Shown piece by piece: positions 1 to 64,000 of a stretch of 64,000 nt of DNA. Under the pieces are notes generated by a model that made no database searches, was not told where the DNA came from, and worked only from the letters and a program-made list of their open reading frames with translations. Each line of letters opens with the position of its first letter. Positions within the stretch are counted from its first letter, which is position 1. The translations under genes were made by a program, and so were the position numbers. The stretch spans positions 62,001 to 126,000 of the forward strand of contig NZ_SMKL01000004.1 of NCBI RefSeq assembly GCF_004348545.1, given 5' to 3'. Source of the stretch: Jiangella ureilytica (GTDB lineage: Bacteria; Actinomycetota; Actinomycetes; Jiangellales; Jiangellaceae).

Positions 1-498
1 GCGCTGGTCGACCAGGCCGACCCGCAGACCGTGCTGTCGAACTTCGTGGACCTCGCCGATGCGTCGAAGTCGGTCATCACCACCGACATCCCGCAGCAGG
101 ACCTCGCCAACCTCGTCGGGCTGGCGATGAAGGCGAAGGACCAGGACATCACGTCGCTGCAGTTCGTGCCGCCGCTCATCGTGCCGGCCGACCCCGACAT
201 CGGCCTCATCCACGACGAGGTCGACGCGCTGCTCGACGGCGACGCGAAGCCGGCCCCGTCGGAGTCGGCCCCGTCGGAGTCGTCCGCGGAGTCGGAGGAG
301 CAGCCGGCGGACGAGCCGGCCGAGCAACCGGCCGGCGAGCCGAGCGAGGACCGGCCGAGCGAGGACCGGCCGAGCGAGGACCGGCCGAGCGACGAGTCGA
401 GCGAGGAACCGGACGACGAACCCCGCGACGAGCCGAGCCAGGACGAGGACGACCCGGCGGACCCGGTCGAGATGTCGTCGGCCTGCTCCTACGAGTAG
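1..498 (+). CDS. LytR-CpsA-Psr (LCP) family protein, C-terminal part
   Basis: The frame is open from base 1, so the 5' end lies outside the window; 165 codons are visible. The segment NFVDLADASKSVITTDIP followed by FVPPLIVPADPDIGLIHDEV resembles the end of the LCP catalytic domain of actinobacterial proteins, which transfer undecaprenyl-linked glycans to peptidoglycan or arabinogalactan outside the membrane. After about residue 80 the chain turns into an acidic Pro/Ser/Glu tail with a PSEDR repeat. The catalytic core and the N-terminal membrane anchor are not visible, so the family call rests on the last ~80 domain residues and on the glycan-assembly genes that follow. The acidic tail would lie outside the cell. 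Confidence 0.65.
   Translation, partial: ALVDQADPQTVLSNFVDLADASKSVITTDIPQQDLANLVGLAMKAKDQDITSLQFVPPLIVPADPDIGLIHDEVDALLDGDAKPAPSESAPSESSAESEEQPADEPAEQPAGEPSEDRPSEDRPSEDRPSDESSEEPDDEPRDEPSQDEDDPADPVEMSSACSYE
340..384 (+). repeat. 15-bp in-frame tandem repeat in the LCP tail
   Basis: Three consecutive copies of CCGAGCGAGGACCGG encode PSEDR three times, followed by a diverging fourth copy (PSDES). The period is a multiple of three, so copy-number change would lengthen or shorten the acidic tail without breaking the frame. Confidence 0.9.
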
Positions 499-663
499 CC
501 GGCGGCCGGGCCCGGCGGGTGCGCGGGCTCGCCGCAGGACCTCGTCGACGGACGGCGGGCGCTCGCGAGGACGACGCATGACGAAGCGAAGAGGCTGCCG
601 GGGAGACCGCGCAGTGGATCATCGGGTGCGAGACGGCGGGCACCGGGTAAGGTGCTCGCCGAC

Positions 664-1755
664 ATGAACGCCGCCGAACCCTTCCGTACCGGCCGGCCGA
701 CCACGCCCGACGAGCGCGTGTGGCCGGCCGTCTCGGTCATCATGCCCGTACTCGACGAGGAGCGGCACCTGGCCGAGGCCGTCGCCGGCGTGCTCGCCCA
801 GGAGTACCCGGGCGAGCTCGAACTGGTGCTCGCGCTGGGCCCGTCCCGCGACCGCACCGACGACATCGCGCGCGAGCTGGCCGCCGCCGACCCGCGCATC
901 CGGCTGGTGCCCAACCCGGCCGGCCGCACCCCCGCGGGCCTCAACGCCGCGCTGGGCGTCGCCCGGCACGGCGTGGTCGTGCGGGTCGACGGGCACGGCG
1001 TGCTGTCCGACCACTACATCCGCACCGCCGTCGCCGAGCTGGAGCGCACCGGCGCGGCCAACGTCGGCGGCATCATGAACGCCGAGGGGCAGACCGACTT
1101 CGAGCGGGCCGTCGCCTGGGCGTACACGTCGCCGTTCGGGCTGGGTGGCGCGAAGTTCCACCTGGGCGGGCGGGCCGGCCCCGCCGACACCGTCTATCTC
1201 GGGGTGTTCCGGCGCGAGGTCCTCGACCGGCTGGGCGGCTTCGACGAGCACTTCGTGCGGGCCCAGGACTGGGAGCTCAACTACCGCATCCGCGCCGCCG
1301 GCGAGACCGTCTGGTTCACGCCCGACCTCGTGGTCAGCTACCGGCCGCGGCCGAACCTGCGCGCACTGGCCCGGCAGTTCTTCAAGACCGGCCAGTGGCG
1401 GCGCGAGGTGGTCCGGCGCTACCCGGACACCGCGAACGTGCGCTATCTCGCCGCGCCGGCCGTCACGGTCGCCGTCGCCGCCGGGACGGTGGCCGGGATC
1501 GCCGGGCTCGTGGGGCCGTCGTGGCTGCTCGCCGGCTGGCTGGCGCCGGCCGGCTACGCGCTGGGCGTCGTCGGCGCCGCGGCGCTGGCCGGGCGCGGCC
1601 TGCCGGCGAAGGCCCGGGCCTGGCTCCCGCCGGTGCTCGCGACCATGCACCTGACCTGGGGCGCGGGGTTCATCGCCGGGTCCCGCGACGCCGCGCGGTC
1701 CCGCCGCGGCGCCCCGGCACCGGGTGCCGCAGCCGCGGAAGGACCGGCCACGTGA
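664..1755 (+). CDS. Family 2 glycosyltransferase with C-terminal membrane segments
   Basis: 363 aa. The GT2 fold starts near residue 23 (VSVIMPVLDEE), has the acidic metal-binding stretch VVRVDGHG near residue 108, and the acceptor-side motif QDWELNYR near residue 200. From about residue 260 to 330 two or three hydrophobic segments follow, so the enzyme is probably attached to the inner face of the membrane and acts on a lipid-linked glycan or on a precursor for one. ATG 664 is chosen over GTG 652 because AAGGTG at 649-654 is a suitable ribosome site for it. The stop overlaps the GTG of the next GT. DGH in place of the usual DXD is seen in a subset of GT2 enzymes. Sugar and acceptor cannot be read from sequence. 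Confidence 0.85.
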   Translation: MNAAEPFRTGRPTTPDERVWPAVSVIMPVLDEERHLAEAVAGVLAQEYPGELELVLALGPSRDRTDDIARELAAADPRIRLVPNPAGRTPAGLNAALGVARHGVVVRVDGHGVLSDHYIRTAVAELERTGAANVGGIMNAEGQTDFERAVAWAYTSPFGLGGAKFHLGGRAGPADTVYLGVFRREVLDRLGGFDEHFVRAQDWELNYRIRAAGETVWFTPDLVVSYRPRPNLRALARQFFKTGQWRREVVRRYPDTANVRYLAAPAVTVAVAAGTVAGIAGLVGPSWLLAGWLAPAGYALGVVGAAALAGRGLPAKARAWLPPVLATMHLTWGAGFIAGSRDAARSRRGAPAPGAAAAEGPAT

Positions 1756-2918
1756 AGGTCCTGATGCTCGTGCAGTCGCCGATCGCCGGCGACTCGCGCG
1801 TGCTCCGCGAGGCCGCGACGCTGACGGCCGAGGGGCACACGGTGCACATCGTGGGCCGCGACGTCCCCGAGGGCTTCGATCCCGGCGACGGCGTCACCGT
1901 CGAGTCGGTCACCCGGTCGCGCGGCATGCGCCCGCCCGGCACCCCCCGCGGGGCCGCGCTGACGTCGTCGTCGGGCCCCAGGGCGGTGGTGCGCCGGGCC
2001 GGGCGCTGGCTGCTGCTGCCCGAGCACCGCGAGCGCACCGAGCGGCGCTGGCGCGACGACGCGGCCAAGCTGCTGGCCGGGCGGCCGGCCCCCGACGTCG
2101 TGCACGCGCACGACTACAACACGCTCGGCCTGGGCGCCGAGCTGGCGGGACGGTGGTCGGCCCGGCTGGTCTACGACAGCCACGAGCTCTGGTTCGACCG
2201 CGGCCTGCCGGGCCGGCCCACACCGCTCGGCCGGCGGCGCGGGCGCCGCAAGGAGACCCGGCTGGCCGGAGGCGCCGAGGTGGTGCTCACCGTCAGCGAG
2301 GGCATCGCCACCCGGCTGCGGCAACGCGGCCTGCGTGACGTCCGGGTGGTCCGCAACACCTTCCCCATGGCCGGCAGCGAGCCGCCGGAGCTGCCCGACG
2401 CCCCGGCCGGCATCGCCTACGCCGGGCGCATCGGCCCCGGCCGCGACCTCGAGGCCGTCGTCGGCGCCGCCGCCCGGCTGGCGCCGCTGCGCACCGTCCT
2501 CGCCGGCCCGGCCGACCCGGGCTACGGTCTCGACCCCGCCGGCGTCGAGCTGCTGCCGCCGATGGCGCTGGCCGAAGTCGACCGGCTCTACCAGGAGGTG
2601 GGCGTGGCCGTCGTCACGCTCACCGACACCTGTGCGAACCACCGGCTGGCGCTGCCCAACAAGCTGTTCCACGCGGTCCGCGCGGGGGTGCCCGTGGTGG
2701 CCGCGAACCTGCCCGAGCTGCACGCCGTCGTCCTCCGCTACGGCCTCGGCCGCCTGTACCAGCCGGGCGATGCATCGTCGCTGGCCACGGCCGTGAAAGC
2801 GGTGGCGGCCGACTACACTGGACACGTCGAGGCGGTGCGCAAGGCACGACCCGAGCTGGCCTGGGAGCACGACTCCCGCGTACTCGCCGACGCGTACGCC
2901 GACCTGGAGGCGGAGTGA
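1752..2918 (+). CDS. Family 4 (GT-B) glycosyltransferase
   Basis: 388 aa. The GTG start overlaps the upstream stop (GTGA), indicating translational coupling with the GT2 gene. The N-terminal Rossmann half begins VLMLVQSPIAGDSRVLREA, with DVVHAHDYNTLG near residue 117 and VYDSHELWF near 141. The C-terminal half has VLTVSEGIATRL and the nucleotide-sugar-binding region NKLFHAVRAGVPVVAANLP near residue 303. The same landmarks (SRV, YDxHE, NKxFxxxxAGxPVV) occur in the GT4 modules at 9134 and 20636, so these are probably paralogues. Likely a cytosolic or membrane-peripheral sugar transferase of the surface glycan; the donor is unknown. Confidence 0.85.
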   Translation: MKVLMLVQSPIAGDSRVLREAATLTAEGHTVHIVGRDVPEGFDPGDGVTVESVTRSRGMRPPGTPRGAALTSSSGPRAVVRRAGRWLLLPEHRERTERRWRDDAAKLLAGRPAPDVVHAHDYNTLGLGAELAGRWSARLVYDSHELWFDRGLPGRPTPLGRRRGRRKETRLAGGAEVVLTVSEGIATRLRQRGLRDVRVVRNTFPMAGSEPPELPDAPAGIAYAGRIGPGRDLEAVVGAAARLAPLRTVLAGPADPGYGLDPAGVELLPPMALAEVDRLYQEVGVAVVTLTDTCANHRLALPNKLFHAVRAGVPVVAANLPELHAVVLRYGLGRLYQPGDASSLATAVKAVAADYTGHVEAVRKARPELAWEHDSRVLADAYADLEAE

Positions 2919-3045
2919 GATGGCCGACATCGTCTCATCCCGCCCACGGGTGCGTTGTTTCGTCAGAGTGTCGTCTACCCTTGACCCGATCCGGTGCGGA
3001 TCCAGTCGATCCGGCACCCGGCCGCGGTAGAAAGGCAAGCCTTCG

Positions 3046-3906
3046 ATGAACGCCACTCGTACCGACGAGGACTTCACCTCGTCGGTGCACGTGTACGAGC
3101 CGCACCGGGCCGGGCTGCCCCGGCTCAGGCCGTACATCCGCACCCTGTGGCAGCGCAGGCAGTTCGCCGCGGAGATGTCGCGGTCGAACATCCGGGCCGC
3201 GAACACCAACACGTTCTTCGGCCAGATCTGGCTGGTGCTCAACCCGCTGCTGCTGGCCTGCGTGTACTACGTGCTGATCACCATCCTGCGGGAGGATACC
3301 GGGGACGGGGCGGAGCGGTTCGTGCACCTGTGCGCCGGGCTGTTCGCCTTCTACTACTTCTCCGGCTGCCTGACGACCGGCGCGTCCAGCGTGGTGGGCG
3401 GCGGCAAGCTGCTGCTGAACATGTCGTTCCCGCGGCTGCTGCTGCCGCTGTCGGCGGTGCGCACGGCGTTCTTCCGGTTCCTGCCCACGCTGATCGTCTA
3501 CTTCCCGATCCACATCGCGTTCGGGCAGCCGCTGAGCTGGCAAATGCTGCTGGCGCCGATCTTCCTGCTCATGCTGACGGTGTTCGGCGCGGGCGCGGCG
3601 ATGATGTTCGCGACGCTGCAGGTCTACTTCCGCGACACCGCCAGCTTCCTGCCGTACTTCGTGCGCATGTGGCTGTACCTGTCGCCGGTGCTGTGGTTCG
3701 CTGAGGACGCGCCGGAGCGGTTCGAGCCGTTCATGATCTTCAACCCGCTGTACTCCCTGCTGGGTGGCTGGACCGACCTCATCGTCCGCGGGCAGATCCC
3801 CGACCTCTCGCTGTGGATCTTCGGCGCCGCCTGGGCGGTTGCCGCGGCGGTGGTGGGGAGCCTGTTCTTCATGTCGAGGGAGCGCGAGTTTGTCGTCCGT
3901 CTCTGA
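3046..3906 (+). CDS. wzm: ABC-2 type polysaccharide exporter, permease subunit
   Basis: 286 aa with about six hydrophobic segments, the usual size and topology of Wzm/TagG permeases. It carries the short cytosolic N-terminal helix before the first membrane span (LWQRRQFAAEMSRSNIRAAN) and the family stretch FFGQIWLVLNPLLLACVYY. The next gene, 10 bp downstream, is its ATPase, and a GT follows that, so the unit is a typical ABC-dependent glycan export module moving a lipid-linked polymer across the cytoplasmic membrane. AGAAAGG lies about 8 bases before the ATG. The 127-bp gap upstream may hold a promoter (TTGTTT at 2955, TACCCT at 2976), but the spacing of 15 is poor, so this is weak. Confidence 0.9.
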   Translation: MNATRTDEDFTSSVHVYEPHRAGLPRLRPYIRTLWQRRQFAAEMSRSNIRAANTNTFFGQIWLVLNPLLLACVYYVLITILREDTGDGAERFVHLCAGLFAFYYFSGCLTTGASSVVGGGKLLLNMSFPRLLLPLSAVRTAFFRFLPTLIVYFPIHIAFGQPLSWQMLLAPIFLLMLTVFGAGAAMMFATLQVYFRDTASFLPYFVRMWLYLSPVLWFAEDAPERFEPFMIFNPLYSLLGGWTDLIVRGQIPDLSLWIFGAAWAVAAAVVGSLFFMSREREFVVRL

Positions 3907-3916
3907 GGTTGGCGCC

Positions 3917-4702
3917 GTGACCACCACTTCGGCCGCCCCGAACGCCGTCGTCGTCGAGGACGTCTCGCTGACGTACCGCACCACGTTCGAGCGCGTCCCG
4001 ACGTTCAAGACCGCGATCGTGCGCTTCGGCCGCGGTGAACGCGCGGTCAAGGAGGTCAACGCGGTCCAGAACGTGTCGTTCGCGGTGCCGCACGGCAACG
4101 CCATCGGCATCATCGGCGCCAACGGTGCCGGCAAGTCCACGCTGATGCGCATGATCGCCGGCATCCTGCCGCCCACCAAGGGCCGCATCCAGGTCAACGG
4201 CCGCGTCAGCACGCTGCTCTCGCTCGGTGTCGGGTTCAACGCGGCGCTGTCCGGGCGCGAGAACGTCGTCCTGGGCGGGCTGGCCGCCGGCCTGAGCCGC
4301 AAGGAGATCCAGGAGCGCTACGAGGAGATCGCCGACTTCGCCGAGCTCGGCGAGTTCATCGACATGCCCATGCGCACGTACTCCTCGGGCATGTTCCAGC
4401 GGCTCGCGTTCTCCGTCGCCGTCCACATGGACCCCGACATCCTGCTCATCGACGAGGCGCTGTCGGCCGGCGACGCCAAGTTCAAGCAGAAGGCCGCGGC
4501 CAAGATGAAGGACCTGGTGACCAACGCGCGCACCATGTTCCTCGTCAGCCACGCCCTCAGCAGCGTCCGCGACCTCTGCAACGACGCCCTGTGGCTGCAC
4601 AAGGGCAAGCTGATGATGCGCGGCACCCCCAACGAGGTCATCGAGGCCTACAACACCTTCCTCAAGGTCGGCGAGGACGCCTTCACCCTCGAGGACCTCT
4701 GA
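3917..4702 (+). CDS. wzt: ABC polysaccharide exporter, ATPase subunit
   Basis: 261 aa. Walker A GANGAGKST lies near residue 67, the signature YSSGMFQRLAFS near 155, Walker B ILLIDEALS near 175 and the switch His in FLVSHALSS. The insertion VSTLLSLGVGFNAALSGREN is typical of Wzt/TagH-type ATPases. The protein stops soon after the ATPase core, so it lacks the C-terminal carbohydrate-binding domain of O-antigen Wzt proteins that recognise a terminal cap. GTG 3917 has GAGG at 3905-3908. An alternative TTG at 3890 with AGGGAG at 3877-3882 would add nine residues and overlap wzm. Works with the permease just upstream. Confidence 0.9.
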   Translation: MTTTSAAPNAVVVEDVSLTYRTTFERVPTFKTAIVRFGRGERAVKEVNAVQNVSFAVPHGNAIGIIGANGAGKSTLMRMIAGILPPTKGRIQVNGRVSTLLSLGVGFNAALSGRENVVLGGLAAGLSRKEIQERYEEIADFAELGEFIDMPMRTYSSGMFQRLAFSVAVHMDPDILLIDEALSAGDAKFKQKAAAKMKDLVTNARTMFLVSHALSSVRDLCNDALWLHKGKLMMRGTPNEVIEAYNTFLKVGEDAFTLEDL

Positions 4703-4705
4703 GCC

Positions 4706-5806
4706 GTGGGCGCACCACGTGTCGACGTCGCCATCGTGTCCGCCGGGCATGACGTCGCCGACGCGCGGCTGCACAAGATCAGCGCGGCGCTGCAGCGCGC
4801 CGGCCTGAGTGTCGAGCTCGCCGGGCTCGGTGAGGCGGCCGGCGGACCCGCCGGGGTCCGGGTCCGAACCACACAGCGCGGCGGCATGGCCCGCCGCGCT
4901 GTTCGCGCCGCGGTCCTGCCGTGGCGCAGCCGGGCCCGCGTCCTCATGACCGTCGACCCCGACGTCGTGCCCATGGCCCGCGCCGCGGCGTCCGTGCGCG
5001 GCTGCAAGGTCGTCGTCGACATCCACGAGGACTACGCCCGGCTGCTGTCCGACCGGTCCTGGGCGCGCGGCCTCATCGGCATCGGCGCCCGCATGATCGT
5101 CCACGCCAGCACCCGCCTCGCCGCGGGCGCCGACGTCACCGTCGTGGCCGACGACCACATCCCGCCGCACCAGGCCCGCCGCCGCCTCGTCGTCGAGAAC
5201 CTGCCCGACCTGCAGCTGCTCTCGCCCGGGCCGCCCGACGCCACCCCGCGCGCGGTCTACATCGGCGACCTGCGCGCCAGCCGCGGCCTGTTCGACATGG
5301 TCGACGCCGTCGCCGCCGCGCCCGCCTGGACGCTCGACCTCATCGGCCCCGTGGCCGCCGCAGACCGCGACGAGCTGTCCGCCCGGCTCATCCGCCCCGA
5401 CGTCGCCGGCCGGGTCGTGCTGCACGGCCGGCAGCCACCCGAGCGGGCCTGGCAGATCGCCCGTGGCGCCTGGGCCGGCCTGGTGTTCCTGCGCGAGACG
5501 CCGGCGTTCCGCGAGGCGATGCCGACCAAGCTCTACGAGTACCTCGCCAGCGGGCTGCCCGTGCTGTCCACGCCGCTCCCGCGGCAGACGTCGGTCATCA
5601 AGGAGTCCGGCGGCGGCGTGCTCATCGCCGGCCCGGCCGAGGCCGCCGAGGTGCTGCGCCGCTGGAGCGAAAGCCCCGAGGATCTCGAGGGCTACCGCAA
5701 GGCCGCCCGCGAGTGGACGGAGCGCAAGCTCAGTGAGCGCACGCCGTACGACCTGCTCGCCGAGACCATCGCCGAGATCCTCGCGCCTCGCGCCGCCACG
5801 CCCTGA
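4706..5806 (+). CDS. Family 4 (GT-B) glycosyltransferase
   Basis: 366 aa starting at GTG three bases after the wzt stop, so very likely in the exporter operon. The N-terminal half has VDVAIVSAGHDVADARLHKI and VVVDIHEDYARLL; the second half has AVYIGDLRASRGLFDMVDAV and the donor-binding region TKLYEYLASGLPVLSTPLP. Residues aligned with the EX7E motif fall around ETPAFREAMPTKLYE. Probably adds a sugar to the exported polymer on the cytosolic face. The C-terminal halves resemble those of the 1752 and 53514 proteins. Substrate unknown. Confidence 0.85.
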   Translation: MGAPRVDVAIVSAGHDVADARLHKISAALQRAGLSVELAGLGEAAGGPAGVRVRTTQRGGMARRAVRAAVLPWRSRARVLMTVDPDVVPMARAAASVRGCKVVVDIHEDYARLLSDRSWARGLIGIGARMIVHASTRLAAGADVTVVADDHIPPHQARRRLVVENLPDLQLLSPGPPDATPRAVYIGDLRASRGLFDMVDAVAAAPAWTLDLIGPVAAADRDELSARLIRPDVAGRVVLHGRQPPERAWQIARGAWAGLVFLRETPAFREAMPTKLYEYLASGLPVLSTPLPRQTSVIKESGGGVLIAGPAEAAEVLRRWSESPEDLEGYRKAAREWTERKLSERTPYDLLAETIAEILAPRAATP

Positions 5807-5865
5807 CTCCCTGCTCGGGCCGGCACCACGATCACCCGAGCCTCACCACGGTTGCAGGCGTCGTG

Positions 5866-5885
5866 CGGCACGAGATCTCGTGCCG
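5866..5885. terminator. Perfect 20-bp palindrome between convergent genes
   Basis: CGGCACGAGATCTCGTGCCG is a perfect palindrome in the 97-bp gap between the GT at 4706-5806 (+) and the gene ending at 5904 (-). The position fits a bidirectional terminator, although no T-run follows. A protein-binding site cannot be excluded. Confidence 0.45.
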
Positions 5886-5903
5886 AACGTGATCATCTCG
5901 GGG

Positions 5904-6419
5904 TCAGCGGGCGGTGAGCTCGCGGCCTGCGGCGGCGGCGCCGTTGAGAACGCGCGGGGCCGACGGACGGCGGGCGAGCTGCCAGCCGGCGCGGACGGCG
6001 CGGCTGTCGAGGACGACGACGAGGTCGGCGCCGGTGGCGGCGGCCAGGGCCTCGGGGTGCGACCGCAGCCGGGACCAGTACTGCGCCGCCAGCCGGGCGG
6101 CCTTGACCTGACGCACGAGCTTGCGCAGCCGCGAGACCGGCCGCCGCGCGGTCGCGGGAGCCGCGACCGGGTTCGGCGAAGCGTCCGGAACGGCTGAGGG
6201 AGCCGCCGCCGGCGGGACCGCCGCCGGCGGGACCGCGGCTGCCGCCGTCGCCGCCCGGCCGTTGAGCACGACGACCTGCGGCACGAGGTCGTCGACCGGG
6301 TCGAGCGGCGCCGACCAGGAGACCAGCGTGAGCTCGAGGTCGTCGCGGCCGAGGTCCTTCACGACGGCGGCCAGCTGGGCGCGCCCCAGTGTGGCGGTGC
6401 CGAGCAGCGTCACCTTCAC
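5904..6419 (-). CDS. Uncharacterised protein coupled to a glycosyltransferase
   Basis: 171 aa. GTG at 6419 overlaps the TGA of the upstream GT gene (GTGA), so the two are translationally coupled. I do not recognise the family. The N-terminal part (VKVTLLGTATLGRAQLAAVVKDL, then ELTLVSWSAPLDP) looks like the first beta-alpha-beta units of a Rossmann-like fold. A Pro/Ala-rich spacer with PPAAVPPAAAP follows, then a basic segment LRKLVRQVKAARLAAQYW, and the end LVVVLDSRAVRAGWQLARR resembles another beta-alpha unit. This could be a small accessory domain or a degenerate GT-B half that pairs with the upstream GT. Coding is supported by the overlap and by amino-acid composition outside the spacer. 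Confidence 0.6.
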   Translation of the reverse strand: MKVTLLGTATLGRAQLAAVVKDLGRDDLELTLVSWSAPLDPVDDLVPQVVVLNGRAATAAAAVPPAAVPPAAAPSAVPDASPNPVAAPATARRPVSRLRKLVRQVKAARLAAQYWSRLRSHPEALAAATGADLVVVLDSRAVRAGWQLARRPSAPRVLNGAAAAGRELTAR

Positions 6420-7786
6420 GGCGCCGCCTTGACGGTGACGGGGGCGCCGCGCAGCGCCTCGATGCGCGGGTCGAGCTGCAGGTCGCGCCGGTAGCCGGCG
6501 CCGAACGCGCGGGCCTGGGCGTGCTGCTCGGGGGTCGCGCTGCGGGCGGCGTCGGCGGCCGCGGCCAGGGCGGCGGCGACGGTGCCGGGCTCGAGGTCGG
6601 CGACGGGGAACCAGAGCGGATGGCCGCGCAGCACCTCGGTGGCCGCGTTGCCGGGCTCGTGGACGGAGACGACCGGCAGGCCCGTGGCGAGGTACTCGAA
6701 GACCTTGCCGCTGGTGACGTAGCGCCCGGCGCCGAGGATCAGCAGCAGCACGTCGAACTGCGCGTACGTGGCGGCGATGTCGGCCTTGCCCACCGGCCCG
6801 CGGTAGCTGACGCCGTCGGCCGCCGCGGCCTCGATGGTGGCCAGCAGGTCCGGCCGCGGCTGCCCGTAGAAGCCGAGGTAGCCATGGATGCGCGCCTCGG
6901 CTCCGGCCAGCGCCGCCTCGGTGGCGCGGCCGTGCTGCCAGCCACGGACGAACTCGGCCAGCGGGACCCTCGGGGTGACGGTGCCGACGTAGCCGAAGAC
7001 GACGGGGCCCTCGCCCAGCGGCGCCCGCTCGCCCGTGGGCGCCGGCGCGAGCTCGGGGTCGAAGCCGTTGGCGACGGTGTGCATCTTGGCGGCGTGCGCG
7101 GGGTAGAGCCGCCGGTGCCAGTCGCGGATGGGGTCGTTGACGAACCAGACCTCGCGGGCGCCGGCCACCAGCCTGCGCTCCCAGCGGGCGGCGCGGCTGC
7201 GCTCGGAGTGCAGCCGCTCGCCGCTGAACACGTCGAGCAGCCAGGCGTCGCGGTAGTCCATGACGTACGGGACGCCGTGCTTCTGGTGCAGCCGCCAGGC
7301 CGCGGTGAACGCGACGTGCGGGTTGGCGGTGGCGAGCACGAGGTCGACGGGGTCGGCGGCGTGGATGCGCTCGGCGGCGGCCTCGATGACCGGGCGCCAG
7401 GGGCCGTACCCGACCTCGGGGAACGGGACGGCGTCGCGGCGGGCCCGCAGCTTCGCCCAGAGGCGTGGGAAGCGGGCCCGGAACCGCGACCACTGCCGCA
7501 GATCGGGCTCGTGGATGGGCCAGGCGAACGGCACCCGTACCACCTCGACCGCGGGGTCGATGCGCTCCTCGAGAGTGGGATCAGTCCCCGTGAACCGGAC
7601 GAATGTGTCACGCTCTACCGTCAGCACCGTGACGCGCCAGCCCAGCCGGGCGAACCGGTTGGCCGTGGCGAGCACGCGGTAGACGCCGCCGCCCCGGCAG
7701 GGGGGAAACCCCCAGGCCACGTAGAGCAGGTGGGGCCGGTGGTCAGGGGGCGTGGCGGCCCGCCCCCGGCTGGCGTGCGTCATCAT
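6416..7786 (-). CDS. Family 4-like (GT-B) glycosyltransferase
   Basis: About 456 aa from the first of two adjacent ATGs (MMTHASRG). The N-terminal glycine-rich loop LYVAWGFPPCRGGGVYRV is typical of WbuB/WcaI-like GT4 enzymes. It is followed by VDLVLATANPHVAFTAA, VMDYRDAWLLD and, in the second half, VVFGYVGTVTP and the donor-binding stretch SGKVFEYLATGLPVVSVHEPG. A longer start at 7828 would overlap the divergent gene at 7822 and is not needed for the fold. The gene leads a two-gene unit with the small protein at 5904-6419. Likely a cytosolic glycan-assembly GT; donor unknown. Confidence 0.8.
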   Translation of the reverse strand: MMTHASRGRAATPPDHRPHLLYVAWGFPPCRGGGVYRVLATANRFARLGWRVTVLTVERDTFVRFTGTDPTLEERIDPAVEVVRVPFAWPIHEPDLRQWSRFRARFPRLWAKLRARRDAVPFPEVGYGPWRPVIEAAAERIHAADPVDLVLATANPHVAFTAAWRLHQKHGVPYVMDYRDAWLLDVFSGERLHSERSRAARWERRLVAGAREVWFVNDPIRDWHRRLYPAHAAKMHTVANGFDPELAPAPTGERAPLGEGPVVFGYVGTVTPRVPLAEFVRGWQHGRATEAALAGAEARIHGYLGFYGQPRPDLLATIEAAAADGVSYRGPVGKADIAATYAQFDVLLLILGAGRYVTSGKVFEYLATGLPVVSVHEPGNAATEVLRGHPLWFPVADLEPGTVAAALAAAADAARSATPEQHAQARAFGAGYRRDLQLDPRIEALRGAPVTVKAAP

Positions 7787-7821
7787 GTCACCGCACAGGC
7801 TACGACACCCGGAGGGTCCCC

Positions 7822-9018
7822 ATGGCACTGCGCGCGGCGGTGAAGCGCTGGCTGCCCGGCAGCGTCGTCGACGGCCTCGCGCAGGCCCGGCGAAGGGCCG
7901 GCTGGCTGCGCCGCCCGCTGCCGCCGCTGGAGCCGTTCCCGCAGGTCCGCCCGGCTGCCGCCCGGCTGCTGATCGGCCCGACGAACTCGGCCGGCCAGGG
8001 CTGGGCCTGGGCTCGCGCGGCCGAGCGCGCGGACGCCGACGTGGCCGCCGCCTGCTTCGCGATCCGGCGCAACAGCTACGGATTCGCCGACGACTACGGC
8101 GTTCCCGTGCCGGTCTACGCGCACCCGCGCTGGCAGCAGGCGCATGAGCGGTACGTCCTCGGGACCTTCACGCACGCCGTCGTCGAGTCGATGCGGCCGC
8201 TGTTCGGCTCGCGGCACGCCCGCGACGCCGGCGGCGACGTCGCCGTGCTCACCGAGGGCGGCCTGCGCGTGGCGCTGCTGTTCCACGGGTCCGACCTCCG
8301 CCTGCCCAGCCGGCACGCCGAGCGCGAGCCGTGGTCGCCGTTCCGGATCCAGGACGACCTCACCGAGCGGCTCGAGGAGCAGGCCCGCCGGCACGCGGCC
8401 TTCGCGACGGCGTTCGCCGGCGGCGACGGCGGCGGGGGCCTCGTGCTGGTCTCGACGCCGGACCTCTTCGACGACCTGCCCGGCGCCACCTGGCTGCCGG
8501 TCGTCGTCGACCCCGATCGCTGGCAGGCGCCGCCGTCGCCCGGCCGGAGCCGTCCGGTCGTGGTGCACGCGCCGTCGAACTCGCGGCTCAAGGGGACCGA
8601 GATCGTCGAAGCGGCGATGGCGGAGCTGAGCGCCAAGGGCGTGCTCGAGTACCGGCGGCTCGACGGCGTGCCCCACGACCGCATGCCGGCCGCGCTGGCC
8701 GCGGCGGACATCGTCGTCGACCAGCTGACCATCGGCCTGTACGGGGTGGGCGCCTGCGAGGCCATGGCGGCCGGCCGTACGGTGGTCTCGTACGTGGGCG
8801 ACACCGTCCGCGCACGGGTCCGCGAGCGCACGGGCCTCGACGTGCCGATCGTCGAGGCGACGCCCGACGACCTCGCCGACGTCGTGGCGGCGCTGGCCGC
8901 CGACCCCGACACGGCGGGGGAGCGGGCGGCCCGGGGGCCGGGCTTCGTCCGGGCGGTCCACGACGGGACCATCTCGGGAACCGTGCTCGACGATTGGCTT
9001 CGGCGGACTAGCCGGTGA
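7822..9018 (+). CDS. Stand-alone glycosyltransferase-like module (IGPxNxAGQG family)
   Basis: 398 aa; CGGAGGG lies just upstream of the ATG. Landmarks in order: LLIGPTNSAGQGWAWARAAE near residue 49, VVESMRPLFGSR near 125, LLFHGSDLRLPSRH near 153, VVHAPSNSRLKGTEIVEAAM near 248, and DIVVDQLTIGLYGVGACEAM near 295, followed by PIVEATPDDL. The last block, with a conserved Glu in the CEAMAAGR turn, is laid out like the donor-binding half of GT-B enzymes, so I infer a glycosyltransferase or a GT-B-fold binding protein. The same module forms the N-terminal part of the 9134 protein and the C-terminal part of the 20636 protein. No experimentally known member comes to mind, so activity is inference. Confidence 0.7.
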   Translation: MALRAAVKRWLPGSVVDGLAQARRRAGWLRRPLPPLEPFPQVRPAAARLLIGPTNSAGQGWAWARAAERADADVAAACFAIRRNSYGFADDYGVPVPVYAHPRWQQAHERYVLGTFTHAVVESMRPLFGSRHARDAGGDVAVLTEGGLRVALLFHGSDLRLPSRHAEREPWSPFRIQDDLTERLEEQARRHAAFATAFAGGDGGGGLVLVSTPDLFDDLPGATWLPVVVDPDRWQAPPSPGRSRPVVVHAPSNSRLKGTEIVEAAMAELSAKGVLEYRRLDGVPHDRMPAALAAADIVVDQLTIGLYGVGACEAMAAGRTVVSYVGDTVRARVRERTGLDVPIVEATPDDLADVVAALAADPDTAGERAARGPGFVRAVHDGTISGTVLDDWLRRTSR

Positions 9019-9025
9019 TCTGATG

Positions 9026-9062
9026 GGAACCGGCGGAACCCCTCTGGGACACTGGGTATATT
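9026..9062 (+). promoter_or_regulatory. Candidate promoter before the two-module GT
   Basis: GGAACC at 9035-9040 and TATATT at 9057-9062 are separated by 16 bases in the 115-bp gap before GTG 9134. The A/T-rich hexamer stands out in this sequence. Assignment to a sigma factor is not possible from this alone. Confidence 0.3.
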
Positions 9063-9133
9063 CGCCGATCGGCCGGCAACCGCCTCGGGACTCTCCGGGG
9101 CGCGATCTCGTGAAGGGCGTGGAGGGCAACACG

Positions 9134-11995
9134 GTGGCTCGGGGAAGAGACAGGCGCCGAGACGACCAGCCGGCACCGGCGGGCGGCGCACCGGCCACCG
9201 GGGCACCCGCCACCGGGGACGGGATGCCGCCGCGGCTCGACGCGCCGGTGCGGCTGCTGGTCGGCCCGGCCAACTTCGCGGGTCAGGGCACCCGCTGGGC
9301 ACGGGCCGTCGAGGACCGCGTGCCCACCACGAAGGCGACGTCGTTCGCCTTTCTCAAGGGCGTCCTCGACTACCCCGTCGACTACGGCATCCCGGCGGGC
9401 ACCTACCGGCGCAGCCGCCGCTGGCAGCTGAACTTCTACAACCACGTGGTGCGCAACTACACGCACGTGCTGATCGAGGCGTCACGGCCGATCTTCGGCA
9501 CCATGCACGGCCAGGACGCGTCGTTCGACATCCCGTACCTGCTCGGCAAGGGCCTGAAGGTGGGCCTCATCGCCCACGGCTCCGACGTGCGCATCCCCAG
9601 CCGCCACGTCGAGACCGAGCCGTGGTCGCCGTTCCCCGACCTCGAGGACGAGACCGTCGAGCTGCTCGAGCGCAACTCCACGCGCGCGGTCGAGCTGTTC
9701 ACGTCGTACCCGGGCCCGGTCTACGTCTCCACGCCCGACCTGCTCGACTACGTGCCCAACGCCGTCTGGTGCCCGGTCGTCGTCGACATCGAGACGTGGC
9801 GCAGTGACGCCCCGGTGCTCGAGCACGAGCGGCCGGTGGTGGCGCACGCGCCCAGCAAGTCGGCCATGAAGGGCTCCGAGCTGATCGACCCCGTCATGGA
9901 GAGCCTGGCCGAGCGCGGGCTCATCACCTACCGCCGGGTCGAGGGTGTCGACCCCGCCGACATGCCCGAGGTCTACCGCGACGCCGACATCGTCGTCGAC
10001 CAGTTCCGCGTCGGCAGCTACGGCGTGGCGGCGTGCGAGGCCATGGCCGCCGGCCGGGTCGTCGTCGGCCACATCGCCCAGCACGTCCGCGACCGCGTGG
10101 TCGCCGACACCGGGCTCGAGCTGCCCATCATCGAGGCCACGCCCGACACCATCGAGCAGGTCGTCCTCGACCTCATCTCGCACCCCGAGCGCGGCCGCGA
10201 GGTCGCCGAGCGCGGGCCGGCCTTCGTCGAGCAGGTGCACGACGGCCACCGCTCGGCCGAGGCGCTGGCGGCGTTCGTCGAGCAGCCGAGCACGGTGCCG
10301 GCCGAGTGGAAGCCGTCCTGGATCCGGCCCAAGGTCGTCATGATGGCCGGCAACGACATCATCCCCGACGCTCGCGTGCTCAAGTACGCGCAGACGGTCG
10401 CCAACTGGGACCTCGACGTCACCTGCATCGGCATCCCCGGACGGCGCCTCAAGGGCGCCCGCGAGCTGGGCAAGGTGCACGTCCTGTGCCCGCCCATCCA
10501 GTCGAAGGTGCTGGTCACGGGGTGGCGCAAGCGACTGGCCAACCTCAAGCCGTGGTTCACCACCGAGGCCGAGTACACGCTGGCCTACGGCCGCTGGCAG
10601 TACGCGAGCCGCGAGCTGCGGGGCGACCGCGGCCGCGACCGCCGCGACCGCGAGCGCGCCGGCGGCGTGTCGGCGGTGCGCGGTCCCCGCAAGCGCTCCG
10701 CCCGCGAGCGGCTGCTGCGCGCGGCGCGCTGGCGCTCCCTGCGGCTGCACCGGGCCGTCCTCGACGCCCGGGCGTACCCCGTCCGGCGGGCCAAGCGCAA
10801 GGTCGACCTCACCGACATGGGCATCGGCAAGCGGCGCGAGCGGCTGCTGGCCCTGTACCGGTACCTGCCGTCGGGGCGCTGGCGCCGGGTCATGCCCGAG
10901 CTGGTCGACCAGGAGCTGTCGCTGGGCCCGCTGCTCGACCGCATCCAGCCCGAGGTCATTCACGTGCACGACGTGTTCATGCTCGGCATCGCGGCGCGCG
11001 CGGCGCACCGGGCGGCGCTCGACGACCGCACCATCAAGATCATCTACGACGCGCACGAGTACATCCCCGGCGTGCCGGTGGTGGCGCCGCGCCGGGTCGC
11101 GGCCTACAGCGACCTCGAGCGCGAGTTCATCCACGACGCCGACCGCGTCATCACGGTGTCCGAGCCGCTGGCCGGCTGGCTGCAGCGCGACCACCACCTG
11201 GCCAGCCTGCCCGACGTCGTCCTCAACGCGCCCGTCGAGCCGCCCGCCGACGCCCAGGTCAAGGACCTGCGCAAGCAGCTGCGGCTGGACGACGACGTGC
11301 CTCTGCTGGTCTACGGCGGCGGCGTCAACCGCGCCCGCGGCGTCGGGACGGCCGTCGAGGCGCTGCCGCAGCTGCCCGGCGTCCACCTCGCCATCGTCGC
11401 CCGGGCCAACTCCGTCACCGCGGAGCTGCAGGCGCGCGCCGTCGAGCTGGGCGTGGGCGACCGCGTGCACCTGGCGCCGTTCGTCGACGCCGAGGTGGTG
11501 CCGCTGTACCTGCGCTCGGCCACCATCGGGCTCAGCCCGCTGCTGCACGCGCCCAACCACGACATCGCCGTCACGAACAAGTTCTGCGAGTACATCGCGG
11601 CCGGGCTGCCCATCATCACGAGCGACACCCCGGCGCAGGCCGACCTGGTGACCGAGCTCGACCTCGGCGCGGTCTACACCGCCGGCGACGTCGGCGGCCT
11701 CGTGCGGGCGGTCCGGGCGGTGCTCGCCGACCACGAGCGCCTGGCCAAGCGCATCGCCGACGACCCCCAGCTGCGGCACCGGTTCTCGTGGGCCGCGCAG
11801 GCCGAGGTCATCCGGTCCGTGTACGCCGAGGTCATGGAGAAGCTGCCCGACGCCGCGTGGGCGCCCGGGGCCACCATCGTCAACCGGCTGATCCCCGACC
11901 CGCCGGAGCTGCCGGAGACGAAGTGGCGCGCCTTCAAGAACGCCGCGCGCGGCGCCGAGGGCGACCAGAGGACGACGCGGGAGGCGAAGCGGTGA
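9134..11995 (+). CDS. Two-module glycosyltransferase: IGPxNxAGQG module then GT4
   Basis: 953 aa. Residues ~40-385 are the module seen alone at 7822: LLVGPANFAGQGTRWARAVE, LIAHGSDVRIPSRH, HAPSKSAMKGSELI, DIVVDQFRVGSYGVAACEAM. A GT4 domain starts near residue 400 (VVMMAGNDIIPDARVLKYAQ), with a long basic insertion, then VIHVHDVFMLGIA, IIYDAHEYIPGV, LLVYGGGVNRARGVGTAVEA and the donor region NKFCEYIAAGLPIITSDTP. I choose GTG 9134 because GGAGGG at 9121 precedes it; ATG 9023 would add 37 low-complexity residues. The stop overlaps the GTG of the acetyltransferase. Probably two consecutive transfer steps in one chain. The paralogue at 20636 has the modules in reverse order. Confidence 0.8.
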   Translation: MARGRDRRRDDQPAPAGGAPATGAPATGDGMPPRLDAPVRLLVGPANFAGQGTRWARAVEDRVPTTKATSFAFLKGVLDYPVDYGIPAGTYRRSRRWQLNFYNHVVRNYTHVLIEASRPIFGTMHGQDASFDIPYLLGKGLKVGLIAHGSDVRIPSRHVETEPWSPFPDLEDETVELLERNSTRAVELFTSYPGPVYVSTPDLLDYVPNAVWCPVVVDIETWRSDAPVLEHERPVVAHAPSKSAMKGSELIDPVMESLAERGLITYRRVEGVDPADMPEVYRDADIVVDQFRVGSYGVAACEAMAAGRVVVGHIAQHVRDRVVADTGLELPIIEATPDTIEQVVLDLISHPERGREVAERGPAFVEQVHDGHRSAEALAAFVEQPSTVPAEWKPSWIRPKVVMMAGNDIIPDARVLKYAQTVANWDLDVTCIGIPGRRLKGARELGKVHVLCPPIQSKVLVTGWRKRLANLKPWFTTEAEYTLAYGRWQYASRELRGDRGRDRRDRERAGGVSAVRGPRKRSARERLLRAARWRSLRLHRAVLDARAYPVRRAKRKVDLTDMGIGKRRERLLALYRYLPSGRWRRVMPELVDQELSLGPLLDRIQPEVIHVHDVFMLGIAARAAHRAALDDRTIKIIYDAHEYIPGVPVVAPRRVAAYSDLEREFIHDADRVITVSEPLAGWLQRDHHLASLPDVVLNAPVEPPADAQVKDLRKQLRLDDDVPLLVYGGGVNRARGVGTAVEALPQLPGVHLAIVARANSVTAELQARAVELGVGDRVHLAPFVDAEVVPLYLRSATIGLSPLLHAPNHDIAVTNKFCEYIAAGLPIITSDTPAQADLVTELDLGAVYTAGDVGGLVRAVRAVLADHERLAKRIADDPQLRHRFSWAAQAEVIRSVYAEVMEKLPDAAWAPGATIVNRLIPDPPELPETKWRAFKNAARGAEGDQRTTREAKR

Positions 11996-12606
11996 ACGTA
12001 CGCATCATGGCGTCGGCCGACGTCGACGACAGCGCCGAGATCGGGGCGGGCTCGTCGGTCTGGCACCTGGCGCAGGTTCGCGAGAAGGCGGTTCTCGGCC
12101 GCGACTGCGTCATCGGCCGCGGCGCCTACATCGGCACCGGCGTGCGGGCCGGCGACAACTGCAAGGTCCAGAACTACGCGCTCGTCTACGAGCCGGCGGT
12201 GCTCGAGGACGGCGTGTTCGTCGGTCCCGCTGCGGTGCTGACCAACGACACCTTCCCGCGGGCGGTGAACCCCGACGGCTCCGCCAAGAGCGCGTCCGAC
12301 TGGGACGCCGTGGGCGTCACGCTGCGCGAGGGGTGCTCCGTGGGCGCCCGCGCGGTCTGCGTCGCTCCGGTCACGGTGGGCCGATGGGCTACGGTAGCCG
12401 CCGGAGCCGTCGTCACCCGCGACGTTCCCGATTTCGCGCTGGTGGTGGGTGTGCCGGCGCGGCGGGTCGCGTGGGTGGGGCGCGCCGGCGTTCCGCTCGA
12501 GGACGCCGGCGGCGGCAGCTGGCGTTGCCCGCGCACCGGCGAGCAGTACATCGAAGAGCACGGGCACCTGCGAGAAGCCGGGAAGAGCACGGAGGACAAC
12601 GCATGA
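11992..12606 (+). CDS. UDP-2-acetamido-3-amino-uronate N-acetyltransferase-like (WbpD/WlbB type)
   Basis: 204 aa. Left-handed beta-helix (hexapeptide) acyltransferase: repeats such as VWHLAQVREKAVLGRDCVIG, AYIGTGVRAGDNCKVQ, VFVGPAAVLTNDTFPRAV and VGARAVCVAPVTVGRWATVA. The NDTFPRA loop is characteristic of WbpD/WlbB enzymes, which acetylate the 3-amino group of UDP-GlcNAc(3NH2)A using acetyl-CoA. The gene overlaps its neighbours on both sides by 4 bp (GTGA upstream, ATGA downstream) and is followed directly by the aminotransferase and oxidoreductase expected to supply its substrate. This context makes the assignment stronger than for most hexapeptide proteins. Confidence 0.82.
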   Translation: MNVRIMASADVDDSAEIGAGSSVWHLAQVREKAVLGRDCVIGRGAYIGTGVRAGDNCKVQNYALVYEPAVLEDGVFVGPAAVLTNDTFPRAVNPDGSAKSASDWDAVGVTLREGCSVGARAVCVAPVTVGRWATVAAGAVVTRDVPDFALVVGVPARRVAWVGRAGVPLEDAGGGSWRCPRTGEQYIEEHGHLREAGKSTEDNA

Positions 12607-13694
12607 GCACCAGCCCGATCCCTGCCGCGAAGCCGATCATCGGCGACGAGGAGCGCGAGGCGGTCGACCGCGTCCTGCGCAGCGGCATGATCGCGCAAGG
12701 CCCCGAGGTGGCGGCCTTCGAGCAGGAGTTCTCGGCCGAACTGGTGGCCGGGCGCGCCTGCGTGGCCGTCAACTCCGGCACGTCGGGCCTGCACCTGGGC
12801 CTGCTGGCCGCGGGCGTCGGACCGGGCGACGAGGTCATCGTCCCGTCGTTCACGTTCGCCGCCACCGCCAACTCCGTCGCGCTCACCGGCGCCACCCCGG
12901 TGTTCGCCGACATCGAGCCGCGGCACTTCTGCCTCGACCCGGCCGCCGTCGAGGCCGCCGTCACCGAGCGCACCGTGGGCATCATGCCGGTGCACCTCTA
13001 CGGCCACCCGGCCGACCTGACGGCGCTCGGCGACATCGCCCAGCGGCACGGCCTCAAGATCTTCGAGGACGCCGCCCAGGCCCACGCCGCCACCTGGAAG
13101 GGCGCGCCGGTCGGCTCCTTCGGCACGTTCGCCATGTTCAGCCTCTACCCGACCAAGAACATGACGTCGGGCGAGGGCGGCATGGTCAGCACCGACGACC
13201 CCGAGGTCGAGCGCCGGCTGCGGCTGCTGCGCAACCAGGGCATGCTGCGCCAGTACGAGAACGAGCTGGTCGGCGTCAACAACCGCATGACCGACATCCA
13301 CGCCGCCATCGGCCGGGTGCAGCTGACCAAGCTGGCCGGCTGGACCAAGCAGCGGCAGGAGAACGCGGCCTTCCTCGACGCCAACCTCGACGGCGTCGTG
13401 GTGCCGCCGGTCTCGGAGCACGCGACCCACGTCTACCACCAGTACACCGTGCGGGTGCCGGGCGACCGCGACGGCTTCGCCGCGGCGCTGCGCGACGAGC
13501 ACGGCGTCGGCTGCGGCGTGTACTACCCGATCCCCAACCACCGGCTGCCGTCGTTCGGCCGCGACCTCGACCTCCCCGAGACCGAGAAGGCCGCGGCCGA
13601 GGTCATCTCGCTGCCGGTGCATCCGTCGCTCAGCGCGGGCGACCTCGAGCGCATCGTGACGGCCGTCAACACGCTGGCAAAGGCGGGTGCCTGA
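12603..13694 (+). CDS. DegT/DnrJ/EryC1-type nucleotide-sugar aminotransferase (WbpE-like)
   Basis: 363 aa, PLP-dependent. It shows VNSGTSGLHLGLLAAGVGPG near residue 58, VIVPSFTFAATANSV, FEDAAQAHAATWKG, and the Schiff-base lysine in FSLYPTKNMTSGEGG at about residue 185. This is the usual size and order for sugar aminotransferases that convert a 3- or 4-keto nucleotide sugar to the amino sugar. Placed between a WbpD-like acetyltransferase and a WbpB-like oxidoreductase, it most likely aminates UDP-3-keto-GlcNAcA at C3 with glutamate as donor. It overlaps both neighbours (ATGA at 12603; the stop shares a base with ATG 13694). Confidence 0.87.
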   Translation: MSTSPIPAAKPIIGDEEREAVDRVLRSGMIAQGPEVAAFEQEFSAELVAGRACVAVNSGTSGLHLGLLAAGVGPGDEVIVPSFTFAATANSVALTGATPVFADIEPRHFCLDPAAVEAAVTERTVGIMPVHLYGHPADLTALGDIAQRHGLKIFEDAAQAHAATWKGAPVGSFGTFAMFSLYPTKNMTSGEGGMVSTDDPEVERRLRLLRNQGMLRQYENELVGVNNRMTDIHAAIGRVQLTKLAGWTKQRQENAAFLDANLDGVVVPPVSEHATHVYHQYTVRVPGDRDGFAAALRDEHGVGCGVYYPIPNHRLPSFGRDLDLPETEKAAAEVISLPVHPSLSAGDLERIVTAVNTLAKAGA

Positions 13695-14686
13695 TGACGA
13701 ATCTGCGAGCCGGGCTGGTCGGCCTGGGCATGATGGGCCGCCACCACGCGCGGGTGCTGCGCTCCCTCGACGGCGTCGACCTCGTGGGCGTGTCCGACCC
13801 CGCCGGCGACCCCCACAAGGTGGCCGGCGACCTCACGGTGCATCCCGACGTCGACGCGCTCATCGGCGTCGGCCTCGACTACTGCGTCGTCGCCACCCCC
13901 ACGGCCTACCACGAGGAGATCGGCCTGGCCCTGGCCTCGGCCGGCGTGCACGCGCTCATCGAGAAGCCGCTGTCCAAGGACAGCGAGGGCTCGGCCAAGC
14001 TGGCGGCGGCGTTCCAGGCGGCCGGCCTGGTGGGCGCCGTCGGCCACATCGAGCGCTACAACCCCGCCCTGCAGAGCCTGCGCGCGCGGCTCATCGACGG
14101 CGAGCTCGGCGACATCTACCAGATCATCACCCGCCGGCAGGGCCCGTTCCCGGCCCGCATCGCCGACGTCGGCGTGGTCAAGGACCTCGCCACGCACGAC
14201 ATCGACCTCACGGCCTGGGTCGTGGGCTCGCCGTACGTGTCGGTGGCGGCCCGGACGGTGCACAAGAGCGGCCGCGAGCACGAGGACCTCGTCGCCGTCA
14301 CCGGCCAGCTGGCCGACGGCACCGTCACCAGCCACCTGGTCAACTGGCTGTCGCCCATGAAGGAGCGCGTCACCATCGTCACCGGTGACCGCGGCGCCTA
14401 CATCGCCGACACCCTGCACGCCGACCTCACGTTCCACGCCAACGGGTCCATCCCGACGGCCTGGGACGACCTCGCCCAGTTCCGCGGCGTGTCCGAGGGC
14501 GACGTCGTGCGCTACGCCATCGCCAAGCCGGAGCCGCTGCGCACCGAGCACGAGGCGTTCCGCGACGCCATCCTCGGCAAGGAGACCGACATCGTCACCA
14601 TGCAGCAGGGCCTGGCCACCGTCGAGGTCGCGGAGGCCGTGCTCGCCTCCGCCGCCGACGGCAGCACGGTGCGGCTGCCCCACTAG
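13694..14686 (+). CDS. Gfo/Idh/MocA oxidoreductase (WbpB/WlbA-like)
   Basis: 330 aa. N-terminal Rossmann fold with GLVGLGMMGRHHARVL, then CVVATPTAYH, the family motif EKPLSKDSE near residue 92, and GHIERYNPALQSL. The conserved DIDL block (VVKDLATHDIDLTAWVVG) matches the WlbA/WbpB family, which oxidises UDP-GlcNAcA at C3 using NAD(H) to give the 3-keto intermediate for the aminotransferase. It is the last of three tightly overlapping genes of this branch. The generic family is certain; the substrate assignment depends on the neighbours. Confidence 0.83.
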   Translation: MTNLRAGLVGLGMMGRHHARVLRSLDGVDLVGVSDPAGDPHKVAGDLTVHPDVDALIGVGLDYCVVATPTAYHEEIGLALASAGVHALIEKPLSKDSEGSAKLAAAFQAAGLVGAVGHIERYNPALQSLRARLIDGELGDIYQIITRRQGPFPARIADVGVVKDLATHDIDLTAWVVGSPYVSVAARTVHKSGREHEDLVAVTGQLADGTVTSHLVNWLSPMKERVTIVTGDRGAYIADTLHADLTFHANGSIPTAWDDLAQFRGVSEGDVVRYAIAKPEPLRTEHEAFRDAILGKETDIVTMQQGLATVEVAEAVLASAADGSTVRLPH

Positions 14687-14707
14687 GCACGGACGAAGCG
14701 ACCACCG

Positions 14708-15865
14708 GTGCGCCACGGCACGGTGCGCTCCGATCTCGGCGGGCTCCCGGACACGGGGGCCGGTCGGCTCGCGTGGGTCGACATCGCGAAGACCGCCGCC
14801 ATCGTGCTGGTGGTCTTCTACCACGTGGGCCGGGTCGGCCTGGGGGTCGCGCCCGGCACCGTCGGCCCGGCCACCCGCCCGTGGCTCGACCTCAACATGG
14901 TGCTGGTCCCGGTGCGCATGCCGGTGTTCTTCCTGGTGTCCGGGCTGCTGGCGGCGACGGCGGTGTCCCGGCCCTGGCCGCGGGTGCTGCGCGGCAAGGT
15001 GCTGGACCTGCTGTGGCCGTACGTGCTGTGGACGGTGGTGTTCGGCTTCGTCTGGGTGCAGACGATCCCCGACGACCCCGGCAGGTGGTTCGCGTACAAC
15101 CTGCGCATGCTGCCCTTCGGCGGCCTGGCGTACTGGTACCTCAGCCTGCTCATCGTGTTCTTCCTGGTGGCGAAGGCGCTGCGGCACCACCCCGTCCCGG
15201 TGCTGGTGGCGACGCTGGTGCTGCTGGCGTCGTCGCCGGCCATCGGCACCTGGGTCGGCGCCAACGGCGACCAGTCGGTGACGGTCAACGTCATGCGGGT
15301 GTCGACGTTCGCGGTCTGGTTCTTCGCCGGCTGCTACCTGCCCGCGCTGGTGCGCCGGGTGGCCACGGCGGGCGGTCTGGGCGGCCTGGTGGCGGCCGCG
15401 GCGGGCTACACGGTGCTGGCGTACCTCTTCTACTACGACCACGCGCCCGGCGGCGTCGAGTTCTTCCTCGCCCCGGTGGGCGTGCTGGCGGCGGTGTGGG
15501 CCGCGGTGGCGATCGAGCGGTTCGGCTGGGTCCGCCGGTTGGCCGGCTACCTGTCGCGCCGGACGCTGGCCATCTACGTGCTGCACCCGCTGCTGATCCA
15601 CGGCGCGGTGTGGGCGGCCCGCAGCTCGGGCGCCGACCCGCTGGGCGACCTCGACAACGGGGTGGTCGACTTCCTGTTCGTGCCCCTGTTCGCGGTGCTG
15701 GTGACGGCCGTGGCGGTGGGCCTGTACGACCTCGCCGGGCACGCTGGCATGGGCTGGCTGTTCCGCTGGCCCGTGCGCCCGCGGGTCAGTCCTGCTCCTC
15801 CGTCAGTGCCCGGTTCAGCCGTGCCCCCAGCTCCGGGGCCAGCGCCGCAGCGTACTCCCGCGTGA
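14708..15865 (+). CDS. Acyltransferase 3 family integral membrane protein
   Basis: 385 aa with about ten hydrophobic segments. The first, WVDIAKTAAIVLVVFYH, carries the family Asp and the conserved His (FYHVGR), and VRMPVFFLVSGLLAAT matches the second conserved block with its FFLxSG motif. These enzymes O-acylate (usually O-acetylate) extracellular or lipid-linked sugars. There is no SGNH domain, in contrast to the neighbour at 15786. GTG 14708 is 21 bases after the oxidoreductase stop. The last 80 bp overlap the 3' end of the convergent acyltransferase, so the Pro-rich tail of one protein lies over the tail of the other. Confidence 0.82.
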   Translation: MRHGTVRSDLGGLPDTGAGRLAWVDIAKTAAIVLVVFYHVGRVGLGVAPGTVGPATRPWLDLNMVLVPVRMPVFFLVSGLLAATAVSRPWPRVLRGKVLDLLWPYVLWTVVFGFVWVQTIPDDPGRWFAYNLRMLPFGGLAYWYLSLLIVFFLVAKALRHHPVPVLVATLVLLASSPAIGTWVGANGDQSVTVNVMRVSTFAVWFFAGCYLPALVRRVATAGGLGGLVAAAAGYTVLAYLFYYDHAPGGVEFFLAPVGVLAAVWAAVAIERFGWVRRLAGYLSRRTLAIYVLHPLLIHGAVWAARSSGADPLGDLDNGVVDFLFVPLFAVLVTAVAVGLYDLAGHAGMGWLFRWPVRPRVSPAPPSVPGSAVPPAPGPAPQRTPA

Positions 15866-17975
15866 GGTGGCTGTAGTCGCGGTAGACGATGACGCCGCCC
15901 ACCACCGGGTAGCAGTGGTCGTCGTCGCAGAACCGGTCGGTCAGGTCCAACAGGTGGACGCGGGGGTCGTCGGACTCGCCGGCGGCCACCGCGGCGGCGT
16001 CGTCGGGCAGGTCGCCGGCCGGCGTGGCGCAGTCGATCTCGTCGCCGGGGTGCGCCGACAGGCAGGTGGGCACGTACCCGCCCTGGGTGGGCGGCACGTC
16101 GCGGATGACGACGACGTCCTTGCCGGCCTCGGTCCACGCGTCCCAGACGGGGGCGAAGCCGTCGACCTCGGGATCGTCGAGCTCGGTGTCGCGGCCGTCG
16201 GTGAACTCGTAGGCGGTCGTGTACATCGAGGTGACGACGATGGAGACGGACGGGTCGGCGGCCACCTCGTCGCGGACCTCGCGCACCCACCGCTCGCAGC
16301 TGTCGCCGGCCTCGTCGGTCTGCTCGGAGTCGAGCACGCGGCGCGCGGAGGTGGGCGGGCAGGAGCTCTTGAGGTACGTGACGATGGTCCACCGGCTGGA
16401 CTCGGCGACGAGCTCGAGGCCGGGCAGCCAGTGCGTGGCGTGGGAGTCGCCGACCAGCGCGATGACCCGCTTGGGGTCGGGCCCGGTGTAGCCCTTCTCG
16501 CAGCGGATGACGTCGGGCTGGGTGATGGCCTGCTGGCACTCCTGGTACTCCGAGCGCCGGTTCTGCTCGACGGCGACCTCGGGCAGCGGGATGAGCGGGC
16601 CGGAGCCGATGGGGTCGCAGCCGCTGTCGGGTGCGAGCGCCGCCGGCCCGACGCAGGGCTCGGCGACGGCGTCGGCGCCGAGGACGGCTTCGGCGCGGGC
16701 CTCGGCCTCGGACTCGCGGCGGTCGAGGTCGGTGTTGACGGCGACCGTGCCGGCGACGACGAGAGCCATGCCGGCGCCGGCGAAGGCGAACGCCCGCCAC
16801 GGCGCCGCGGCCAGGAAGGTGCGGGTGCGCAGCGGGTCCTCGACGTAGACCTTGCTGAGCCAGGCCAGCACGAGGGTGGCGGCGAAGATGCCCAGCTTGT
16901 CGACGAGGCGCAGGTCGGTGCCGGTGACGTGCGGCAGCACGATGATGAGCGGCCAGTGCCACAGGTAGACCGAGTAGGAGATGTCGCCGATGAACGTGGC
17001 CGGGCGCCGGGTCAGCCACCAGTGCGGCGTGAACCGGCGCGACGTCGGGCCCGCGGCCATGACGGCCACCGTGCCGAGCACCGGCAGCAGCGCCACCCAG
17101 CCGGGGAAGAGCGTGGCGCCGTCGTAGAAGACGCCGGCGGCCACGATGGCGGCCAGGCCGGCGCCGCCTATCAGCGCGCGGACGATGCCGCGGCGGGCCG
17201 TCGGGAGGGCGAGCAGCGCGAGCAGCCCGCCGGCGGCGAACTCCCAGATGCGCGTGGGCGTGACGAAGTAGGCGGCCGCGGGGTCGGCGTAGGTGGCGAC
17301 GACCGAGTAGACCAGCGACACCGCGCCGAGCAGCGCGATGCCGGCGGCGAGCAGCCGGCGCCCGGACCACCGGATCCACGAGCGCCGGCTCAGCACGACG
17401 ATGCCCAGCACCAGCACCGGCCACAGGACGTAGAACTGCTCCTCGACCGAGAGCGACCAGTAGTGCTGCGCCAGCGTGGGCGCGTTGTCCTGGGCCATGT
17501 AGTCGACGGCGTCGCCGGCCAGGGCCCAGTTCTGCACGTAGAGGGCGCTGGCGGCGAGCTGGCGGGCGGTGGTGGCCCACTCCGTGGCCGGGAGGAAGGT
17601 GACCGTCGCCACCGCGCCCAGCGCCAGGACAAGCAGCGACGCCGGGAGCAGCCGCCGGATGCGGCGGGCCCAGAAGCGGTGCAGCGAGAGCGTGCCGGTG
17701 CGGACGGTCTCGCGGTGGATGTGGTCGGTGATGAGGTAGCCGGAGATGACGAAGAACACGTCGACGCCGACGAACCCGCCGCTGAGCTGGGCCGGCCAGA
17801 GGTGGAAGAACACCACCAGCAGCACGGCGACGGCGCGCAGCCCCTGGATCTCGGGACGGTGCCGGGCCACGCCCGCGCCCGTGGTGGCCTGCCGCCGTCG
17901 TTCGGCCGGATGGGGTGCGACCGCCGGAGCCGGGTCGGGGACGTGGTCGGGACAAATCTGCGCGTCTGTGCTCAT
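15786..17975 (-). CDS. OafA/YrhL-type O-acyltransferase with SGNH domain
   Basis: 729 aa. After a cytosolic leader the membrane domain begins HRPEIQGLRAVAVLLVVFFH and has GVDVFFVISGYLITDHI, YYWSLSVEEQFY-type residues (HYWSLSVEEQFYVLWP) and SYSVYLWHWPLII, all standard for acyltransferase 3. From about residue 430 an extracytoplasmic SGNH domain follows with GDSHATHWLP (Ser ~511) and the DxxH pair in YRDYSHLT (Asp ~700, His ~703), so all catalytic residues are present. Probably acetylates the surface polysaccharide. The ATG overlaps the stop of the 2-epimerase (ATGA), so the two are cotranscribed. Confidence 0.88.
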   Translation of the reverse strand: MSTDAQICPDHVPDPAPAVAPHPAERRRQATTGAGVARHRPEIQGLRAVAVLLVVFFHLWPAQLSGGFVGVDVFFVISGYLITDHIHRETVRTGTLSLHRFWARRIRRLLPASLLVLALGAVATVTFLPATEWATTARQLAASALYVQNWALAGDAVDYMAQDNAPTLAQHYWSLSVEEQFYVLWPVLVLGIVVLSRRSWIRWSGRRLLAAGIALLGAVSLVYSVVATYADPAAAYFVTPTRIWEFAAGGLLALLALPTARRGIVRALIGGAGLAAIVAAGVFYDGATLFPGWVALLPVLGTVAVMAAGPTSRRFTPHWWLTRRPATFIGDISYSVYLWHWPLIIVLPHVTGTDLRLVDKLGIFAATLVLAWLSKVYVEDPLRTRTFLAAAPWRAFAFAGAGMALVVAGTVAVNTDLDRRESEAEARAEAVLGADAVAEPCVGPAALAPDSGCDPIGSGPLIPLPEVAVEQNRRSEYQECQQAITQPDVIRCEKGYTGPDPKRVIALVGDSHATHWLPGLELVAESSRWTIVTYLKSSCPPTSARRVLDSEQTDEAGDSCERWVREVRDEVAADPSVSIVVTSMYTTAYEFTDGRDTELDDPEVDGFAPVWDAWTEAGKDVVVIRDVPPTQGGYVPTCLSAHPGDEIDCATPAGDLPDDAAAVAAGESDDPRVHLLDLTDRFCDDDHCYPVVGGVIVYRDYSHLTREYAAALAPELGARLNRALTEEQD

Positions 17976-19042
17976 GCGGGGCGTCCGCGGACCAGTTCCT
18001 CGACCACCTGCGTGGCGGCGTGGCCGTCGCCGTACGGCGTGCCCTGGGGGGCCGACGGGAGCGGCCGGGCGACGGCGTCGGCGAGGTCGGCGGGCTCGGG
18101 CACCAGCACGTTCCAGCCGTCCCGCAGCGTCTCGAGCCACTCGGTCTCGGTGCGCAGCGTGCTGCACGGGCGGCCCAGCAGGTAGGCCTCCTTCTGCAGG
18201 CCGCCGGAGTCGGTGACGACGCTCGCCGCGTGCAGGACGGCGGCGACCATGGCCGGGTAGGGCAGCGGCTGCGCGGTGTGCAGCGAGCTGCCGGGACGAT
18301 CGAGGTCGATGCCGAACTCGCGGCAGCGGGCCACCAGCCTGGGGTGGGCCAGCAGCAGCACCGGCACGGGCAGCCCGGCCAGCGCGTCGACGACGGCGGT
18401 GAGCCGCTTGGCGTCGTCGGTGTTCTCGGCGCGGTGGATGGTGGCCGCGACGTAGCCGCCCGGCTCCAGCCCGGCCGGCAGCCGCGGCGGGGTGTCGCGC
18501 ACGGCGTCGCGGACCCGGAAGCACACGTCGGTCATGACGTCGCCGACCCGGACGGTGCGCTCGGCCAGGCCCTCGCGGGCGAGGTTCGCCACGGCGACGT
18601 CGGTGGGCGCGAGCAGGAGATCGGCCGCATGGTCGGTCAGTACCCGGTTGTGCTCTTCGGGCATCGCCCGGTTGAACGAGCGCAGGCCGGCCTCGAGGTG
18701 CGCGATGGGCAGGTGCAACTTGACCGCCGCGACCGTTCCGGCGAGGGTGGAGTTGGTGTCGCCGTAGACGAGAACCCAGTCGGGGCGGCGCTCGGCCAGC
18801 ACGCCGTCCAGTGCCGCGAGCATGGCGCCGGTCTGCGTGCCATGGCTGCCCGAGCCGATGCCCAGGTGCACGTCGGGCGCGGGAATGCGCAGGTCGGCGA
18901 AGAACACGTCGGACATGTTCGTGTCATAGTGCTGCCCCGTGTGCACGATGACGTGCTCGTGCCCGCCCGCCGTCAGCGCCTCGGCTACAGGAGCGAGCTT
19001 GACGAATTGCGGGCGGGCTCCGACGATGCTGAGCACCTGCAT
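17972..19042 (-). CDS. UDP-GlcNAc 2-epimerase family (WecB/WbpI-like)
   Basis: 356 aa from ATG 19042, which has GAGGACGG upstream; a longer frame to 19150 adds a poor leader. Family landmarks: VLSIVGARPQFVKLAPVAEAL, VIVHTGQHYDTNMSDVFF, LVYGDTNSTLAG, HLEAGLRSFNRAMPEEHNR, and VVTDSGGLQKEAYLLGRPC with the conserved ESGG-like turn as DSGG. Members invert C2 of UDP-GlcNAc, or in the WbpI/WlbD branch of UDP-GlcNAc(3NAc)A. Since the other four enzymes of the latter route are in this window, the WbpI role is favoured, but sequence alone does not separate them. Divergent from the dehydrogenase gene across a 110-bp promoter gap. Confidence 0.85.
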   Translation of the reverse strand: MQVLSIVGARPQFVKLAPVAEALTAGGHEHVIVHTGQHYDTNMSDVFFADLRIPAPDVHLGIGSGSHGTQTGAMLAALDGVLAERRPDWVLVYGDTNSTLAGTVAAVKLHLPIAHLEAGLRSFNRAMPEEHNRVLTDHAADLLLAPTDVAVANLAREGLAERTVRVGDVMTDVCFRVRDAVRDTPPRLPAGLEPGGYVAATIHRAENTDDAKRLTAVVDALAGLPVPVLLLAHPRLVARCREFGIDLDRPGSSLHTAQPLPYPAMVAAVLHAASVVTDSGGLQKEAYLLGRPCSTLRTETEWLETLRDGWNVLVPEPADLADAVARPLPSAPQGTPYGDGHAATQVVEELVRGRPA

Positions 19043-19152
19043 GGAAGACCGTCCTCGAAACACCTGGCACGACTCAGACATGGGCAAGGCCGCGAACCAA
19101 CCCCGGTAGCCTATACGCCGGACCGCATCCGCCATCACGACCGAGGTCATAC

Positions 19153-20463
19153 GTGAGAATCACCGTCGTCGCCCTGGGCAAGATAGGGCTGCCGCTCGCC
19201 GTCCAGTTCGCCACCAAGGGTCACGAGGTCATCGGCGTCGATGTCAACCGGACCGTCGTCGACCTCGTCAACAAGGGCGAGGAGCCCTTCCCCGGCGAGG
19301 ACCAGCTGGCCGAGAAGCTGTCCGAGGTGGTGGGCGCCGGGCGGTTGCGGGCCACCACCGACTACGCCGACGCCGTCCCCGGCAGCGACGCCGTCGTGCT
19401 CGTCGTGCCGTTGTTCGTCGACGACACCACCGGTGAGCCCGACTTCGGCTGGATGGACTCCGCCACGCAGTCGCTGGCCGAGAACCTCACGCCGGGCACG
19501 CTGGTCTCCTACGAGACCACGCTGCCGGTCGGTACCACCCGGAACCGGTGGAGACCACTCATCGAGAAGGTCTCCGGCCTGACCGAGGGCACCGACTTCC
19601 ACCTGGTGTTCTCGCCCGAGCGCGTGCTCACCGGCCGGGTCTTCGCCGACCTGCGCAAGTATCCCAAGCTCATCGGCGGTCTGACGCCGGCGGGTGCGGA
19701 GCGGGCGCGCTCGTTCTACGAGGCCGTCCTCGACTTCGACGAGCGCGCCGACCTCCCGCGAGGCAACGGCGTCTGGGACCTCGGCAGCGCCGAGGCGGCC
19801 GAGATGGCCAAGCTCGCCGAGACCACCTACCGCGACGTCAACATCGGCCTGGCCAACCAGTTCGGCCGGTTCGCCGCCGCCAACGGCATCGACGTCTTCC
19901 AGGTCATCGAGGCGTCCAACTCCCAGCCCTACAGCCACATCCACCGCCCCGGCATCGCCGTCGGCGGGCACTGCATCCCGGTGTACCCGCGGCTGTACCT
20001 GTGGACCGACCCCGACGCCACCGTCGTCCGGGCCGCCCGCGAGGCCAACGTCGGCATGCCCGAGTACACCGTGGGCCTGGTCGAGGCCGCGGCCGGCGGC
20101 TCGGTCGACGGCCTGCGCGTGGTCGTCCTGGGCGCGGCCTACCGCGGCCGGGTCAAGGAGACGGCGTTCTCCGGCGTCTTCCCGACGGTGGCGGCGCTGC
20201 GCGAGCGCGGGGCCGACGTGCTGGTGCACGACCCCCTCTACACCGACGACGAGCTGCGCGGGCTGGGCTTCGAGCCGTACCACCTCGGCGAGCCGGCCGA
20301 CGCCGTCGTCGTCCAGGCCGACCACCCCGAGTACGCCGAGGTCGGCTCCGCCGACGTGCCGGGCGCGAAGGTCCTGGTCGACGGCCGCGACGTCACCGAC
20401 GCCGCCCGCTGGGACGGCGTCACGCGCATCGTCGTGGGCCGGGCGGCCTCCTCACCCGCATGA
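19153..20463 (+). CDS. UDP-N-acetylglucosamine 6-dehydrogenase-like nucleotide-sugar dehydrogenase (WbpA type)
   Basis: 436 aa, GTG start. The NAD-binding loop is VVALGKIGLPLAVQFA; then VVLVVPLFVD, LVSYETTLPVGTTRNR, FSPERVLTGRVF, EMAKLAETTYRDVNIGLANQ and the catalytic Cys in IAVGGHCIPVYP. It oxidises C6 of a UDP-HexNAc to the uronic acid with two NAD+. It is transcribed divergently from the 2-epimerase. With the genes at 11992-14686 it would form the entry step to a diacetamido-uronic acid. It is only distantly similar to the second dehydrogenase at 37498, so the two may serve different sugars. Confidence 0.87.
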   Translation: MRITVVALGKIGLPLAVQFATKGHEVIGVDVNRTVVDLVNKGEEPFPGEDQLAEKLSEVVGAGRLRATTDYADAVPGSDAVVLVVPLFVDDTTGEPDFGWMDSATQSLAENLTPGTLVSYETTLPVGTTRNRWRPLIEKVSGLTEGTDFHLVFSPERVLTGRVFADLRKYPKLIGGLTPAGAERARSFYEAVLDFDERADLPRGNGVWDLGSAEAAEMAKLAETTYRDVNIGLANQFGRFAAANGIDVFQVIEASNSQPYSHIHRPGIAVGGHCIPVYPRLYLWTDPDATVVRAAREANVGMPEYTVGLVEAAAGGSVDGLRVVVLGAAYRGRVKETAFSGVFPTVAALRERGADVLVHDPLYTDDELRGLGFEPYHLGEPADAVVVQADHPEYAEVGSADVPGAKVLVDGRDVTDAARWDGVTRIVVGRAASSPA

Positions 20464-20479
20464 CCCCGCCGACCACTGG

Positions 20480-20536
20480 TGATCATGGAGAGATCGGGCG
20501 TCCCGGCGACCCGGAACCCCGACGTCTCCATGATCA
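20480..20536. terminator. Stem-loop with 12-bp perfect outer arms
   Basis: TGATCATGGAGA (20480-20491) is repeated in inverted orientation as TCTCCATGATCA (20525-20536), with a second inner stem TCGGG/CCCGA. It lies 17 bases after the dehydrogenase stop, consistent with a transcription terminator. The word GATCATGGAGA recurs at 31648-31658 next to another stem-loop, so it may belong to a repeated intergenic element. Confidence 0.55.
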
Positions 20537-20635
20537 ACGGTGGGTGGGGGCGCGGGCCGGTCGGCCGCTGTGCGTTCGGCGCTGGTCTTGTCAGTGCCCG
20601 TCCCTAGGGTGGGACCCAGCCGAACGGGGCGGGGC

Positions 20636-23257
20636 ATGACCACCTCGCCGGAGCAGCGGTCTGCCGCGAGCGAGGGGCAGCCTCGCCGGCCGGGGGCGGG
20701 CCGCACGCACGTCGTCATGCTGGTGGCCAACGACGTCGTCACCGACAGCCGGGTCAAGAAGGAGGCGCAGGCGGTCGCCGACGCCGGGCACCGGGTCACC
20801 GTGCTGGGCGTCGCCGCCGACGGGCGCCGGTCGCTCGAGCTGATCGGCGACGTGCTGGTGGTGCGGGTGCCGGTGGCGTTCCAGCTGCGCGACGAGCGCG
20901 ACCGCAAGCGCCGGTCGCACCGCGACTGGCGCCCGCCGTTCGTCGGCTATCCGGTCAAGACGGCGCAGGCGGCGCGCAAACAGGCGCTGAAGGCGCGCCG
21001 CGCCGAGCTGGCCGGCCGGACCCGCGGCGCGGGCGCCAGGCTGGCCGGGCTGCGGCTGACCGCCGCCGAGCGGGCCGCCTGGCTGCGCGCCGGCATGGGC
21101 AACCGCGCCGACAAGGCGTTCCGGTTCGGCTGGCGGGCCTGGGACGGCGTCGCAGCCCGCACTCCGTGGCCGGCCCGCTGGCGCCTGGTGCACCCGCAGG
21201 CCTACGACTACGAGCTCGCGTTCGGCCCGCTGCTGGACCAGCTGGCGCCCGACGCCGTGCACGCGCACGACATGCACGTCATCGGCGTCGCGGTGCGCGC
21301 GGCCGAGCGGGCCCGCGCGGCCGGCCGGCGTCTGGCGGTCGTCTACGACGCGCACGAGTACGTGCCCGGGCTGTCGCGCTACGGCGCCCGCACGCCACGG
21401 TTCATCGCCGCCTGGGCCAACCACGAGCGCGAGTACATCGGCCGCGCCGACCGCGTCGTCACCGTCAGCCCGGCCATCGCCCGCACGCTGCACCAGCGGT
21501 ACCGCCTCGACCGCGAGCCCACCGTCGTCATCAACTCGCCGAGCATGACGGAGCTGACCGGCGACGACGTCCCCGGCCTGCGGGCGCGCACGGGCCTCGC
21601 GCCGGACGTGCCGCTGCTGGTCTACAGCGGCGGCGTCACCAAGGCCCGCGGCGTCGAGACGGCCGTCGAGGCGCTGCCGTCGCTGCCCGGCGTGAATCTG
21701 GCCGTCGTGTCGGTGCCGCACATCGACATCGCGCCGGTCGAGCAGCTGCGCGCGCTGGCCGCCCGGCTCGGCGTCCAGGACCGCGTGCACGTTCTGAATC
21801 CGGTGCGCCCGCACGAGGTGGTGTCGTTCCTCTCGTCGGCCGACGTCGGGCTGATCCCGATCCTGCGCTACCCCAGCCACGAGATGGCGCTGCCGAACAA
21901 GGTCTTCGAGTACGCCTTCGCCGGCCTGCCGGTCGTCACCAGCGACATGCCGAGCCTGACGGAGTTCATGCACCAGTCCGGCATCGGCGAGGTCTACCGC
22001 GTCGGCGACGCCGCCGACCTCGCCGCCAAGGTGCGCACCGTCCTGGCCGACCCCGCGCCCTACCGCGCCCGGCTGGAGCGCCCGGAGTTCCGCCGCGAGG
22101 TCTCCTGGGAGGGTCAGGCGCAGCACCTGCGCGAGCTGTACGCGGACCTCCTGGGGGCGCCGACGGCGTCCGCCTCCGTCGCCGCCGTGGCCGCGGCCGC
22201 CACTCCGGCCCCCGCCCCGACGCCGCACCTGCTCATCGGCCCCTCCAACAGCGCCGGGCAGGGCTGGCGGTGGGCGCGCGCCGTCGAGCGGTACGCGCCG
22301 CCGGCGGTCGCCGAGAACCTCATGGCCGAGGCCGGCTCGTTCGCGTTCCGGGCCGACCACGTGGTGCCGGCCGAGCGTTTCCACCACGACGCCGCCTGGG
22401 TGGTCGAGTTCGCCGACCACGTGCTGCGCACCGTCACCCACGTGCTGTTCGAGGCCGCACGCCCGGTGCTCGGCCAGGCCCGCGGGCAGCTGTTCACCGA
22501 GGACCTGCCGACGCTGCGTGCGGCCGGCATCGCGGCGGGGGTCATCCTGCACGGCTCGGAGATCCGCGACCCGCGCCGGCACCGCGAGCTGTTCCGCTAC
22601 TCGCCGTTCGGCGACCCCGACGAGCCCCTGACGCACAAGCTGCAGCAGGCCACGCAGGTGGTGCTCGGCCACCTGCGCGACTTCGACGGCCCCTGCTTCG
22701 TCACCACGCCCGATCTGCTCGAGTTCATCGACGACGCCCAGTGGCTGCCCGTCGTGGTCGACGTCGACGACCTCGCCACCGACCGGCCGGTATTGGAGCG
22801 GCGGCTGCCGGTCGTGCTGCACGCGCCGTCGCGGGGCGTGCTCAAGGGCTCCGCCGTCGCCGACCCCGTGCTGAGCGACCTGCAGGACCGCGGGCTGATC
22901 GAGTACCGGCGCGTCGAGGGCGTGGCGCACCCCGAACTCATGGCGCAGGTGCGAGACTCCGACATCGTGGTCGACCAGCTGCTGCTCGGGTCGTACGGCG
23001 TCATGGCGTGCGAGGCGATGGCGGCCGGACGGGTCACCGTCGGGCACGTCGCCGGACACGTCCGGGCCGCGATCCCGGCCGAGCTGCCGCTGATCGAGGC
23101 GACGCCGGACGATCTCGGCGCCGTCGTCGAACGGCTGGTCGCGGAGCGCGAGCCCGCCGTCAAGGCGGCGGCGGCCGGTCCGGACTTCGTCCGCCGGTTC
23201 CACGACGGCCGGGCCTCGGCGCGGGTGCTGGCGCCCTTCCTGGGCGTCGGCGACTGA
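20636..23257 (+). CDS. Two-module glycosyltransferase: GT4 then IGPxNxAGQG module
   Basis: 873 aa from ATG 20636 with GGGCGGGG just before it. Residues ~22-505 form a GT4 enzyme with a long basic insertion: VVMLVANDVVTDSRVKKEAQ, VHAHDMHVIGVAVRAAE, VVYDAHEYVPGL, LLVYSGGVTKARGVETAVEA, NKVFEYAFAGLPVVTSDMP. An Ala/Pro linker (residues ~508-530) leads to the second module: LLIGPSNSAGQGWRWARAVE, VILHGSEIRDPRRH, HAPSRGVLKGSAV, DIVVDQLLLGSYGVMACEAM. Both halves align with the halves of the 9134 protein, but in swapped order. Probably performs two transfers, or one transfer with a binding module, in glycan assembly. Confidence 0.8.
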   Translation: MTTSPEQRSAASEGQPRRPGAGRTHVVMLVANDVVTDSRVKKEAQAVADAGHRVTVLGVAADGRRSLELIGDVLVVRVPVAFQLRDERDRKRRSHRDWRPPFVGYPVKTAQAARKQALKARRAELAGRTRGAGARLAGLRLTAAERAAWLRAGMGNRADKAFRFGWRAWDGVAARTPWPARWRLVHPQAYDYELAFGPLLDQLAPDAVHAHDMHVIGVAVRAAERARAAGRRLAVVYDAHEYVPGLSRYGARTPRFIAAWANHEREYIGRADRVVTVSPAIARTLHQRYRLDREPTVVINSPSMTELTGDDVPGLRARTGLAPDVPLLVYSGGVTKARGVETAVEALPSLPGVNLAVVSVPHIDIAPVEQLRALAARLGVQDRVHVLNPVRPHEVVSFLSSADVGLIPILRYPSHEMALPNKVFEYAFAGLPVVTSDMPSLTEFMHQSGIGEVYRVGDAADLAAKVRTVLADPAPYRARLERPEFRREVSWEGQAQHLRELYADLLGAPTASASVAAVAAAATPAPAPTPHLLIGPSNSAGQGWRWARAVERYAPPAVAENLMAEAGSFAFRADHVVPAERFHHDAAWVVEFADHVLRTVTHVLFEAARPVLGQARGQLFTEDLPTLRAAGIAAGVILHGSEIRDPRRHRELFRYSPFGDPDEPLTHKLQQATQVVLGHLRDFDGPCFVTTPDLLEFIDDAQWLPVVVDVDDLATDRPVLERRLPVVLHAPSRGVLKGSAVADPVLSDLQDRGLIEYRRVEGVAHPELMAQVRDSDIVVDQLLLGSYGVMACEAMAAGRVTVGHVAGHVRAAIPAELPLIEATPDDLGAVVERLVAEREPAVKAAAAGPDFVRRFHDGRASARVLAPFLGVGD

Positions 23258-23281
23258 ACCAGGCCCGAACGGCACCGAACC

Positions 23282-23299
23282 GAATCGTCCGAACGATTC
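23282..23299. terminator. Small stem-loop after the two-module GT
   Basis: GAATCGT-CCGA-ACGATTC, a perfect 7-bp stem with a 4-base loop, lies 25 bases after the stop at 23257. Position and shape suit a weak terminator; no T-run follows. Confidence 0.4.
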
Positions 23300-23335
23300 C
23301 GCCCAATCGGTTGCGTGACTCCTGTGACTGGTGAG

Positions 23336-23352
23336 ACTGTTGATGCAACAGT
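23336..23352. promoter_or_regulatory. Perfect 7-3-7 inverted repeat upstream of the amidase gene
   Basis: ACTGTTG-ATG-CAACAGT lies about 40 bases before GTG 23394 in an unusually A/T-rich stretch. GTGACT-like direct repeats stand immediately upstream (23314-23335). It could be an operator for a dimeric regulator or a leader hairpin. Confidence 0.35.
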
Positions 23353-23393
23353 AGCCATCTGAAGCATCGCACCTGGTCGGCGGGGGACGAGTC

Positions 23394-25388
23394 GTGAAGG
23401 TCACCACAGCGGGTCTGGCGGGGGCACTCGTCGCGTTCGCGATGGCGCCGGCCGTGCCCGCACCGGCCGCGCCGCTGACGCCGTCGCAGTCGCAGTCGCA
23501 GTCGCCCGAGGCGACCCTCACACCGTCGGCGACGGACACCGGGACGCCGTCGGCCACCGACACCCGCAGTCCGGAACTGCCCGCCACCGACGACCTGCAG
23601 ACCATCGGCCTGCCGGTCGCCACCGGCGCGTTCGGGCGGCTGCCCAGCCTGCCGCCGGCGCCGGGCGCGGGTCCGCGCGAGCTGTCCGAGTTCGCCGCGC
23701 AGATCCCCATCGTCTACAGCGAGGAGTACACCGTCCGGCCGTTCCGGCTGGCGGCGGTCACCTGGACCGGCGCCGTCCCGGTGCGCGCGTGGGTGCGGGT
23801 GCGCTCCGAGGGCGCGTGGTCGCAGTGGTACGAGCTGCCGGGCGGCGACGACCATCAGCCCGACCCCGGCACGGCCGAGGCGGCGGGCGCGCGCAACGGG
23901 ACCGATCCGCTGCTGGTGCCGGAGTCCGACGGCATCCAGGTGCGCGTCGACGGGGCGCGCTCGGGGTCGCGCCGGCCGGCCGACCTGAGGCTGGACCTCG
24001 TCGAGCCGGGAGCGGCGCCGGCCGCCGCCCGCGCCGACGCACCGCAGGTCGCCGTCAGCGGCGGGCCGTCGGTGTACAGCCGGGCGCAGTGGGGCGCGGA
24101 CGAGACGCTGCGTGCCGAGGCGCCCAGCTACGGCGAGGTGCGCGGCGCGTTCGTGCACCACACCGTCAGCGCCAACGCCTACGACACCGCCGACGTCCCC
24201 GCGCTGATCAGGTCGATCTACGTCTACCACGTGCGGTCGCGGGGCTGGAACGACATCGGCTACAACTTCATCATCGACCGCTTCGGCCGCATCTGGGAGG
24301 GCCGCTACGGCGGCATCGGCCGCGCGGTCGTCGGCGCGCACACCCAGAGCTACAACGACGACGCGTTCGCCGCGTCCGCGCTGGGCACCTACGAGAACAC
24401 CGCGCCGCGCAACGTCATGCTGGGCGCCTACGCGCGGCTGTTCGCGTGGAAGTTCCGCATCCACGGCGTACGCCCGCTGCGCCAGGTGAACTACGACGGC
24501 GAGGCCTGGCCGGCCATCGCCGGGCACCGCGACGCCGCCGCGACGGCCTGCCCCGGCGACGCCCTGTACGCGAAGCTGAACGTCATCCGGGCGGGCACGC
24601 TGCGGCAGATGGGCATCGGCGGCGACTCCACCGGCGGCCGCGACGTCAACGGCGGCGGCCGGTCCGACGTCATGGCCCGGCAGCGCTCCAACGGCTCGTT
24701 CTGGCTCTGGCCGGGTGGCACGGTCGCCGGGTTCGGCAGCCGCATCCCGTTCGGCACCGGCTGGTCGGCCATGGTCTCCGTCGCGCTGCCCGGCGACTTC
24801 GACGGCGACGGCCACGACGACGTCATCGGCCGGGCCGGCACCGGAGGGCTCTGGCTGTACTCCGGCCGGTCCGACCGCGGCTTCCTCTCGCAACGGCGCA
24901 TCGGCACCGGCTGGGCCGCGTTCACCTACGTCATCGCGCCGGGAGACTGGGACGGCGACGGCCGCGCCGACCTCATCGCCCGCCGCCGCGACGGCGTGCT
25001 GGTGCTGTACCCCGGCGACGGCCGCGGCGGGTTCCTCGCGGCGCGCACCATCGGCACCGGCTGGGCCGGGTTCACCGCCATCGTCGGCTCCGGCGACTGG
25101 AACGCCGACGGCGCCGTCGACCTCATCGCGCGCCTGCCCAACGGCGTGCTCATGCTCTACCCGGGCACCGGCAGGGGCGGCTTCGGCAAGGCGCGCACCA
25201 TCGGCACCGGCTGGGCCGCGTTCACCGGCATCGCCGCGGCGGGCGACGTCGACGAGGACTACGTGCTCGACCTCGTCGCGTGGAAGGCCGACGGCACCAT
25301 GCTCCTCTACCCCGGCAGCGGGACGGGCGGTTTCCTGGCGAGCCGGGTCATCGGCTCCGGCTGGAACGCCTTCGACCTGCGCAGCTGA
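23394..25388 (+). CDS. Secreted peptidoglycan-recognition amidase with FG-GAP repeats
   Basis: 664 aa. A signal peptide (MKVTTAGLAGALVAFAMAP...) is followed by a Ser/Thr/Pro spacer and a beta-rich region. A PGRP/amidase_2 domain spans roughly residues 225-405. It begins SRAQWGADETL and has the three zinc ligands in the spacing of T7 lysozyme: His ~255 in VHHTVS, His ~378 in AGHRDAAATACPGD and Cys ~386. The domain would cut the MurNAc-L-Ala bond. Five FG-GAP/VCBS-like blade repeats follow (DVNGGGRSDV, DFDGDGHDDV, DWDGDGRADL, DWNADGAVDL, DVDEDYVLDL), each with an IGTGW motif, so the C-terminus is a probable Ca-binding beta-propeller-like surface module. The SpoIID-like gene with the same tail starts 11 bases downstream. 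Confidence 0.9.
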   Translation: MKVTTAGLAGALVAFAMAPAVPAPAAPLTPSQSQSQSPEATLTPSATDTGTPSATDTRSPELPATDDLQTIGLPVATGAFGRLPSLPPAPGAGPRELSEFAAQIPIVYSEEYTVRPFRLAAVTWTGAVPVRAWVRVRSEGAWSQWYELPGGDDHQPDPGTAEAAGARNGTDPLLVPESDGIQVRVDGARSGSRRPADLRLDLVEPGAAPAAARADAPQVAVSGGPSVYSRAQWGADETLRAEAPSYGEVRGAFVHHTVSANAYDTADVPALIRSIYVYHVRSRGWNDIGYNFIIDRFGRIWEGRYGGIGRAVVGAHTQSYNDDAFAASALGTYENTAPRNVMLGAYARLFAWKFRIHGVRPLRQVNYDGEAWPAIAGHRDAAATACPGDALYAKLNVIRAGTLRQMGIGGDSTGGRDVNGGGRSDVMARQRSNGSFWLWPGGTVAGFGSRIPFGTGWSAMVSVALPGDFDGDGHDDVIGRAGTGGLWLYSGRSDRGFLSQRRIGTGWAAFTYVIAPGDWDGDGRADLIARRRDGVLVLYPGDGRGGFLAARTIGTGWAGFTAIVGSGDWNADGAVDLIARLPNGVLMLYPGTGRGGFGKARTIGTGWAAFTGIAAAGDVDEDYVLDLVAWKADGTMLLYPGSGTGGFLASRVIGSGWNAFDLRS

Positions 25389-25399
25389 GGGCGGTCACG

Positions 25400-27562
25400 G
25401 TGGGTGGCGCGGCGCTGGTGCTGACGGCGCTGCTGATCGCATCGGCGACGGCGGCCCCGCCGGGCTCCGAGGTGACCCCGGCGGATCCGGGGCCGACGCC
25501 GTCGTCGCAGGTGCCGGCCGATGACCTGACGGAGTGGGCAGCTGAGGCGGAGGCCGAGGCGGCGCGGACCGTGCCGCTGACAGGCCTGCCGGACGACCTG
25601 CCCGTCGGGTTCGCCGACGAGGTGGACGTCCCGGTGGACCCCGCCGTCGAGGTGGTGCGCTGGCCGTCGTCGGGGGAGCTCGTGCTCGAGGGCCGCGGGT
25701 TCGGGCACGGCCGGGGCATGTCGCAGTGGGGCGCGTACGGCGCCGCTGTCAGCGGGCTGCGCTACGACGCGATCCTCGCGCACTACTACCGCGGCACGAC
25801 GCTCGAGCGGCGCGACGACGTCCGGCTGCGGGTCCGCATCACCGCCGACGACGACGGCGAGACTCGTGTCGCGCCGGCGAGCGGGCTGACGGCGACCGCC
25901 GGCGACACCGCGCTGACGCTGCCGTCGTCGCTGGCGGGAAGCCGGGTGACGGCCTGGCGGGTGGTCCGCGACGGCGACCGGCTGGTCCTGCAGGGGCACG
26001 CCGGCGGCTGGCGGACCACGGCCATCGGCGGCGCCACCGCGCACGCCGGGCCCATCGCGTTCACGACGCCGGCCGGCGCCGTCCGTCTGGTCCTGGGCTC
26101 CACCCATCGCGAGTACCGCGGCGCCGTCGAGGCCGTCGCGACCGGGTCGGGCGTCGGCACGCGGGTGGTCGCCTCGCTGGAGTCGTACCTGCGCGGCGTC
26201 GTGCCCGCCGAGATGCCGGCGAGCTGGCCCGCACCGGCGCTGCAGGCGCAGGCCGTCGCCGCCCGCACCTACGCGCGCTGGCAGCGCACCGAGGAGCCCG
26301 GCACCTGGTACGACACCTGCGACAGCACCGCCTGCCAGGTCTTCAACGGCGCCGCCGACTACACCGCCGGCGGCGAGCTCATCCGCCGCTATGACCACCC
26401 GGCCAGCGACGCCGCCGTCGGCGCCACCGCCGAGCGGATCCTGCTCCACGAGGGCAGTCCCGCGTTCACGCAGTTCACCTCCGCCAACGGTGGCTGGACG
26501 GTGCGCGGCTCGCGGCCGTACCTGACGTCGTTCGCCGACGAGTACGACGGCGTCGTCTCCGGCTCGCCGCACCGCTGGCGCACGACGCTGACCGCGCGCG
26601 CGGTCGCGGCGGCCTTCCCGCGCGTGGGCCGCCCCGTCGCGCTGCGGGTCACCGGGCGCGACGGCCACGGCGCCTGGGGCGGTCGGACGACGTCGGTGGT
26701 CGTGGTGGGCGCCGAGGGGTCGGCCGAGGTCAGTGGCGAGCGGTTCCGGTCGGCACTGGGTCTGCGCAGCAGCTGGTGGCGGGTCAGCGGCGCCGCCGGC
26801 GCCGGGCACGACCTCACCGGCGACCGGCGCGCCGACCTGGTGGCGCGGCGCGCGGCCGACGGGTCGCTGTGGCTGTATCCGGGCAACGGCGCCGGCGGGT
26901 TCGGCGCGACGCGGCCCATCGGCACCGGCTGGCGCGGCATGACCTCGATCCGGGTCACGCCCGACTGGGACGGCGACGGGCGCTCCGACATCGTGGCGCG
27001 GTCGCGCGAGAGCGACCTGTGGCTGTACTCCGGCGACGGCGCGGGCGGGGTGTCGGGCCGTCCCATCGGCCAGGGCTGGTCGGGCATGAACGCGATCGCC
27101 ACGCCGGGCGACTGGGACGGCGACGGCCGCGCCGACCTCCTGGCGCGGCGCGCGGCCGACGGCACCCTGTGGCTGTACGCCGGCGCCGGGCGGTCCGGGT
27201 TCGGCGACGTGCGGCCCATCGGCACCGGCTGGAGCGCCTGGAACCTCATCACCGGCACGTCCGACTTCGACGGCGACGGCCATGCCGACGTCGTGGCCCG
27301 GCGGCGCGGCGACGGCACGCTCTGGCTGTTCCGCGGCGACGGGCGCGGCGGGTTCGGCGCCGTCCGGCGGATCGGGCACGGGTGGGGCGACATGAACACC
27401 CTGGTGGCGCCGGGCGACTGGGACGGCGACGGGCGCGCGGACCTGATCGCGCGCAGCGCCGTCGACGGAGCGCTCTGGTTCTACGCCGGCAACGGACGCG
27501 GCGAGATCCGCACGGTGCGGCGCATCGGCACCGGCTGGACCGCCGTCGACGCGATCGGCTGA
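25400..27562 (+). CDS. Secreted SpoIID/LytB-domain protein with FG-GAP repeats
   Basis: 720 aa from GTG 25400, with GAGG at 25387-25390. A hydrophobic leader (GGAALVLTALLIASATAA) precedes the SpoIID domain (~residues 95-455). It has LEGRGFGHGRGMSQWGAYG, YLRGVVPAEMPASWPAPAL with the catalytic Glu at about 271, QAVAARTYA, and CDSTACQVFNG whose cysteines resemble the metal site of SpoIID proteins. SpoIID enzymes are lytic transglycosylases that cut glycan strands lacking stem peptides. The C-terminus holds five repeats (DLTGDRRADLVAR, DWDGDGRSDIVAR, DWDGDGRADLLAR and others) matching those of the amidase just upstream. The organisation suggests joint export and action on the wall. Confidence 0.88.
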   Translation: MGGAALVLTALLIASATAAPPGSEVTPADPGPTPSSQVPADDLTEWAAEAEAEAARTVPLTGLPDDLPVGFADEVDVPVDPAVEVVRWPSSGELVLEGRGFGHGRGMSQWGAYGAAVSGLRYDAILAHYYRGTTLERRDDVRLRVRITADDDGETRVAPASGLTATAGDTALTLPSSLAGSRVTAWRVVRDGDRLVLQGHAGGWRTTAIGGATAHAGPIAFTTPAGAVRLVLGSTHREYRGAVEAVATGSGVGTRVVASLESYLRGVVPAEMPASWPAPALQAQAVAARTYARWQRTEEPGTWYDTCDSTACQVFNGAADYTAGGELIRRYDHPASDAAVGATAERILLHEGSPAFTQFTSANGGWTVRGSRPYLTSFADEYDGVVSGSPHRWRTTLTARAVAAAFPRVGRPVALRVTGRDGHGAWGGRTTSVVVVGAEGSAEVSGERFRSALGLRSSWWRVSGAAGAGHDLTGDRRADLVARRAADGSLWLYPGNGAGGFGATRPIGTGWRGMTSIRVTPDWDGDGRSDIVARSRESDLWLYSGDGAGGVSGRPIGQGWSGMNAIATPGDWDGDGRADLLARRAADGTLWLYAGAGRSGFGDVRPIGTGWSAWNLITGTSDFDGDGHADVVARRRGDGTLWLFRGDGRGGFGAVRRIGHGWGDMNTLVAPGDWDGDGRADLIARSAVDGALWFYAGNGRGEIRTVRRIGTGWTAVDAIG

Positions 27563-27622
27563 CGCGATCGAGGGTTCCTCTCGGTGCGTCTCCACGTCCG
27601 TGGGTCGACTTCACTTCCGTGA

Positions 27623-27660
27623 GCCGTCTTCTGGTTGCGTATGGGAGCTCAGAAGACGGC
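27623..27660. terminator. 11-bp stem-loop before the tandem array
   Basis: GCCGTCTTCTG (27623-27633) and CAGAAGACGGC (27650-27660) form a perfect inverted repeat with a 16-base loop, 60 bases after the SpoIID-like gene. Its right arm runs directly into the first unit of the 19-bp tandem array, which starts with the same GACGGC. Confidence 0.5.
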
Positions 27661-27876
27661 CGGCGGCAGTGAAGACGGCCGGCGGCAGTGAAGACGGCCG
27701 GCGGTGGTGGAGACGGCCGGCGGTAGTGAGGACGGCGGGCGGTAGTGGAGACGGCCGGCGGCAGTGGAGACGGCCGGCGCTGGTGAGGACGGCCGGCGGC
27801 AGTGAGGACGGCCGGCGGGTGGTGAGGACGGCCGGCGGCAGTGGAGACGGCCGGCGGCAGTGGAGACGGCCGGCGG
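27655..27876. repeat. Tandem array of a 19-bp unit, about 12 copies
   Basis: Unit GACGGCCGGCGGCAGTGAA, with the core GACGG recurring at 27655, 27674, 27693, 27712, 27731, 27750, 27769, 27788, 27807, 27827, 27846 and 27865. The period is 19 except for one 20-bp step. Units differ at a few positions (AGTGAA, GGTGGA, AGTGAG and so on). The period is not a multiple of three and no gene crosses it, so it is a non-coding minisatellite in the 381-bp gap between two converging genes. There are no spacers, so it is not a CRISPR. Confidence 0.93.
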
Positions 27877-27943
27877 GGCCGTGTCGAGGGGGACTTCCCC
27901 GCTCCGGCAAGGCTTCTCTCGACGCCGGACGAGCGGGCCTGGC

Positions 27944-28921
27944 TCAGAGCCGTGACGCCGGCCGGCCCCGGCCGCCCGGGGCCGGGTAGCGCAGGTACGC
28001 CAGCCGGGCCGCCTCCTCGCGGCCGCGCCGGACCGTCTCGAGCAGGTAACCGATGCCGAGCGTCACGAACGCGATGATCGCGACGGCGGCCGCCAGGATC
28101 GCCGTCGGGAACCGGGGGACCAGGCCGGTCTGCAGGAACTCGACCACAACAGGGACGCCGAGCACCAACGCGACCACGCCGAACAACGCGGCCAATGCGC
28201 CGTGGAACAGCGTGGGCCGTTCGTGCCGGGTGATGTTGACCAGCCAGCGCAGGATTCGCCAGCCGTCGCGATAAGTGCGCAGTTTGCTCTCACCGCCGGC
28301 CGGGCGCTCCTTGTAGCCGACCGCTATCTCGGCCACAGGAACGCGCAGGTGCAGCGAGTGGATGGTCATTTCGGTCTCGATCTCGAATTCACGCGACAGT
28401 GCGGGGAACGATTTCACGTAGCGCCGTGAGAACGCCCGGTAGCCGCTGAGCATGTCAGTGATCTGGCGCCCGAACAGCGCACCCACCAGGCCGGTGAGGA
28501 CGCGGTTGCCCAGGACGTGGCCGGGCCGGTAGGCGGCCTCGTCGGTGTGCGTACGGACCCCGACGACGTGGTCGTAGGGCCCGTCGAGCAGCACTTTGAC
28601 CAGCATCGACGCGCACGAGGCGTCGTAGGTGTCGTCGCCGTCGATCAGCACGTAGACGTCGGCGTCGATGTCGGCGAACGCCCGGCGGACGACGTTGCCC
28701 TTCCCCTGACGCGACTCCGAACGCACGACCGCGCCTGCGGCGAGCGCCTCGGCGACGGTGGAGTCGGTGGAGTTGTTGTCGTACACGTAAATGGTCGCCT
28801 CAGGCAGGGAAGCGCGGATCTCGGTGACCACCGTCGCTATGGCGACGGCTTCGTTATGGCACGGGATGATCACTGCGATATCGCGTTCGACCGACTCGCG
28901 CACGCCGTCCTCCATTGTCAT
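27944..28921 (-). CDS. DPM1/GtrB-like polyprenyl-phosphate glycosyltransferase (GT2)
   Basis: 325 aa. GT2 domain with IAVIIPCHNEAVAIATVV, TIYVYDNNSTDSTV, VYVLIDGDDTYDASCA (the metal-binding DGDD) and, further on, ITDMLSGYRAFSRRYVKSFP and EFEIETEMTIHSLHL. Two membrane segments follow (~residues 240-300), and the chain ends in a basic tail. This layout fits enzymes that load a sugar onto undecaprenyl phosphate for use by GT-C enzymes outside the membrane, and the divergent neighbour is such a candidate. ATG 28921 and ATG 28915 are both possible and neither has a ribosome site. With TATCAT at 28942-28937 on this strand, a very short or absent leader is likely. Confidence 0.83.
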   Translation of the reverse strand: MTMEDGVRESVERDIAVIIPCHNEAVAIATVVTEIRASLPEATIYVYDNNSTDSTVAEALAAGAVVRSESRQGKGNVVRRAFADIDADVYVLIDGDDTYDASCASMLVKVLLDGPYDHVVGVRTHTDEAAYRPGHVLGNRVLTGLVGALFGRQITDMLSGYRAFSRRYVKSFPALSREFEIETEMTIHSLHLRVPVAEIAVGYKERPAGGESKLRTYRDGWRILRWLVNITRHERPTLFHGALAALFGVVALVLGVPVVVEFLQTGLVPRFPTAILAAAVAIIAFVTLGIGYLLETVRRGREEAARLAYLRYPAPGGRGRPASRL

Positions 28922-28937
28922 TATGCATCTAATGACA
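28916..28937. promoter_or_regulatory. Perfect dyad at the divergent promoter, overlapping a start codon
   Basis: TGTCATTA-TGCATC-TAATGACA is an 8-6-8 perfect inverted repeat in a notably A/T-rich island (28912-28975) between the polyprenyl-phosphate GT and the YfhO-like gene. It covers the ATG at 28921. A bound regulator could shut both genes. An alternative is coincidence of two -10 regions. Confidence 0.45.
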
Positions 28938-28968
28938 TGATAGTGTCTGCTGATCTGGAGGCCGAAAT

Positions 28969-31578
28969 TTGTTACTCCCTCGTGACCTGGTGGATTGGGG
29001 CACTACTGTGTATACGCGCAAGACGTCCGCGAGGTTGCACGGCCCGTCCGTCCTGGTGGCGGCGGTCCTCGCGGCGGGCGGGTTCGTCGTCAGTGGGATG
29101 GTGCGCGGGACGTTCCCGTTCGGCGACGTGTCGCGCAACACCAACGACCTCGGCCAGCAGCTCATCCCCATGCACGCGCACCTGCGCGACGTGCTCACGG
29201 GCGACGCCGCGGGCGACCTGCTGTTCAGCTGGAACAGCGGGTTCGGCGTCCCCTTCCTCGGCGACTACATGTCCTACCTCGGGAGCACGCTGTCCTGGCT
29301 GGTGCTGCTGTTCCCGCGCGACGGCATGGACCTCGCGCTGTTCGTCATCGCGGTCGTGGCGCTGGCGCTGGCGGCGGCCGCCATGACGGCGTACCTGCGC
29401 CTGCTCCGCCCCGCGGGACCGGCCTGGCTCGCGGTCGTCGCCGGCGTCTCCTACGCGCTGTGCGGCTGGGCGCTCGACGACGGCTCGTACATGACCATCT
29501 GGCTGCACGGGCTGGTGGCGTTCCCGGTGCTGTGCCTGCTGTGCGAGTGGATTCTGCGGCGACGGCGGTCGTGGCTGCCGGTGTGCGTGGCGCCGTTCGT
29601 GGTGGCGCTGCTGTGGACCTCGCACTTCTACACCGTCTACATGGCCACCATCGGCGCGGCCGTCGTCGTGCTGGTGCGGGTGATCTCCTACGACGCGTCG
29701 GTCTCGTGGCGGGTGCGGGCGGTCGGCGTGCTGCGCTGCGCGATCGCCGTCGGCGCCGGCATCGGGCTGGCGGCGCCGCTGCTGGTGCCGACGTTCTGGG
29801 CGGTGCGGTACTCGCGGCCGAGCCCCGAGGTGCAGTTCCACGCCATGGACTGGCTCGACTTCCTGTCCCGGCTGCTCGCGGGCAGCGAGGGCGTCGGCTC
29901 CAGCCCGGGCCTCGCCGTCGGCACGCTGATGCTGCTGCTGGCCGTCAGCCTGCCGTTCAACGCGGCGGTGCCGTGGCGCGAGCGGCTGGTGTGGGTGGCC
30001 GGCGTCGGGCTGACGGTGCTGAGCATGCAGGTCGCGCTGACGCACGCGGTGTGGCACGGATTCGACACCCCGAACGGCAGCCCGTTCCGCCAGGCGTTCG
30101 TCGTGGCGGGCATGGTCGTGATCGCTGGCTGGATCTCCGGGTCGGCGGGCGTGCGCGGAGTGGTCCCGGTGGTCGCGCCGCTGGTCCTGGTCGGCGGGTT
30201 GTACCTGGTGGTGCGCAACGGCCCGTTCGTCACGCCCACCACCCGCGTGGCGGTGCCGGTGGTCGCCGCCGTCGTCCTGCTGGCCTGGCTGGGGAGGCGG
30301 CTCGCCGAGCGCGGCCGGGCGCGGCCGCCGTCCTGGGTCGCGGCGGTGGCGGCCACGGCGGTGGGCGCCGCGGGGGTCGTCGAGGCCACGGCCGGCGCGG
30401 TCGCGATCGACCAGGCGCGCGCGGAGTTCCTGCACGCCTACCCGACCTGGAGCACCGAGAACGACCAGGTCCGCGCGCTGGTGCTGGACGGCGACCGGTG
30501 GCCGGAGGCGCGGGTGTCGTCGGGCGCACACGTCACGCAGAACGACCCCATGCTCCTGGGCGGGCAGGGCCCGCAGTACTACTCCAGCACCATCCCCGAC
30601 GACGTGTCCGAGGTGCTGGCCGGCCTCGGCTTCGGCTACAGCGCGTACGTGCGGGCCAACCTCGACCCCGAGAACCCCGTGGTCGACGCCGTGTTCGCCG
30701 TCGGCGCCCGGGTCGTCGCCGGCGACTCCGGCTCGCTCCGGCTGGCCGAGAACCCCGAGGTGGCGCCGCTCGTCACCGTCCGCCCCGCCGCACCGTACGC
30801 GTCGGCGGACCCGGCACCGTTCGGGAACCAGGAGACCGCCCTCGGCGCCGACGTCTACACCGTCCCGCGGGTGCAGCTGACGCCCGACCCCGCCCTGACC
30901 GTCAGCGGCCGCCGTCGCGACTTCCTGCTCCAGCCCGTCGCGGGCGCGACCGTGCCGGTCGAGGTGCGGGTGACGGCGTCCTGCCCGGCAGGCTCCGAGG
31001 TGTACCTGGCGTCGCCGGCCTTCGTCGGCGAGGTGCTCGACGAGACGATCGGCTGGCGGACCGTCCTGCGGCAGACCACGCGGGCGCCGGGCGTGTACAC
31101 GGGCGCGCCGGTGCTGCGGGTCGGGGTCGCCGGTCCCGACGGTTCCGTCGAGGTGGCGCTGCGCGTCTACGGCCCGGCCCGGCTGCCGGCCAGCCCGCTC
31201 GGATGCTTGGACCGTGGTGCGCTGACGGCGGCCGTGGCCGGCTTGCGGGCGGGGGCGCCCTCGTCGATCGACGTGGGCGGCCACGGCATCGCGGTCTCAC
31301 TGCCGGCCGGCGGCGCGGCGTCGACGGTCGTGTTCGGGGTCATCCGCTCGCCCGGCTGGCGCTGCTCGGCCGGCGACGGTGCTGCTTCCACGCCGGAGAC
31401 GGTGGGCGGCCTCATCGCCGTCCCGGTCGATGCCGGGGTCACCTCGGTCGCGTGCGAGTGGCAGCCGCGCGGGCTGCGCATGGGCCTCGCCCTGGGCGCC
31501 GCCGCCCTGGCCGTCGTGGGGCTGCTCGGGCTGGTCGCGCTCGTCCAGCGCCGCCGCCGCGACGCCGGCAATGGTTGA
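28969..31578 (+). CDS. YfhO-like multi-span membrane protein (probable GT-C)
   Basis: 869 aa with about 12 hydrophobic segments in residues ~25-480, a long extracytoplasmic region (~490-830) and a final membrane helix with basic end (LVALVQRRRRDAG). The first periplasmic loop has FGDVSRNTNDLGQQLIPMHA with an acidic residue and LFSWNSGFGVPFLGDYMSYL, typical of YfhO proteins, which use lipid-phosphate sugars to decorate wall or teichoic polymers. The TTG start is supported by GGAGG at 28957-28961, spacing 7. The divergent DPM1-like enzyme could supply its donor. The stop codon lies inside a 23-bp perfect inverted repeat. Confidence 0.78.
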   Translation: MLLPRDLVDWGTTVYTRKTSARLHGPSVLVAAVLAAGGFVVSGMVRGTFPFGDVSRNTNDLGQQLIPMHAHLRDVLTGDAAGDLLFSWNSGFGVPFLGDYMSYLGSTLSWLVLLFPRDGMDLALFVIAVVALALAAAAMTAYLRLLRPAGPAWLAVVAGVSYALCGWALDDGSYMTIWLHGLVAFPVLCLLCEWILRRRRSWLPVCVAPFVVALLWTSHFYTVYMATIGAAVVVLVRVISYDASVSWRVRAVGVLRCAIAVGAGIGLAAPLLVPTFWAVRYSRPSPEVQFHAMDWLDFLSRLLAGSEGVGSSPGLAVGTLMLLLAVSLPFNAAVPWRERLVWVAGVGLTVLSMQVALTHAVWHGFDTPNGSPFRQAFVVAGMVVIAGWISGSAGVRGVVPVVAPLVLVGGLYLVVRNGPFVTPTTRVAVPVVAAVVLLAWLGRRLAERGRARPPSWVAAVAATAVGAAGVVEATAGAVAIDQARAEFLHAYPTWSTENDQVRALVLDGDRWPEARVSSGAHVTQNDPMLLGGQGPQYYSSTIPDDVSEVLAGLGFGYSAYVRANLDPENPVVDAVFAVGARVVAGDSGSLRLAENPEVAPLVTVRPAAPYASADPAPFGNQETALGADVYTVPRVQLTPDPALTVSGRRRDFLLQPVAGATVPVEVRVTASCPAGSEVYLASPAFVGEVLDETIGWRTVLRQTTRAPGVYTGAPVLRVGVAGPDGSVEVALRVYGPARLPASPLGCLDRGALTAAVAGLRAGAPSSIDVGGHGIAVSLPAGGAASTVVFGVIRSPGWRCSAGDGAASTPETVGGLIAVPVDAGVTSVACEWQPRGLRMGLALGAAALAVVGLLGLVALVQRRRRDAGNG

Positions 31579-31618
31579 GGGATCGGTGTCGCCAGGGCGA
31601 CACCGATCCCTCAACCAT
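31571..31618. terminator. 23-bp perfect inverted repeat overlapping the YfhO-like stop codon
   Basis: Arms at 31571-31593 and 31596-31618 are perfectly complementary with a 2-base centre, so in RNA the inner pairs open to form the loop. The left arm includes the last codons and the TGA (31576-31578). It stands between converging genes and would stop transcription from both sides. A second, imperfect stem (GATCAACCCG...CGGGTCGATC) follows at 31620-31650. Confidence 0.7.
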
Positions 31619-31661
31619 CGATCAACCCGGGCGGCCGCTCGGGTCGATCATGGAGAGTTCG

Positions 31662-32810
31662 TCAGCGGACCAGGCGGAAGAACGATCTGACCTCGTCGAC
31701 GAAGAGGCCCGGCTGTTCGAGGGCGGCGAAGTGGCCGCCGCGGGCGGGCTCGCCCCAGTGGACGATGTTGGTGAACCGACGCTCCGCCCACCTCCGCGAC
31801 GGCCGCTGCAGTTCCTTCGGGAACACCGTGCAGCCCGTCGGCACGTCGACCGCCACCCCGGAGCTCGACGAGATCCACTCGTCGACCTGGCGGATGCTCT
31901 CCCAATAGAGGCGCGCGGCCGAGGCGCCGGCGGCCGGAAGCCAGTAGAGCATCACGGTGTCGAGCAGCTCGTCGCGGCTGACCACAGGGTCGAGCGAGCC
32001 CTCGTGGTCGGTCCAGAACCAGTACTTCTCGGCGATCCAGGCACACAGCGCGGCCGGCGAGTCGACCAGCCCGTAGCCGACGGTCTGCGGGCGCGTCGCC
32101 TGCTGCCGCGAGTAGCCGGAGCCCCACTCGTCGGCCTCGCGCAGGCTGTCGAGCGCCGACCGCTCGGCGTCGGTGAGCGAGTCGAACGTCGCGGGATCGG
32201 GCGGCGCGAGGGGCGGCATGAGGTGGATGCCGGCGACGCGGTCCGGGTGCGCCACGCCGAGCAACGTCGACACCGTCGTGCCCCAGTCGCTGCCCTGGGC
32301 GCCGTAACGGCGATATCCCAGCCGGTCCATGATCGTCGCCCAGGCGGCGGCGATGCGCTCGACGCCCCAGCCCGAGCGGCCGGGCTTGTCGCTGAACCCG
32401 TAGCCGGGCAGCGACGGGACGACGACGTGGAAGGCGTCGGCGGGGCTGCCGCCGTACGCCACAGGGTCGGTGAGCGGGCCGACGACCTTGCGGAACTCGA
32501 GGGTCGAGCCCGGCCAGCCGTGCGTCATGACCAGCGGGAACGCGTCGGCGTGCGGCGAGCGGACGTGCAGCAGGTGGATCCCGAGCCCGTCGACCTCCGT
32601 CCGGTACTGCGGCAGGCCGTTGAGCCACCCCTCGGCCCGCCGCCAGTCGTACGCCGTCGCCCAGTAGTCACAGAGGTCGCGCACGTAGCCGAGCGGCACC
32701 CCCTGCGACCAGTCGTCGACGGTGGCGGGCTCGGGCCAGCGGGTGGCGCGCAGCCGATCGCGAAGATCGTCGAGCTGGGACCGGGGGACGTCGATCCGGA
32801 ACGGCTCCAC
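31662..32810 (-). CDS. Epoxide hydrolase family protein (alpha/beta hydrolase, EHN domain)
   Basis: 382 aa, GTG start. The N-terminal EHN region begins PFRIDVPRSQLDDLRDRLRATRWP and includes DWSQGVPLGYVRDLCDYW. The hydrolase core has the oxyanion motif MTHGWPGSTLEF, the nucleophile Asp in GSDWGTTVSTLLG, and the catalytic His in ARGGHFAALEQP. This matches actinobacterial and fungal epoxide-hydrolase-like enzymes of about 380 residues, which open epoxides by way of an ester intermediate in the cytosol. The physiological substrate is unknown. It is not obviously linked to glycan synthesis and stands alone, divergent from the metallophosphoesterase. Confidence 0.87.
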   Translation of the reverse strand: MEPFRIDVPRSQLDDLRDRLRATRWPEPATVDDWSQGVPLGYVRDLCDYWATAYDWRRAEGWLNGLPQYRTEVDGLGIHLLHVRSPHADAFPLVMTHGWPGSTLEFRKVVGPLTDPVAYGGSPADAFHVVVPSLPGYGFSDKPGRSGWGVERIAAAWATIMDRLGYRRYGAQGSDWGTTVSTLLGVAHPDRVAGIHLMPPLAPPDPATFDSLTDAERSALDSLREADEWGSGYSRQQATRPQTVGYGLVDSPAALCAWIAEKYWFWTDHEGSLDPVVSRDELLDTVMLYWLPAAGASAARLYWESIRQVDEWISSSSGVAVDVPTGCTVFPKELQRPSRRWAERRFTNIVHWGEPARGGHFAALEQPGLFVDEVRSFFRLVR

Positions 32811-32930
32811 CCCACCGACCCTATTCGGGTGCGCTTCATCCGCCCATCACCGCAGCGACGGCTGTTGGTGCCCGTCGGTCGTTAGCGTCCCCGGCACCAC
32901 CCCCACCGCGTCACAGGAGATGAGGCCGCC

Positions 32931-34157
32931 ATGACCGAGCATGACCAGCAGCTCCCGGGCCAGGACACCGAGACCAGCGCCGGCTGGGACCGGCGCGACT
33001 TCGTCCGCATGGGCGGCCTCGGCACCGCCGCCCTCGCCCTCGGCGCCACCGGCGCGCTCGCGGGCGCGGCCCCGGCCGGTGCAGCCGACAGCGACCGGGC
33101 GCTGCGCTTCAAGGCCGACGGCACGTTCAAGATCGTCCAGTTCAACGACACCCAGGACGACGAGCGGATCGACCGGCGCACGATCGAGCTCATGGAGAAG
33201 GTGCTCGACGCCGAGCAGCCCGACCTCGTGGTCCACAACGGCGACAACATCACCGGCGGCTGCGCGAACGCCACCGAGATGAAGCAGGCGATGAACAACA
33301 TCGTCCAGCCGATGGAGTCGCGTCGGATCCCGTGGGTCGTCACCTACGGCAACCACGACGAGGACTCCACGCCGCAGACCGGGATGGACGAGGAGGACAT
33401 GCTCGAGTTCTACCGGTCCTACGGCTACAACCAGAACCAGCCCAGCCCGCGCGGCGTCACCGGCAGCGGCAACATGAACCTGCTGATCCGCCGCCACCGC
33501 GGCCAGCAGCCGATCTTCAACCTGTTCCTGCTCGACAGCGGCCGCTACGCGCCGGACACCATCGCCGGGCAGGACTTCGCCGGCTACCCGGACTGGGACT
33601 GGCTGCGGATGAACCAGGTGCACTGGTACACCGAGACCTCCGAGCTGGTCGAGAAGCGGGCCGGCGGCACGAAGGTCCCGGCGCTGATGTTCATTCACAT
33701 CCCGCTGTGGGAGTACCGCTTCATGTGGTTCGCCAGCGTCGACAGCCGCACCGCCGCCGACCACGAGCGGGCCATCGCCAAGCACGGGATCGTGGGCGAG
33801 CGCAACGAGGACGAGTGCCCCGGCCCGTTCAACTCCGGCATGTTCTCGGCCATCCTCGACCGCGGCGACGTGCGCGGCGTGTTCTGCGGCCACGACCACG
33901 TCAACACCTACGTCGGCAACTACTACGGCGTCATGCTCGGCTACGCGGGCAACACCGGCTTCGGCACTTACGGCCTCAGCGGCGCCGAGCGGAACCGCCT
34001 GCGCGGCGCCCGGGTCTTCAACCTCACCGACCAGGGCGAGGACGTGGACATCGAGACGCACATGGTGTTCGCGGCCGACCTCGGCATCGACCTGACCGCC
34101 AACGACCAGAGCATCGACCCGCTGCCGCTGCCGGAGGGCCGCCGCCGGAAGAAGTGA
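32931..34157 (+). CDS. Tat-exported metallophosphoesterase
   Basis: 408 aa. The twin-arginine signal DRRDFVRMGGLGTAALALGA ends near AAPAGAA. The calcineurin-like fold shows FKIVQFNDTQDD, LVVHNGDNITGG, VVTYGNHDEDS, FIHIPLWEYR and VFCGHDHVNTYVG, giving the full set of metal ligands (D, D, N, H, H). It resembles Dcr2/PhoD-like purple-acid-type phosphatases secreted folded. Export makes scavenging of phosphate from organic esters, or action on phosphorylated wall polymers, plausible. GGAG lies before the ATG in the 120-bp divergent gap. No Pho box was recognised. Confidence 0.87.
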   Translation: MTEHDQQLPGQDTETSAGWDRRDFVRMGGLGTAALALGATGALAGAAPAGAADSDRALRFKADGTFKIVQFNDTQDDERIDRRTIELMEKVLDAEQPDLVVHNGDNITGGCANATEMKQAMNNIVQPMESRRIPWVVTYGNHDEDSTPQTGMDEEDMLEFYRSYGYNQNQPSPRGVTGSGNMNLLIRRHRGQQPIFNLFLLDSGRYAPDTIAGQDFAGYPDWDWLRMNQVHWYTETSELVEKRAGGTKVPALMFIHIPLWEYRFMWFASVDSRTAADHERAIAKHGIVGERNEDECPGPFNSGMFSAILDRGDVRGVFCGHDHVNTYVGNYYGVMLGYAGNTGFGTYGLSGAERNRLRGARVFNLTDQGEDVDIETHMVFAADLGIDLTANDQSIDPLPLPEGRRRKK

Positions 34158-34199
34158 CGGCGCCAGCTGGCGGCTCGGGTCGGTGGGACCCAGCGTCCA

Positions 34200-34235
34200 A
34201 AGTGGGTCTCCGCCGTCCAGGGTGGGACCCACCTT
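34200..34235. terminator. Stem-loop between converging genes
   Basis: AAGTGGGTC (34200-34208) pairs with GACCCACCTT (34226-34235) with one bulged base. A related GGTGGGACCC stands just upstream at 34182. Located 43 bases after the phosphoesterase stop and 38 bases beyond the end of the convergent acyl-CoA synthetase gene, so it could serve both. Confidence 0.5.
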
Positions 34236-34272
34236 ACGGGCGCGGACCGACAGGTGACCGGGCGTCGCTACG

Positions 34273-36234
34273 TCAGCGGCCGGCGGCCAGGGCGACGAAC
34301 GGGTCGAGCGCCGCGGGGTTGCGCAGCGCCTCGCGGCTGACCGCCTTGTCGGCCACCACACCGGCGAGGATCCGCTTGACCGGGACCTCGCACTTCTTGC
34401 CCGTCAGGGTGCGGGGCACGTCGTCGACCACGAGGAAGCGGTCGGGGACGTGCCGCGGGGAGAGCTCGGCGCGCAGGGTCTTGCGCAGTTCGGGCTCCAC
34501 CTCGTCGAGCGCGGCGCCGTCGGCCAGCACGAGGAAGCAGAGCAGCTCGCCGTCGTCGGATCCGGCGCCGGACGTGTCGATGACCAGGGAGTCGAGGACG
34601 GCGGGATGGCCCTCGACGACGCGGTAGAACTCGGCCGTCCCCATGCGGACGCCGCCGCGGTTGAGGGTCGAGTCGCTGCGGCCGTGGATGACCGCCGATC
34701 CGCGCCGCGTGATGGTGATCCAGTCACCGTGCCGCCAGACACCGGGGTAGTCCTCGAAGTACGCCGCCCGCAGCCGCGACCCGTCGGCGTCGTCCCAGAA
34801 CGAGACCGGCATCGACGGCATGGGCGCGGTGAGCACGAGCTCGCCGACCTCGTCGATGACGGGGTGTCCCGCCTCGTCGAAGGCGGCCAGGGCGGCGCCG
34901 AGCGCGGGGCGCGACAGCTCGCCGAGCCAGACCGGGACGTCCGGCGCCGGGCCGACGAACGCCGTGCAGGCGTCGGTGCCGCCGGACAGGCTGGCGATCT
35001 GCACCGACGGGCCCAGGTTGCGGCTCAGCCAGCGGAAGCCGTCGGTCGACAACGGCGCCCCCGTGCTGCCCACGGCGCGCAGTGCCGGCAGCGCCGACGG
35101 CTCCAGCGTGACCCCGTCCTTGAGGCAGGCCTGCACGAACGGCGCCGACGTGCCGAACACCGCGACCCGTTCCGACGCCGCCATGTCCCACAGCGACGCC
35201 AGCGACGGGTGGCCCGGGCTGCCGTCGTACAACACCACCGTCGACCCGACCAACAGCCCGCTGACCAGGAAGTTCCACATCATCCAGCCGGTGGTGGTGA
35301 ACCAGAAGAACCGCTCGCCGGGCTTCAGGTCCAGCTGCAGCCCGAGCGACTTGAGGTGCTCGAGCAGAATGCCGCCGTGGCCCTGCACGATGCCCTTGGG
35401 CAGCCCGGTGGTGCCGGACGAGTACAGCACCCAGAGCGGGTGGTCGAACGGGACGGCGTCGAACTCGAGCGGGGCGCCGTCGTGGCGGCGCACCAGCTCG
35501 TCCCAGTCCTCGGCGTCGTCCAATGCCGCTCCGCCGAACGCGATGCCGACGACGGCGCGCACCGTCGGCAGCTGCGCTCGCAACGCCGCCACCGTCGGCC
35601 GGACGTCGACCGCCTTGCCGTTGTAGACGTAGCCGTCGCACGCGACCAGCACCACCGGCTCGATCTGCGCGAACCGGTCGGCCGCCGCCCGCACGCCGAA
35701 GTCGGGGGAGCAGGACGACCACACCGCGCCCAGGCTCGCCGTGGCCAGGAACGCGACCAGCGTCTTCGGCGCGTTCGGCACCAGCGCCGCCACCCGGTCG
35801 CCCGGGCCGACGCCCATCGACGCGAGCGCCGCCCGCATGGCCGCCACCTGACGGCGCAGCTCGCCGTGGGTCAGCTCGGTGCGCAGGCCGTCCTCGCGCC
35901 GGAAGACCACGGCGACGTCGTCGTCACCCTTGCCGGGCCCGGGCCGCAGCGCGTGCGCGGCGTAGTTGAGCGTCGCGCCGGGGAACCAGCGGGTGCCGGG
36001 CATGACGATGTCGGGCAGCACGTCGGTCGGCTGGTCGACGAAGCCCACCTCGAAGAACCGCGCCAGAGCGCCCCAGAACGCGCCCGGCTGCGCGACCGAC
36101 CAGTGCCAGAGCTCGTCGTAGTCGGCGGTGTCGGCGATGCCCTGCTCACGCAGCCAGCCGCGGAAGGCGGTCAGCCGGCTCGCGGCCACGGACTGGGGGT
36201 CGGGCCGCCACACGACCTCGGCGTCGTCGGTCAT
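34273..36234 (-). CDS. Acetoacetyl-CoA synthetase (acetoacetate-CoA ligase)
   Basis: 653 aa from ATG 36234 (MTDDAEVVWRP), the normal length. AMP-binding motifs: WVLYSSGTTGLPKGIVQGHG, GTSAPFVQACLKDG, VGSTGAPLS, SLSGGTDACTAFVG and GVWRHGDWITI. The C-terminal domain has GRSDSTLNRGGVRMGTAEFY and the acyl-adenylation lysine in RTLTGKKCEVPVKR. The N-terminal EVVWRPDPQSV and WFPGATLNYAAH blocks separate this family from acetyl-CoA synthetases. It activates acetoacetate to acetoacetyl-CoA for ketone-body or lipid use. It lies 10 bases downstream of the ceramidase-like gene and probably shares its transcript. Confidence 0.92.
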   Translation of the reverse strand: MTDDAEVVWRPDPQSVAASRLTAFRGWLREQGIADTADYDELWHWSVAQPGAFWGALARFFEVGFVDQPTDVLPDIVMPGTRWFPGATLNYAAHALRPGPGKGDDDVAVVFRREDGLRTELTHGELRRQVAAMRAALASMGVGPGDRVAALVPNAPKTLVAFLATASLGAVWSSCSPDFGVRAAADRFAQIEPVVLVACDGYVYNGKAVDVRPTVAALRAQLPTVRAVVGIAFGGAALDDAEDWDELVRRHDGAPLEFDAVPFDHPLWVLYSSGTTGLPKGIVQGHGGILLEHLKSLGLQLDLKPGERFFWFTTTGWMMWNFLVSGLLVGSTVVLYDGSPGHPSLASLWDMAASERVAVFGTSAPFVQACLKDGVTLEPSALPALRAVGSTGAPLSTDGFRWLSRNLGPSVQIASLSGGTDACTAFVGPAPDVPVWLGELSRPALGAALAAFDEAGHPVIDEVGELVLTAPMPSMPVSFWDDADGSRLRAAYFEDYPGVWRHGDWITITRRGSAVIHGRSDSTLNRGGVRMGTAEFYRVVEGHPAVLDSLVIDTSGAGSDDGELLCFLVLADGAALDEVEPELRKTLRAELSPRHVPDRFLVVDDVPRTLTGKKCEVPVKRILAGVVADKAVSREALRNPAALDPFVALAAGR

Positions 36235-36244
36235 GCCGCACAAC

Positions 36245-37486
36245 CTAACGCGACCGCAGGGCCGTCGCGAGGGCGCGGTGCAGGACCTCCTCGGCGGCCG
36301 GCGCGAAGGGCCCGGGCAGCCCGAACCAGTACGGCGCCTCGTCCGCCTCGTAGCCGCCCTGGGCCAGCTGCCGGGCCGTCACGAGGTAGCCGGTCATCCC
36401 GTTGGTGTAGCCGAGCGGCAGGGTCGCACCGCCGGACAGCACGGCGACCCGTCGCCCGTACGCGCTCACCGGCTCGCCGGACATCCCGAGCAGCTGCAGG
36501 TCCGCGGCCAGCCGCAGCGACGAGAGCACGACCGGCGCCGCCGTCCGGGCCCGCCCGGGGTCGGACAGCAGCAGCCGCGCCCATTCGCCGCGGACGCCGT
36601 CGTCGCCGGTCAGCTCCCGCAGCTCCGCAGCTGTAGGGGCAGGACGAAGCGGCAGGCCGACGGTGGTCCGCTCGGTCCGTAGTCCGGCCGGCCCGACGGC
36701 GATCCGGGTGCCGCCGAGCGCCCGGGTGACGGCGTCGGCCAGCTCGACGGCCGCGCTGTCGGCCGACCCCCACGACGGGAGCGGGTCGACGTCACCGCAG
36801 CAGCCCTGCGCGTAGACCGCCACCGCGCCCGGGTAGCGGCGTTCGAGCAGGTCCATGGCCACACCGGCGAAGTCGGGCGTGACCCGGTTGCCGCGGTGCA
36901 CCACGGGATGGCAGGCGTGGTGGACGAGCAGGGCGGCGACGCCGTCGGGCCCGGTGAGGCGGAGCACGGTGACGGCGGGGTCGACGGACGAACGGGGCAC
37001 CGTCGACGGCGATCGTGCGGCCCGGCGGTCGTGGCCGATGGCCGCGCGGTCGGCGAACCGGTCGATCGTCACCGGCCGCAGCGCCGCCAGCGCCCGCCCG
37101 ACGCCGTCGGCCGCCGCCGCGCAGACCTGGTCGACGTAGGCGTCGTCGACGGCGCCGATGGACGGGACGAACCGCCGCGACACCTGCGGCGCGGAGTGCG
37201 TGTGGGTGGCGTGCAGCAGCACGGCGCTCGCCGGCAGCCCGTACCGCCGGGTCAGCTCGGCCTGGACCCGCTCAGCGGTGTCGAAGCCCCACCAGAGCAG
37301 GTCGGCTGAGACGAGCACGGCCCGCTCGCCGCCGTCGTGGCCGCCGAACGCGAGCGTCCGCAACCGCAGCGGGGCCGCCGTGCCCGTGGCCGGACCCATC
37401 CCGGCGCGGGCGGCGAACCCGGCCAGCGGCACCGGCCGGCCGGGCGTGATGTCGGCGCGGTCGACCCCGAGCAGCAGGTTCGACAC
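36245..37486 (-). CDS. Neutral/alkaline ceramidase N-terminal-domain protein, nucleophile Ser absent
   Basis: 413 aa. GVDRADITPGRPVPLAGF at the start, LLHATHTHSAPQVSRRF and LLVHHACHPVV carry the zinc-binding histidines of the neutral ceramidase domain. True neutral ceramidases are about 650-750 aa and have a catalytic Ser in GDVSPN. Here the corresponding stretch is QGCCGDVDPLP, with Asp at that place, and the C-terminal Ig-like domain is missing. It is therefore probably a metal-dependent amidase or hydrolase of another substrate. Sits between the UDP-sugar dehydrogenase (11 bases) and the acetoacetyl-CoA synthetase (10 bases). No signal peptide is seen, so it is likely cytosolic. Confidence 0.8.
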   Translation of the reverse strand: MSNLLLGVDRADITPGRPVPLAGFAARAGMGPATGTAAPLRLRTLAFGGHDGGERAVLVSADLLWWGFDTAERVQAELTRRYGLPASAVLLHATHTHSAPQVSRRFVPSIGAVDDAYVDQVCAAAADGVGRALAALRPVTIDRFADRAAIGHDRRAARSPSTVPRSSVDPAVTVLRLTGPDGVAALLVHHACHPVVHRGNRVTPDFAGVAMDLLERRYPGAVAVYAQGCCGDVDPLPSWGSADSAAVELADAVTRALGGTRIAVGPAGLRTERTTVGLPLRPAPTAAELRELTGDDGVRGEWARLLLSDPGRARTAAPVVLSSLRLAADLQLLGMSGEPVSAYGRRVAVLSGGATLPLGYTNGMTGYLVTARQLAQGGYEADEAPYWFGLPGPFAPAAEEVLHRALATALRSR

Positions 37487-37497
37487 CGCCGATCAGC

Positions 37498-38799
37498 TCA
37501 CATGTGCTCGACGTTGTCGCCCAGCGGCGTGATGCCGCGGGTGTCGAAGACCCGCTTCGCGGTCTTGGCGATGAGGTGGCCGTCGTACTCGCTGTGCGGC
37601 TGCAGGACGACGGTGAGGTCGGCTGTGGCCAGCGCGGCCTCGAGGTCCGGGACGGAGTCGTGGACGGTGTCGTCGACCTTCCACGTGGGGACCTTGGGGT
37701 CGTGGAAGACGACGTTGGCGCCCAGCGAGGCCAGCCGCTTCGCCAGCGGGACGGCGGGCGACTCGCGCTGGTCGGCGATGTCGGGCTTGTAGGTGACGCC
37801 GAGCAGCAGCACCGTCGAGCCGTTGAGCGCCTTGCCGTCGACGTTGAGCAGGTTCTGGATGCGCTGCACCACGTACGCCGGCATGGTGGCGTTGATCTCT
37901 TGCGCCAGCTCGACGAACCGGAACGGGTAGCCGAGGCGGACCCGCACGTTGTGGCTCAGATAGTTGGGGTCGATGGGGATGCAGTGCCCGCCGACGCCGG
38001 GGCCGGGGTAGAACGCCTGGAACCCGAACGGCTTGGTCTTGGCCAGCCGGATGACGTCCCAGAGGTCGATGCCCAGCTCGTGGCAGAACCGCGCCATCTC
38101 GTTGACCAGCGCGATGTTGACGTGGCGGTAGGTGTTCTCGAGCAGCTTCGCCGTCTCGGCCTCGCGGGTGCCCTTGGCCTCGACGACGGTGTCGACGAAG
38201 CGGCGGTAGAACGTGGCGGCGCGCTCGGTGCACCCAGGCGTCTGCCCGCCGACGACCTTCGGGGTGTTGCGCATGCCGAACCTCGGGTTGCCCGGGTCGA
38301 TGCGCTCGGGCGAGAAGGCGAGGTGGAAGTCGCGGCCCGCGACCAGCCCGGAGGCCTCCTCGAGCATGGGCCGGACGACCTCGTCGGTGGTGCCGGGGTA
38401 GGTAGTCGACTCGAGCACCACCAGCATGCCGGCGGACAGGTGCCGCCCGACGGTGCCGACGGCGGCCTTGACGGCGCCGAGGTCGGGCCCGCCCTCGTCG
38501 GACAGCGGCGTCGGCACGCAGATGACGATGGTGGCCGCCTCGTCGAGGTCGGCCTCGTCGGCGCTGGCCCGGAAGCCCGCGGCCAGCATCTCGGCGATGT
38601 CGGCGTCGGAGAGGTCGTCGACGTGCGACCGCCCCCCGTTCAGACCCTCGACGACCCTGGTGCTGACGTCGAAGCCCATGACCCGGAGGCCGGAACGGCT
38701 CGCCTCCTGCGCCAGGGGCAGGCCCACGTACCCCAGTCCAACCACCGCGACATCTGTCGACACTGCTTCGTTCCCGTCCGTACGACTATGTGAGGCCAC
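37498..38799 (-). CDS. UDP-N-acetyl-sugar 6-dehydrogenase (second copy, WecC/VipA type)
   Basis: 433 aa. VAVVGLGYVGLPLAQEASRS binds NAD; TIVICVPTPLSDEGGPDL, VLESTTYPGTTDEVV, FSPERIDPGNPRF, ETAKLLENTYRHVNIALVNE and the catalytic Cys in GVGGHCIPIDPNYL define the UDP-HexNAc dehydrogenase family. The C-terminal LGVTYKPDIADQRESPA block is also present. GTG 38799 is used; a shorter start at GTG 38763 (VSTDVAVV) is possible and better matches family N-termini. It could make the uronic acid for a sugar other than the one served by the 19153 enzyme. Divergent from the APH-like gene over a 166-bp gap. Confidence 0.87.
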   Translation of the reverse strand: MASHSRTDGNEAVSTDVAVVGLGYVGLPLAQEASRSGLRVMGFDVSTRVVEGLNGGRSHVDDLSDADIAEMLAAGFRASADEADLDEAATIVICVPTPLSDEGGPDLGAVKAAVGTVGRHLSAGMLVVLESTTYPGTTDEVVRPMLEEASGLVAGRDFHLAFSPERIDPGNPRFGMRNTPKVVGGQTPGCTERAATFYRRFVDTVVEAKGTREAETAKLLENTYRHVNIALVNEMARFCHELGIDLWDVIRLAKTKPFGFQAFYPGPGVGGHCIPIDPNYLSHNVRVRLGYPFRFVELAQEINATMPAYVVQRIQNLLNVDGKALNGSTVLLLGVTYKPDIADQRESPAVPLAKRLASLGANVVFHDPKVPTWKVDDTVHDSVPDLEAALATADLTVVLQPHSEYDGHLIAKTAKRVFDTRGITPLGDNVEHM

Positions 38800-38893
38800 G
38801 TCGCGCTCGTGGCGCCTGACTGACGTGACCGCACGACTTTACAGCAGTCACGCGCGCGCACCCCCGGGGCGTTGCCCATGGGGCCCCGAAAAA

Positions 38894-38909
38894 ATGAGAA
38901 CACTCTCAT
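38894..38909. promoter_or_regulatory. 6-4-6 inverted repeat in the divergent gap
   Basis: ATGAGA-ACAC-TCTCAT follows a run of six A residues (38889-38894) about 23 bases upstream of the proposed -35 for the APH-like gene. It is a possible operator shared by the two divergent genes. Short, so chance is possible. Confidence 0.3.
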
Positions 38910-38931
38910 CCGGCTTGGGTGCCGAAGTGGG

Positions 38932-38960
38932 CTGAACAGTGCCATTGCGCTGGTTAGCAT
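38932..38960 (+). promoter_or_regulatory. Candidate promoter giving a leaderless transcript of the APH-like gene
   Basis: CTGAAC (38932-38937) and TAGCAT (38955-38960) are 17 bases apart. The -10 element ends only 5 bases before ATG 38966, and no ribosome site stands between. This spacing is what leaderless actinobacterial mRNAs show. Confidence 0.4.
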
Positions 38961-38965
38961 GTCTG

Positions 38966-40108
38966 ATGCCTGCCCACGCCCCTGACATCTCCGACGCGGT
39001 CCGGTCCCTCGAGTGGACGGCCGCGATCGAGCGGACGACGGGCAGCCTGCCGGCCGCGCGGGGTGTCGCCCGGCTGCGGCGGCGTGACTTCTTCCACGAC
39101 AACCGCATCGCGTTCTCGGCCCAGCTCGACACCGCGACGCCGTTCCCGTCCAGCGGCGTCTTCGTCGACCACCGCACGGGCGCTTCGGTGCTGGTGGCGG
39201 GCGGTCGGCCGACGGTGCGGTCGGTGGCCGCCGCCGACGTCGTCGTGGCCGGCGCCATGCGCACCGCCGAGCAGCTGCGGTTCCGGGCGTTCTACGTCAC
39301 CGAGGCACACCGGACCCTCGTCGTGCAGCAGCGCTTCGACCCCACCACACCGACCCCGCTGGCCGTCGGCAGCGAGCACCAGCGCGCGCTCGCCGGCCGC
39401 ACGCCGTTCGCCGTCCCCCAGGTGTTCGAGAGCGGGCTGGCCCGGCGCGGACTGGGAGCCGACGCCGTCGCCGACTGGCTGGTCGAGGAGGTGTTCGACG
39501 GCGCCCCCGTCGGCCCCGGCCAGGCCGCCGACGCCGTGCCGGAGCTGCTCGCCCTGCTGGGTGAGACCTGGGAGCGGCTCGGGCTGACGCACGAGCGGCT
39601 GAGCGGCGAGCAGCGGACCCGCGCGCTGACGGCGTTCTCCGGGCTGGCCGACGACCCGCCGCCGGGCATCTGGCCGGACGACCTCGACCCCCACCACACC
39701 TGGCTGCGGGTCCGCGCCCTGCTCGACGACGGCCGCCCGCTCACCGTCGGACTCAGCCACGGCGACCCCGGCCTCGGCAACGTGCTGCGGCTGGCCGACG
39801 GCCGCCTGGCGCTGGTCGACTGGGAGGACGCCGGCTACCGGCCGGTCGCCCACGACGTCGTCAAGGTGCTGATGTCCGCGCCCGACCCGCGAGGCCTGGC
39901 GCGGCTGCTCGAGGAGCCGGCCTCGCTGCGGCCCGCCCTGTCCGCGGCCGGCGCCGTCCCCTGGCGGCTGCAGGTGGCGGTCGCCCTGGTGCTGTTCCTC
40001 AGTGGCTGGCGCAACCGCTACTTCCGCGCGGTCAAGCGGGGCAGCGTCAAGGCCGCCAACCGGCGCATGCACCTCCTGCTCGGCATGCTCGACGACCTGC
40101 TGCCGTAG
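38966..40108 (+). CDS. Aminoglycoside-phosphotransferase-like kinase
   Basis: 380 aa. The kinase core has the Brenner motif LSHGDPGLGNVLRLADGR (HxDxxxxN) near residue 267 and the metal-binding LVDWEDAGYRPVAHDVVKVL near 292, as in the APH/choline-kinase superfamily. The N-terminal ~180 residues are a variable lobe without the usual glycine loop, and the last 60 residues are helical and basic. In polysaccharide loci such proteins may phosphorylate sugars, choline or lipids; nothing indicates drug resistance here. The start is ATG 38966. Phosphate acceptor unknown. Confidence 0.72.
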   Translation: MPAHAPDISDAVRSLEWTAAIERTTGSLPAARGVARLRRRDFFHDNRIAFSAQLDTATPFPSSGVFVDHRTGASVLVAGGRPTVRSVAAADVVVAGAMRTAEQLRFRAFYVTEAHRTLVVQQRFDPTTPTPLAVGSEHQRALAGRTPFAVPQVFESGLARRGLGADAVADWLVEEVFDGAPVGPGQAADAVPELLALLGETWERLGLTHERLSGEQRTRALTAFSGLADDPPPGIWPDDLDPHHTWLRVRALLDDGRPLTVGLSHGDPGLGNVLRLADGRLALVDWEDAGYRPVAHDVVKVLMSAPDPRGLARLLEEPASLRPALSAAGAVPWRLQVAVALVLFLSGWRNRYFRAVKRGSVKAANRRMHLLLGMLDDLLP

Positions 40109-40135
40109 CGGGTCCTGGGGGTGCGTGTGGTTGCG

Positions 40136-40677
40136 TGGGTTCCCCCGTCCCCCTGCTGCCCATTCTCTTAAGCCGCGCGGATGCCCTCAAGTCCGCGCGC
40201 TCTGTGCTTGGGCGCCGCCGTGGTGGGGGCGCTTGGACTTGACCGCACCCGCGTGGCCTAAGAACGGGCAGCTATCAGGGGGACGGGGGGAGTCTGGCGA
40301 CGGGTGCCGGGGTCCTGGCGGCCCTGCTGGTGTCCACGTGGTGGGATTTGGCGCGTTTCGCGGGGCCATCACGAGGTTCTCTGCCGCTTCACCAGGCCTG
40401 CATGCCTGGTGATGTGGCAGAAGGCCTGGTGATGTAGCGGATCGCCGATGATCATCGCGGTGCACAGTCCGGCGAACCGGGGCGAAACGGGCACGCGAAG
40501 CGGTGAGGCGTGCCCAGGGTCTCCCCGTCCCCCTGATAGCTGCCCGTTCTTGGGCCCCGGGTGCCCGGGTCAGGCCGAAGCCGCCCAACCACACGGTCAA
40601 GCAACCACAGCGGGCGCCGGCTTGAGGCGGGTGGCCGGGGTCAAGAGAATGGGCAGCAAGGGGGACGGGGAGCCCAC
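40136..40677. repeat. Two inverted, diverged copies of a ~155-bp palindrome-ended element
   Basis: Element A spans ~40136-40291 and element B ~40521-40677. Each is bounded by inverted arms of ~33 bases built on CCCCGTCCCCCT...GCTGCCC.TTCT. The outer arms (40136-40171 and 40641-40677) match each other with about four differences. The inner arms (40255-40291 and 40521-40556) match each other even better, including the word CAGCTATCAGGGGGACGGGG in one arm. B is therefore an inverted copy of A, separated by ~230 bases. The central spacer contains another stem, CACCAGGC...GCCTGGTG (40400-40421), and a direct repeat GCCTGGTGATGT. No protein-coding signal is convincing in 40109-40702, which lies between converging genes. 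Confidence 0.85.
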
Positions 40678-40702
40678 CTCAAACCCCCAGCCAACTGGGG
40701 TG

Positions 40703-42835
40703 TCATGGGGGCGGCGGGAGCTTCGCCCGGGTCGCGCAGGCGACGGTGAAGCCCGACCCGGTGCTCACGTGGTACCGCCATTGCGACGTGCCGTCGCCGC
40801 AGCGGCCGCGGTAGCCGAGGTCGGCGTCGCCGTCGCCGTCGACGTCGCCGACGGAGATGCCGTAGTGAGCCGTCGAGCCGTCGGCGGCGGGCCAGAAGTC
40901 GCCGCCCCAGCGGCGCACCTCGAAGCCGTGCTCGCCGCTGACGTGTACCCGGAAGCAGGGCTCGCCGGCGCTGCCGCAGGCGCCGCGGTAGCCGACGTCG
41001 TCGCGGCCGTCGCCGGTGAAGTCGCCCACCAGCAGGCCGTACACGCCGGTCTCGACGGTCCAGGCGACGTCGTCGCCCCAGGACCGGGCCTGGAAGGACT
41101 CGCCGTCGCTGCCCAGCATGCGCCAGCAACGCTCGTTCGCCGCCCCGCAGGCGCCGCGGTAGAGGAGGTCGTCGCGGGCGTCGCCGTCGAAGTCGCCGAC
41201 CTGGACGCCCAGGCCGGCCGTCTCGCCGGTGGTGGGCCCGAGCCGCGCCCACGGCCGCGGCGGTGCGAACCCGTCGTCGCCGCCCAGGGCCACGCGCCAG
41301 CAGTGCGTCTCACCCGAGCAGGACCCGGCCCAGGCGAGGTCGTCGTGGCCGTCGCCGTCGAAGTCGCCGACCTGGACGCCGAAACGGGCCGCCAGTTGTG
41401 CGCCGCCGAGCCGGGCCGGCCAGCGGACGATCTCGACGCCGGTGCCGGCGCTGAGGTGCGCCCGCCAGTACGGGTCGCGGTCCGGCTCGCGGACCAGCTG
41501 GACGAAGTCCTCGCGGTCGTCGCCGTCGAAGTCGCCGCGGTGCAGCCCGGCGAACGGCTCCTCCCACTCCGGCGTGGTGCCGCAGTCGCTGGTGCGGACG
41601 GCGCCCAGGTGCGAGACGAGCGCGGCGCGGGCGTTGCCCTGGACGCAGAACTCCGCGGCCCGGCTGGTCGAGACCGAGATCATGCCGCCGTCGACGAACG
41701 CGTTGCCGCCGATGAAGACGTCGCTCTCGGGCGCACCCTGCTGCCCGGCGATCTCGGCGTCGCGCCAGTACGTCACGCCGCAGTAGTGCCGGCAGCCGGT
41801 GGCGCCGCGCATGTCGATGGTGTTGTCGCGCATGGAGACGCGGCGGAACACCTCGGGCATGACCTGGCTGGCGTAGACGTAGCTGTAGATGCCCGACGAG
41901 CGCATGCGGTTGCCGACGACGTAGGTGTCGTGCTGGTTGCGCAGCTTCATCGAGCCGCCGGCGGGCGAGGCGTCCCAGCCGTCGGCGCGGTTGCCGACGA
42001 TCGCCAGCCGCCGGCTGCCCCACGCGTAGAGGCCGTGGTCCTGGCAGAACCTGCAGCCGGCCGGCGCCCCGATGCCGGGCGTGCGCCGCCAGACGTTGCC
42101 GTCGACCACCACATCGTCGTTGCCCTGCCCGGTCGCGAGATCGTGCCCCCACAGGTTGACGGCGGTGCGGAACCAGCCGTCGGGCACCTCGGGGTCGAGG
42201 TCGCGGGTGGTGCCGAACCACGAGTCCTTGACGACGGTGAGCCGGGTGGTGTCGGCGACGACGCCGCGGCCGGGGTGCGCGCTGTCGCGGAGGAACTCGC
42301 AGCCGTCGACGGTGACCCCGCTGGTGTGGCGGAGCAGCACGTAGGCGACGCCCCACTCGCTGGACGTCTGCCCGTTGCGGAACGTGCAGTCGCGCAGCGT
42401 GACGTCGGAGACCGAGCTGTAGTCGTCGGAGCCGGTCAGCTCGAGGCGGACGTCGTCGAACTCCAGCCCGCTGATCGTGACGTCGCGCAGCAGGTCCTGG
42501 GCGATGGTGACGCCGTCGGCGCTCGTGCTGCGCAGGACGACCCGGGCGCCGTCGGCGGCGGTGTAGTTCCGGCGCGAGGCGAACCGGATGGGCCGGTCGA
42601 GCCGGTAGACGCCGGCCGGGAAGACGACGGTCTGGCCCGGCTCGGAGGCGTCGATGGCGGACTGGACGGCGGACGCGTGACTGCGGCCCGAGGCGAGGAA
42701 CGCCCCGACGTCGACGGTCTTGGGCTCGGGCCGCCGGACGTCGCGCGCGCCGTCGGGACCGCCGGTGAGCCAGCCGGGCGCCCAGCCGGAGAGGAGGGTC
42801 GCCGCCAGCACCGTCGCCAGAATGACGCCGATCAC
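40703..42835 (-). CDS. Exported right-handed beta-helix protein with FG-GAP repeats
   Basis: About 710 aa from GTG 42835 (VIGVILATVLAATLLSG, a signal peptide or anchor); TTG 42844 is an alternative, with GAGGAA at 42849-42854 upstream of both. After a pectate-lyase-like entry (SAVQSAIDASEPGQTVVFPAGVYRLDRPI) come many short beta-helix coils such as VTISGLEFDDVRLEL, VTLRDCTFRNGQ and VTVDGCEFLRDSA, so a parallel beta-helix binding or cleaving a polysaccharide is likely. Five FG-GAP-like repeats end the chain (GDFDGDDREDFVQL, GDFDGDGHDDLAW, GDFDGDARDDLLYRG, GDFTGDGRDDVGYRG, GDVDGDGDADLGYRG), each paired with cysteines, unlike the repeats at 23.4-27.6 kb. The catalytic site cannot be identified, so lyase activity is unproven. 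Confidence 0.8.
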   Translation of the reverse strand: MIGVILATVLAATLLSGWAPGWLTGGPDGARDVRRPEPKTVDVGAFLASGRSHASAVQSAIDASEPGQTVVFPAGVYRLDRPIRFASRRNYTAADGARVVLRSTSADGVTIAQDLLRDVTISGLEFDDVRLELTGSDDYSSVSDVTLRDCTFRNGQTSSEWGVAYVLLRHTSGVTVDGCEFLRDSAHPGRGVVADTTRLTVVKDSWFGTTRDLDPEVPDGWFRTAVNLWGHDLATGQGNDDVVVDGNVWRRTPGIGAPAGCRFCQDHGLYAWGSRRLAIVGNRADGWDASPAGGSMKLRNQHDTYVVGNRMRSSGIYSYVYASQVMPEVFRRVSMRDNTIDMRGATGCRHYCGVTYWRDAEIAGQQGAPESDVFIGGNAFVDGGMISVSTSRAAEFCVQGNARAALVSHLGAVRTSDCGTTPEWEEPFAGLHRGDFDGDDREDFVQLVREPDRDPYWRAHLSAGTGVEIVRWPARLGGAQLAARFGVQVGDFDGDGHDDLAWAGSCSGETHCWRVALGGDDGFAPPRPWARLGPTTGETAGLGVQVGDFDGDARDDLLYRGACGAANERCWRMLGSDGESFQARSWGDDVAWTVETGVYGLLVGDFTGDGRDDVGYRGACGSAGEPCFRVHVSGEHGFEVRRWGGDFWPAADGSTAHYGISVGDVDGDGDADLGYRGRCGDGTSQWRYHVSTGSGFTVACATRAKLPPPP

Positions 42836-42919
42836 TCGCCGCAAATTCCTCGAATCCTCCCGAATCGACCACAGGGGTTGGCTTCGAGTATGCCCTGGGC
42901 CGGCGGCGCCCAACCGCGG

Positions 42920-43894
42920 TCAGCGGTTCTTCAGCGGCTCCCACCACGACCGCTGGTCGCGGTACCAGGCGACGGTCTGGGCCAGCCCGGCGGCGAAGTC
43001 CTGCCGCGGCACGTAGCCCAGCTCGGCCCGGATCTTGCCGTCGTCGACGGAGTAGCGCCGGTCGTGTGCGAGCCGGTCCTCGACGTGGTCGACGCGGTCC
43101 CAGCCGGCGCCGCAGGCCTCGAGCAGCAGGCCGGTGAGCTCCTTGTTCGTCAGCTCGCGGCCGCCGCCGATGTTGTAGACCTGGCCGGACCGCCCGCCCG
43201 CGCGGACCAGCTCGATGCCCTGGCAGTGGTCGTCGACGTGCAGCCAGTCGCGCACGTTGAGGCCGTCGCCGTAGAGCGGCACGTTGAGGCCGTCGAGCAG
43301 GTTGGTGACGAACAGCGGGATGACCTTCTCGGGGTACTGGTAGGGCCCGTAGTTGTTCGAGCAGCGCGTGACCGACACCGGCACGCCGTGGGTGCGGTGG
43401 TAGGCCAGCGCGACGAGGTCGCTGCCGGCCTTGCTGGCGCTGTAGGGGGAGTTCGGCTCGAGGATGTGGTCCTCGGTCCACGACCCGGACTCGATGGAGC
43501 CGTACACCTCGTCGGTCGACACGTGCACGAACCGCTCGACGCCGTGGCGCCGGGCCGCGTCGAGCAGCGTCTGCGTGCCCACGACGTTGGTCTGCACGAA
43601 CGCCGCCGCGCCCTGGATGGAGCGGTCGACATGGCTCTCGGCGGCGAAGTGGACCACCTGGTCGGCGGCGGCCAGCAGCTCGTCGACCAGACCGGTGTCG
43701 AGGATGTCGCCCTTGACGAAGGAGAACCGGGGGTGGTCGGCGACCGGCTCGAGGTTGGCGGGGTTGCCGGCGTAGGTCAGTTTGTCGAGGACCACGACCT
43801 CGGCGCCGTCGAGCCCGGGGTAGGCCCCCGACAGTGCCTGGCGGACGTAGTGCGAGCCGATGAACCCGGCTCCGCCCGTGACCAACAACCGCAT
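42920..43894 (-). CDS. rmlB: dTDP-glucose 4,6-dehydratase
   Basis: 324 aa. ATG 43894 has GGGAGGGG before it and starts MRLLVTGGAGFIGSHYVRQ, the NAD-binding loop. HFAAESHVDRSI, VSTDEVYGSI with the catalytic Thr/Asp/Glu triplet, YSASKAGSDLVALAYHRTH (Tyr-x3-Lys) and CSNNYGPYQYPEKVIPLF are all diagnostic for RmlB. It removes water from dTDP-glucose to give dTDP-4-keto-6-deoxyglucose, the second step to dTDP-L-rhamnose. Divergent from rmlA over 48 bases, so the two share a regulatory region. Confidence 0.96.
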   Translation of the reverse strand: MRLLVTGGAGFIGSHYVRQALSGAYPGLDGAEVVVLDKLTYAGNPANLEPVADHPRFSFVKGDILDTGLVDELLAAADQVVHFAAESHVDRSIQGAAAFVQTNVVGTQTLLDAARRHGVERFVHVSTDEVYGSIESGSWTEDHILEPNSPYSASKAGSDLVALAYHRTHGVPVSVTRCSNNYGPYQYPEKVIPLFVTNLLDGLNVPLYGDGLNVRDWLHVDDHCQGIELVRAGGRSGQVYNIGGGRELTNKELTGLLLEACGAGWDRVDHVEDRLAHDRRYSVDDGKIRAELGYVPRQDFAAGLAQTVAWYRDQRSWWEPLKNR

Positions 43895-43942
43895 CTCGAC
43901 CCCTCCCGGAACCATCACTACCGCGGGCTATCGTAGGCGCTC

Positions 43943-44815
43943 ATGCGAGGAATCATCCTGGCGGGCGGCTCGGGAACCAGGCTGCATCCGCTCACCGTGG
44001 CGGTCAGCAAGCAGATGCTCCCGGTCTTCGACAAGCCCATGATCTACTACCCGCTGACCACGCTCATGCTGGCCGGCATAACCGAGATCCTCGTCATCAC
44101 CACGCCGCGCGACGAGGAGCAGTTCCGGTCGCTGCTCGGCGACGGCTCCGACCTGGGCATCTCCATCTCCTACGCCCAGCAGCCGAGCCCCGAAGGCCTG
44201 GCCCAGGCGTTCGTCATCGGCGCCGACTTCGTGGGCTCCGAGCACGTCGCGCTGGTGCTGGGCGACAACATCTTCTACGGCGCCGGCCTCGGCACCCAGC
44301 TGCGCAAGTACAGCGAGGTCGACGGAGGGCTGGTTTTCGCCTACCACGTCGCCGACCCCTCGGCCTACGGCGTCGTCGAGTTCGACGACGCCGGCCGGGC
44401 CGTCAGCATGGAGGAGAAGCCGGCCGTCCCGCGCAGCAACTTCGCCGTCCCCGGCCTCTACTTCTACGACAGCGACGTCGTCGAGATCGCCCGCGACCTG
44501 AAGCCGTCGCCCCGCGGCGAGCTCGAGATCACCGACGTCAACCGCACCTACCTCGAGCGCGGCGCCTTGCACGTCGAGGTGCTGCCCCGCGGCACCGCCT
44601 GGCTCGACACCGGCACGTTCGACAACCTGCTGGCCGCCGGCGAGTACGTCCGCGTCATCGAGGCACGGCAGGGCCAGAAGATCGGCTGCCCCGAGGAGGT
44701 GGCCTGGCGCATGGGCTTCATCGACGACGACCAGCTGCGGGCCAGCGGCGAGCGGCTGCGCAAGTCCGGCTACGGCGACTACCTCTTCGGCCTGCTCGAC
44801 GGGGCGCCCGCGTGA
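43943..44815 (+). CDS. rmlA: Glucose-1-phosphate thymidylyltransferase
   Basis: 290 aa, the standard length of RmlA. The N-terminus [20 protein letters not shown] is the nucleotide-binding signature with the catalytic Arg. [71 protein letters not shown] and [16 protein letters not shown] follow in the normal order. It makes dTDP-glucose from dTTP and glucose-1-phosphate and is normally feedback-inhibited by dTDP-rhamnose. The stop overlaps the GTG of rmlC. Confidence 0.97.
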
Positions 44816-45438
44816 ACCCGAAGATCGAGCCGCTGTCCGTCGGCGACGCCTTCGCGGTGACGCCGCAGCAGTTCGGCGACCCCCGCGGCGTCTTCCTCGA
44901 GTCCTTCCGCGGCGACCTGCTGGCCCCGCACCTGGGGCACCGGCCCGACATCGTGCAGACCAACCTGTCCGTCTCGGCGGCCGGCGTGCTGCGCGGCCTG
45001 CACTTCGCCGACGTCCCGCCCAGCCAGGCCAAGTACGTCACCTGCATCTCCGGCGCGGTGCTCGACGTCGTGGCCGACATCAGGGTCGGGTCGCCGACGT
45101 TCGGCCAGTGGGACGCCGTCCTGCTCGACGACGTGGACCGGCGGGCCGTGTACGTGGCCGAGGGGCTGGGGCACGCGTTCCTGTCACTGGCCGACGGGTC
45201 CGCCGTCATGTACCTGTGCACGGCGCCGTACGCGCCCGGCCGCGAGCACGGCGTCGACCCGCTGGACCCGGAGCTGGGCATCGACTGGCCCACCACCGAC
45301 CGCGACGGCCGGCCGATCACGCTGTCGCTGTCGGACAAGGACCGGGCGGCGCCGTCGCTGGCCGCCGCGCGCGAGTCCGGCCTGCTGCCGGACTATGCCG
45401 CGACGCGCGAGTTCTACGCGTCGCTCGCGGGGTCCTAG
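44812..45438 (+). CDS. rmlC: dTDP-4-dehydrorhamnose 3,5-epimerase
   Basis: 208 aa; GTG 44812 overlaps the rmlA stop. Cupin fold with [33 protein letters not shown] (catalytic His in RGLH), [20 protein letters not shown] and [19 protein letters not shown], all as in RmlC. It epimerises C3 and C5 of dTDP-4-keto-6-deoxyglucose. The last codon and stop (TAG 45436-45438) lie inside the left arm of the palindrome at 45433-45523, so the terminal residues may have been set by that element. Confidence 0.94.
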
Positions 45439-45523
45439 GGTGTGTCTCCCAAGTCTCGGCCGCAGCGAGGCGCCGCCTGGGCGTCGCGCAGTAGGCCATG
45501 GACTTGGGAGACACACCCTAGGA
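45433..45523. repeat. MITE-like 91-bp palindrome ending both rmlC and rmlD
   Basis: Arms of 23 bases at 45433-45455 and 45501-45523 are perfectly complementary around a 45-base centre. Inside the ends sits CTAG at both sides, and each CTAG provides the TAG stop of the gene running into it (rmlC from the left, rmlD from the right). The internal ends read GGTGTGTCTCCCA inward. It may act as a two-way terminator. The symmetric CTAG and long perfect arms also fit a small non-autonomous IS5-type element inserted at CTAG. No transposase is present. Confidence 0.75.
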
Positions 45524-46378
45524 GTTCGGGAAGGCCTTCGCGAGGACGACGGGGGCGGCGGCGGCCAGGGCCTCGTCCCAGCGGCGCATGGGTGCCAGCC
45601 CGGCGCGGTCCCAGCCCCGGTGACCCAGGACGGAGTACGCCGGGCGCGGCGCCGGGCGCGGGAACGTGTCCGTGGTGGTGGGCCGGACCCGCTCGGGGTC
45701 GAGCCCGAGCTGCGTGAAGACCGCCCTGGCCAGGCCGAACCACGTCGTCTCGCCGCTGTTGGTGGCGTGGTAGACGCCGGCCGGAGCGTCCGCCGTCGCC
45801 AGCTCGACGACGCGGCGGGCGAGGTCGAGCGACCACGTGGGCTGGCCGCGCTGGTCGTCGACGACGTCGAGGGTGTCGCGCGCCGCCGCGAGCCGGGCCA
45901 TGGTGGCGACGAAGTTGCCGCCGTGCTCGCCGTAGAGCCAGGCCGTGCGGACGACGTAACCGGTGTCGGGCAGCGTCGCGAGCACCGCCCGCTCGCCGGC
46001 GAGCTTGCTGCGTCCGTAGGCCGATCGCGGCCCGGTCGGTGCGTCCTCGGCGTACGGCGCGGTGGCGGCGCCGTCGAACACGTAGTCGGTGGAGATCTGC
46101 ACCAGCCGGGCGCCGTGCCGGGCGCACGCCGCGGCGAGGTGCGCGGGCCCGTCGCCGTTGACCGCCGTGGCCGCGGCCTCGGCAGACTCCGCACCGTCGA
46201 CATCGGTCCAGGCAGCGGCGTTGACGACGACGTCGTGGCCGCGGACGGCGTGGTCGACGGCGTCAGCGTCGGTGACGTCGAGCTCGGCCCGCCCCAGCGC
46301 CGTCACGTCGGCGTCATGGAGCACCGTCACCACGTCGCGGCCCAGCATGCCGGCGGCACCCGTGATCAACCACCGCAC
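45518..46378 (-). CDS. rmlD: dTDP-4-dehydrorhamnose reductase
   Basis: 286 aa; GTG 46378 preceded by GGAGG. WLITGAAGMLGRDVVTVL binds NADPH; VVNAAAWTDVDGAE, VQISTDYVFDGAA, YGRSKLAGERAVL (Tyr-x3-Lys) and VVRTAWLYGEHGGNFVATM are the RmlD signatures. It performs the last step to dTDP-L-rhamnose. It faces rmlC across the palindrome, and its own TAG stop lies in the right arm. It is divergent from the large GT gene over a 119-bp gap that contains TAAGAT at 46409 as a possible -10. Confidence 0.94.
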   Translation of the reverse strand: MRWLITGAAGMLGRDVVTVLHDADVTALGRAELDVTDADAVDHAVRGHDVVVNAAAWTDVDGAESAEAAATAVNGDGPAHLAAACARHGARLVQISTDYVFDGAATAPYAEDAPTGPRSAYGRSKLAGERAVLATLPDTGYVVRTAWLYGEHGGNFVATMARLAAARDTLDVVDDQRGQPTWSLDLARRVVELATADAPAGVYHATNSGETTWFGLARAVFTQLGLDPERVRPTTTDTFPRPAPRPAYSVLGHRGWDRAGLAPMRRWDEALAAAAPVVLAKAFPNS

Positions 46379-46497
46379 TCGGCACCTCCTGCCCTCGTGA
46401 AGCGTCTAAGATACCGAGGGTCCGAATGCGGCCGATGCACTTGGGTCCGATGGCCTGGGGCAGTCTGGGTCAAGATCGTCCCCAAGGAGTTCGTGGC

Positions 46498-49400
46498 ATG
46501 AAACTGCCGGTCGGCAGGGTCCGTCGTCTCGTCAAGAAGGTGCTGCCGCAGGCGTACCTCGACGATGTCGCCCGGCGGCGGCGCGTCGCCTCGGCCATCA
46601 GGTCCAGCGGCCTGTTCGACGCCGACTGGTACCGCGAGCAGCTGAGCGAGCCGATCCCCGCTGGAGTCGACCCCGTCGACCACTACGTCACCGTCGGCTC
46701 GTCCACCGACGTCTCGCCGAACCCGTGCTTCGTCAGCGAGTGGTACCGCGACCACCCCAGGAGCCCCAAGAAGCTCGACGTCGCGCCGTTCATCCACTAC
46801 CTCAACCGCGGCATCGGCCGCGGGCTGTCGCCGCACCCGCTGTTCGACCCCGAGTTCTACACCGAGCAGCACCCCGAGGCCGCCCAGCACCGCGGCGGGC
46901 CGCTCGGGCACTACCTCGAGACCGGCTGGAAGTCCGGCGCGCGGCCCAGCGCGGCCTTCGACGTCGAGGCCTACACCGGCGCCTTCGGCGACGTGCAGGG
47001 CCCGCCGCTGGCCGACTTCGCCCGCCGCACTCGCCGGCTCATGCACGAGACCCGCGGCTGGGAGCACCTGCCGCGCACGGCCGCCGGCTTCGACCACGAG
47101 GCCGCCGACGCGTTCAAGCGGGGCGTCCTCGCCGACTACGCCCGGCGCGCCGAGGAGCCGCCGCTGGTCACCGTCGTCATCCCGACGAAGGACCGGCGCG
47201 AGGGCGTGCTCACCGCCATCGAGTCCGTCGTGGCGCAGACGTACCGGAACTGGCAGCTCGTCGTCGTCGACGACGGCAGCACCGACGGCACCGCCGAGGC
47301 GGTCGAGGCGCTGCTGGGCGACGAGCGCATCGAGCTGGTCCGCCGCGAGCGGGCCGGCGGCGTCTCGGCCGCCCGCAACGCCGGGCTCGCGCAGGCCCGC
47401 GGTCAGTACGTCGCGTACCTCGACTCCGACAACGTGTGGTCGCACGACTTCCTCGAGGTCATGGTCGCGTTCGTGCGCACCCGCGGCCTGCGGTTCGGCT
47501 ACGCCGTCTCCGAGCTGGCCGAGGAGAAGAAGAACGGCCGCACCGGCTACCGGTCGCTGCCGTTCAACCGCGAGGCGCTGGTCGAGCGCAACTTCATCGA
47601 CTGCATCGTCGTCCTGCACGAGCGGTCGCTGCTCGACGAGGTCGGCACGTTCGACGAGCAGCTGCGCCGCAACGTCGACTGGGACCTGTTCATCCGCATG
47701 TCGGCGGTCACCGACTTCGAGCTCGCGCCGTTCATCGCGACCCGTTACGACGCGTGGGAGGAGCGCAGCGACCGCATCACCATCAACGAGCTGTTCGGCT
47801 ACCGCTTCGTCATCCGCGCCAAGCACCTGGTCGACTGGGACGCCGTCGACGCCGGGCTGTCCTCGCGCGGTCCGGGGACGGTGTCCGTCGTCATCCACGC
47901 CGGCGACGACGCCCAGGCCGTCACCGCCACCGTCGAGCGGCTGTTCGAGGTCACCGAGGACGACGTCGAGGTGGTCATCGTCGACGCCAAGGCGACCGAG
48001 GCCGAGGCCATGCGGCTGCAGTTCCTGACCATCCGGTACCCGAACGTGCGCGTGCTGCGGCAGACGCAGCGGTTGTCGACGGAGCTGTCGCGCACCATCG
48101 GCGCGGCGCACGCCACCGGCGAGACCGTCGTCTTCCTGCCCCCGGCGGCCTGGGTCGAGCAGGGCTGGCTCGCGCCGCTGACGGCGGCCCTGGCCGACGG
48201 CGCCGCGGCGGTCCAGCCGCTGGTCCTGCTGCGCGACGGCACGGTGTGGTCGGCCGGCGCGGCGTTCGCCCGCGGCGCGCACCCGCACCACCTCTTCCGC
48301 CGCTTTCCCGGCGACGCCGCCGAGGTCGTGGCGCCGTCGGCCCCGTCGGGCCTGTCGCCGGTCGCGCTGGCCGTCCGGGCCGCCGACTTCGCCGCCGTCC
48401 GCGGCTTCGACCCGCTGTTCGTCAACGACATCGACAACCCCGACCTCAGCCTGCGGCTGGCCCGCCGGACCGGGCGGGCGCTGCGGTACGAGCCCGCGGC
48501 GGTGGTCGCGCTCACCGAAACCCCGGAGCGTCGCACCACGGCGTCGGCCACCACCACCGCGACCGACAACGCCGAGCTGTTCACCGGCCGCTGGAAGGAC
48601 ACCGTCGGCCAGGACGACGTGGCGGTGTGGAGCGCGCGCGGGTACACGATCGTCGGCTACGACGGCGGCGCACCGACCCACTGGGGGTTCGACCCCATCG
48701 TCGTGCGCGACCGCGCCGAGCGGCCGCTGCGCTGGGCCATCAAGATCGGCGCGCCCGACGTCGAGCGCCGTACCAACTGGGGCGACTGGCACTTCGCCAT
48801 CGGGCTCAAGGAGGCGCTGGAGCGGCTGGGACACGAGGCCGTCATCGACGCCAAGCGGGCCTGGTACCGCCCCACCTCCCGCTTCGACGACGTCGCGCTC
48901 GTACTGCGCGGGGTGAGCGTCTACACCGTCAATCCGCAGCAGATCAACCTGTCGTGGGTCATCAGCCATCCCGAGCGGGTCACCCGCCGCGAGCTGGCCT
49001 CCTTCGACGCCGTCTTCGCGGCCTCCACCAGCCTGGCGCGGCGGATGTCCACCGACCTCGGCGCGCCGGTCCGGCCGCTGCTGCAGGCCACTGACGCTCA
49101 TCGCTTCCGTCCGGTGCCGCCCGACCCCCGCCGCCGCCACGACGTGCTGTTCGTGGGCAACGCCCGCGGGATGCGGGCTTCCGTCGGTGCCGCGCTGTCG
49201 GCCGGCATCGTGCCGTCGGTCTACGGCGTGCGCTGGCGCGGGCTGCTGCCCGAGGGCGCCTGGCTCGGCGAGTACATCCCCAACGAGGACCTCCCCGCCG
49301 TCTACGCCGCGGCCGGCGTGGTGCTGAACGACCACTGGGACGACATGAAGGCCGAGGGCCTCATGTCCAACCGGCTGTTCGACCTGGCGGCGTGTGGGGC

Positions 49401-49644
49401 GCGCATCGTGACCGACGTCGTTCCCGGCATCGAGGACGTCTTCGGCGACGTCGTGCTGACGTACACGACGCCGCAGGAGCTGGCCGCCGCCGTGAACGCT
49501 CAGCTCGCGGAGACGCCGGAGCGCGCTGCGGCGCGGGAGAAGCTGTCCGAGCTGGTGCGGCGCGAGCACTCCTTCGACGCGCGCGCCGAGGAGCTGGTCG
49601 AGACCGTCCGCAAGCTCCACGTCGAACGCGACCTGGCCCGCTAG
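46498..49644 (+). CDS. Large three-module glycosyltransferase (repeat region, GT2, GT2-like, GT-B-like)
   Basis: 1048 aa; ATG 46498 has AAGGAG upstream. Residues ~40-165 hold three copies of the motif FDxxWY...HYLxxGxxxGxxPxxxF (FDADWYREQL, VSEWYRDHPR, FDPEFYTEQHPEA), known from the N-termini of very large GTs. A full GT2 domain starts near 224 (VTVVIPTKDRREGVLTAIES) with VVVDDGSTDGT and LDSDN near 308. A second GT2-like domain starts near 461 (VSVVIHAGDDAQAV) and looks weaker, lacking a clear DXD. From about 745 (RWAIKIGAPDVERR) a CgeB/YkvP-like GT-B domain has DVLFVGNARGMR and the donor region EGLMSNRLFDLAACGARIV. Probably a multistep polymer-building enzyme, cytosolic or membrane-peripheral. 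Confidence 0.85.
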   Translation: MKLPVGRVRRLVKKVLPQAYLDDVARRRRVASAIRSSGLFDADWYREQLSEPIPAGVDPVDHYVTVGSSTDVSPNPCFVSEWYRDHPRSPKKLDVAPFIHYLNRGIGRGLSPHPLFDPEFYTEQHPEAAQHRGGPLGHYLETGWKSGARPSAAFDVEAYTGAFGDVQGPPLADFARRTRRLMHETRGWEHLPRTAAGFDHEAADAFKRGVLADYARRAEEPPLVTVVIPTKDRREGVLTAIESVVAQTYRNWQLVVVDDGSTDGTAEAVEALLGDERIELVRRERAGGVSAARNAGLAQARGQYVAYLDSDNVWSHDFLEVMVAFVRTRGLRFGYAVSELAEEKKNGRTGYRSLPFNREALVERNFIDCIVVLHERSLLDEVGTFDEQLRRNVDWDLFIRMSAVTDFELAPFIATRYDAWEERSDRITINELFGYRFVIRAKHLVDWDAVDAGLSSRGPGTVSVVIHAGDDAQAVTATVERLFEVTEDDVEVVIVDAKATEAEAMRLQFLTIRYPNVRVLRQTQRLSTELSRTIGAAHATGETVVFLPPAAWVEQGWLAPLTAALADGAAAVQPLVLLRDGTVWSAGAAFARGAHPHHLFRRFPGDAAEVVAPSAPSGLSPVALAVRAADFAAVRGFDPLFVNDIDNPDLSLRLARRTGRALRYEPAAVVALTETPERRTTASATTTATDNAELFTGRWKDTVGQDDVAVWSARGYTIVGYDGGAPTHWGFDPIVVRDRAERPLRWAIKIGAPDVERRTNWGDWHFAIGLKEALERLGHEAVIDAKRAWYRPTSRFDDVALVLRGVSVYTVNPQQINLSWVISHPERVTRRELASFDAVFAASTSLARRMSTDLGAPVRPLLQATDAHRFRPVPPDPRRRHDVLFVGNARGMRASVGAALSAGIVPSVYGVRWRGLLPEGAWLGEYIPNEDLPAVYAAAGVVLNDHWDDMKAEGLMSNRLFDLAACGARIVTDVVPGIEDVFGDVVLTYTTPQELAAAVNAQLAETPERAAAREKLSELVRREHSFDARAEELVETVRKLHVERDLAR

Positions 49645-49733
49645 CCGGCTGGTACCGCTCTCTGAGCCGCGGGCACCCGCCTCATGGGGGTGGTGCGCCC
49701 ACTCGGCCCGGCGGACGGAGCCCCAGGCGAGCG

Positions 49734-50909
49734 TCAGGCGGTGCGGGCGAAGTAGGACGCGTACCCGGGATCGACCCGGCCGGTTCCCACCAACTGCCGT
49801 CCACCTGCGCGCAACGCCGCCTCGACGCCGGCAGCGTCGCGGACCACCCGCTGCACGCCGAGGTCGTGGATGGCGTACCCGTCGTCGCCGACGTCGACGG
49901 TCGCCGAAGCGTCCTCCAGCGAGTCCACGCCCAGCCGCAGCAGGTCGGCAGGCGAGCCGAGCACCGTCGCCGCCGTCAGGACCGTCGCCGGCCGCTCGCC
50001 TGCCCCGGAGCCGGCCGCCCGCACCGTCACGTCCAGAGCAGGCAGGTACGTCCGTCGCACGACCGCCCCACTGAGCGGTCGCTGGCCGTAGCCGCGCCCG
50101 AGCACGAGGTCCTCGATGTGCTCGGCCGCGTAGCTCAGACCAGAGGCCGGCAGCGTCACGAGCTCCGTCTCGCACGACTCCAGCGCCCGCCGTCGCTCCA
50201 CAGCGCCCGAGGCGACCCGAACCGTCAGCGCCGGCCAGGTCTGCCGCCGCAGGTCGCGCGCGAGCGCACGATCACCAGGAGGGACGACGGCGGTGACCGA
50301 CGGCGGCGAGGAGGCGACACCGGCGGCCGAGGTCGCCGACCGCAACGCAGCCCGCCGGGCCGCGACCGACCACCGCTCGCGCCGGTCGGGGTCGGCCAGC
50401 GTCGCCTTCGTCAGCCCGGCGACCAGCCCGCCGAGCTCTGTGCCGAGCAGCCGCCGGACCACCAGCGGCAGGTCCGGCGCCAGGACCGGGACCCCGCCCA
50501 CCAGCAGCTGGCGCAACAGTCCGGCCAGCTCGACCGGGCCGGCGCCGGCACCGAACGGCACCCGCACGCCGGCGTACGGGCGCAGCGCGGCCAGCTGGGC
50601 GGCCGACACCACGGCGGGCCGGTCCAGCTCGACCAGGCGGGTGCGGCCGTCGTCGATCCGCAGTTCGCCGGACGGCTGCGTCCGCAGGTGCGTGAGGCGC
50701 CGCGGCGGCGAGCCGGGGCCGTCGTCGTCGAAGGGGTCGAAGCCGGCGGGAGAGACCAGCGTGGTGTTCACCGCGGGCAGCGGCGCGGCGACGATGGCGC
50801 CCGCCGCCGCACTCAGCGCAGACGGGGCGAGTGCGGCCAGGCCGGCCCAGTCCGGGACGAACGGGTCAGATATCGCTGCTGGTGGGAGGTCGGTTTTGGT
50901 CGGCATCAC
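49734..50909 (-). CDS. Uncharacterised GT2-locus protein, possibly a degenerate glycosyltransferase
   Basis: 391 aa. I do not recognise a named family. The middle part reads VTAVVPPGDRALARDLRRQ then TWPALTVRVASGAVERRRAL, which has the look of the first beta-alpha units of a GT2 domain (VIPxxNRxxxLxxxLxSL...). However, no DXD or donor motif follows. The N-terminal third is a separate alpha-rich region with DLPLVVRRLLGTELGGLVAG. It is divergent from a real GT2 at 50987 across 77 bases and converges with the large GT. Could be a non-catalytic partner of one of them. Coding is favoured by frame length, ordered hydrophobic pattern and lack of a better frame. Confidence 0.6.
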   Translation of the reverse strand: MMPTKTDLPPAAISDPFVPDWAGLAALAPSALSAAAGAIVAAPLPAVNTTLVSPAGFDPFDDDGPGSPPRRLTHLRTQPSGELRIDDGRTRLVELDRPAVVSAAQLAALRPYAGVRVPFGAGAGPVELAGLLRQLLVGGVPVLAPDLPLVVRRLLGTELGGLVAGLTKATLADPDRRERWSVAARRAALRSATSAAGVASSPPSVTAVVPPGDRALARDLRRQTWPALTVRVASGAVERRRALESCETELVTLPASGLSYAAEHIEDLVLGRGYGQRPLSGAVVRRTYLPALDVTVRAAGSGAGERPATVLTAATVLGSPADLLRLGVDSLEDASATVDVGDDGYAIHDLGVQRVVRDAAGVEAALRAGGRQLVGTGRVDPGYASYFARTA

Positions 50910-50986
50910 GGGGCCCGGTAGGTTCTCGAAGTGTCGCCGCCCGGAGAGCGGCGGCCCCCACCCTACCCGGCTGCAGCGGAGGAACG

Positions 50987-52405
50987 ATGTCGACCACGGT
51001 CCGGACGCCGGTCGCCGTCCCGCGGCAGGAGTGGACCACCGTCGCGGTGCCGGATCTCGGCACCTGGGCGCCCACCCTGTCGGTGACGGTGGTGCTTCCG
51101 GCGAAGGACTGCCAGGACGAGCTCGAGCTGACGCTGGCCGCGCTGGCGGCGCAGACGTACCCGGCCGAGCTGATGGACGTCATCGTCGTCGACGACGCGT
51201 CCGCCGAGCCGCTGCGGCTCTCCGCGATCCATCCGGAGCGCGCGCGGGTGCTGCGGCTGCCGCCGGGCGACGGGCACGGCTCCGGCCGCGCGCGGCACGC
51301 CGGCGCCGAGGCCGCCACGGGCGACGTCGTGCTGTTCCTCGACGCCGACATCGTCGCCACGCGCACGCACGTCGAGGCGCACGCCCGCTGGCACCACGCC
51401 GTCGCCGACGCCGTCGTGATCGGGTACAAGCTGTTCGTCGACTTCGACGACATCACGGCCGGAGACGTACTCGACGCGACCCGTGGCGACACGTTCGACC
51501 AGCTGCTCGACGGCCGCAAGCAGAAGCGGCACACCTGGCAGGAAGACTTCATCCGCGAGGCCGATCGGCTCACCAGGTACGCCGACGACACCTTCCTCGC
51601 CGTCGTCGGGGCCAGCGTCTCGGCGCCGCGCGCGCTCTACGCGGAGAGCGGGGGGTTCTCGACGTTCGGGCTGCGCGGCATCGTCGACACCGAGTTCGGC
51701 TACCGCATCTTCACCGCCGGCGGGGTGCTGATTCCGGAGCCGTCGGCGCGCAGCTACCACCAGGGCGCCCGCAACTTCGCCACTCGCGGCGACGAGATCA
51801 AGCGCGAGCGGTCCGGCCTCGCCGCGAACCACCTGCCGATCCCGTTGTTCCGCCCGTCCGACGTCGGGCGCATGTGGCAGGTGCCGGTGGTCAACGCCGT
51901 CGTCGACGCCACCAGCGGGACGGCCGAGGAGGTGCAGATCACCGTCGACAGCATCCTGGCCTCGGCCTACACCGACCTCGTCGTCACGGTGTCGCCCAGC
52001 AAGGAGCTGCCGCGCTGGGTCATCGACTACTTCGCCGCCGACGCCCGGGTCCGCTTCGCGCCCGACCCCGTCCGCACCGGCTTCCCGGCGCCGTTCTCGC
52101 TGGTCGTCCCGGCCGGCGTGGCCATCGGCCGGTCGGCAGTCGGGACGCTGCTGGCGCTGTCGGAGTCCGAGGCGGTGGGCCTGGTCCGCGCGACGGTGTC
52201 CGACGAGCCCCGCCCGCCGGTCGAGCTGTGGGCCACCCGGGCGCTGCACCGGGCCCGCCGGCACGTCGCCGACGGGGGCATCGACGAGACCGCGCGGCGG
52301 CTGTTCGGGGTGCACTGGGTCAGCGGCTCGGAGATCGGCGTCCGGCCGGCCGTCGTCGACGTCACCCGTCAGGGCATGCTCGTCGACGGCTCGCCCGGCG
52401 GCTGA
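50987..52405 (+). CDS. Family 2 glycosyltransferase with long C-terminal extension
   Basis: 472 aa; ATG 50987 has GGAGGAA just upstream. GT2 landmarks: LSVTVVLPAKDCQDELELTL near residue 31, VIVVDDASAEPLRLS, GSGRARHAGAEAATGDVVLFLDADIV near 112 (DAD as metal motif), VGASVSAPRALYAESGGF and GLRGIVDTEFGYRIF. The final ~150 residues (VNAVVDATSGTAEEVQITVDS onward) look like a second, incomplete GT2-like fold without a metal motif. Likely transfers a sugar to the surface polymer. Its two-domain layout is comparable with the large GT at 46498. Confidence 0.83.
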   Translation: MSTTVRTPVAVPRQEWTTVAVPDLGTWAPTLSVTVVLPAKDCQDELELTLAALAAQTYPAELMDVIVVDDASAEPLRLSAIHPERARVLRLPPGDGHGSGRARHAGAEAATGDVVLFLDADIVATRTHVEAHARWHHAVADAVVIGYKLFVDFDDITAGDVLDATRGDTFDQLLDGRKQKRHTWQEDFIREADRLTRYADDTFLAVVGASVSAPRALYAESGGFSTFGLRGIVDTEFGYRIFTAGGVLIPEPSARSYHQGARNFATRGDEIKRERSGLAANHLPIPLFRPSDVGRMWQVPVVNAVVDATSGTAEEVQITVDSILASAYTDLVVTVSPSKELPRWVIDYFAADARVRFAPDPVRTGFPAPFSLVVPAGVAIGRSAVGTLLALSESEAVGLVRATVSDEPRPPVELWATRALHRARRHVADGGIDETARRLFGVHWVSGSEIGVRPAVVDVTRQGMLVDGSPGG

Positions 52406-52421
52406 CGACGGGGCGACGGCG

Positions 52422-53459
52422 TCAGCTGCGGCTCGCGGTGAAGAAACGCGTCCGCCCGACCAGCCCGCCGTCGGTGAGCCGGACGCCGTCGGCGCCCTCT
52501 GCCAGCCAGTCCGAGGCGATGTCGGACTCGGCGGGACGCTGGGCGTCGTCGAGGGCGACCAGCGCGCCGTCGTCGAGGGCGGCCGCGAGGAGCGGCAGCG
52601 CGGGGTAGCGCGAGCGCGTGCCGACATAGGCAGGCGGCCCGTCGACGAACAACAGGTCGATGCCGCGCAGATCGGACCAGGTGGATCCGGCGTACCAGTC
52701 GTGCTTCTCCGTGCCGACGGTGACCGGCTCGAGCGGCGCCACCCGCACCTCGGCGACGTCGTCGAGGCCCTGCCGCGCCAGCGCGTCGAGGGTGCGTCCG
52801 GCGTAGCGCTCGTGGTGCTCCAGTGCCACGACGCGGCCGCGGCCGGCCCGCCTGCAGGCCAGCGCCAGCCAGACCGTCGAGCTGCCGCTGCCGCACTCGA
52901 CGATCAGCGCGTCCTGCGGCAGCCGGCGCACCAGCGACACCAGCCGGAGCACCGTCTGCGGCGACGCCGCATACCCGCCGAACACCGGGACCTCGTCGTC
53001 GGTGCCGAGCACGGCGTAGAGGTTGGCCAGCGCGGACAGCTCGCCCAGCTGGTCCTCGGTCAGCGTGGTGCGCAGGTCCTCGTGCAGCCCCACCAGCTCG
53101 TCGTGGCGCACGGCGGCGTCGACGCGCTGAGCGCCGATGATCGCGGCGAGCGGGCCGCCGGAGGGGTCGTTCTGCCGCCGCCCGATGGCCTCGACGGTGG
53201 ACGCGATGGTACGGGTGGTCGCGGCGAGCTCCTTGAGCTGCTTCTCGACCTTGCGCGCACGCTGTTCGGCCTCGCGGGCGCTGGCTCCGACGACGACCAG
53301 CCCGAGGAGGGCCAGGCCGAGCAGGAGCGCGAGTGCCGCCTGGGCGAGGCTGCCGCCGTCGGCCACGATGACCACGGCGACGACGAGCGCCGCCACCGCG
53401 CCGAGCATCCCGAGGAGGGGCCAGCGGGAGCCGAGAAGCGCGCGAATCGCCCGGTGCAT
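52422..53459 (-). CDS. Membrane-anchored class I methyltransferase
   Basis: 345 aa. Two hydrophobic segments (~15-35 and ~40-60) are followed by a charged coiled-coil-like stretch (AREAEQRARKVEKQLKELAA). A SAM-dependent methyltransferase domain of the Methyltransf_24 type then has LIVECGSGSSTVWLALACRR (SAM loop), VVALEHHERYAGRTLDALA and IDLLFVDGPPAYVGTRSRYP. The anchored, oligomer-like arrangement suggests action at the membrane on a lipid-linked glycan, for example O-methylation or end-capping; this is inference. It is separated from the GT4 gene at 53514 by 54 bases on the same strand and probably shares its transcript. Confidence 0.8.
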   Translation of the reverse strand: MHRAIRALLGSRWPLLGMLGAVAALVVAVVIVADGGSLAQAALALLLGLALLGLVVVGASAREAEQRARKVEKQLKELAATTRTIASTVEAIGRRQNDPSGGPLAAIIGAQRVDAAVRHDELVGLHEDLRTTLTEDQLGELSALANLYAVLGTDDEVPVFGGYAASPQTVLRLVSLVRRLPQDALIVECGSGSSTVWLALACRRAGRGRVVALEHHERYAGRTLDALARQGLDDVAEVRVAPLEPVTVGTEKHDWYAGSTWSDLRGIDLLFVDGPPAYVGTRSRYPALPLLAAALDDGALVALDDAQRPAESDIASDWLAEGADGVRLTDGGLVGRTRFFTASRS

Positions 53460-53513
53460 CGAATCTCCGTGGTTGATGGTGTCCGGAAAGGTGAAACTGT
53501 ACCCACCCGTGGC

Positions 53514-54599
53514 TCAATGTGACGTCGCGTGCGCCAGCTTCTCCAGGGAGTGGACGAACAGGTCGGCGTCGGCGTCCCAGCTGTAGTGCGCGACGACGGC
53601 GGCCCGCCCGGCCTCGGCCATGCGCCGTCGTTCCTCGCGGTTGTTCCGGAGCTCGCGAACGGCCGCCTCAGCAGCATCGACGTCGCCGAACGGGACGACG
53701 GTGCCGCAGCGGTGCCGCATGATCAGCTCCGCCGACGCCGGGTTGGGCGTGCTGATGACCGGCAGCCCGTGCGCCATGTACTCGACGATCTTGGTGGGCC
53801 GCGAGTGCGCGTAGTTGGGCTGCTCGTGCAGCAGGCTGAGGCCGGCGAGCGCGCCCGGCAGCATCGTCAGCGCCTCGTCGTTGGGGACGAACCCGTGCCA
53901 GACGACGGCGCCGCCGGCCTGCGCGGCCTCGATGACGGCGGCGCAGTCCGCGTCGGCCGGGCCGACCAGGTGCACCATGATCTCCGGCGCCAGCCGCCGG
54001 CCCAGCTCGACGAGGTCGAGGGCGCCGCGGGCCGCCGTCAGCCGCCCGAGGTAGATGACGCGCTCGTCGACCGGCGCGCTGACCTCGTCGGGGATGGCGA
54101 CGCTGTTGCGGACGACGGTGTGCTCCTTGCGGAAGCGGCCGGCGTAGGACTCCTCGGCGAGCAGCAGCGGCATGCGGCGCTCGGCGCTGCGCTCGATGAC
54201 CCGGATCAGCGCCGCGCCGGCGGGCCGGCTGAACCGCGGCAGCCAGGTCTTCATGCGCAGCGCGGCGGCGGTGTCCTCGTGCACGTCCCACACCAGGCCC
54301 GGCACGTCGAGCCCGACGGTCGCCAGTACCAACTCGGGGTCGTGCATGAGCACGATGTCGTAGTCGCGGCCGTGCTGCTTCAACAGCCGGCGAGCCGTGC
54401 GGACCGCGTGGAAGCGGTGCCGGCCCTGCGACCGCGGGATGTCGATGACGCCGAGGTCCGGCGGGATGTCGCGGCCGTAGCCGGTGAACGGCGCTGCCAG
54501 CGTCACGTCGTGCCCGGCCTCGCGGAGGGCGACGATCTGGCGATGCCTGATGCGTGCGTCTTCCGGGTCGTGAACCACCGTCAGGACGAGAACGCGCAT
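53514..54599 (-). CDS. Family 4 (GT-B) glycosyltransferase
   Basis: 361 aa from ATG 54599 (MRVLVLTVVHDPEDARIRHR). The longer open frame to 54746 adds an unlikely Cys/Arg-rich leader. LVWDVHEDTAAALRMKTWLP, VIYLGRLTAARGALDLVELG, VVWHGFVPNDEALTML and the donor-binding SRPTKIVEYMAHGLPVISTPNP mark a GT4 enzyme close in style to the 4706 protein. It heads a transcript with the methyltransferase downstream. Upstream lie 255 bases without a gene (54600-54854), which include its promoter and the terminator of the next gene; nothing else was recognised there. Confidence 0.85.
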   Translation of the reverse strand: MRVLVLTVVHDPEDARIRHRQIVALREAGHDVTLAAPFTGYGRDIPPDLGVIDIPRSQGRHRFHAVRTARRLLKQHGRDYDIVLMHDPELVLATVGLDVPGLVWDVHEDTAAALRMKTWLPRFSRPAGAALIRVIERSAERRMPLLLAEESYAGRFRKEHTVVRNSVAIPDEVSAPVDERVIYLGRLTAARGALDLVELGRRLAPEIMVHLVGPADADCAAVIEAAQAGGAVVWHGFVPNDEALTMLPGALAGLSLLHEQPNYAHSRPTKIVEYMAHGLPVISTPNPASAELIMRHRCGTVVPFGDVDAAEAAVRELRNNREERRRMAEAGRAAVVAHYSWDADADLFVHSLEKLAHATSH

Positions 54600-54808
54600 G
54601 GCGCTAGCCGGCCTGCCCGTAGTCCGTGAGTCGTGCTCCCACCTTGCTCCCCGACTTCCCATCGACGCAGCCACACCATGATGACGCCGGCGCCCGTGGA
54701 TGCGTTGCACGGCGGCGCACCACTCGGAGATGCTACAGCAGCACAATGTGAAGATCGGCGAGGTTGATCGCGAGGACCGTATGACATCAGCCGTGTCCGG
54801 GCGACGTG

Positions 54809-54850
54809 CCGCGCGGTGTCCCGGCCCCCCGGTTGCGGGACACCACGCGG
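54809..54850. terminator. Stem-loop after the macrolide-type GT gene
   Basis: CCGCGCGGTGTCCCG (54809-54823) and CGGGACACCACGCGG (54836-54850) pair over 14 of 15 bases around a 12-base loop. It begins directly after the stop at 54855 on the minus strand. Confidence 0.6.
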
Positions 54851-54854
54851 GGTC

Positions 54855-56153
54855 TCAGGTGGCGGTGTTCGCCGGTGCCGCCAGTCCGGCGATGATCCGT
54901 TCGAGGCCGGCGGCGCCCGGTGCGGCGGCGATCTGCTCGCCGACCACGGTGCTTGCGTGCCGGTAGCGGGGGTCGGCCAGGACCTGCCGGACGGCTTCAC
55001 GGATGTGGTCCGGTCGTGGGCGGTTGATCCGCAGGTCGATGCCCGCACCGGACCACGCGACCCGCGCCGTCACCTCGACCTTGTCCTCCGTCCTCCCCGC
55101 GACCACGAGCGGGACTCCGTAGGCCATGGCGTAGTGGACGCCGCCGTAGCCGCCGTTGGTCACCATGACGTCGGTGCGGGGGAGCAGCTCGTCGTAGGGC
55201 AGGAAGCTCGCGGCGCGGGCGTTGGCGGGCAGCTTCGGCAGCGTCGTGGTGTCGCGGCCGCCGGCGCTGACGACGACGAGGACGTCGTCATCTCTGAGTC
55301 CTTCGAGGGTCGGAGCGATCAGCTCGTCGAAGTCCTGGTTGGCCAGCGTCCCCTGGGTGACGTGCACGACCGGGCGGGTGCCGTCGAGCTCGTCCCACCA
55401 GTCGGGCTTCTTCTGATCGGTCGGTAGCGGTCGGGACACCGGGCCGACGAAGTGCAGGTTCTTCGGCGCGGGGTCGCGCGGATACTCGAAGGCGGGGACG
55501 CTGAACTGCACGATCGCGTCGGCGAGGACGGGCCAGTTCATGACGAACTCGCGGTTCGCGGTGCCGGTGGCTTCTCGTGTTCTCCGCCGCCAGTCCCGTT
55601 GGACGGGCGCGAAGACGACCTTCTCGGCGAGGGTGTGGAGGGCGCCGTTGCGCAGGCGGCCTGTGGGGCCGCTCCTGGGTGGGAGGCCGAGGCCGTAGGG
55701 CGCGGTGTTCCGGCTCTTGTACGGCAGCGGGACGATGCCGAGGTAGACGAGCGGCGGTCTGGTTGCTCGCGGGCGGGTCGCGAACGCGCCGGCGGCGAGG
55801 AACAGGCTCTCGGCGAGGACGGCATCGGTGTGTTCGCTCTCGATCGCGGTGTCGACGGCGTTCAGCTGGGCGGCGAGCGGGGCCAGGAAGACCTTCGTCA
55901 TGTCGAAGCGCATCGCCTTCGGCCCGGACAGCCCCGCCCGGCCCGGGAAGGCGCCGTTCATGTCGCGCTCGTCGTAGTCGGCTGTGGGTGGGAGGGCGAG
56001 GTGCGTGGCGCCGGCCTCCTCGACCGCAGGCTGCCACCGTCGTCCGGTCAGGAACCGCACCCGATGCCCCTGCGCGACGAGATGCCTGGTCACCGCCAGC
56101 AACGGGACGACGTGACCGTGGATCGGCGTGGAGCAGATGAGCACGGACAGCAT
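54855..56153 (-). CDS. Macrolide-type (GT1, MGT) glycosyltransferase
   Basis: 432 aa from ATG 56153 with GGGGGA upstream. The N-terminal half has LICSTPIHGHVVPLLAVTRH and GHRVRFLTGRRW; the C-terminal half has PVVHVTQGTLANQDF, VLVVVSAGGRDT, SFLPYDELLPRTDVMVTNGG and GVHYAMAYGVPLVVAGRTEDK, the donor-binding signature of GT1 enzymes. Such proteins glycosylate small hydrophobic molecules (macrolides, flavonoids, sterols), often as self-protection. The divergent TetR gene only 69 bases away suggests induction by a substrate or drug. It is apart from the polysaccharide genes in character. Confidence 0.88.
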   Translation of the reverse strand: MLSVLICSTPIHGHVVPLLAVTRHLVAQGHRVRFLTGRRWQPAVEEAGATHLALPPTADYDERDMNGAFPGRAGLSGPKAMRFDMTKVFLAPLAAQLNAVDTAIESEHTDAVLAESLFLAAGAFATRPRATRPPLVYLGIVPLPYKSRNTAPYGLGLPPRSGPTGRLRNGALHTLAEKVVFAPVQRDWRRRTREATGTANREFVMNWPVLADAIVQFSVPAFEYPRDPAPKNLHFVGPVSRPLPTDQKKPDWWDELDGTRPVVHVTQGTLANQDFDELIAPTLEGLRDDDVLVVVSAGGRDTTTLPKLPANARAASFLPYDELLPRTDVMVTNGGYGGVHYAMAYGVPLVVAGRTEDKVEVTARVAWSGAGIDLRINRPRPDHIREAVRQVLADPRYRHASTVVGEQIAAAPGAAGLERIIAGLAAPANTAT

Positions 56154-56222
56154 GCGGCGACGTCCCCCGGCGTATGTTTGAAGTCGTTCGAGAGTATTGA
56201 CTACCTCAGGAGGCAAGTCAAA

Positions 56223-56864
56223 TTGGCTGAGGGCAAGCGGACTTATCACTCGGAGCTACGCGCCCGGCAGGCCGCGCAGACGAGGCGGGCCGTGCTGACG
56301 GCGGCCGGAACGTGCTTCAGCGCGCGCGGCTACGCGGGAACGTCGCTGACCGACATCGCCCGCGAAGCCGGCGTCTCCGTCGAGACCGTCAAGGCGGTCG
56401 GTCCGAAGCGCGACCTGCTGTTGTCGGCGTTCCACCAGGCCTTCACCGGGTCGGACAGCCGCGAGCTGATCGCCGAGAAGGAGGTCGGGGTGGAACTGCT
56501 CTCGATCTCGGACGGTGACGAGTTTCTCGCCGCCCTGGTCGACTTCCTCGCGGCCGCCAATGCGGCGTCGAGCCGGCTGTGGCGGGCGTTCACGAGCGCG
56601 GCGAACTCCGATCCCGCTCTGCGGGCCGCGCTGAAGGAGCACATGGAGCGGCGGCGGGTGGACTGTGGGCACGCGATCGACGCGCTGGCGGCGCGGGGGA
56701 TGGTCCAGAGCTCAGCGCCACGGGAGGTGCTGGTCGAGACCTACACCTACCTCGTGGCGCCCGAGACGCACGAACACTTCGTGCTGGATGCCGGCTGGAC
56801 CCAGGCCGCTTATCGGGACTGGCTTGAACGCGTCCTTCGATCGGCCGTTCTCACGATTCAGTAA
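56223..56864 (+). CDS. TetR-family transcriptional regulator
   Basis: 213 aa with a TTG start supported by AGGAGG at 56208-56213 (spacing 9). The N-terminal helix-turn-helix reads QTRRAVLTAAGTCFSARGYA, TSLTDIAREAGVSVETV, KAVGPKRDLLLSAF, which matches TetR except that the usual YxxFxxK is VKAVGPK. The ligand domain (~60-213) is all-helical. It very probably represses the divergent GT1 gene; the 69-bp gap (56154-56222) must hold its operator, though no clean dyad is visible. A decayed copy of its 3' end follows at 56903. Confidence 0.88.
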   Translation: MAEGKRTYHSELRARQAAQTRRAVLTAAGTCFSARGYAGTSLTDIAREAGVSVETVKAVGPKRDLLLSAFHQAFTGSDSRELIAEKEVGVELLSISDGDEFLAALVDFLAAANAASSRLWRAFTSAANSDPALRAALKEHMERRRVDCGHAIDALAARGMVQSSAPREVLVETYTYLVAPETHEHFVLDAGWTQAAYRDWLERVLRSAVLTIQ

Positions 56865-56902
56865 GGCCGTGGTCAGGGTACTTGGTATGAGGTCTGCGAA
56901 GG

Positions 56903-57044
56903 ATGGTGCAGAACTCGGCGCCACGAGAGTGCCGGTCGAGACCTATGCCTACCTCGTGTCGCCCGGGATCCAGAGCACTTCGTCCTCGATGCCGGCTGGA
57001 TCCAACAGGTGTGTCGAGAATGGCTCGGCCGCGCGTCGCGAGTG
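56903..57044 (+). pseudogene. Decayed duplicate of a TetR C-terminus
   Basis: The DNA from ATGGTGCAGAACTCGGCGCC onward parallels the region 56700-56843 of the intact TetR gene at roughly three bases in four. It includes GGTCGAGACCTA, CCTACCTCGTG and GATGCCGGCTGGA in the same order. A one-base deletion after the first nine codons (MVQNSAPRE) throws it out of frame, and further along the matching frame changes again. No HTH part is present. It is a remnant of a tandem relative of the regulator, not a working gene. The remainder of 56865-57072 shows nothing recognisable. Confidence 0.75.
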
Positions 57045-57072
57045 ACGTTGCGGGGCTCCGATCGGCGATCTG

Positions 57073-57522
57073 TCAGATGGCGTGCTCGAGTGCGCGTCGC
57101 ACTGCTTGCCCGACATTCGGCGGATCTACCGCGTCCAGCGTGATCGCAAAGTCCAAAGCTTCAAACCCACCCGACGTCCCCTTATTCTCCTCTGCCGTGA
57201 CTATTAAGTGATCACCGGGCCGCTCGACAGTGACAGACTTGGACGCCGTCATATACTGCTTGAATGTCCGAATCCCAGCGAGGCTGTACAATCGGCGCAT
57301 TCGCGGTGAGTTGGAGCCCAATTCGTTGAGAGGTGGGAATGCTATCTCCTGCGTGCCAGCTTCAAGGGCCTGTAGTACGAGAGAGCCAAGTTCGTCATCT
57401 CGGATCGTCGCCGGGACTACAGTAATCCAGTCATTGATTACCCGCGGGCCCATATCGGTGGGAGAGTAGCTGGCGATAATCAGTGACTTCTCGCGCTCGA
57501 TGACATTTGCGCTTCCGCTCAT
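57073..57522 (-). CDS. CdiI-like immunity protein for the adjacent RHS toxin
   Basis: 149 aa. The ATG overlaps the stop of the RHS gene by 4 bp (ATGA), the standard toxin-immunity arrangement. The sequence resembles the contact-dependent-inhibition immunity family: SLIIASYSPTDMGPRVINDW, DDELGSLVLQALEAGTQEI, LAGIRTFKQYMTASKSVTVE, and the end DPPNVGQAVRRALEHAI. It is small, acidic and lacks a signal peptide, so it should be cytosolic and bind the toxin tip. Codon use and base composition are clearly more A/T-rich than the glycan genes, as is the toxin end next to it. Assignment rests on family memory plus position. Confidence 0.75.
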   Translation of the reverse strand: MSGSANVIEREKSLIIASYSPTDMGPRVINDWITVVPATIRDDELGSLVLQALEAGTQEIAFPPLNELGSNSPRMRRLYSLAGIRTFKQYMTASKSVTVERPGDHLIVTAEENKGTSGGFEALDFAITLDAVDPPNVGQAVRRALEHAI

Positions 57523-60500
57523 TGGATGATCACGATCTCCACATCGACACCTCGCCTTTGCCCATATTCAAAGGACCTGGAAATGGCGTCAGCCTGCGCT
57601 TGCGTCCAGTTTGGGGGGACGCCAATCCGTAGTCGTCGTGAGGTTATCATGTCCGCGCTGACGCGGATGCCCCCATGGTTGGCCCCTGTGAAGCGCTCGA
57701 CATCGCGTATGTAGGTGTTCAGGCGACTGGTTAGCCGACTCGATTGCTGATAGCTCGGCGCCGCGAGATTGATCGTTTTAATGCTTGTGGCTCGACCCCT
57801 CTCGAAGATATCGATCTTTGGAAAATTCTGGGGTAGGTTCTGACCAAGCTGTTGCTCCAATTGTCTGCCACGCAGCAGTGGTTTTTGGTCCCAGACGCTA
57901 CTGCTCCCCTCATCGAGATTCTTAAGTTTTCGTAGGTAGACGATGAGTCCGATCGCTTCGATAATCCTCTTGGGTGGTGCTGCGTCGAGCGCGGTGGACC
58001 CGCATTCGCTGCTGATGGGATCGCCATTGCTAATGCATGCAGGCAGGTCCCAAAACGGGATGACCATGCTGAGGACCTGCTTCTCGGTTGCCCAGCAATC
58101 ACCGAGGCACTTCAGACCAGGAAGCGGTGCCGGGCCCGGGGATGGAGATGGCTCTGGGCGGGATTCGTATCCGCCGCCAGAGTTACCAGTGCTCACGTCG
58201 CTTGCTTGGGCACCACCACCGCTTTCGAAATAGGAGGGTGGCCGTCCCTGGTCCGGTGGGTCCTGGTGCCCCGAGATCCCTCCACCGTCCATCTGGACGT
58301 AGAGGCCGGTGGGGTCACTTCCGGTGATGGGGTTGTTGCTGGCATATGCGTAGCCGTTCATCTGCTGCGGGTTAGTGTGGTCGATGATCGGGTCTACGGA
58401 GAGGAAGCGGCCGATGGTCGGGTCGTAGGCGCGGGCGCCCATCTGGATCATGCCGGTGGCGTCGTCTTCGATGCCGGTGTGGAAGCCGCGGTCGGTCGGG
58501 AAGCTCGTCACGCCGCCGGTGCTGCCGCGGTAGTTGCCGAACGGATCGCGTTCTCTGTTTCTGACCGCGCCGGCGTCTGCGTCGATGGCGGTGTCGGCGG
58601 TGCCGTTGTGGTCGCCGAACAGGTCTTGCAGGCCGTCGGATCCGGGGCTCCGGACGGAGAGGGTCTCGCCTGCGAAGGCGTAGTACCTCCGGGCCGTCAC
58701 TGCATTGGTGTTGAGGTTCAGCTCGAGCTCGTGGCCGGGCAGGTAGATGGTCACCTTGTCCGGGTCGCGACGGACAAGCCGGTCGCCGTCGGCGGTGTAG
58801 ATGAACGACGAGGGGCCGGCTGAGGTGTTTGCGGTTTTGACCCGGCCCTCGAGGTCCCACGTGAAGGTCTTGTTGCCGGCGGTCAGCGTGTTGCCGGTGT
58901 CGTCGTAGGTGTAGGAGGTCGTGGTCGAGCCGGTGGTCGTCGATGTCAGCGTGTGCGGCTGCGGGGAACCGGCGGCCGGGTACGCGTAAGTTGTGGTCGT
59001 CTCGGTCGGGGTTCCGGTCGACGACAGCCGGGTACGGGTACGCGAGGTCCGGTTGCCGGTCAGGTCGTACGTGTACTCCTGGTAATACTTGTTCGACGTG
59101 CCCGTAGCCGGCGGGAGATCCGCCGTGTCGCAGCCAGTGTCGGTGGCCGTGAAGGCCTGGGTGAGGCGGCGCAAATAGTCGTACTCGAAGCACTGGATGT
59201 CCTGCGTGCCGCCGGTCGGCCGGTCCGCGACCCGGGTGATGTTCCCGGCCTCGTCGTACCCGTAGCTCACGTTGGAGTAGACCGACTGGTCCTCGCGGTC
59301 GATCCGGGACCGGGTGAGCCGGCGGGTGCCGGCGTCGTACTCGTTGGTCTGCCACGACGCCGTTCCGTACTGGCCCTGCCCGCGACGGAGGATCTCACCG
59401 TAAGGCGACCAGATGGTGTCGACGGCGTAGGTGTTGTAGCCGTACATCCAGTCCTCGGCGCCGGTCGCCTCGTACCGGTGCTGCAGCGTCTCGGCCGGCA
59501 GACCGCCGATGGCGGGCATCGTCGTCGTGGCGACAGAGCCGTCCACGTTGTAGCTGTTAGTGAAGGTGTAGCTCCCATCGAGGAGCGTCCCTTCGGCGGT
59601 CGGGATGGTGACCCGGGTCCCGAGGGGCCGATAGGCCGCGTCGTAGCCGGTGACGGCGGTCGTGTACGCGGCCGCCCCCTCGCGGCGGGTCGACGAGGTC
59701 AGCTGGCCGAGCTCGAGCGTGTCGTAGGTCCACTCGGCGAGCGCTGTGCCGGTGACGGAGCCCTGCCGCGTCGAGGTCTTCCGCCCCAGCGCGTCGTACG
59801 TGAACGCGAGGGTCCGCCCTTCCGCGTCGGTCGTCGTCGTGAGCTGGCCGGCGTCGTCGTACGTCAGTTGTGTGGTGCCGGTGTCGGGGTCGTTCTTCTC
59901 GATCTGCCGGCCGCGCAGGTCGTACTCGTACGACCAGACGTTCCCGGCGTGGTCGGTCACCGTCGCCAGTTGGCCGGCCGGAGTGTAGGTGTAGCGCGTC
60001 GCATCGTTGGCGCCCGCGGCCGAGTCTCCGTGGAACTGCAGCAGCCGCTGCGTCCGGCCGCGTGCGTCCTGGAACACGGCGGTCGGGGTGTCGCCGTTCG
60101 GCGGGGTGACCCGGGTGTGGTCGCCGCGGTACTCCGTGACCGTCCGCCACTGCTCGTCGTTGTTCTTGAGGAAGGCGGAGATCACGGGCCGACCGGCACC
60201 GTCATACGTCGTCTCGGTGCTCGCGGGGACGGTCGTCGAGGGTGCGAAACCGGTCGCTGACGGCGGAGAGGAGTTGAAGTACGGGCCGTCGACCCGGACA
60301 GCGAGACCGCGCGAGTCGTACTCGGTGTCGACGATCAGCCGGCCAGGCTCCGCCTCGCTGGCCGACGGGACCTGGGTCTGCTGGACCCGGCCCCAGCCGT
60401 CGAACAGCTCGTAACCGATCGCCGTCGCGCCGGTCGGGAGCAGCGTCTTGGTCGCCACGCTGCTGAACGTGTCGTTGCGGACGCTGTACACGTACTCCGT

Positions 60501-62021
60501 CGTCGGCGTGTCGGTGGTGGTGCGGTCGGGTCCCCAGACCTTCCGCAGCCGGCCCAAGGTGTCGTACTGGAGCGACGTGGTCGCTCCGTTCGCATCGACG
60601 ACGGAGACCGGGTTGCCGTGGTAGGTGGTCATTGTCGTGGTGGACGCGTGACCAGCGGGGTTGGTGGTGGTGATCTTCTGAGTGAGCCCGGTGGACACGT
60701 TGACGTAGGCCAGAGCGGTCGTGCGGTCCAGCGCATCGGTCGACGAGGTCGGCCGCCCGTACGCGTCGTACGTCGCGGAGCTGGTCTGGACGTAGACCGG
60801 CCCGGAGCTCCAGGAGTCCAGCTCCTCGGTCAGCGTCACGTTGCCGCGGGTGGGAGCCGCGCCCACCGCGCCGCTGTCGTAGGCGAACCGCTGATCGGTG
60901 ACCACATGACCCGGCCTCGTCGGTGTCGCCTCGCATTCGACGGAGACGGTCTCGACCCGGGACGGCAGCGCGACGATGTGCGCGGAGGTGTTGCGCACGA
61001 AGGTCGTGCGGGCGCAGAGGTCGTCCGACGTCGTGGAGGTGTCGCCGCGGTCGTCGACCTGCGTGCGCAACCCGTAGGAGTCATAGGTGTAGGCGACGTC
61101 GGTGGTGCGCCAGCCCAGGTCGGGCAGCTTCGCCGTCCACGTCCGCGTGCGTCGCAGGTTGACCATGTGTGCGGTGTCGGTGCCGTCGGTGGCGGTGGCG
61201 GCGGAGAGCCACGGGTCATGGATGGCCTTCGAGACGACCTGGTCACCGTTGTAGGTGATGCTCTCGCGGACGAATCCTGCGAGACGCTCGTGGTCCTCGA
61301 TCGAGGCGTTCTCGGAGTCGGTGACGTCGACGTCGCGGGACCCGCTGGGCAGGTGGTCGCCGTCCATGCCGCGCATGTAGAGGGTCTCCGTCTCGATCGG
61401 CTCGCGGTCCAGCTCGCCGACGCCGACGGTGGTGACGACCGTGCCGTAGCCGCGCCAGTCGCCCCAGGTGCGCTGGTCCTCGGGGATCAGCTCACTGCCC
61501 TGATACGCCCAGGCGGGCTCGCCCTCGTAGCTGTAGTGGGTCTCCTGCGCGAGCTCGTTCTGGTACAGGTCGTCGACGACGACGGAGTCGACCAGGTACT
61601 TGTGGAACCAGTGCTCCTCGGGTTCGTCCGCGCCCTCGGGCGTGTAGAACACCGGGAAGCAGTTCATCGTGTTGGACTCGGGCGCGTTCGGCACGTTCGA
61701 CGGCGTGCACTCGGTGTCCCGGTAGTTCACCGAGATCCGGCCACCGGTCCCGTTGCGAATGGTGCGGATCCGCCACTTGTTGAACGGCGGTGCGTTGTCG
61801 ATGCCGTCGACCCTGTTGGGGGTCTGCTCACCGTGGAACACGACGCCGGGAAGCTCGATCGGCGACGTGCCGGCATGCCCGGAATGGACGATCCGGCCCA
61901 GCCAGAGCGCCGGCGCCGTCCCGTCACCAGGACTCGGGAACTGGTGCGTGAGCTCCCACCGATCGGCCGCCCGGTACGTGCCTGACGAGAGCACCTGCGT
62001 CTCGACCGTGACCAGCCGCAT
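57519..62021 (-). CDS. RHS-repeat polymorphic toxin, N-terminally truncated, with PD-(D/E)XK nuclease-like tip
   Basis: 1500 aa. Many YD repeats (YDAYGRPTSSTDALDRTT, YDTLGRLRKVW, YDLRGRQIEKNDPDTG) build the RHS shell. It closes at about residue 1200-1240 with the core motif GARAYDPTIGRFLSVDPI ... NNPITGSDPTGL. A linker and a variable C-terminus follow. The last ~120 residues resemble the CdiA-CT nuclease family of the PD-(D/E)XK type: LRGRQLEQQL (Glu ~1389), FPKIDIF (Asp ~1404) and ATSIKTINL (Lys ~1415), then SYQQSSRLTSRLNTYI. There is no signal peptide or other export domain: the chain opens at MRLVTVETQVLSSG, 36 bases after the neighbouring gene's stop. The gene therefore looks like a shortened or orphan cassette. 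It is coupled to the immunity gene by ATGA. Confidence 0.85.
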   Translation of the reverse strand: MRLVTVETQVLSSGTYRAADRWELTHQFPSPGDGTAPALWLGRIVHSGHAGTSPIELPGVVFHGEQTPNRVDGIDNAPPFNKWRIRTIRNGTGGRISVNYRDTECTPSNVPNAPESNTMNCFPVFYTPEGADEPEEHWFHKYLVDSVVVDDLYQNELAQETHYSYEGEPAWAYQGSELIPEDQRTWGDWRGYGTVVTTVGVGELDREPIETETLYMRGMDGDHLPSGSRDVDVTDSENASIEDHERLAGFVRESITYNGDQVVSKAIHDPWLSAATATDGTDTAHMVNLRRTRTWTAKLPDLGWRTTDVAYTYDSYGLRTQVDDRGDTSTTSDDLCARTTFVRNTSAHIVALPSRVETVSVECEATPTRPGHVVTDQRFAYDSGAVGAAPTRGNVTLTEELDSWSSGPVYVQTSSATYDAYGRPTSSTDALDRTTALAYVNVSTGLTQKITTTNPAGHASTTTMTTYHGNPVSVVDANGATTSLQYDTLGRLRKVWGPDRTTTDTPTTEYVYSVRNDTFSSVATKTLLPTGATAIGYELFDGWGRVQQTQVPSASEAEPGRLIVDTEYDSRGLAVRVDGPYFNSSPPSATGFAPSTTVPASTETTYDGAGRPVISAFLKNNDEQWRTVTEYRGDHTRVTPPNGDTPTAVFQDARGRTQRLLQFHGDSAAGANDATRYTYTPAGQLATVTDHAGNVWSYEYDLRGRQIEKNDPDTGTTQLTYDDAGQLTTTTDAEGRTLAFTYDALGRKTSTRQGSVTGTALAEWTYDTLELGQLTSSTRREGAAAYTTAVTGYDAAYRPLGTRVTIPTAEGTLLDGSYTFTNSYNVDGSVATTTMPAIGGLPAETLQHRYEATGAEDWMYGYNTYAVDTIWSPYGEILRRGQGQYGTASWQTNEYDAGTRRLTRSRIDREDQSVYSNVSYGYDEAGNITRVADRPTGGTQDIQCFEYDYLRRLTQAFTATDTGCDTADLPPATGTSNKYYQEYTYDLTGNRTSRTRTRLSSTGTPTETTTTYAYPAAGSPQPHTLTSTTTGSTTTSYTYDDTGNTLTAGNKTFTWDLEGRVKTANTSAGPSSFIYTADGDRLVRRDPDKVTIYLPGHELELNLNTNAVTARRYYAFAGETLSVRSPGSDGLQDLFGDHNGTADTAIDADAGAVRNRERDPFGNYRGSTGGVTSFPTDRGFHTGIEDDATGMIQMGARAYDPTIGRFLSVDPIIDHTNPQQMNGYAYASNNPITGSDPTGLYVQMDGGGISGHQDPPDQGRPPSYFESGGGAQASDVSTGNSGGGYESRPEPSPSPGPAPLPGLKCLGDCWATEKQVLSMVIPFWDLPACISNGDPISSECGSTALDAAPPKRIIEAIGLIVYLRKLKNLDEGSSSVWDQKPLLRGRQLEQQLGQNLPQNFPKIDIFERGRATSIKTINLAAPSYQQSSRLTSRLNTYIRDVERFTGANHGGIRVSADMITSRRLRIGVPPNWTQAQADAISRSFEYGQRRGVDVEIVIIQ

Positions 62022-62057
62022 TCGGAGATGAGCGCAGCCGTGCCCAGGCCGCAGTCC

Positions 62058-64000
62058 TCACCGCATAGCCGCGATCAGTGCCTCGTCGAGACGCGGCGTC
62101 AGTGAGTCGACATAGGTAGCGGTCAGATGCGAACCGCGTCGATAGATCAACACGTTTCCGATCACGGCGGGGCACATATCGCCCGGACAGATGTAGTCGT
62201 TCACGTCGACCGAACTCACGCCGTCAAGGCCCTCCAGCGCGGCCAGTTGGGCGGGAGCACCGCCGCGTTCCGCGCCTATGGCACGGGGGAATGCACAGGC
62301 GCTCAGCTCGTCCCCGTGCTCAGCAACGCACTCGATGACCTCGTGTTCCGGATTCGGGTTGTCCACCAGAACGATGACCTGGCGCCCGGCATCTTCCAGG
62401 CCGGTCCAGGTTCTGCGGAGATCTTCGACCATCGCGTCGGTCTGCTCCCGCTGGGACTCGTTGGGACCGAGGTAAGCCTGGGATGCCACCTGAGACGTGA
62501 CGACATAGTCGATTGACTCGAGCTCGTGCAGGCGGTCGTAGCGGGTTTCGTTGTACTCGGCGCAGTCCTGGTTCGCCCTGTCCTCGTACTTGATGTCGAC
62601 GCGGGCGAGGGGACAGGCGCTCTTGAGGTAGGTGAGGATACGCCAACCCCGTTCGTCGGCGATACGCTGGAACGCCGGCAACCACTGGTGCGCCTTGGAG
62701 TCACCCACCAGAGCCATCGTCACGTCCGCGTCCTCGGGCCCGTAGCTACACGCTTCGAGCTCGGTCCCCTCCAGCTCGCTGATGCACGGTTCCCCGCCCA
62801 GCGTGGCGAGATCTTCGCGTGCGGCGAGCACATCTGGGACCAGAAGGTCGACGGAGTCGGCTGGGCGTCCGTCGGGGTCCTGAGCCGGTATCGCATCGAG
62901 AACTGCGGCTCCGGGCGCCTCGCCGCCTACGGCATAGGACGGTTGCTTGGGGACGGCAAGCGAGACGATCACGGCCGTGGCGACGCCGATGGCTGTGCAC
63001 ACGACCCCGAGCACTGCCGCCCAGCCGGGCAACCGCACGAAGACCTTGGCCCTGTGGATCGGTGCCTCTACGAGTCGGTGCGTCAGCCAGGCGGGTACAA
63101 CGGAGAAACCGACCACCGTCACGGCGATGGTCACGGGGAGCTCGTTGTCTTCGCCCCACATCGCCGCTGCCCCGATCAGCAGCGGCCAATGCCACAGGTA
63201 CAGCGAGTACGAAAGCGTGCCGATGTCTCGCATGATCGGGGTATCCAGCACAAGGTCGCTGATGGTCCGCCGGCCGACGGTGCCTGCCGCGATGACCGCG
63301 GCCGCACCCAGTGTCGGTACCAGCGCGGCGATGCCGGGGAACGGCGTCGCCGCGTCGAACGTGACGACGGCGAGGACGATGGCGGTCAGCCCGGCGACAC
63401 CGAGGAGATGCGCCCACACCGCCGGCAGCCGTGGTATCCGGTGCGCGAGGATCGCCAGCGCACCGCCGATGGCCAACTCCCACAGCCGGGTCGTCGACAC
63501 AAAGTAGGCGGGGCCAGGACTTGTCTTGGTGAGCACGATCGACCAGATGAACGACGGCACGCCGATGGCGGCGATGCCGGTCAGCATGGCCCTGGTGAGC
63601 GGCAGCCGGTACCTGCGCTGCAGCCACAACACGAGCAGGATCATCAGCGGCCAGACGATGTAGAACTGCTCCTCGACCGCGAGGGACCAGTAGTGCTGGA
63701 CGGGGCTCGGGGCGTCGTCGCTGGCCAGATAGCTGACCGACTGGTCGGCGAGCCGCCAGTTCACGACATAGAGCGCGCTGGTCGCGATGTCCCATGCGAC
63801 GGACGACCACCGCGTCATCGGTAGCACGAGCAGGGTCATGGCTCCGACCGTCACCAGCACGACCGCCGTGGCTGGGAGGAGACGCCGGACACGGCGGGCC
63901 CAGAACCGGCTGAGCCGGAGCCGGCCGGTCCGTCCGATCTCGCGGTCGATCAGCCCGGTGATCAGGAAGCCGGAGATCACGAAGAACACGTCGACACCGA
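62058..64000 (-). CDS. OafA/YrhL-type O-acyltransferase with altered SGNH domain (N-terminus outside window)
   Basis: The frame runs off the window end, so only ~645 residues are visible. Membrane part: GVDVFFVISGFLITGLIDRE, FWARRVRRLLPATAVVL, HYWSLAVEEQFYIVWPLMI and SYSLYLWHWPLLIG, all standard for acyltransferase 3. The extracytoplasmic SGNH domain keeps its Ser in GDSKAHQWLP. The C-terminal DxxH motif, intact as YRDYSHLT in the paralogue at 15786, reads YRRGSHLT here (codon 62136-62138), replacing the Asp by Arg. The domain may be inactive, or bind without cleaving. Same strand as the RHS gene, 36 bases upstream of it. Confidence 0.87.
   Translation of the reverse strand, partial: GVDVFFVISGFLITGLIDREIGRTGRLRLSRFWARRVRRLLPATAVVLVTVGAMTLLVLPMTRWSSVAWDIATSALYVVNWRLADQSVSYLASDDAPSPVQHYWSLAVEEQFYIVWPLMILLVLWLQRRYRLPLTRAMLTGIAAIGVPSFIWSIVLTKTSPGPAYFVSTTRLWELAIGGALAILAHRIPRLPAVWAHLLGVAGLTAIVLAVVTFDAATPFPGIAALVPTLGAAAVIAAGTVGRRTISDLVLDTPIMRDIGTLSYSLYLWHWPLLIGAAAMWGEDNELPVTIAVTVVGFSVVPAWLTHRLVEAPIHRAKVFVRLPGWAAVLGVVCTAIGVATAVIVSLAVPKQPSYAVGGEAPGAAVLDAIPAQDPDGRPADSVDLLVPDVLAAREDLATLGGEPCISELEGTELEACSYGPEDADVTMALVGDSKAHQWLPAFQRIADERGWRILTYLKSACPLARVDIKYEDRANQDCAEYNETRYDRLHELESIDYVVTSQVASQAYLGPNESQREQTDAMVEDLRRTWTGLEDAGRQVIVLVDNPNPEHEVIECVAEHGDELSACAFPRAIGAERGGAPAQLAALEGLDGVSSVDVNDYICPGDMCPAVIGNVLIYRRGSHLTATYVDSLTPRLDEALIAAMR

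Follow-up and report, generated by a model that had tools for sequence, protein, structure and literature searches.

REPs and BIMEs are described, in the available excerpts of two papers, as dispersed extragenic palindromes of alternating orientation and mosaic composition that lie mostly behind coding regions, between tandem or convergent genes, and that host insertions of the IS256 and IS5 families (PMC3733652, PMC1525189). REPINs have a pair of conserved arms in inverted order on either side of a spacer and form a hairpin with compensatory changes (excerpt of PMC3116915). We searched the literature on Jiangella repeats and palindromes, on actinobacterial REPs and RAYT and on extragenic palindromes of Streptomyces (the papers covered include PMC2817692 and PMC5292007), and found no description of the family reported here. 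RepRanger (PMC12306157) leaves Jiangella unmentioned in its main text, and the available part of the J. gansuensis genome paper gives 0 CRISPR repeats; we found no other repeat families in that part.

We analyzed a 64 000-nt stretch of the draft genome of Jiangella ureilytica (contig NZ_SMKL01000004.1, positions 62 001 to 126 000; hereafter, the window). An original prediction, made from the letters alone, had placed in it four arms of alternating direction, which define two mutually inverted units with related interiors between converging genes. This layout was borne out. The arm pattern, CCCCGTCCCCCT-N0-6-GCTGCCC, has four exact matches in the window, at the predicted places and alternating in direction. 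A repeat finder recovered the nested inverted repeats (outer, 40135-40244/40568-40677, 70% identity; inner, 40224-40302/40509-40587, 75% identity), the two units being inverted around a spacer of ~224 bases, with interiors that are related yet diverged. Open reading frames and codon usage confirmed the convergent neighbors (Table 1). The prediction had missed that the spacer, too, is a hairpin module and belongs to a separate repeat family. We refer to the long hairpin units (~130-155 bp) as H and to the spacer module as M; the architecture is H-M-H, with two H units in mirror order around M. The two arms of H are not equivalent, which the prediction had missed as well: in nearly all of the 16 aligned full copies from the own genome, the inner arm has an extra GATA and a G in place of A. 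The surroundings of the element (36245-45438 of the window) hold a run of genes that, from their open reading frames, we take to resemble nucleotide-sugar and polysaccharide genes.

Table 1. Features of the element and its two neighbors; positions are those of the window.
Feature	Position	Strand	Evidence
Left neighbor, APH-family phosphotransferase-like gene, stop facing the element	38939..40108	+	ORF; codon usage; Pfam PF01636, E 5e-17
Left outer frame, G-rich variable edge, stop codon to arm 1	40115..40142	+	Semi-conserved in 16-copy alignment; flank listing
Left H unit, one long hairpin	40138..40292	+	Alignment; folding of related units; covariation
Arm 1, outer arm of left H	40143..40161	+	Exact pattern match
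Arm 2, inner arm of left H, extra GATA	40266..40288	-	Exact pattern match
M module (spacer), hairpin core 40367-40434	40293..40480	+	Repeat finder; alignment; related modules standing alone in other family genera
Small hairpin GGGCACGC...GCGTGCCC between M and right H	40489..40515	+	Sequence; conserved in 16-copy alignment
Right H unit, inverted relative to left H	40517..40676	-	Alignment; repeat finder
Arm 3, inner arm of right H	40523..40545	+	Exact pattern match
Arm 4, outer arm of right H	40651..40670	-	Exact pattern match
Right outer frame, CCCACCTCAAACCCC type	40677..40702	-	Conserved in most of 16 aligned copies; resembles edges that flank another module in G001 slots
Right neighbor, beta-helix/pectate-lyase-like protein with FG-GAP repeats, stop facing the element (beta-helix Pfam matches fall below their cut-offs)	40703..42913	-	ORF; codon usage; Pfam FG-GAP_3, E 6e-15

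Like REPs and BIMEs, the Jiangella element is high-copy, extragenic, palindromic, alternating and mosaic, lies behind genes and carries IS5 and IS256 insertions. It differs from them in several ways: its hairpin units measure ~130 bp versus 20-40 bp in REPs, an unpaired GTAG or CGTC tag is missing from the hairpin foot (the arm does contain CGTC, but paired within the stem), Y1/RAYT was not found in Jiangella, and other module families are present at some orthologous loci. H shares with REPINs the two arms inverted around a spacer and a hairpin with compensatory changes; however, its arms are longer and have a fixed asymmetry, two units are mirrored around M, and, again, no RAYT was found. Bacterial MITEs are likewise non-coding and multicopy with inverted ends, but in Jiangella neither a parent insertion sequence (275 stretches) nor a target duplication was recognized. 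By analogy, the element could also be likened to bidirectional terminators, having GC-rich long hairpins ~30 nt behind stops, one per converging gene, although the Jiangella hairpins lack a U-tract and are part of a high-copy repeat family. They are also far longer than usual terminators. In view of its unit length, the failure to find RAYT and the alternative module families seen at orthologous loci, we set the element apart from REPs, BIMEs and REPINs; we regard it as their kin and classify it neither as a REPIN nor as a MITE.

The exact arm pattern matched 132 times in the own genome (G000), 66 times per strand, versus 0 matches for the reversed pattern used as a control; the arm repeat is therefore not due to chance. 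The 542-base element gave 108 matches in this genome, which group into 40 assembly places. Since only 40 of 155 candidates were scored, further copies may be missing from this count, and since 21 of the 40 places touch a contig end, some of them are probably two halves of one copy. In the complete 7.16 Mb chromosome of another member of the genus (G001), the matches also group into 40 places (40 candidates scored). Other copies thus exist both in this genome and in its relatives; their absence would have refuted the original prediction. Some part of the element was matched in all 11 other genomes of the genus (in G003 and G006 at least, mainly M) and in five of 10 genomes from other genera of the family, one of these five (G017, L024) being a chance match inside a gene; no matches were obtained in 18 genomes of the same class from outside the family. 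Among the matches listed, loci with at least two arms in named genomes all belong to Jiangella (rhizosphaerae, anatolica, muralis, aurantiaca). No match to the element was found in plasmids and phages by blastn, and none to the arm pattern in viral contigs. Single arms occur outside Jiangella (Streptomyces, Azospirillum and others) among the matches listed.

Genes were called by a codon-usage caller trained on the window, used in place of a standard gene finder. Elements of G000 and G001 are intergenic, none of them being overlapped by a called gene for more than 60 bases. Nineteen G000 elements have both neighbors (11 convergent, 7 tandem, 1 divergent), and 21 more lie at contig ends. The 44 G001 entries comprise 22 convergent, 20 tandem and 2 divergent ones; they take in the overlapping L202 and L203 (two elements doubled) as well as elements split by insertion sequences, and one entry shorter than 120 bp was dropped. 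We found that convergent gene pairs are overrepresented at elements both in G001 (22/44 versus 19/226 of other gene pairs, Fisher test, P-value 8e–10) and in G000 (11/19 versus 13/110, Fisher test, P-value 3e–5), with an odds ratio of about 10. Adjacent H units face each other as mirror images in 87 of 88 distinct pairs. For lone H units, duplicate loci were removed and units with <400 bases on either side were left out. The outer arm of the distinct lone units points toward a gene 3′ end in 45 of 58 cases, at a median distance of 32 nt, with 34 of the 45 within 60 nt; none of the 39 inner sides that face a gene 3′ end lies within 60 nt. H is directional relative to the gene, its outer arm facing the gene end, and H-M-H consequently provides each of two converging genes with its own H.

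The 243 distinct H units analyzed fold as hairpins with a mean MFE of –94 kcal/mol, mostly 128-146 bp long, in which the lower stems, one bulge and one mismatch are conserved and the upper stems vary. The hairpins of the window have no U-tract, a point against the transcript-end reading given below. Covariation was assessed on 36 units: 63 of the 243 have a length of 131-132, thinning at 93% identity left 37 of these, and one overlapping variant was omitted. In this alignment 97.5% of cells are paired, versus 92.1% after shuffling (0/500) and 28-44% with the structure slid, and 10 of 35 pairs stay paired through changes on both sides. The compensatory changes whose lack would likewise have refuted the original prediction are thus present in H stems, a pattern that could also arise from copying of whole stem blocks or from palindrome correction. 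A mosaic copy with a mismatched stem was observed as well (L032).

Elements sit in intergenic slots a short way downstream of stop codons, and most of these slots are found in more than one species. At the window locus, which we compared across 12 Jiangella genomes, the element is complete in G000 and split in G001 by insertions of the IS5 and Mutator/IS256 families. M and the right H are kept in G007 and G008, a single H in G010 and only an M-like piece in G006. G002 has a 651-base gap with decayed pieces resembling H and another module (J, see below), G009 a 228-base gap with another palindrome, and G011 a gap of ~290 bases with no element match. The element is absent from G003, G004 and G005, where the neighboring genes overlap or are separated by no more than ~20 bases; the window slot itself has therefore been gained or lost and is dispensable.

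Moreover, the palindromic modules found in one slot can differ from species to species. Both flanks are available for 19 G000 elements, of which 16 have a collinear locus in G001. Each of these 16 G001 loci holds palindromic modules: H or M at 13, and at the other three (the loci of L036, L044 and L052) T alone, a different palindrome bounded by G-rich edges of similar type. T is common in G001 and G009 and almost missing from G000. Nine loci were compared in G002, six with H or M (L027, L033, L034, L040, L044, L046) and three with neither (L036, L048, L052). In several G001 slots, H and M are separated by an additional hairpin, module J (H-J-M-H). J and T are thus further palindromic families that share the slots (L243:2160-2400, L235, L233 and L241 in G001). 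More short palindromes recur in slots across species, namely GGGAGGGACTTTTCC..., AGTTACTACCGC... and GTTGATCATGGAGA... (L198 and L239 in G001; L242 and L236 in G002; L208 in G009).

The flanks of the remaining three of the 19 G000 copies (L028, L030, L032) map to two different G001 slots each. We considered these joins as proof of recombination between slots and dropped them: they were not found in G009 (flanks apart in 3/3 pairs found) or in G011 and G004 (two clear pairs each). Misassembly is a fair explanation, as the G000 draft is broken at these repeats; alternatively, the rearrangement may be specific to this strain.

M copies are homogenized within a genome. Similarity between M copies is 0.90 within G000, 0.82 within G001 and 0.84 within G002 (the last pooled with J. 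rhizosphaerae loci throughout this comparison). When G000 is compared with G001, copies at orthologous loci score 0.67 (n = 11) and those at other loci 0.68 (n = 888); for G000 and G002 the respective values are 0.67 (n = 4) and 0.66 (n = 663). The matched flanks at G000-G001 orthologous loci are mostly 85-94% identical. Homogenization of H is weak, with similarities of 0.78-0.80 within genomes and 0.70-0.77 between them in most comparisons; orthologous and other pairs of G000 and G001 both score 0.77. Orthologous H copies of G001 and G002 are more alike than random ones (0.82, n = 4, versus 0.75), which speaks against complete homogenization of H. Unlike orthologous copies would also result from repeated re-insertion into a preferred site.

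We tentatively favor the view that the element is a composite, BIME-like H-M-H extragenic palindromic repeat, which resides in recombination-homogenized slots behind stop codons and whose hairpins are candidate bidirectional transcript ends. The pattern of similarities suggests that homologous recombination or gene conversion acts between copies, through which slots exchange modules and become homogenized, and such exchange would run without a dedicated transposase. Judging by their sequence and placement, the long hairpins probably form bidirectional transcript ends for the two converging genes, and might do so either as terminators or as a block to read-through and 3′ decay. Should the hairpins indeed end transcripts, sets of gene ends would have been refitted between sister species. 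A more far-reaching version, in which post-stop slots with G-rich frames are a genome-wide arrangement loaded with unrelated palindromic families (H, M, J, T and others) that are exchanged without a transposase, gene ends being refitted between species in the process, appears doubtful to us. The 1988 review of Higgins and colleagues reportedly raised the question whether REP-type repeats evolve by gene conversion. Jiangella is rich in composite palindromes, our searches of the genus revealed no RAYT, and its orthologous slots and within-genome homogenization can be read side by side; this makes the old question directly testable in soil actinobacteria.

Among the suggestions of the original prediction, a REP-like family agrees with a repeat that is dispersed, extragenic and palindromic, extends across the genus and shows compensatory changes. 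A mobile element, the other suggestion of this kind, corresponds to the main rival of our reading: a non-autonomous transposon of the MITE or REPIN kind, whose H and M would be copied by a transposase that escaped recognition and that acts on the imperfect hairpin. We consider this possible. Copies would then persist only behind genes, either through purging elsewhere or through a preference of the enzyme for terminator hairpins. Such a transposon would account for the high copy number, for arms conserved together with their mismatch and bulge, for lone H and lone M copies and for the element-free orthologous site in G003, G004 and G005 (these sites are too diverged to be paired with filled ones), and REPINs offer a close analogy (excerpt of PMC3116915). 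However, our searches for a mover point the other way. Y1_Tnp (RAYT) was found in none of 22 genomes, 12 of them Jiangella, the same search being positive in 5 of 14 controls; this result weighs against REPIN membership more than against a REP-like way of working. We also looked for a parent insertion sequence bounded by these arms: among 709 fuzzy arms in 275 stretches, none of the 24 neighboring pairs 0.7-5 kb apart had the plus-then-minus order of transposon ends. Such transposases as were recognized between arms had inserted into the element, and not all genes between arms were identified. No target duplication was recognized at the element edges, which are G-rich variable frames, and all 16 collinear loci are already filled in G001. 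Since most tested loci are present in more than one species, replacement of modules within slots that were already there accounts for more than new insertions do.

Two other readings were considered. The element might act at the DNA level, as a cruciform or as a site bound by gyrase or nucleoid proteins that absorbs supercoils where converging polymerases meet. Enrichment between convergent genes and stem mismatches free of RNA-strand bias are in line with this, and gyrase, IHF and Pol I bind enterobacterial REPs (excerpt of PMC1525189). Nevertheless, a distance of ~30 nt from stop codons fits transcript ends better, and elements are found at tandem and a few divergent sites too. We regard a DNA-level role as improbable. 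Even less probable, and in our estimate very unlikely, is a structured RNA acting as such, whether a regulatory element or an ncRNA, which was the last of the original suggestions. The H fold is very stable and conserved, shows covariation and has a sense orientation behind genes, all of which an RNA would explain. Yet isolated stem mismatches are about equally often G-U and A-C (47 versus 56 distinct contexts, P-value 0.43, a comparison of limited power; 132 versus 152 in all), so the palindrome is kept without a sign of RNA-strand selection. No Rfam family reached its gathering score in 39900-40900 of the window, the only match being mir-614 with 22 bits versus a cut-off of 90, and other modules take the place of H and M at some orthologous loci. 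Structured RNA as the selected form is thus unsupported. Our preferred reading remains that of a recombining, BIME-like repeat with hairpins as candidate transcript ends.

Insertion sequences are found at the slots as well. G001 has 11 near-identical copies of two such elements, one of the IS5 family and one of the IS256/Mutator family, and seven of the 11 are located within or next to palindromic slots (IS5, 4/6; IS256, 3/5; L275, L277, L283, L285, L287, L291). The IS5-family element inserts at CTAG, and module J contains CTAG. These insertions resemble REP-targeting insertion sequences. Two further G001 slots (L258, L260) contain IS5-like genes together with another gene of ~1.2 kb.

In other genera of the family M occurs alone, with a CACCAGGC-GCCTGGTGA core and often with TGATCA-like ends. 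The exact M core was found in 15 of 393 Actinomycetes genomes, eight in the family and seven outside it with one or two matches each, and the reversed core used as a control in 3 of 393. The exact core is a blunt test, as it missed 8 of the 12 Jiangella genomes, including some that have M (G001), and owing to this insensitivity the element search is the better evidence for a limited range. One genome from another genus of the family (G014; 1.7 Mb, 75% complete) contains 68 exact M cores. Six of its M copies were viewed (L269, L270, L273, L274) and are very alike; two lie in convergent gaps, two in tandem gaps, one in a divergent gap and one at a contig end. Extra outer half-units in tandem, ~102 bp apart, were observed beyond the element edge at L028, L033, L034 and L049, and in G000 at C125:38089-38312.
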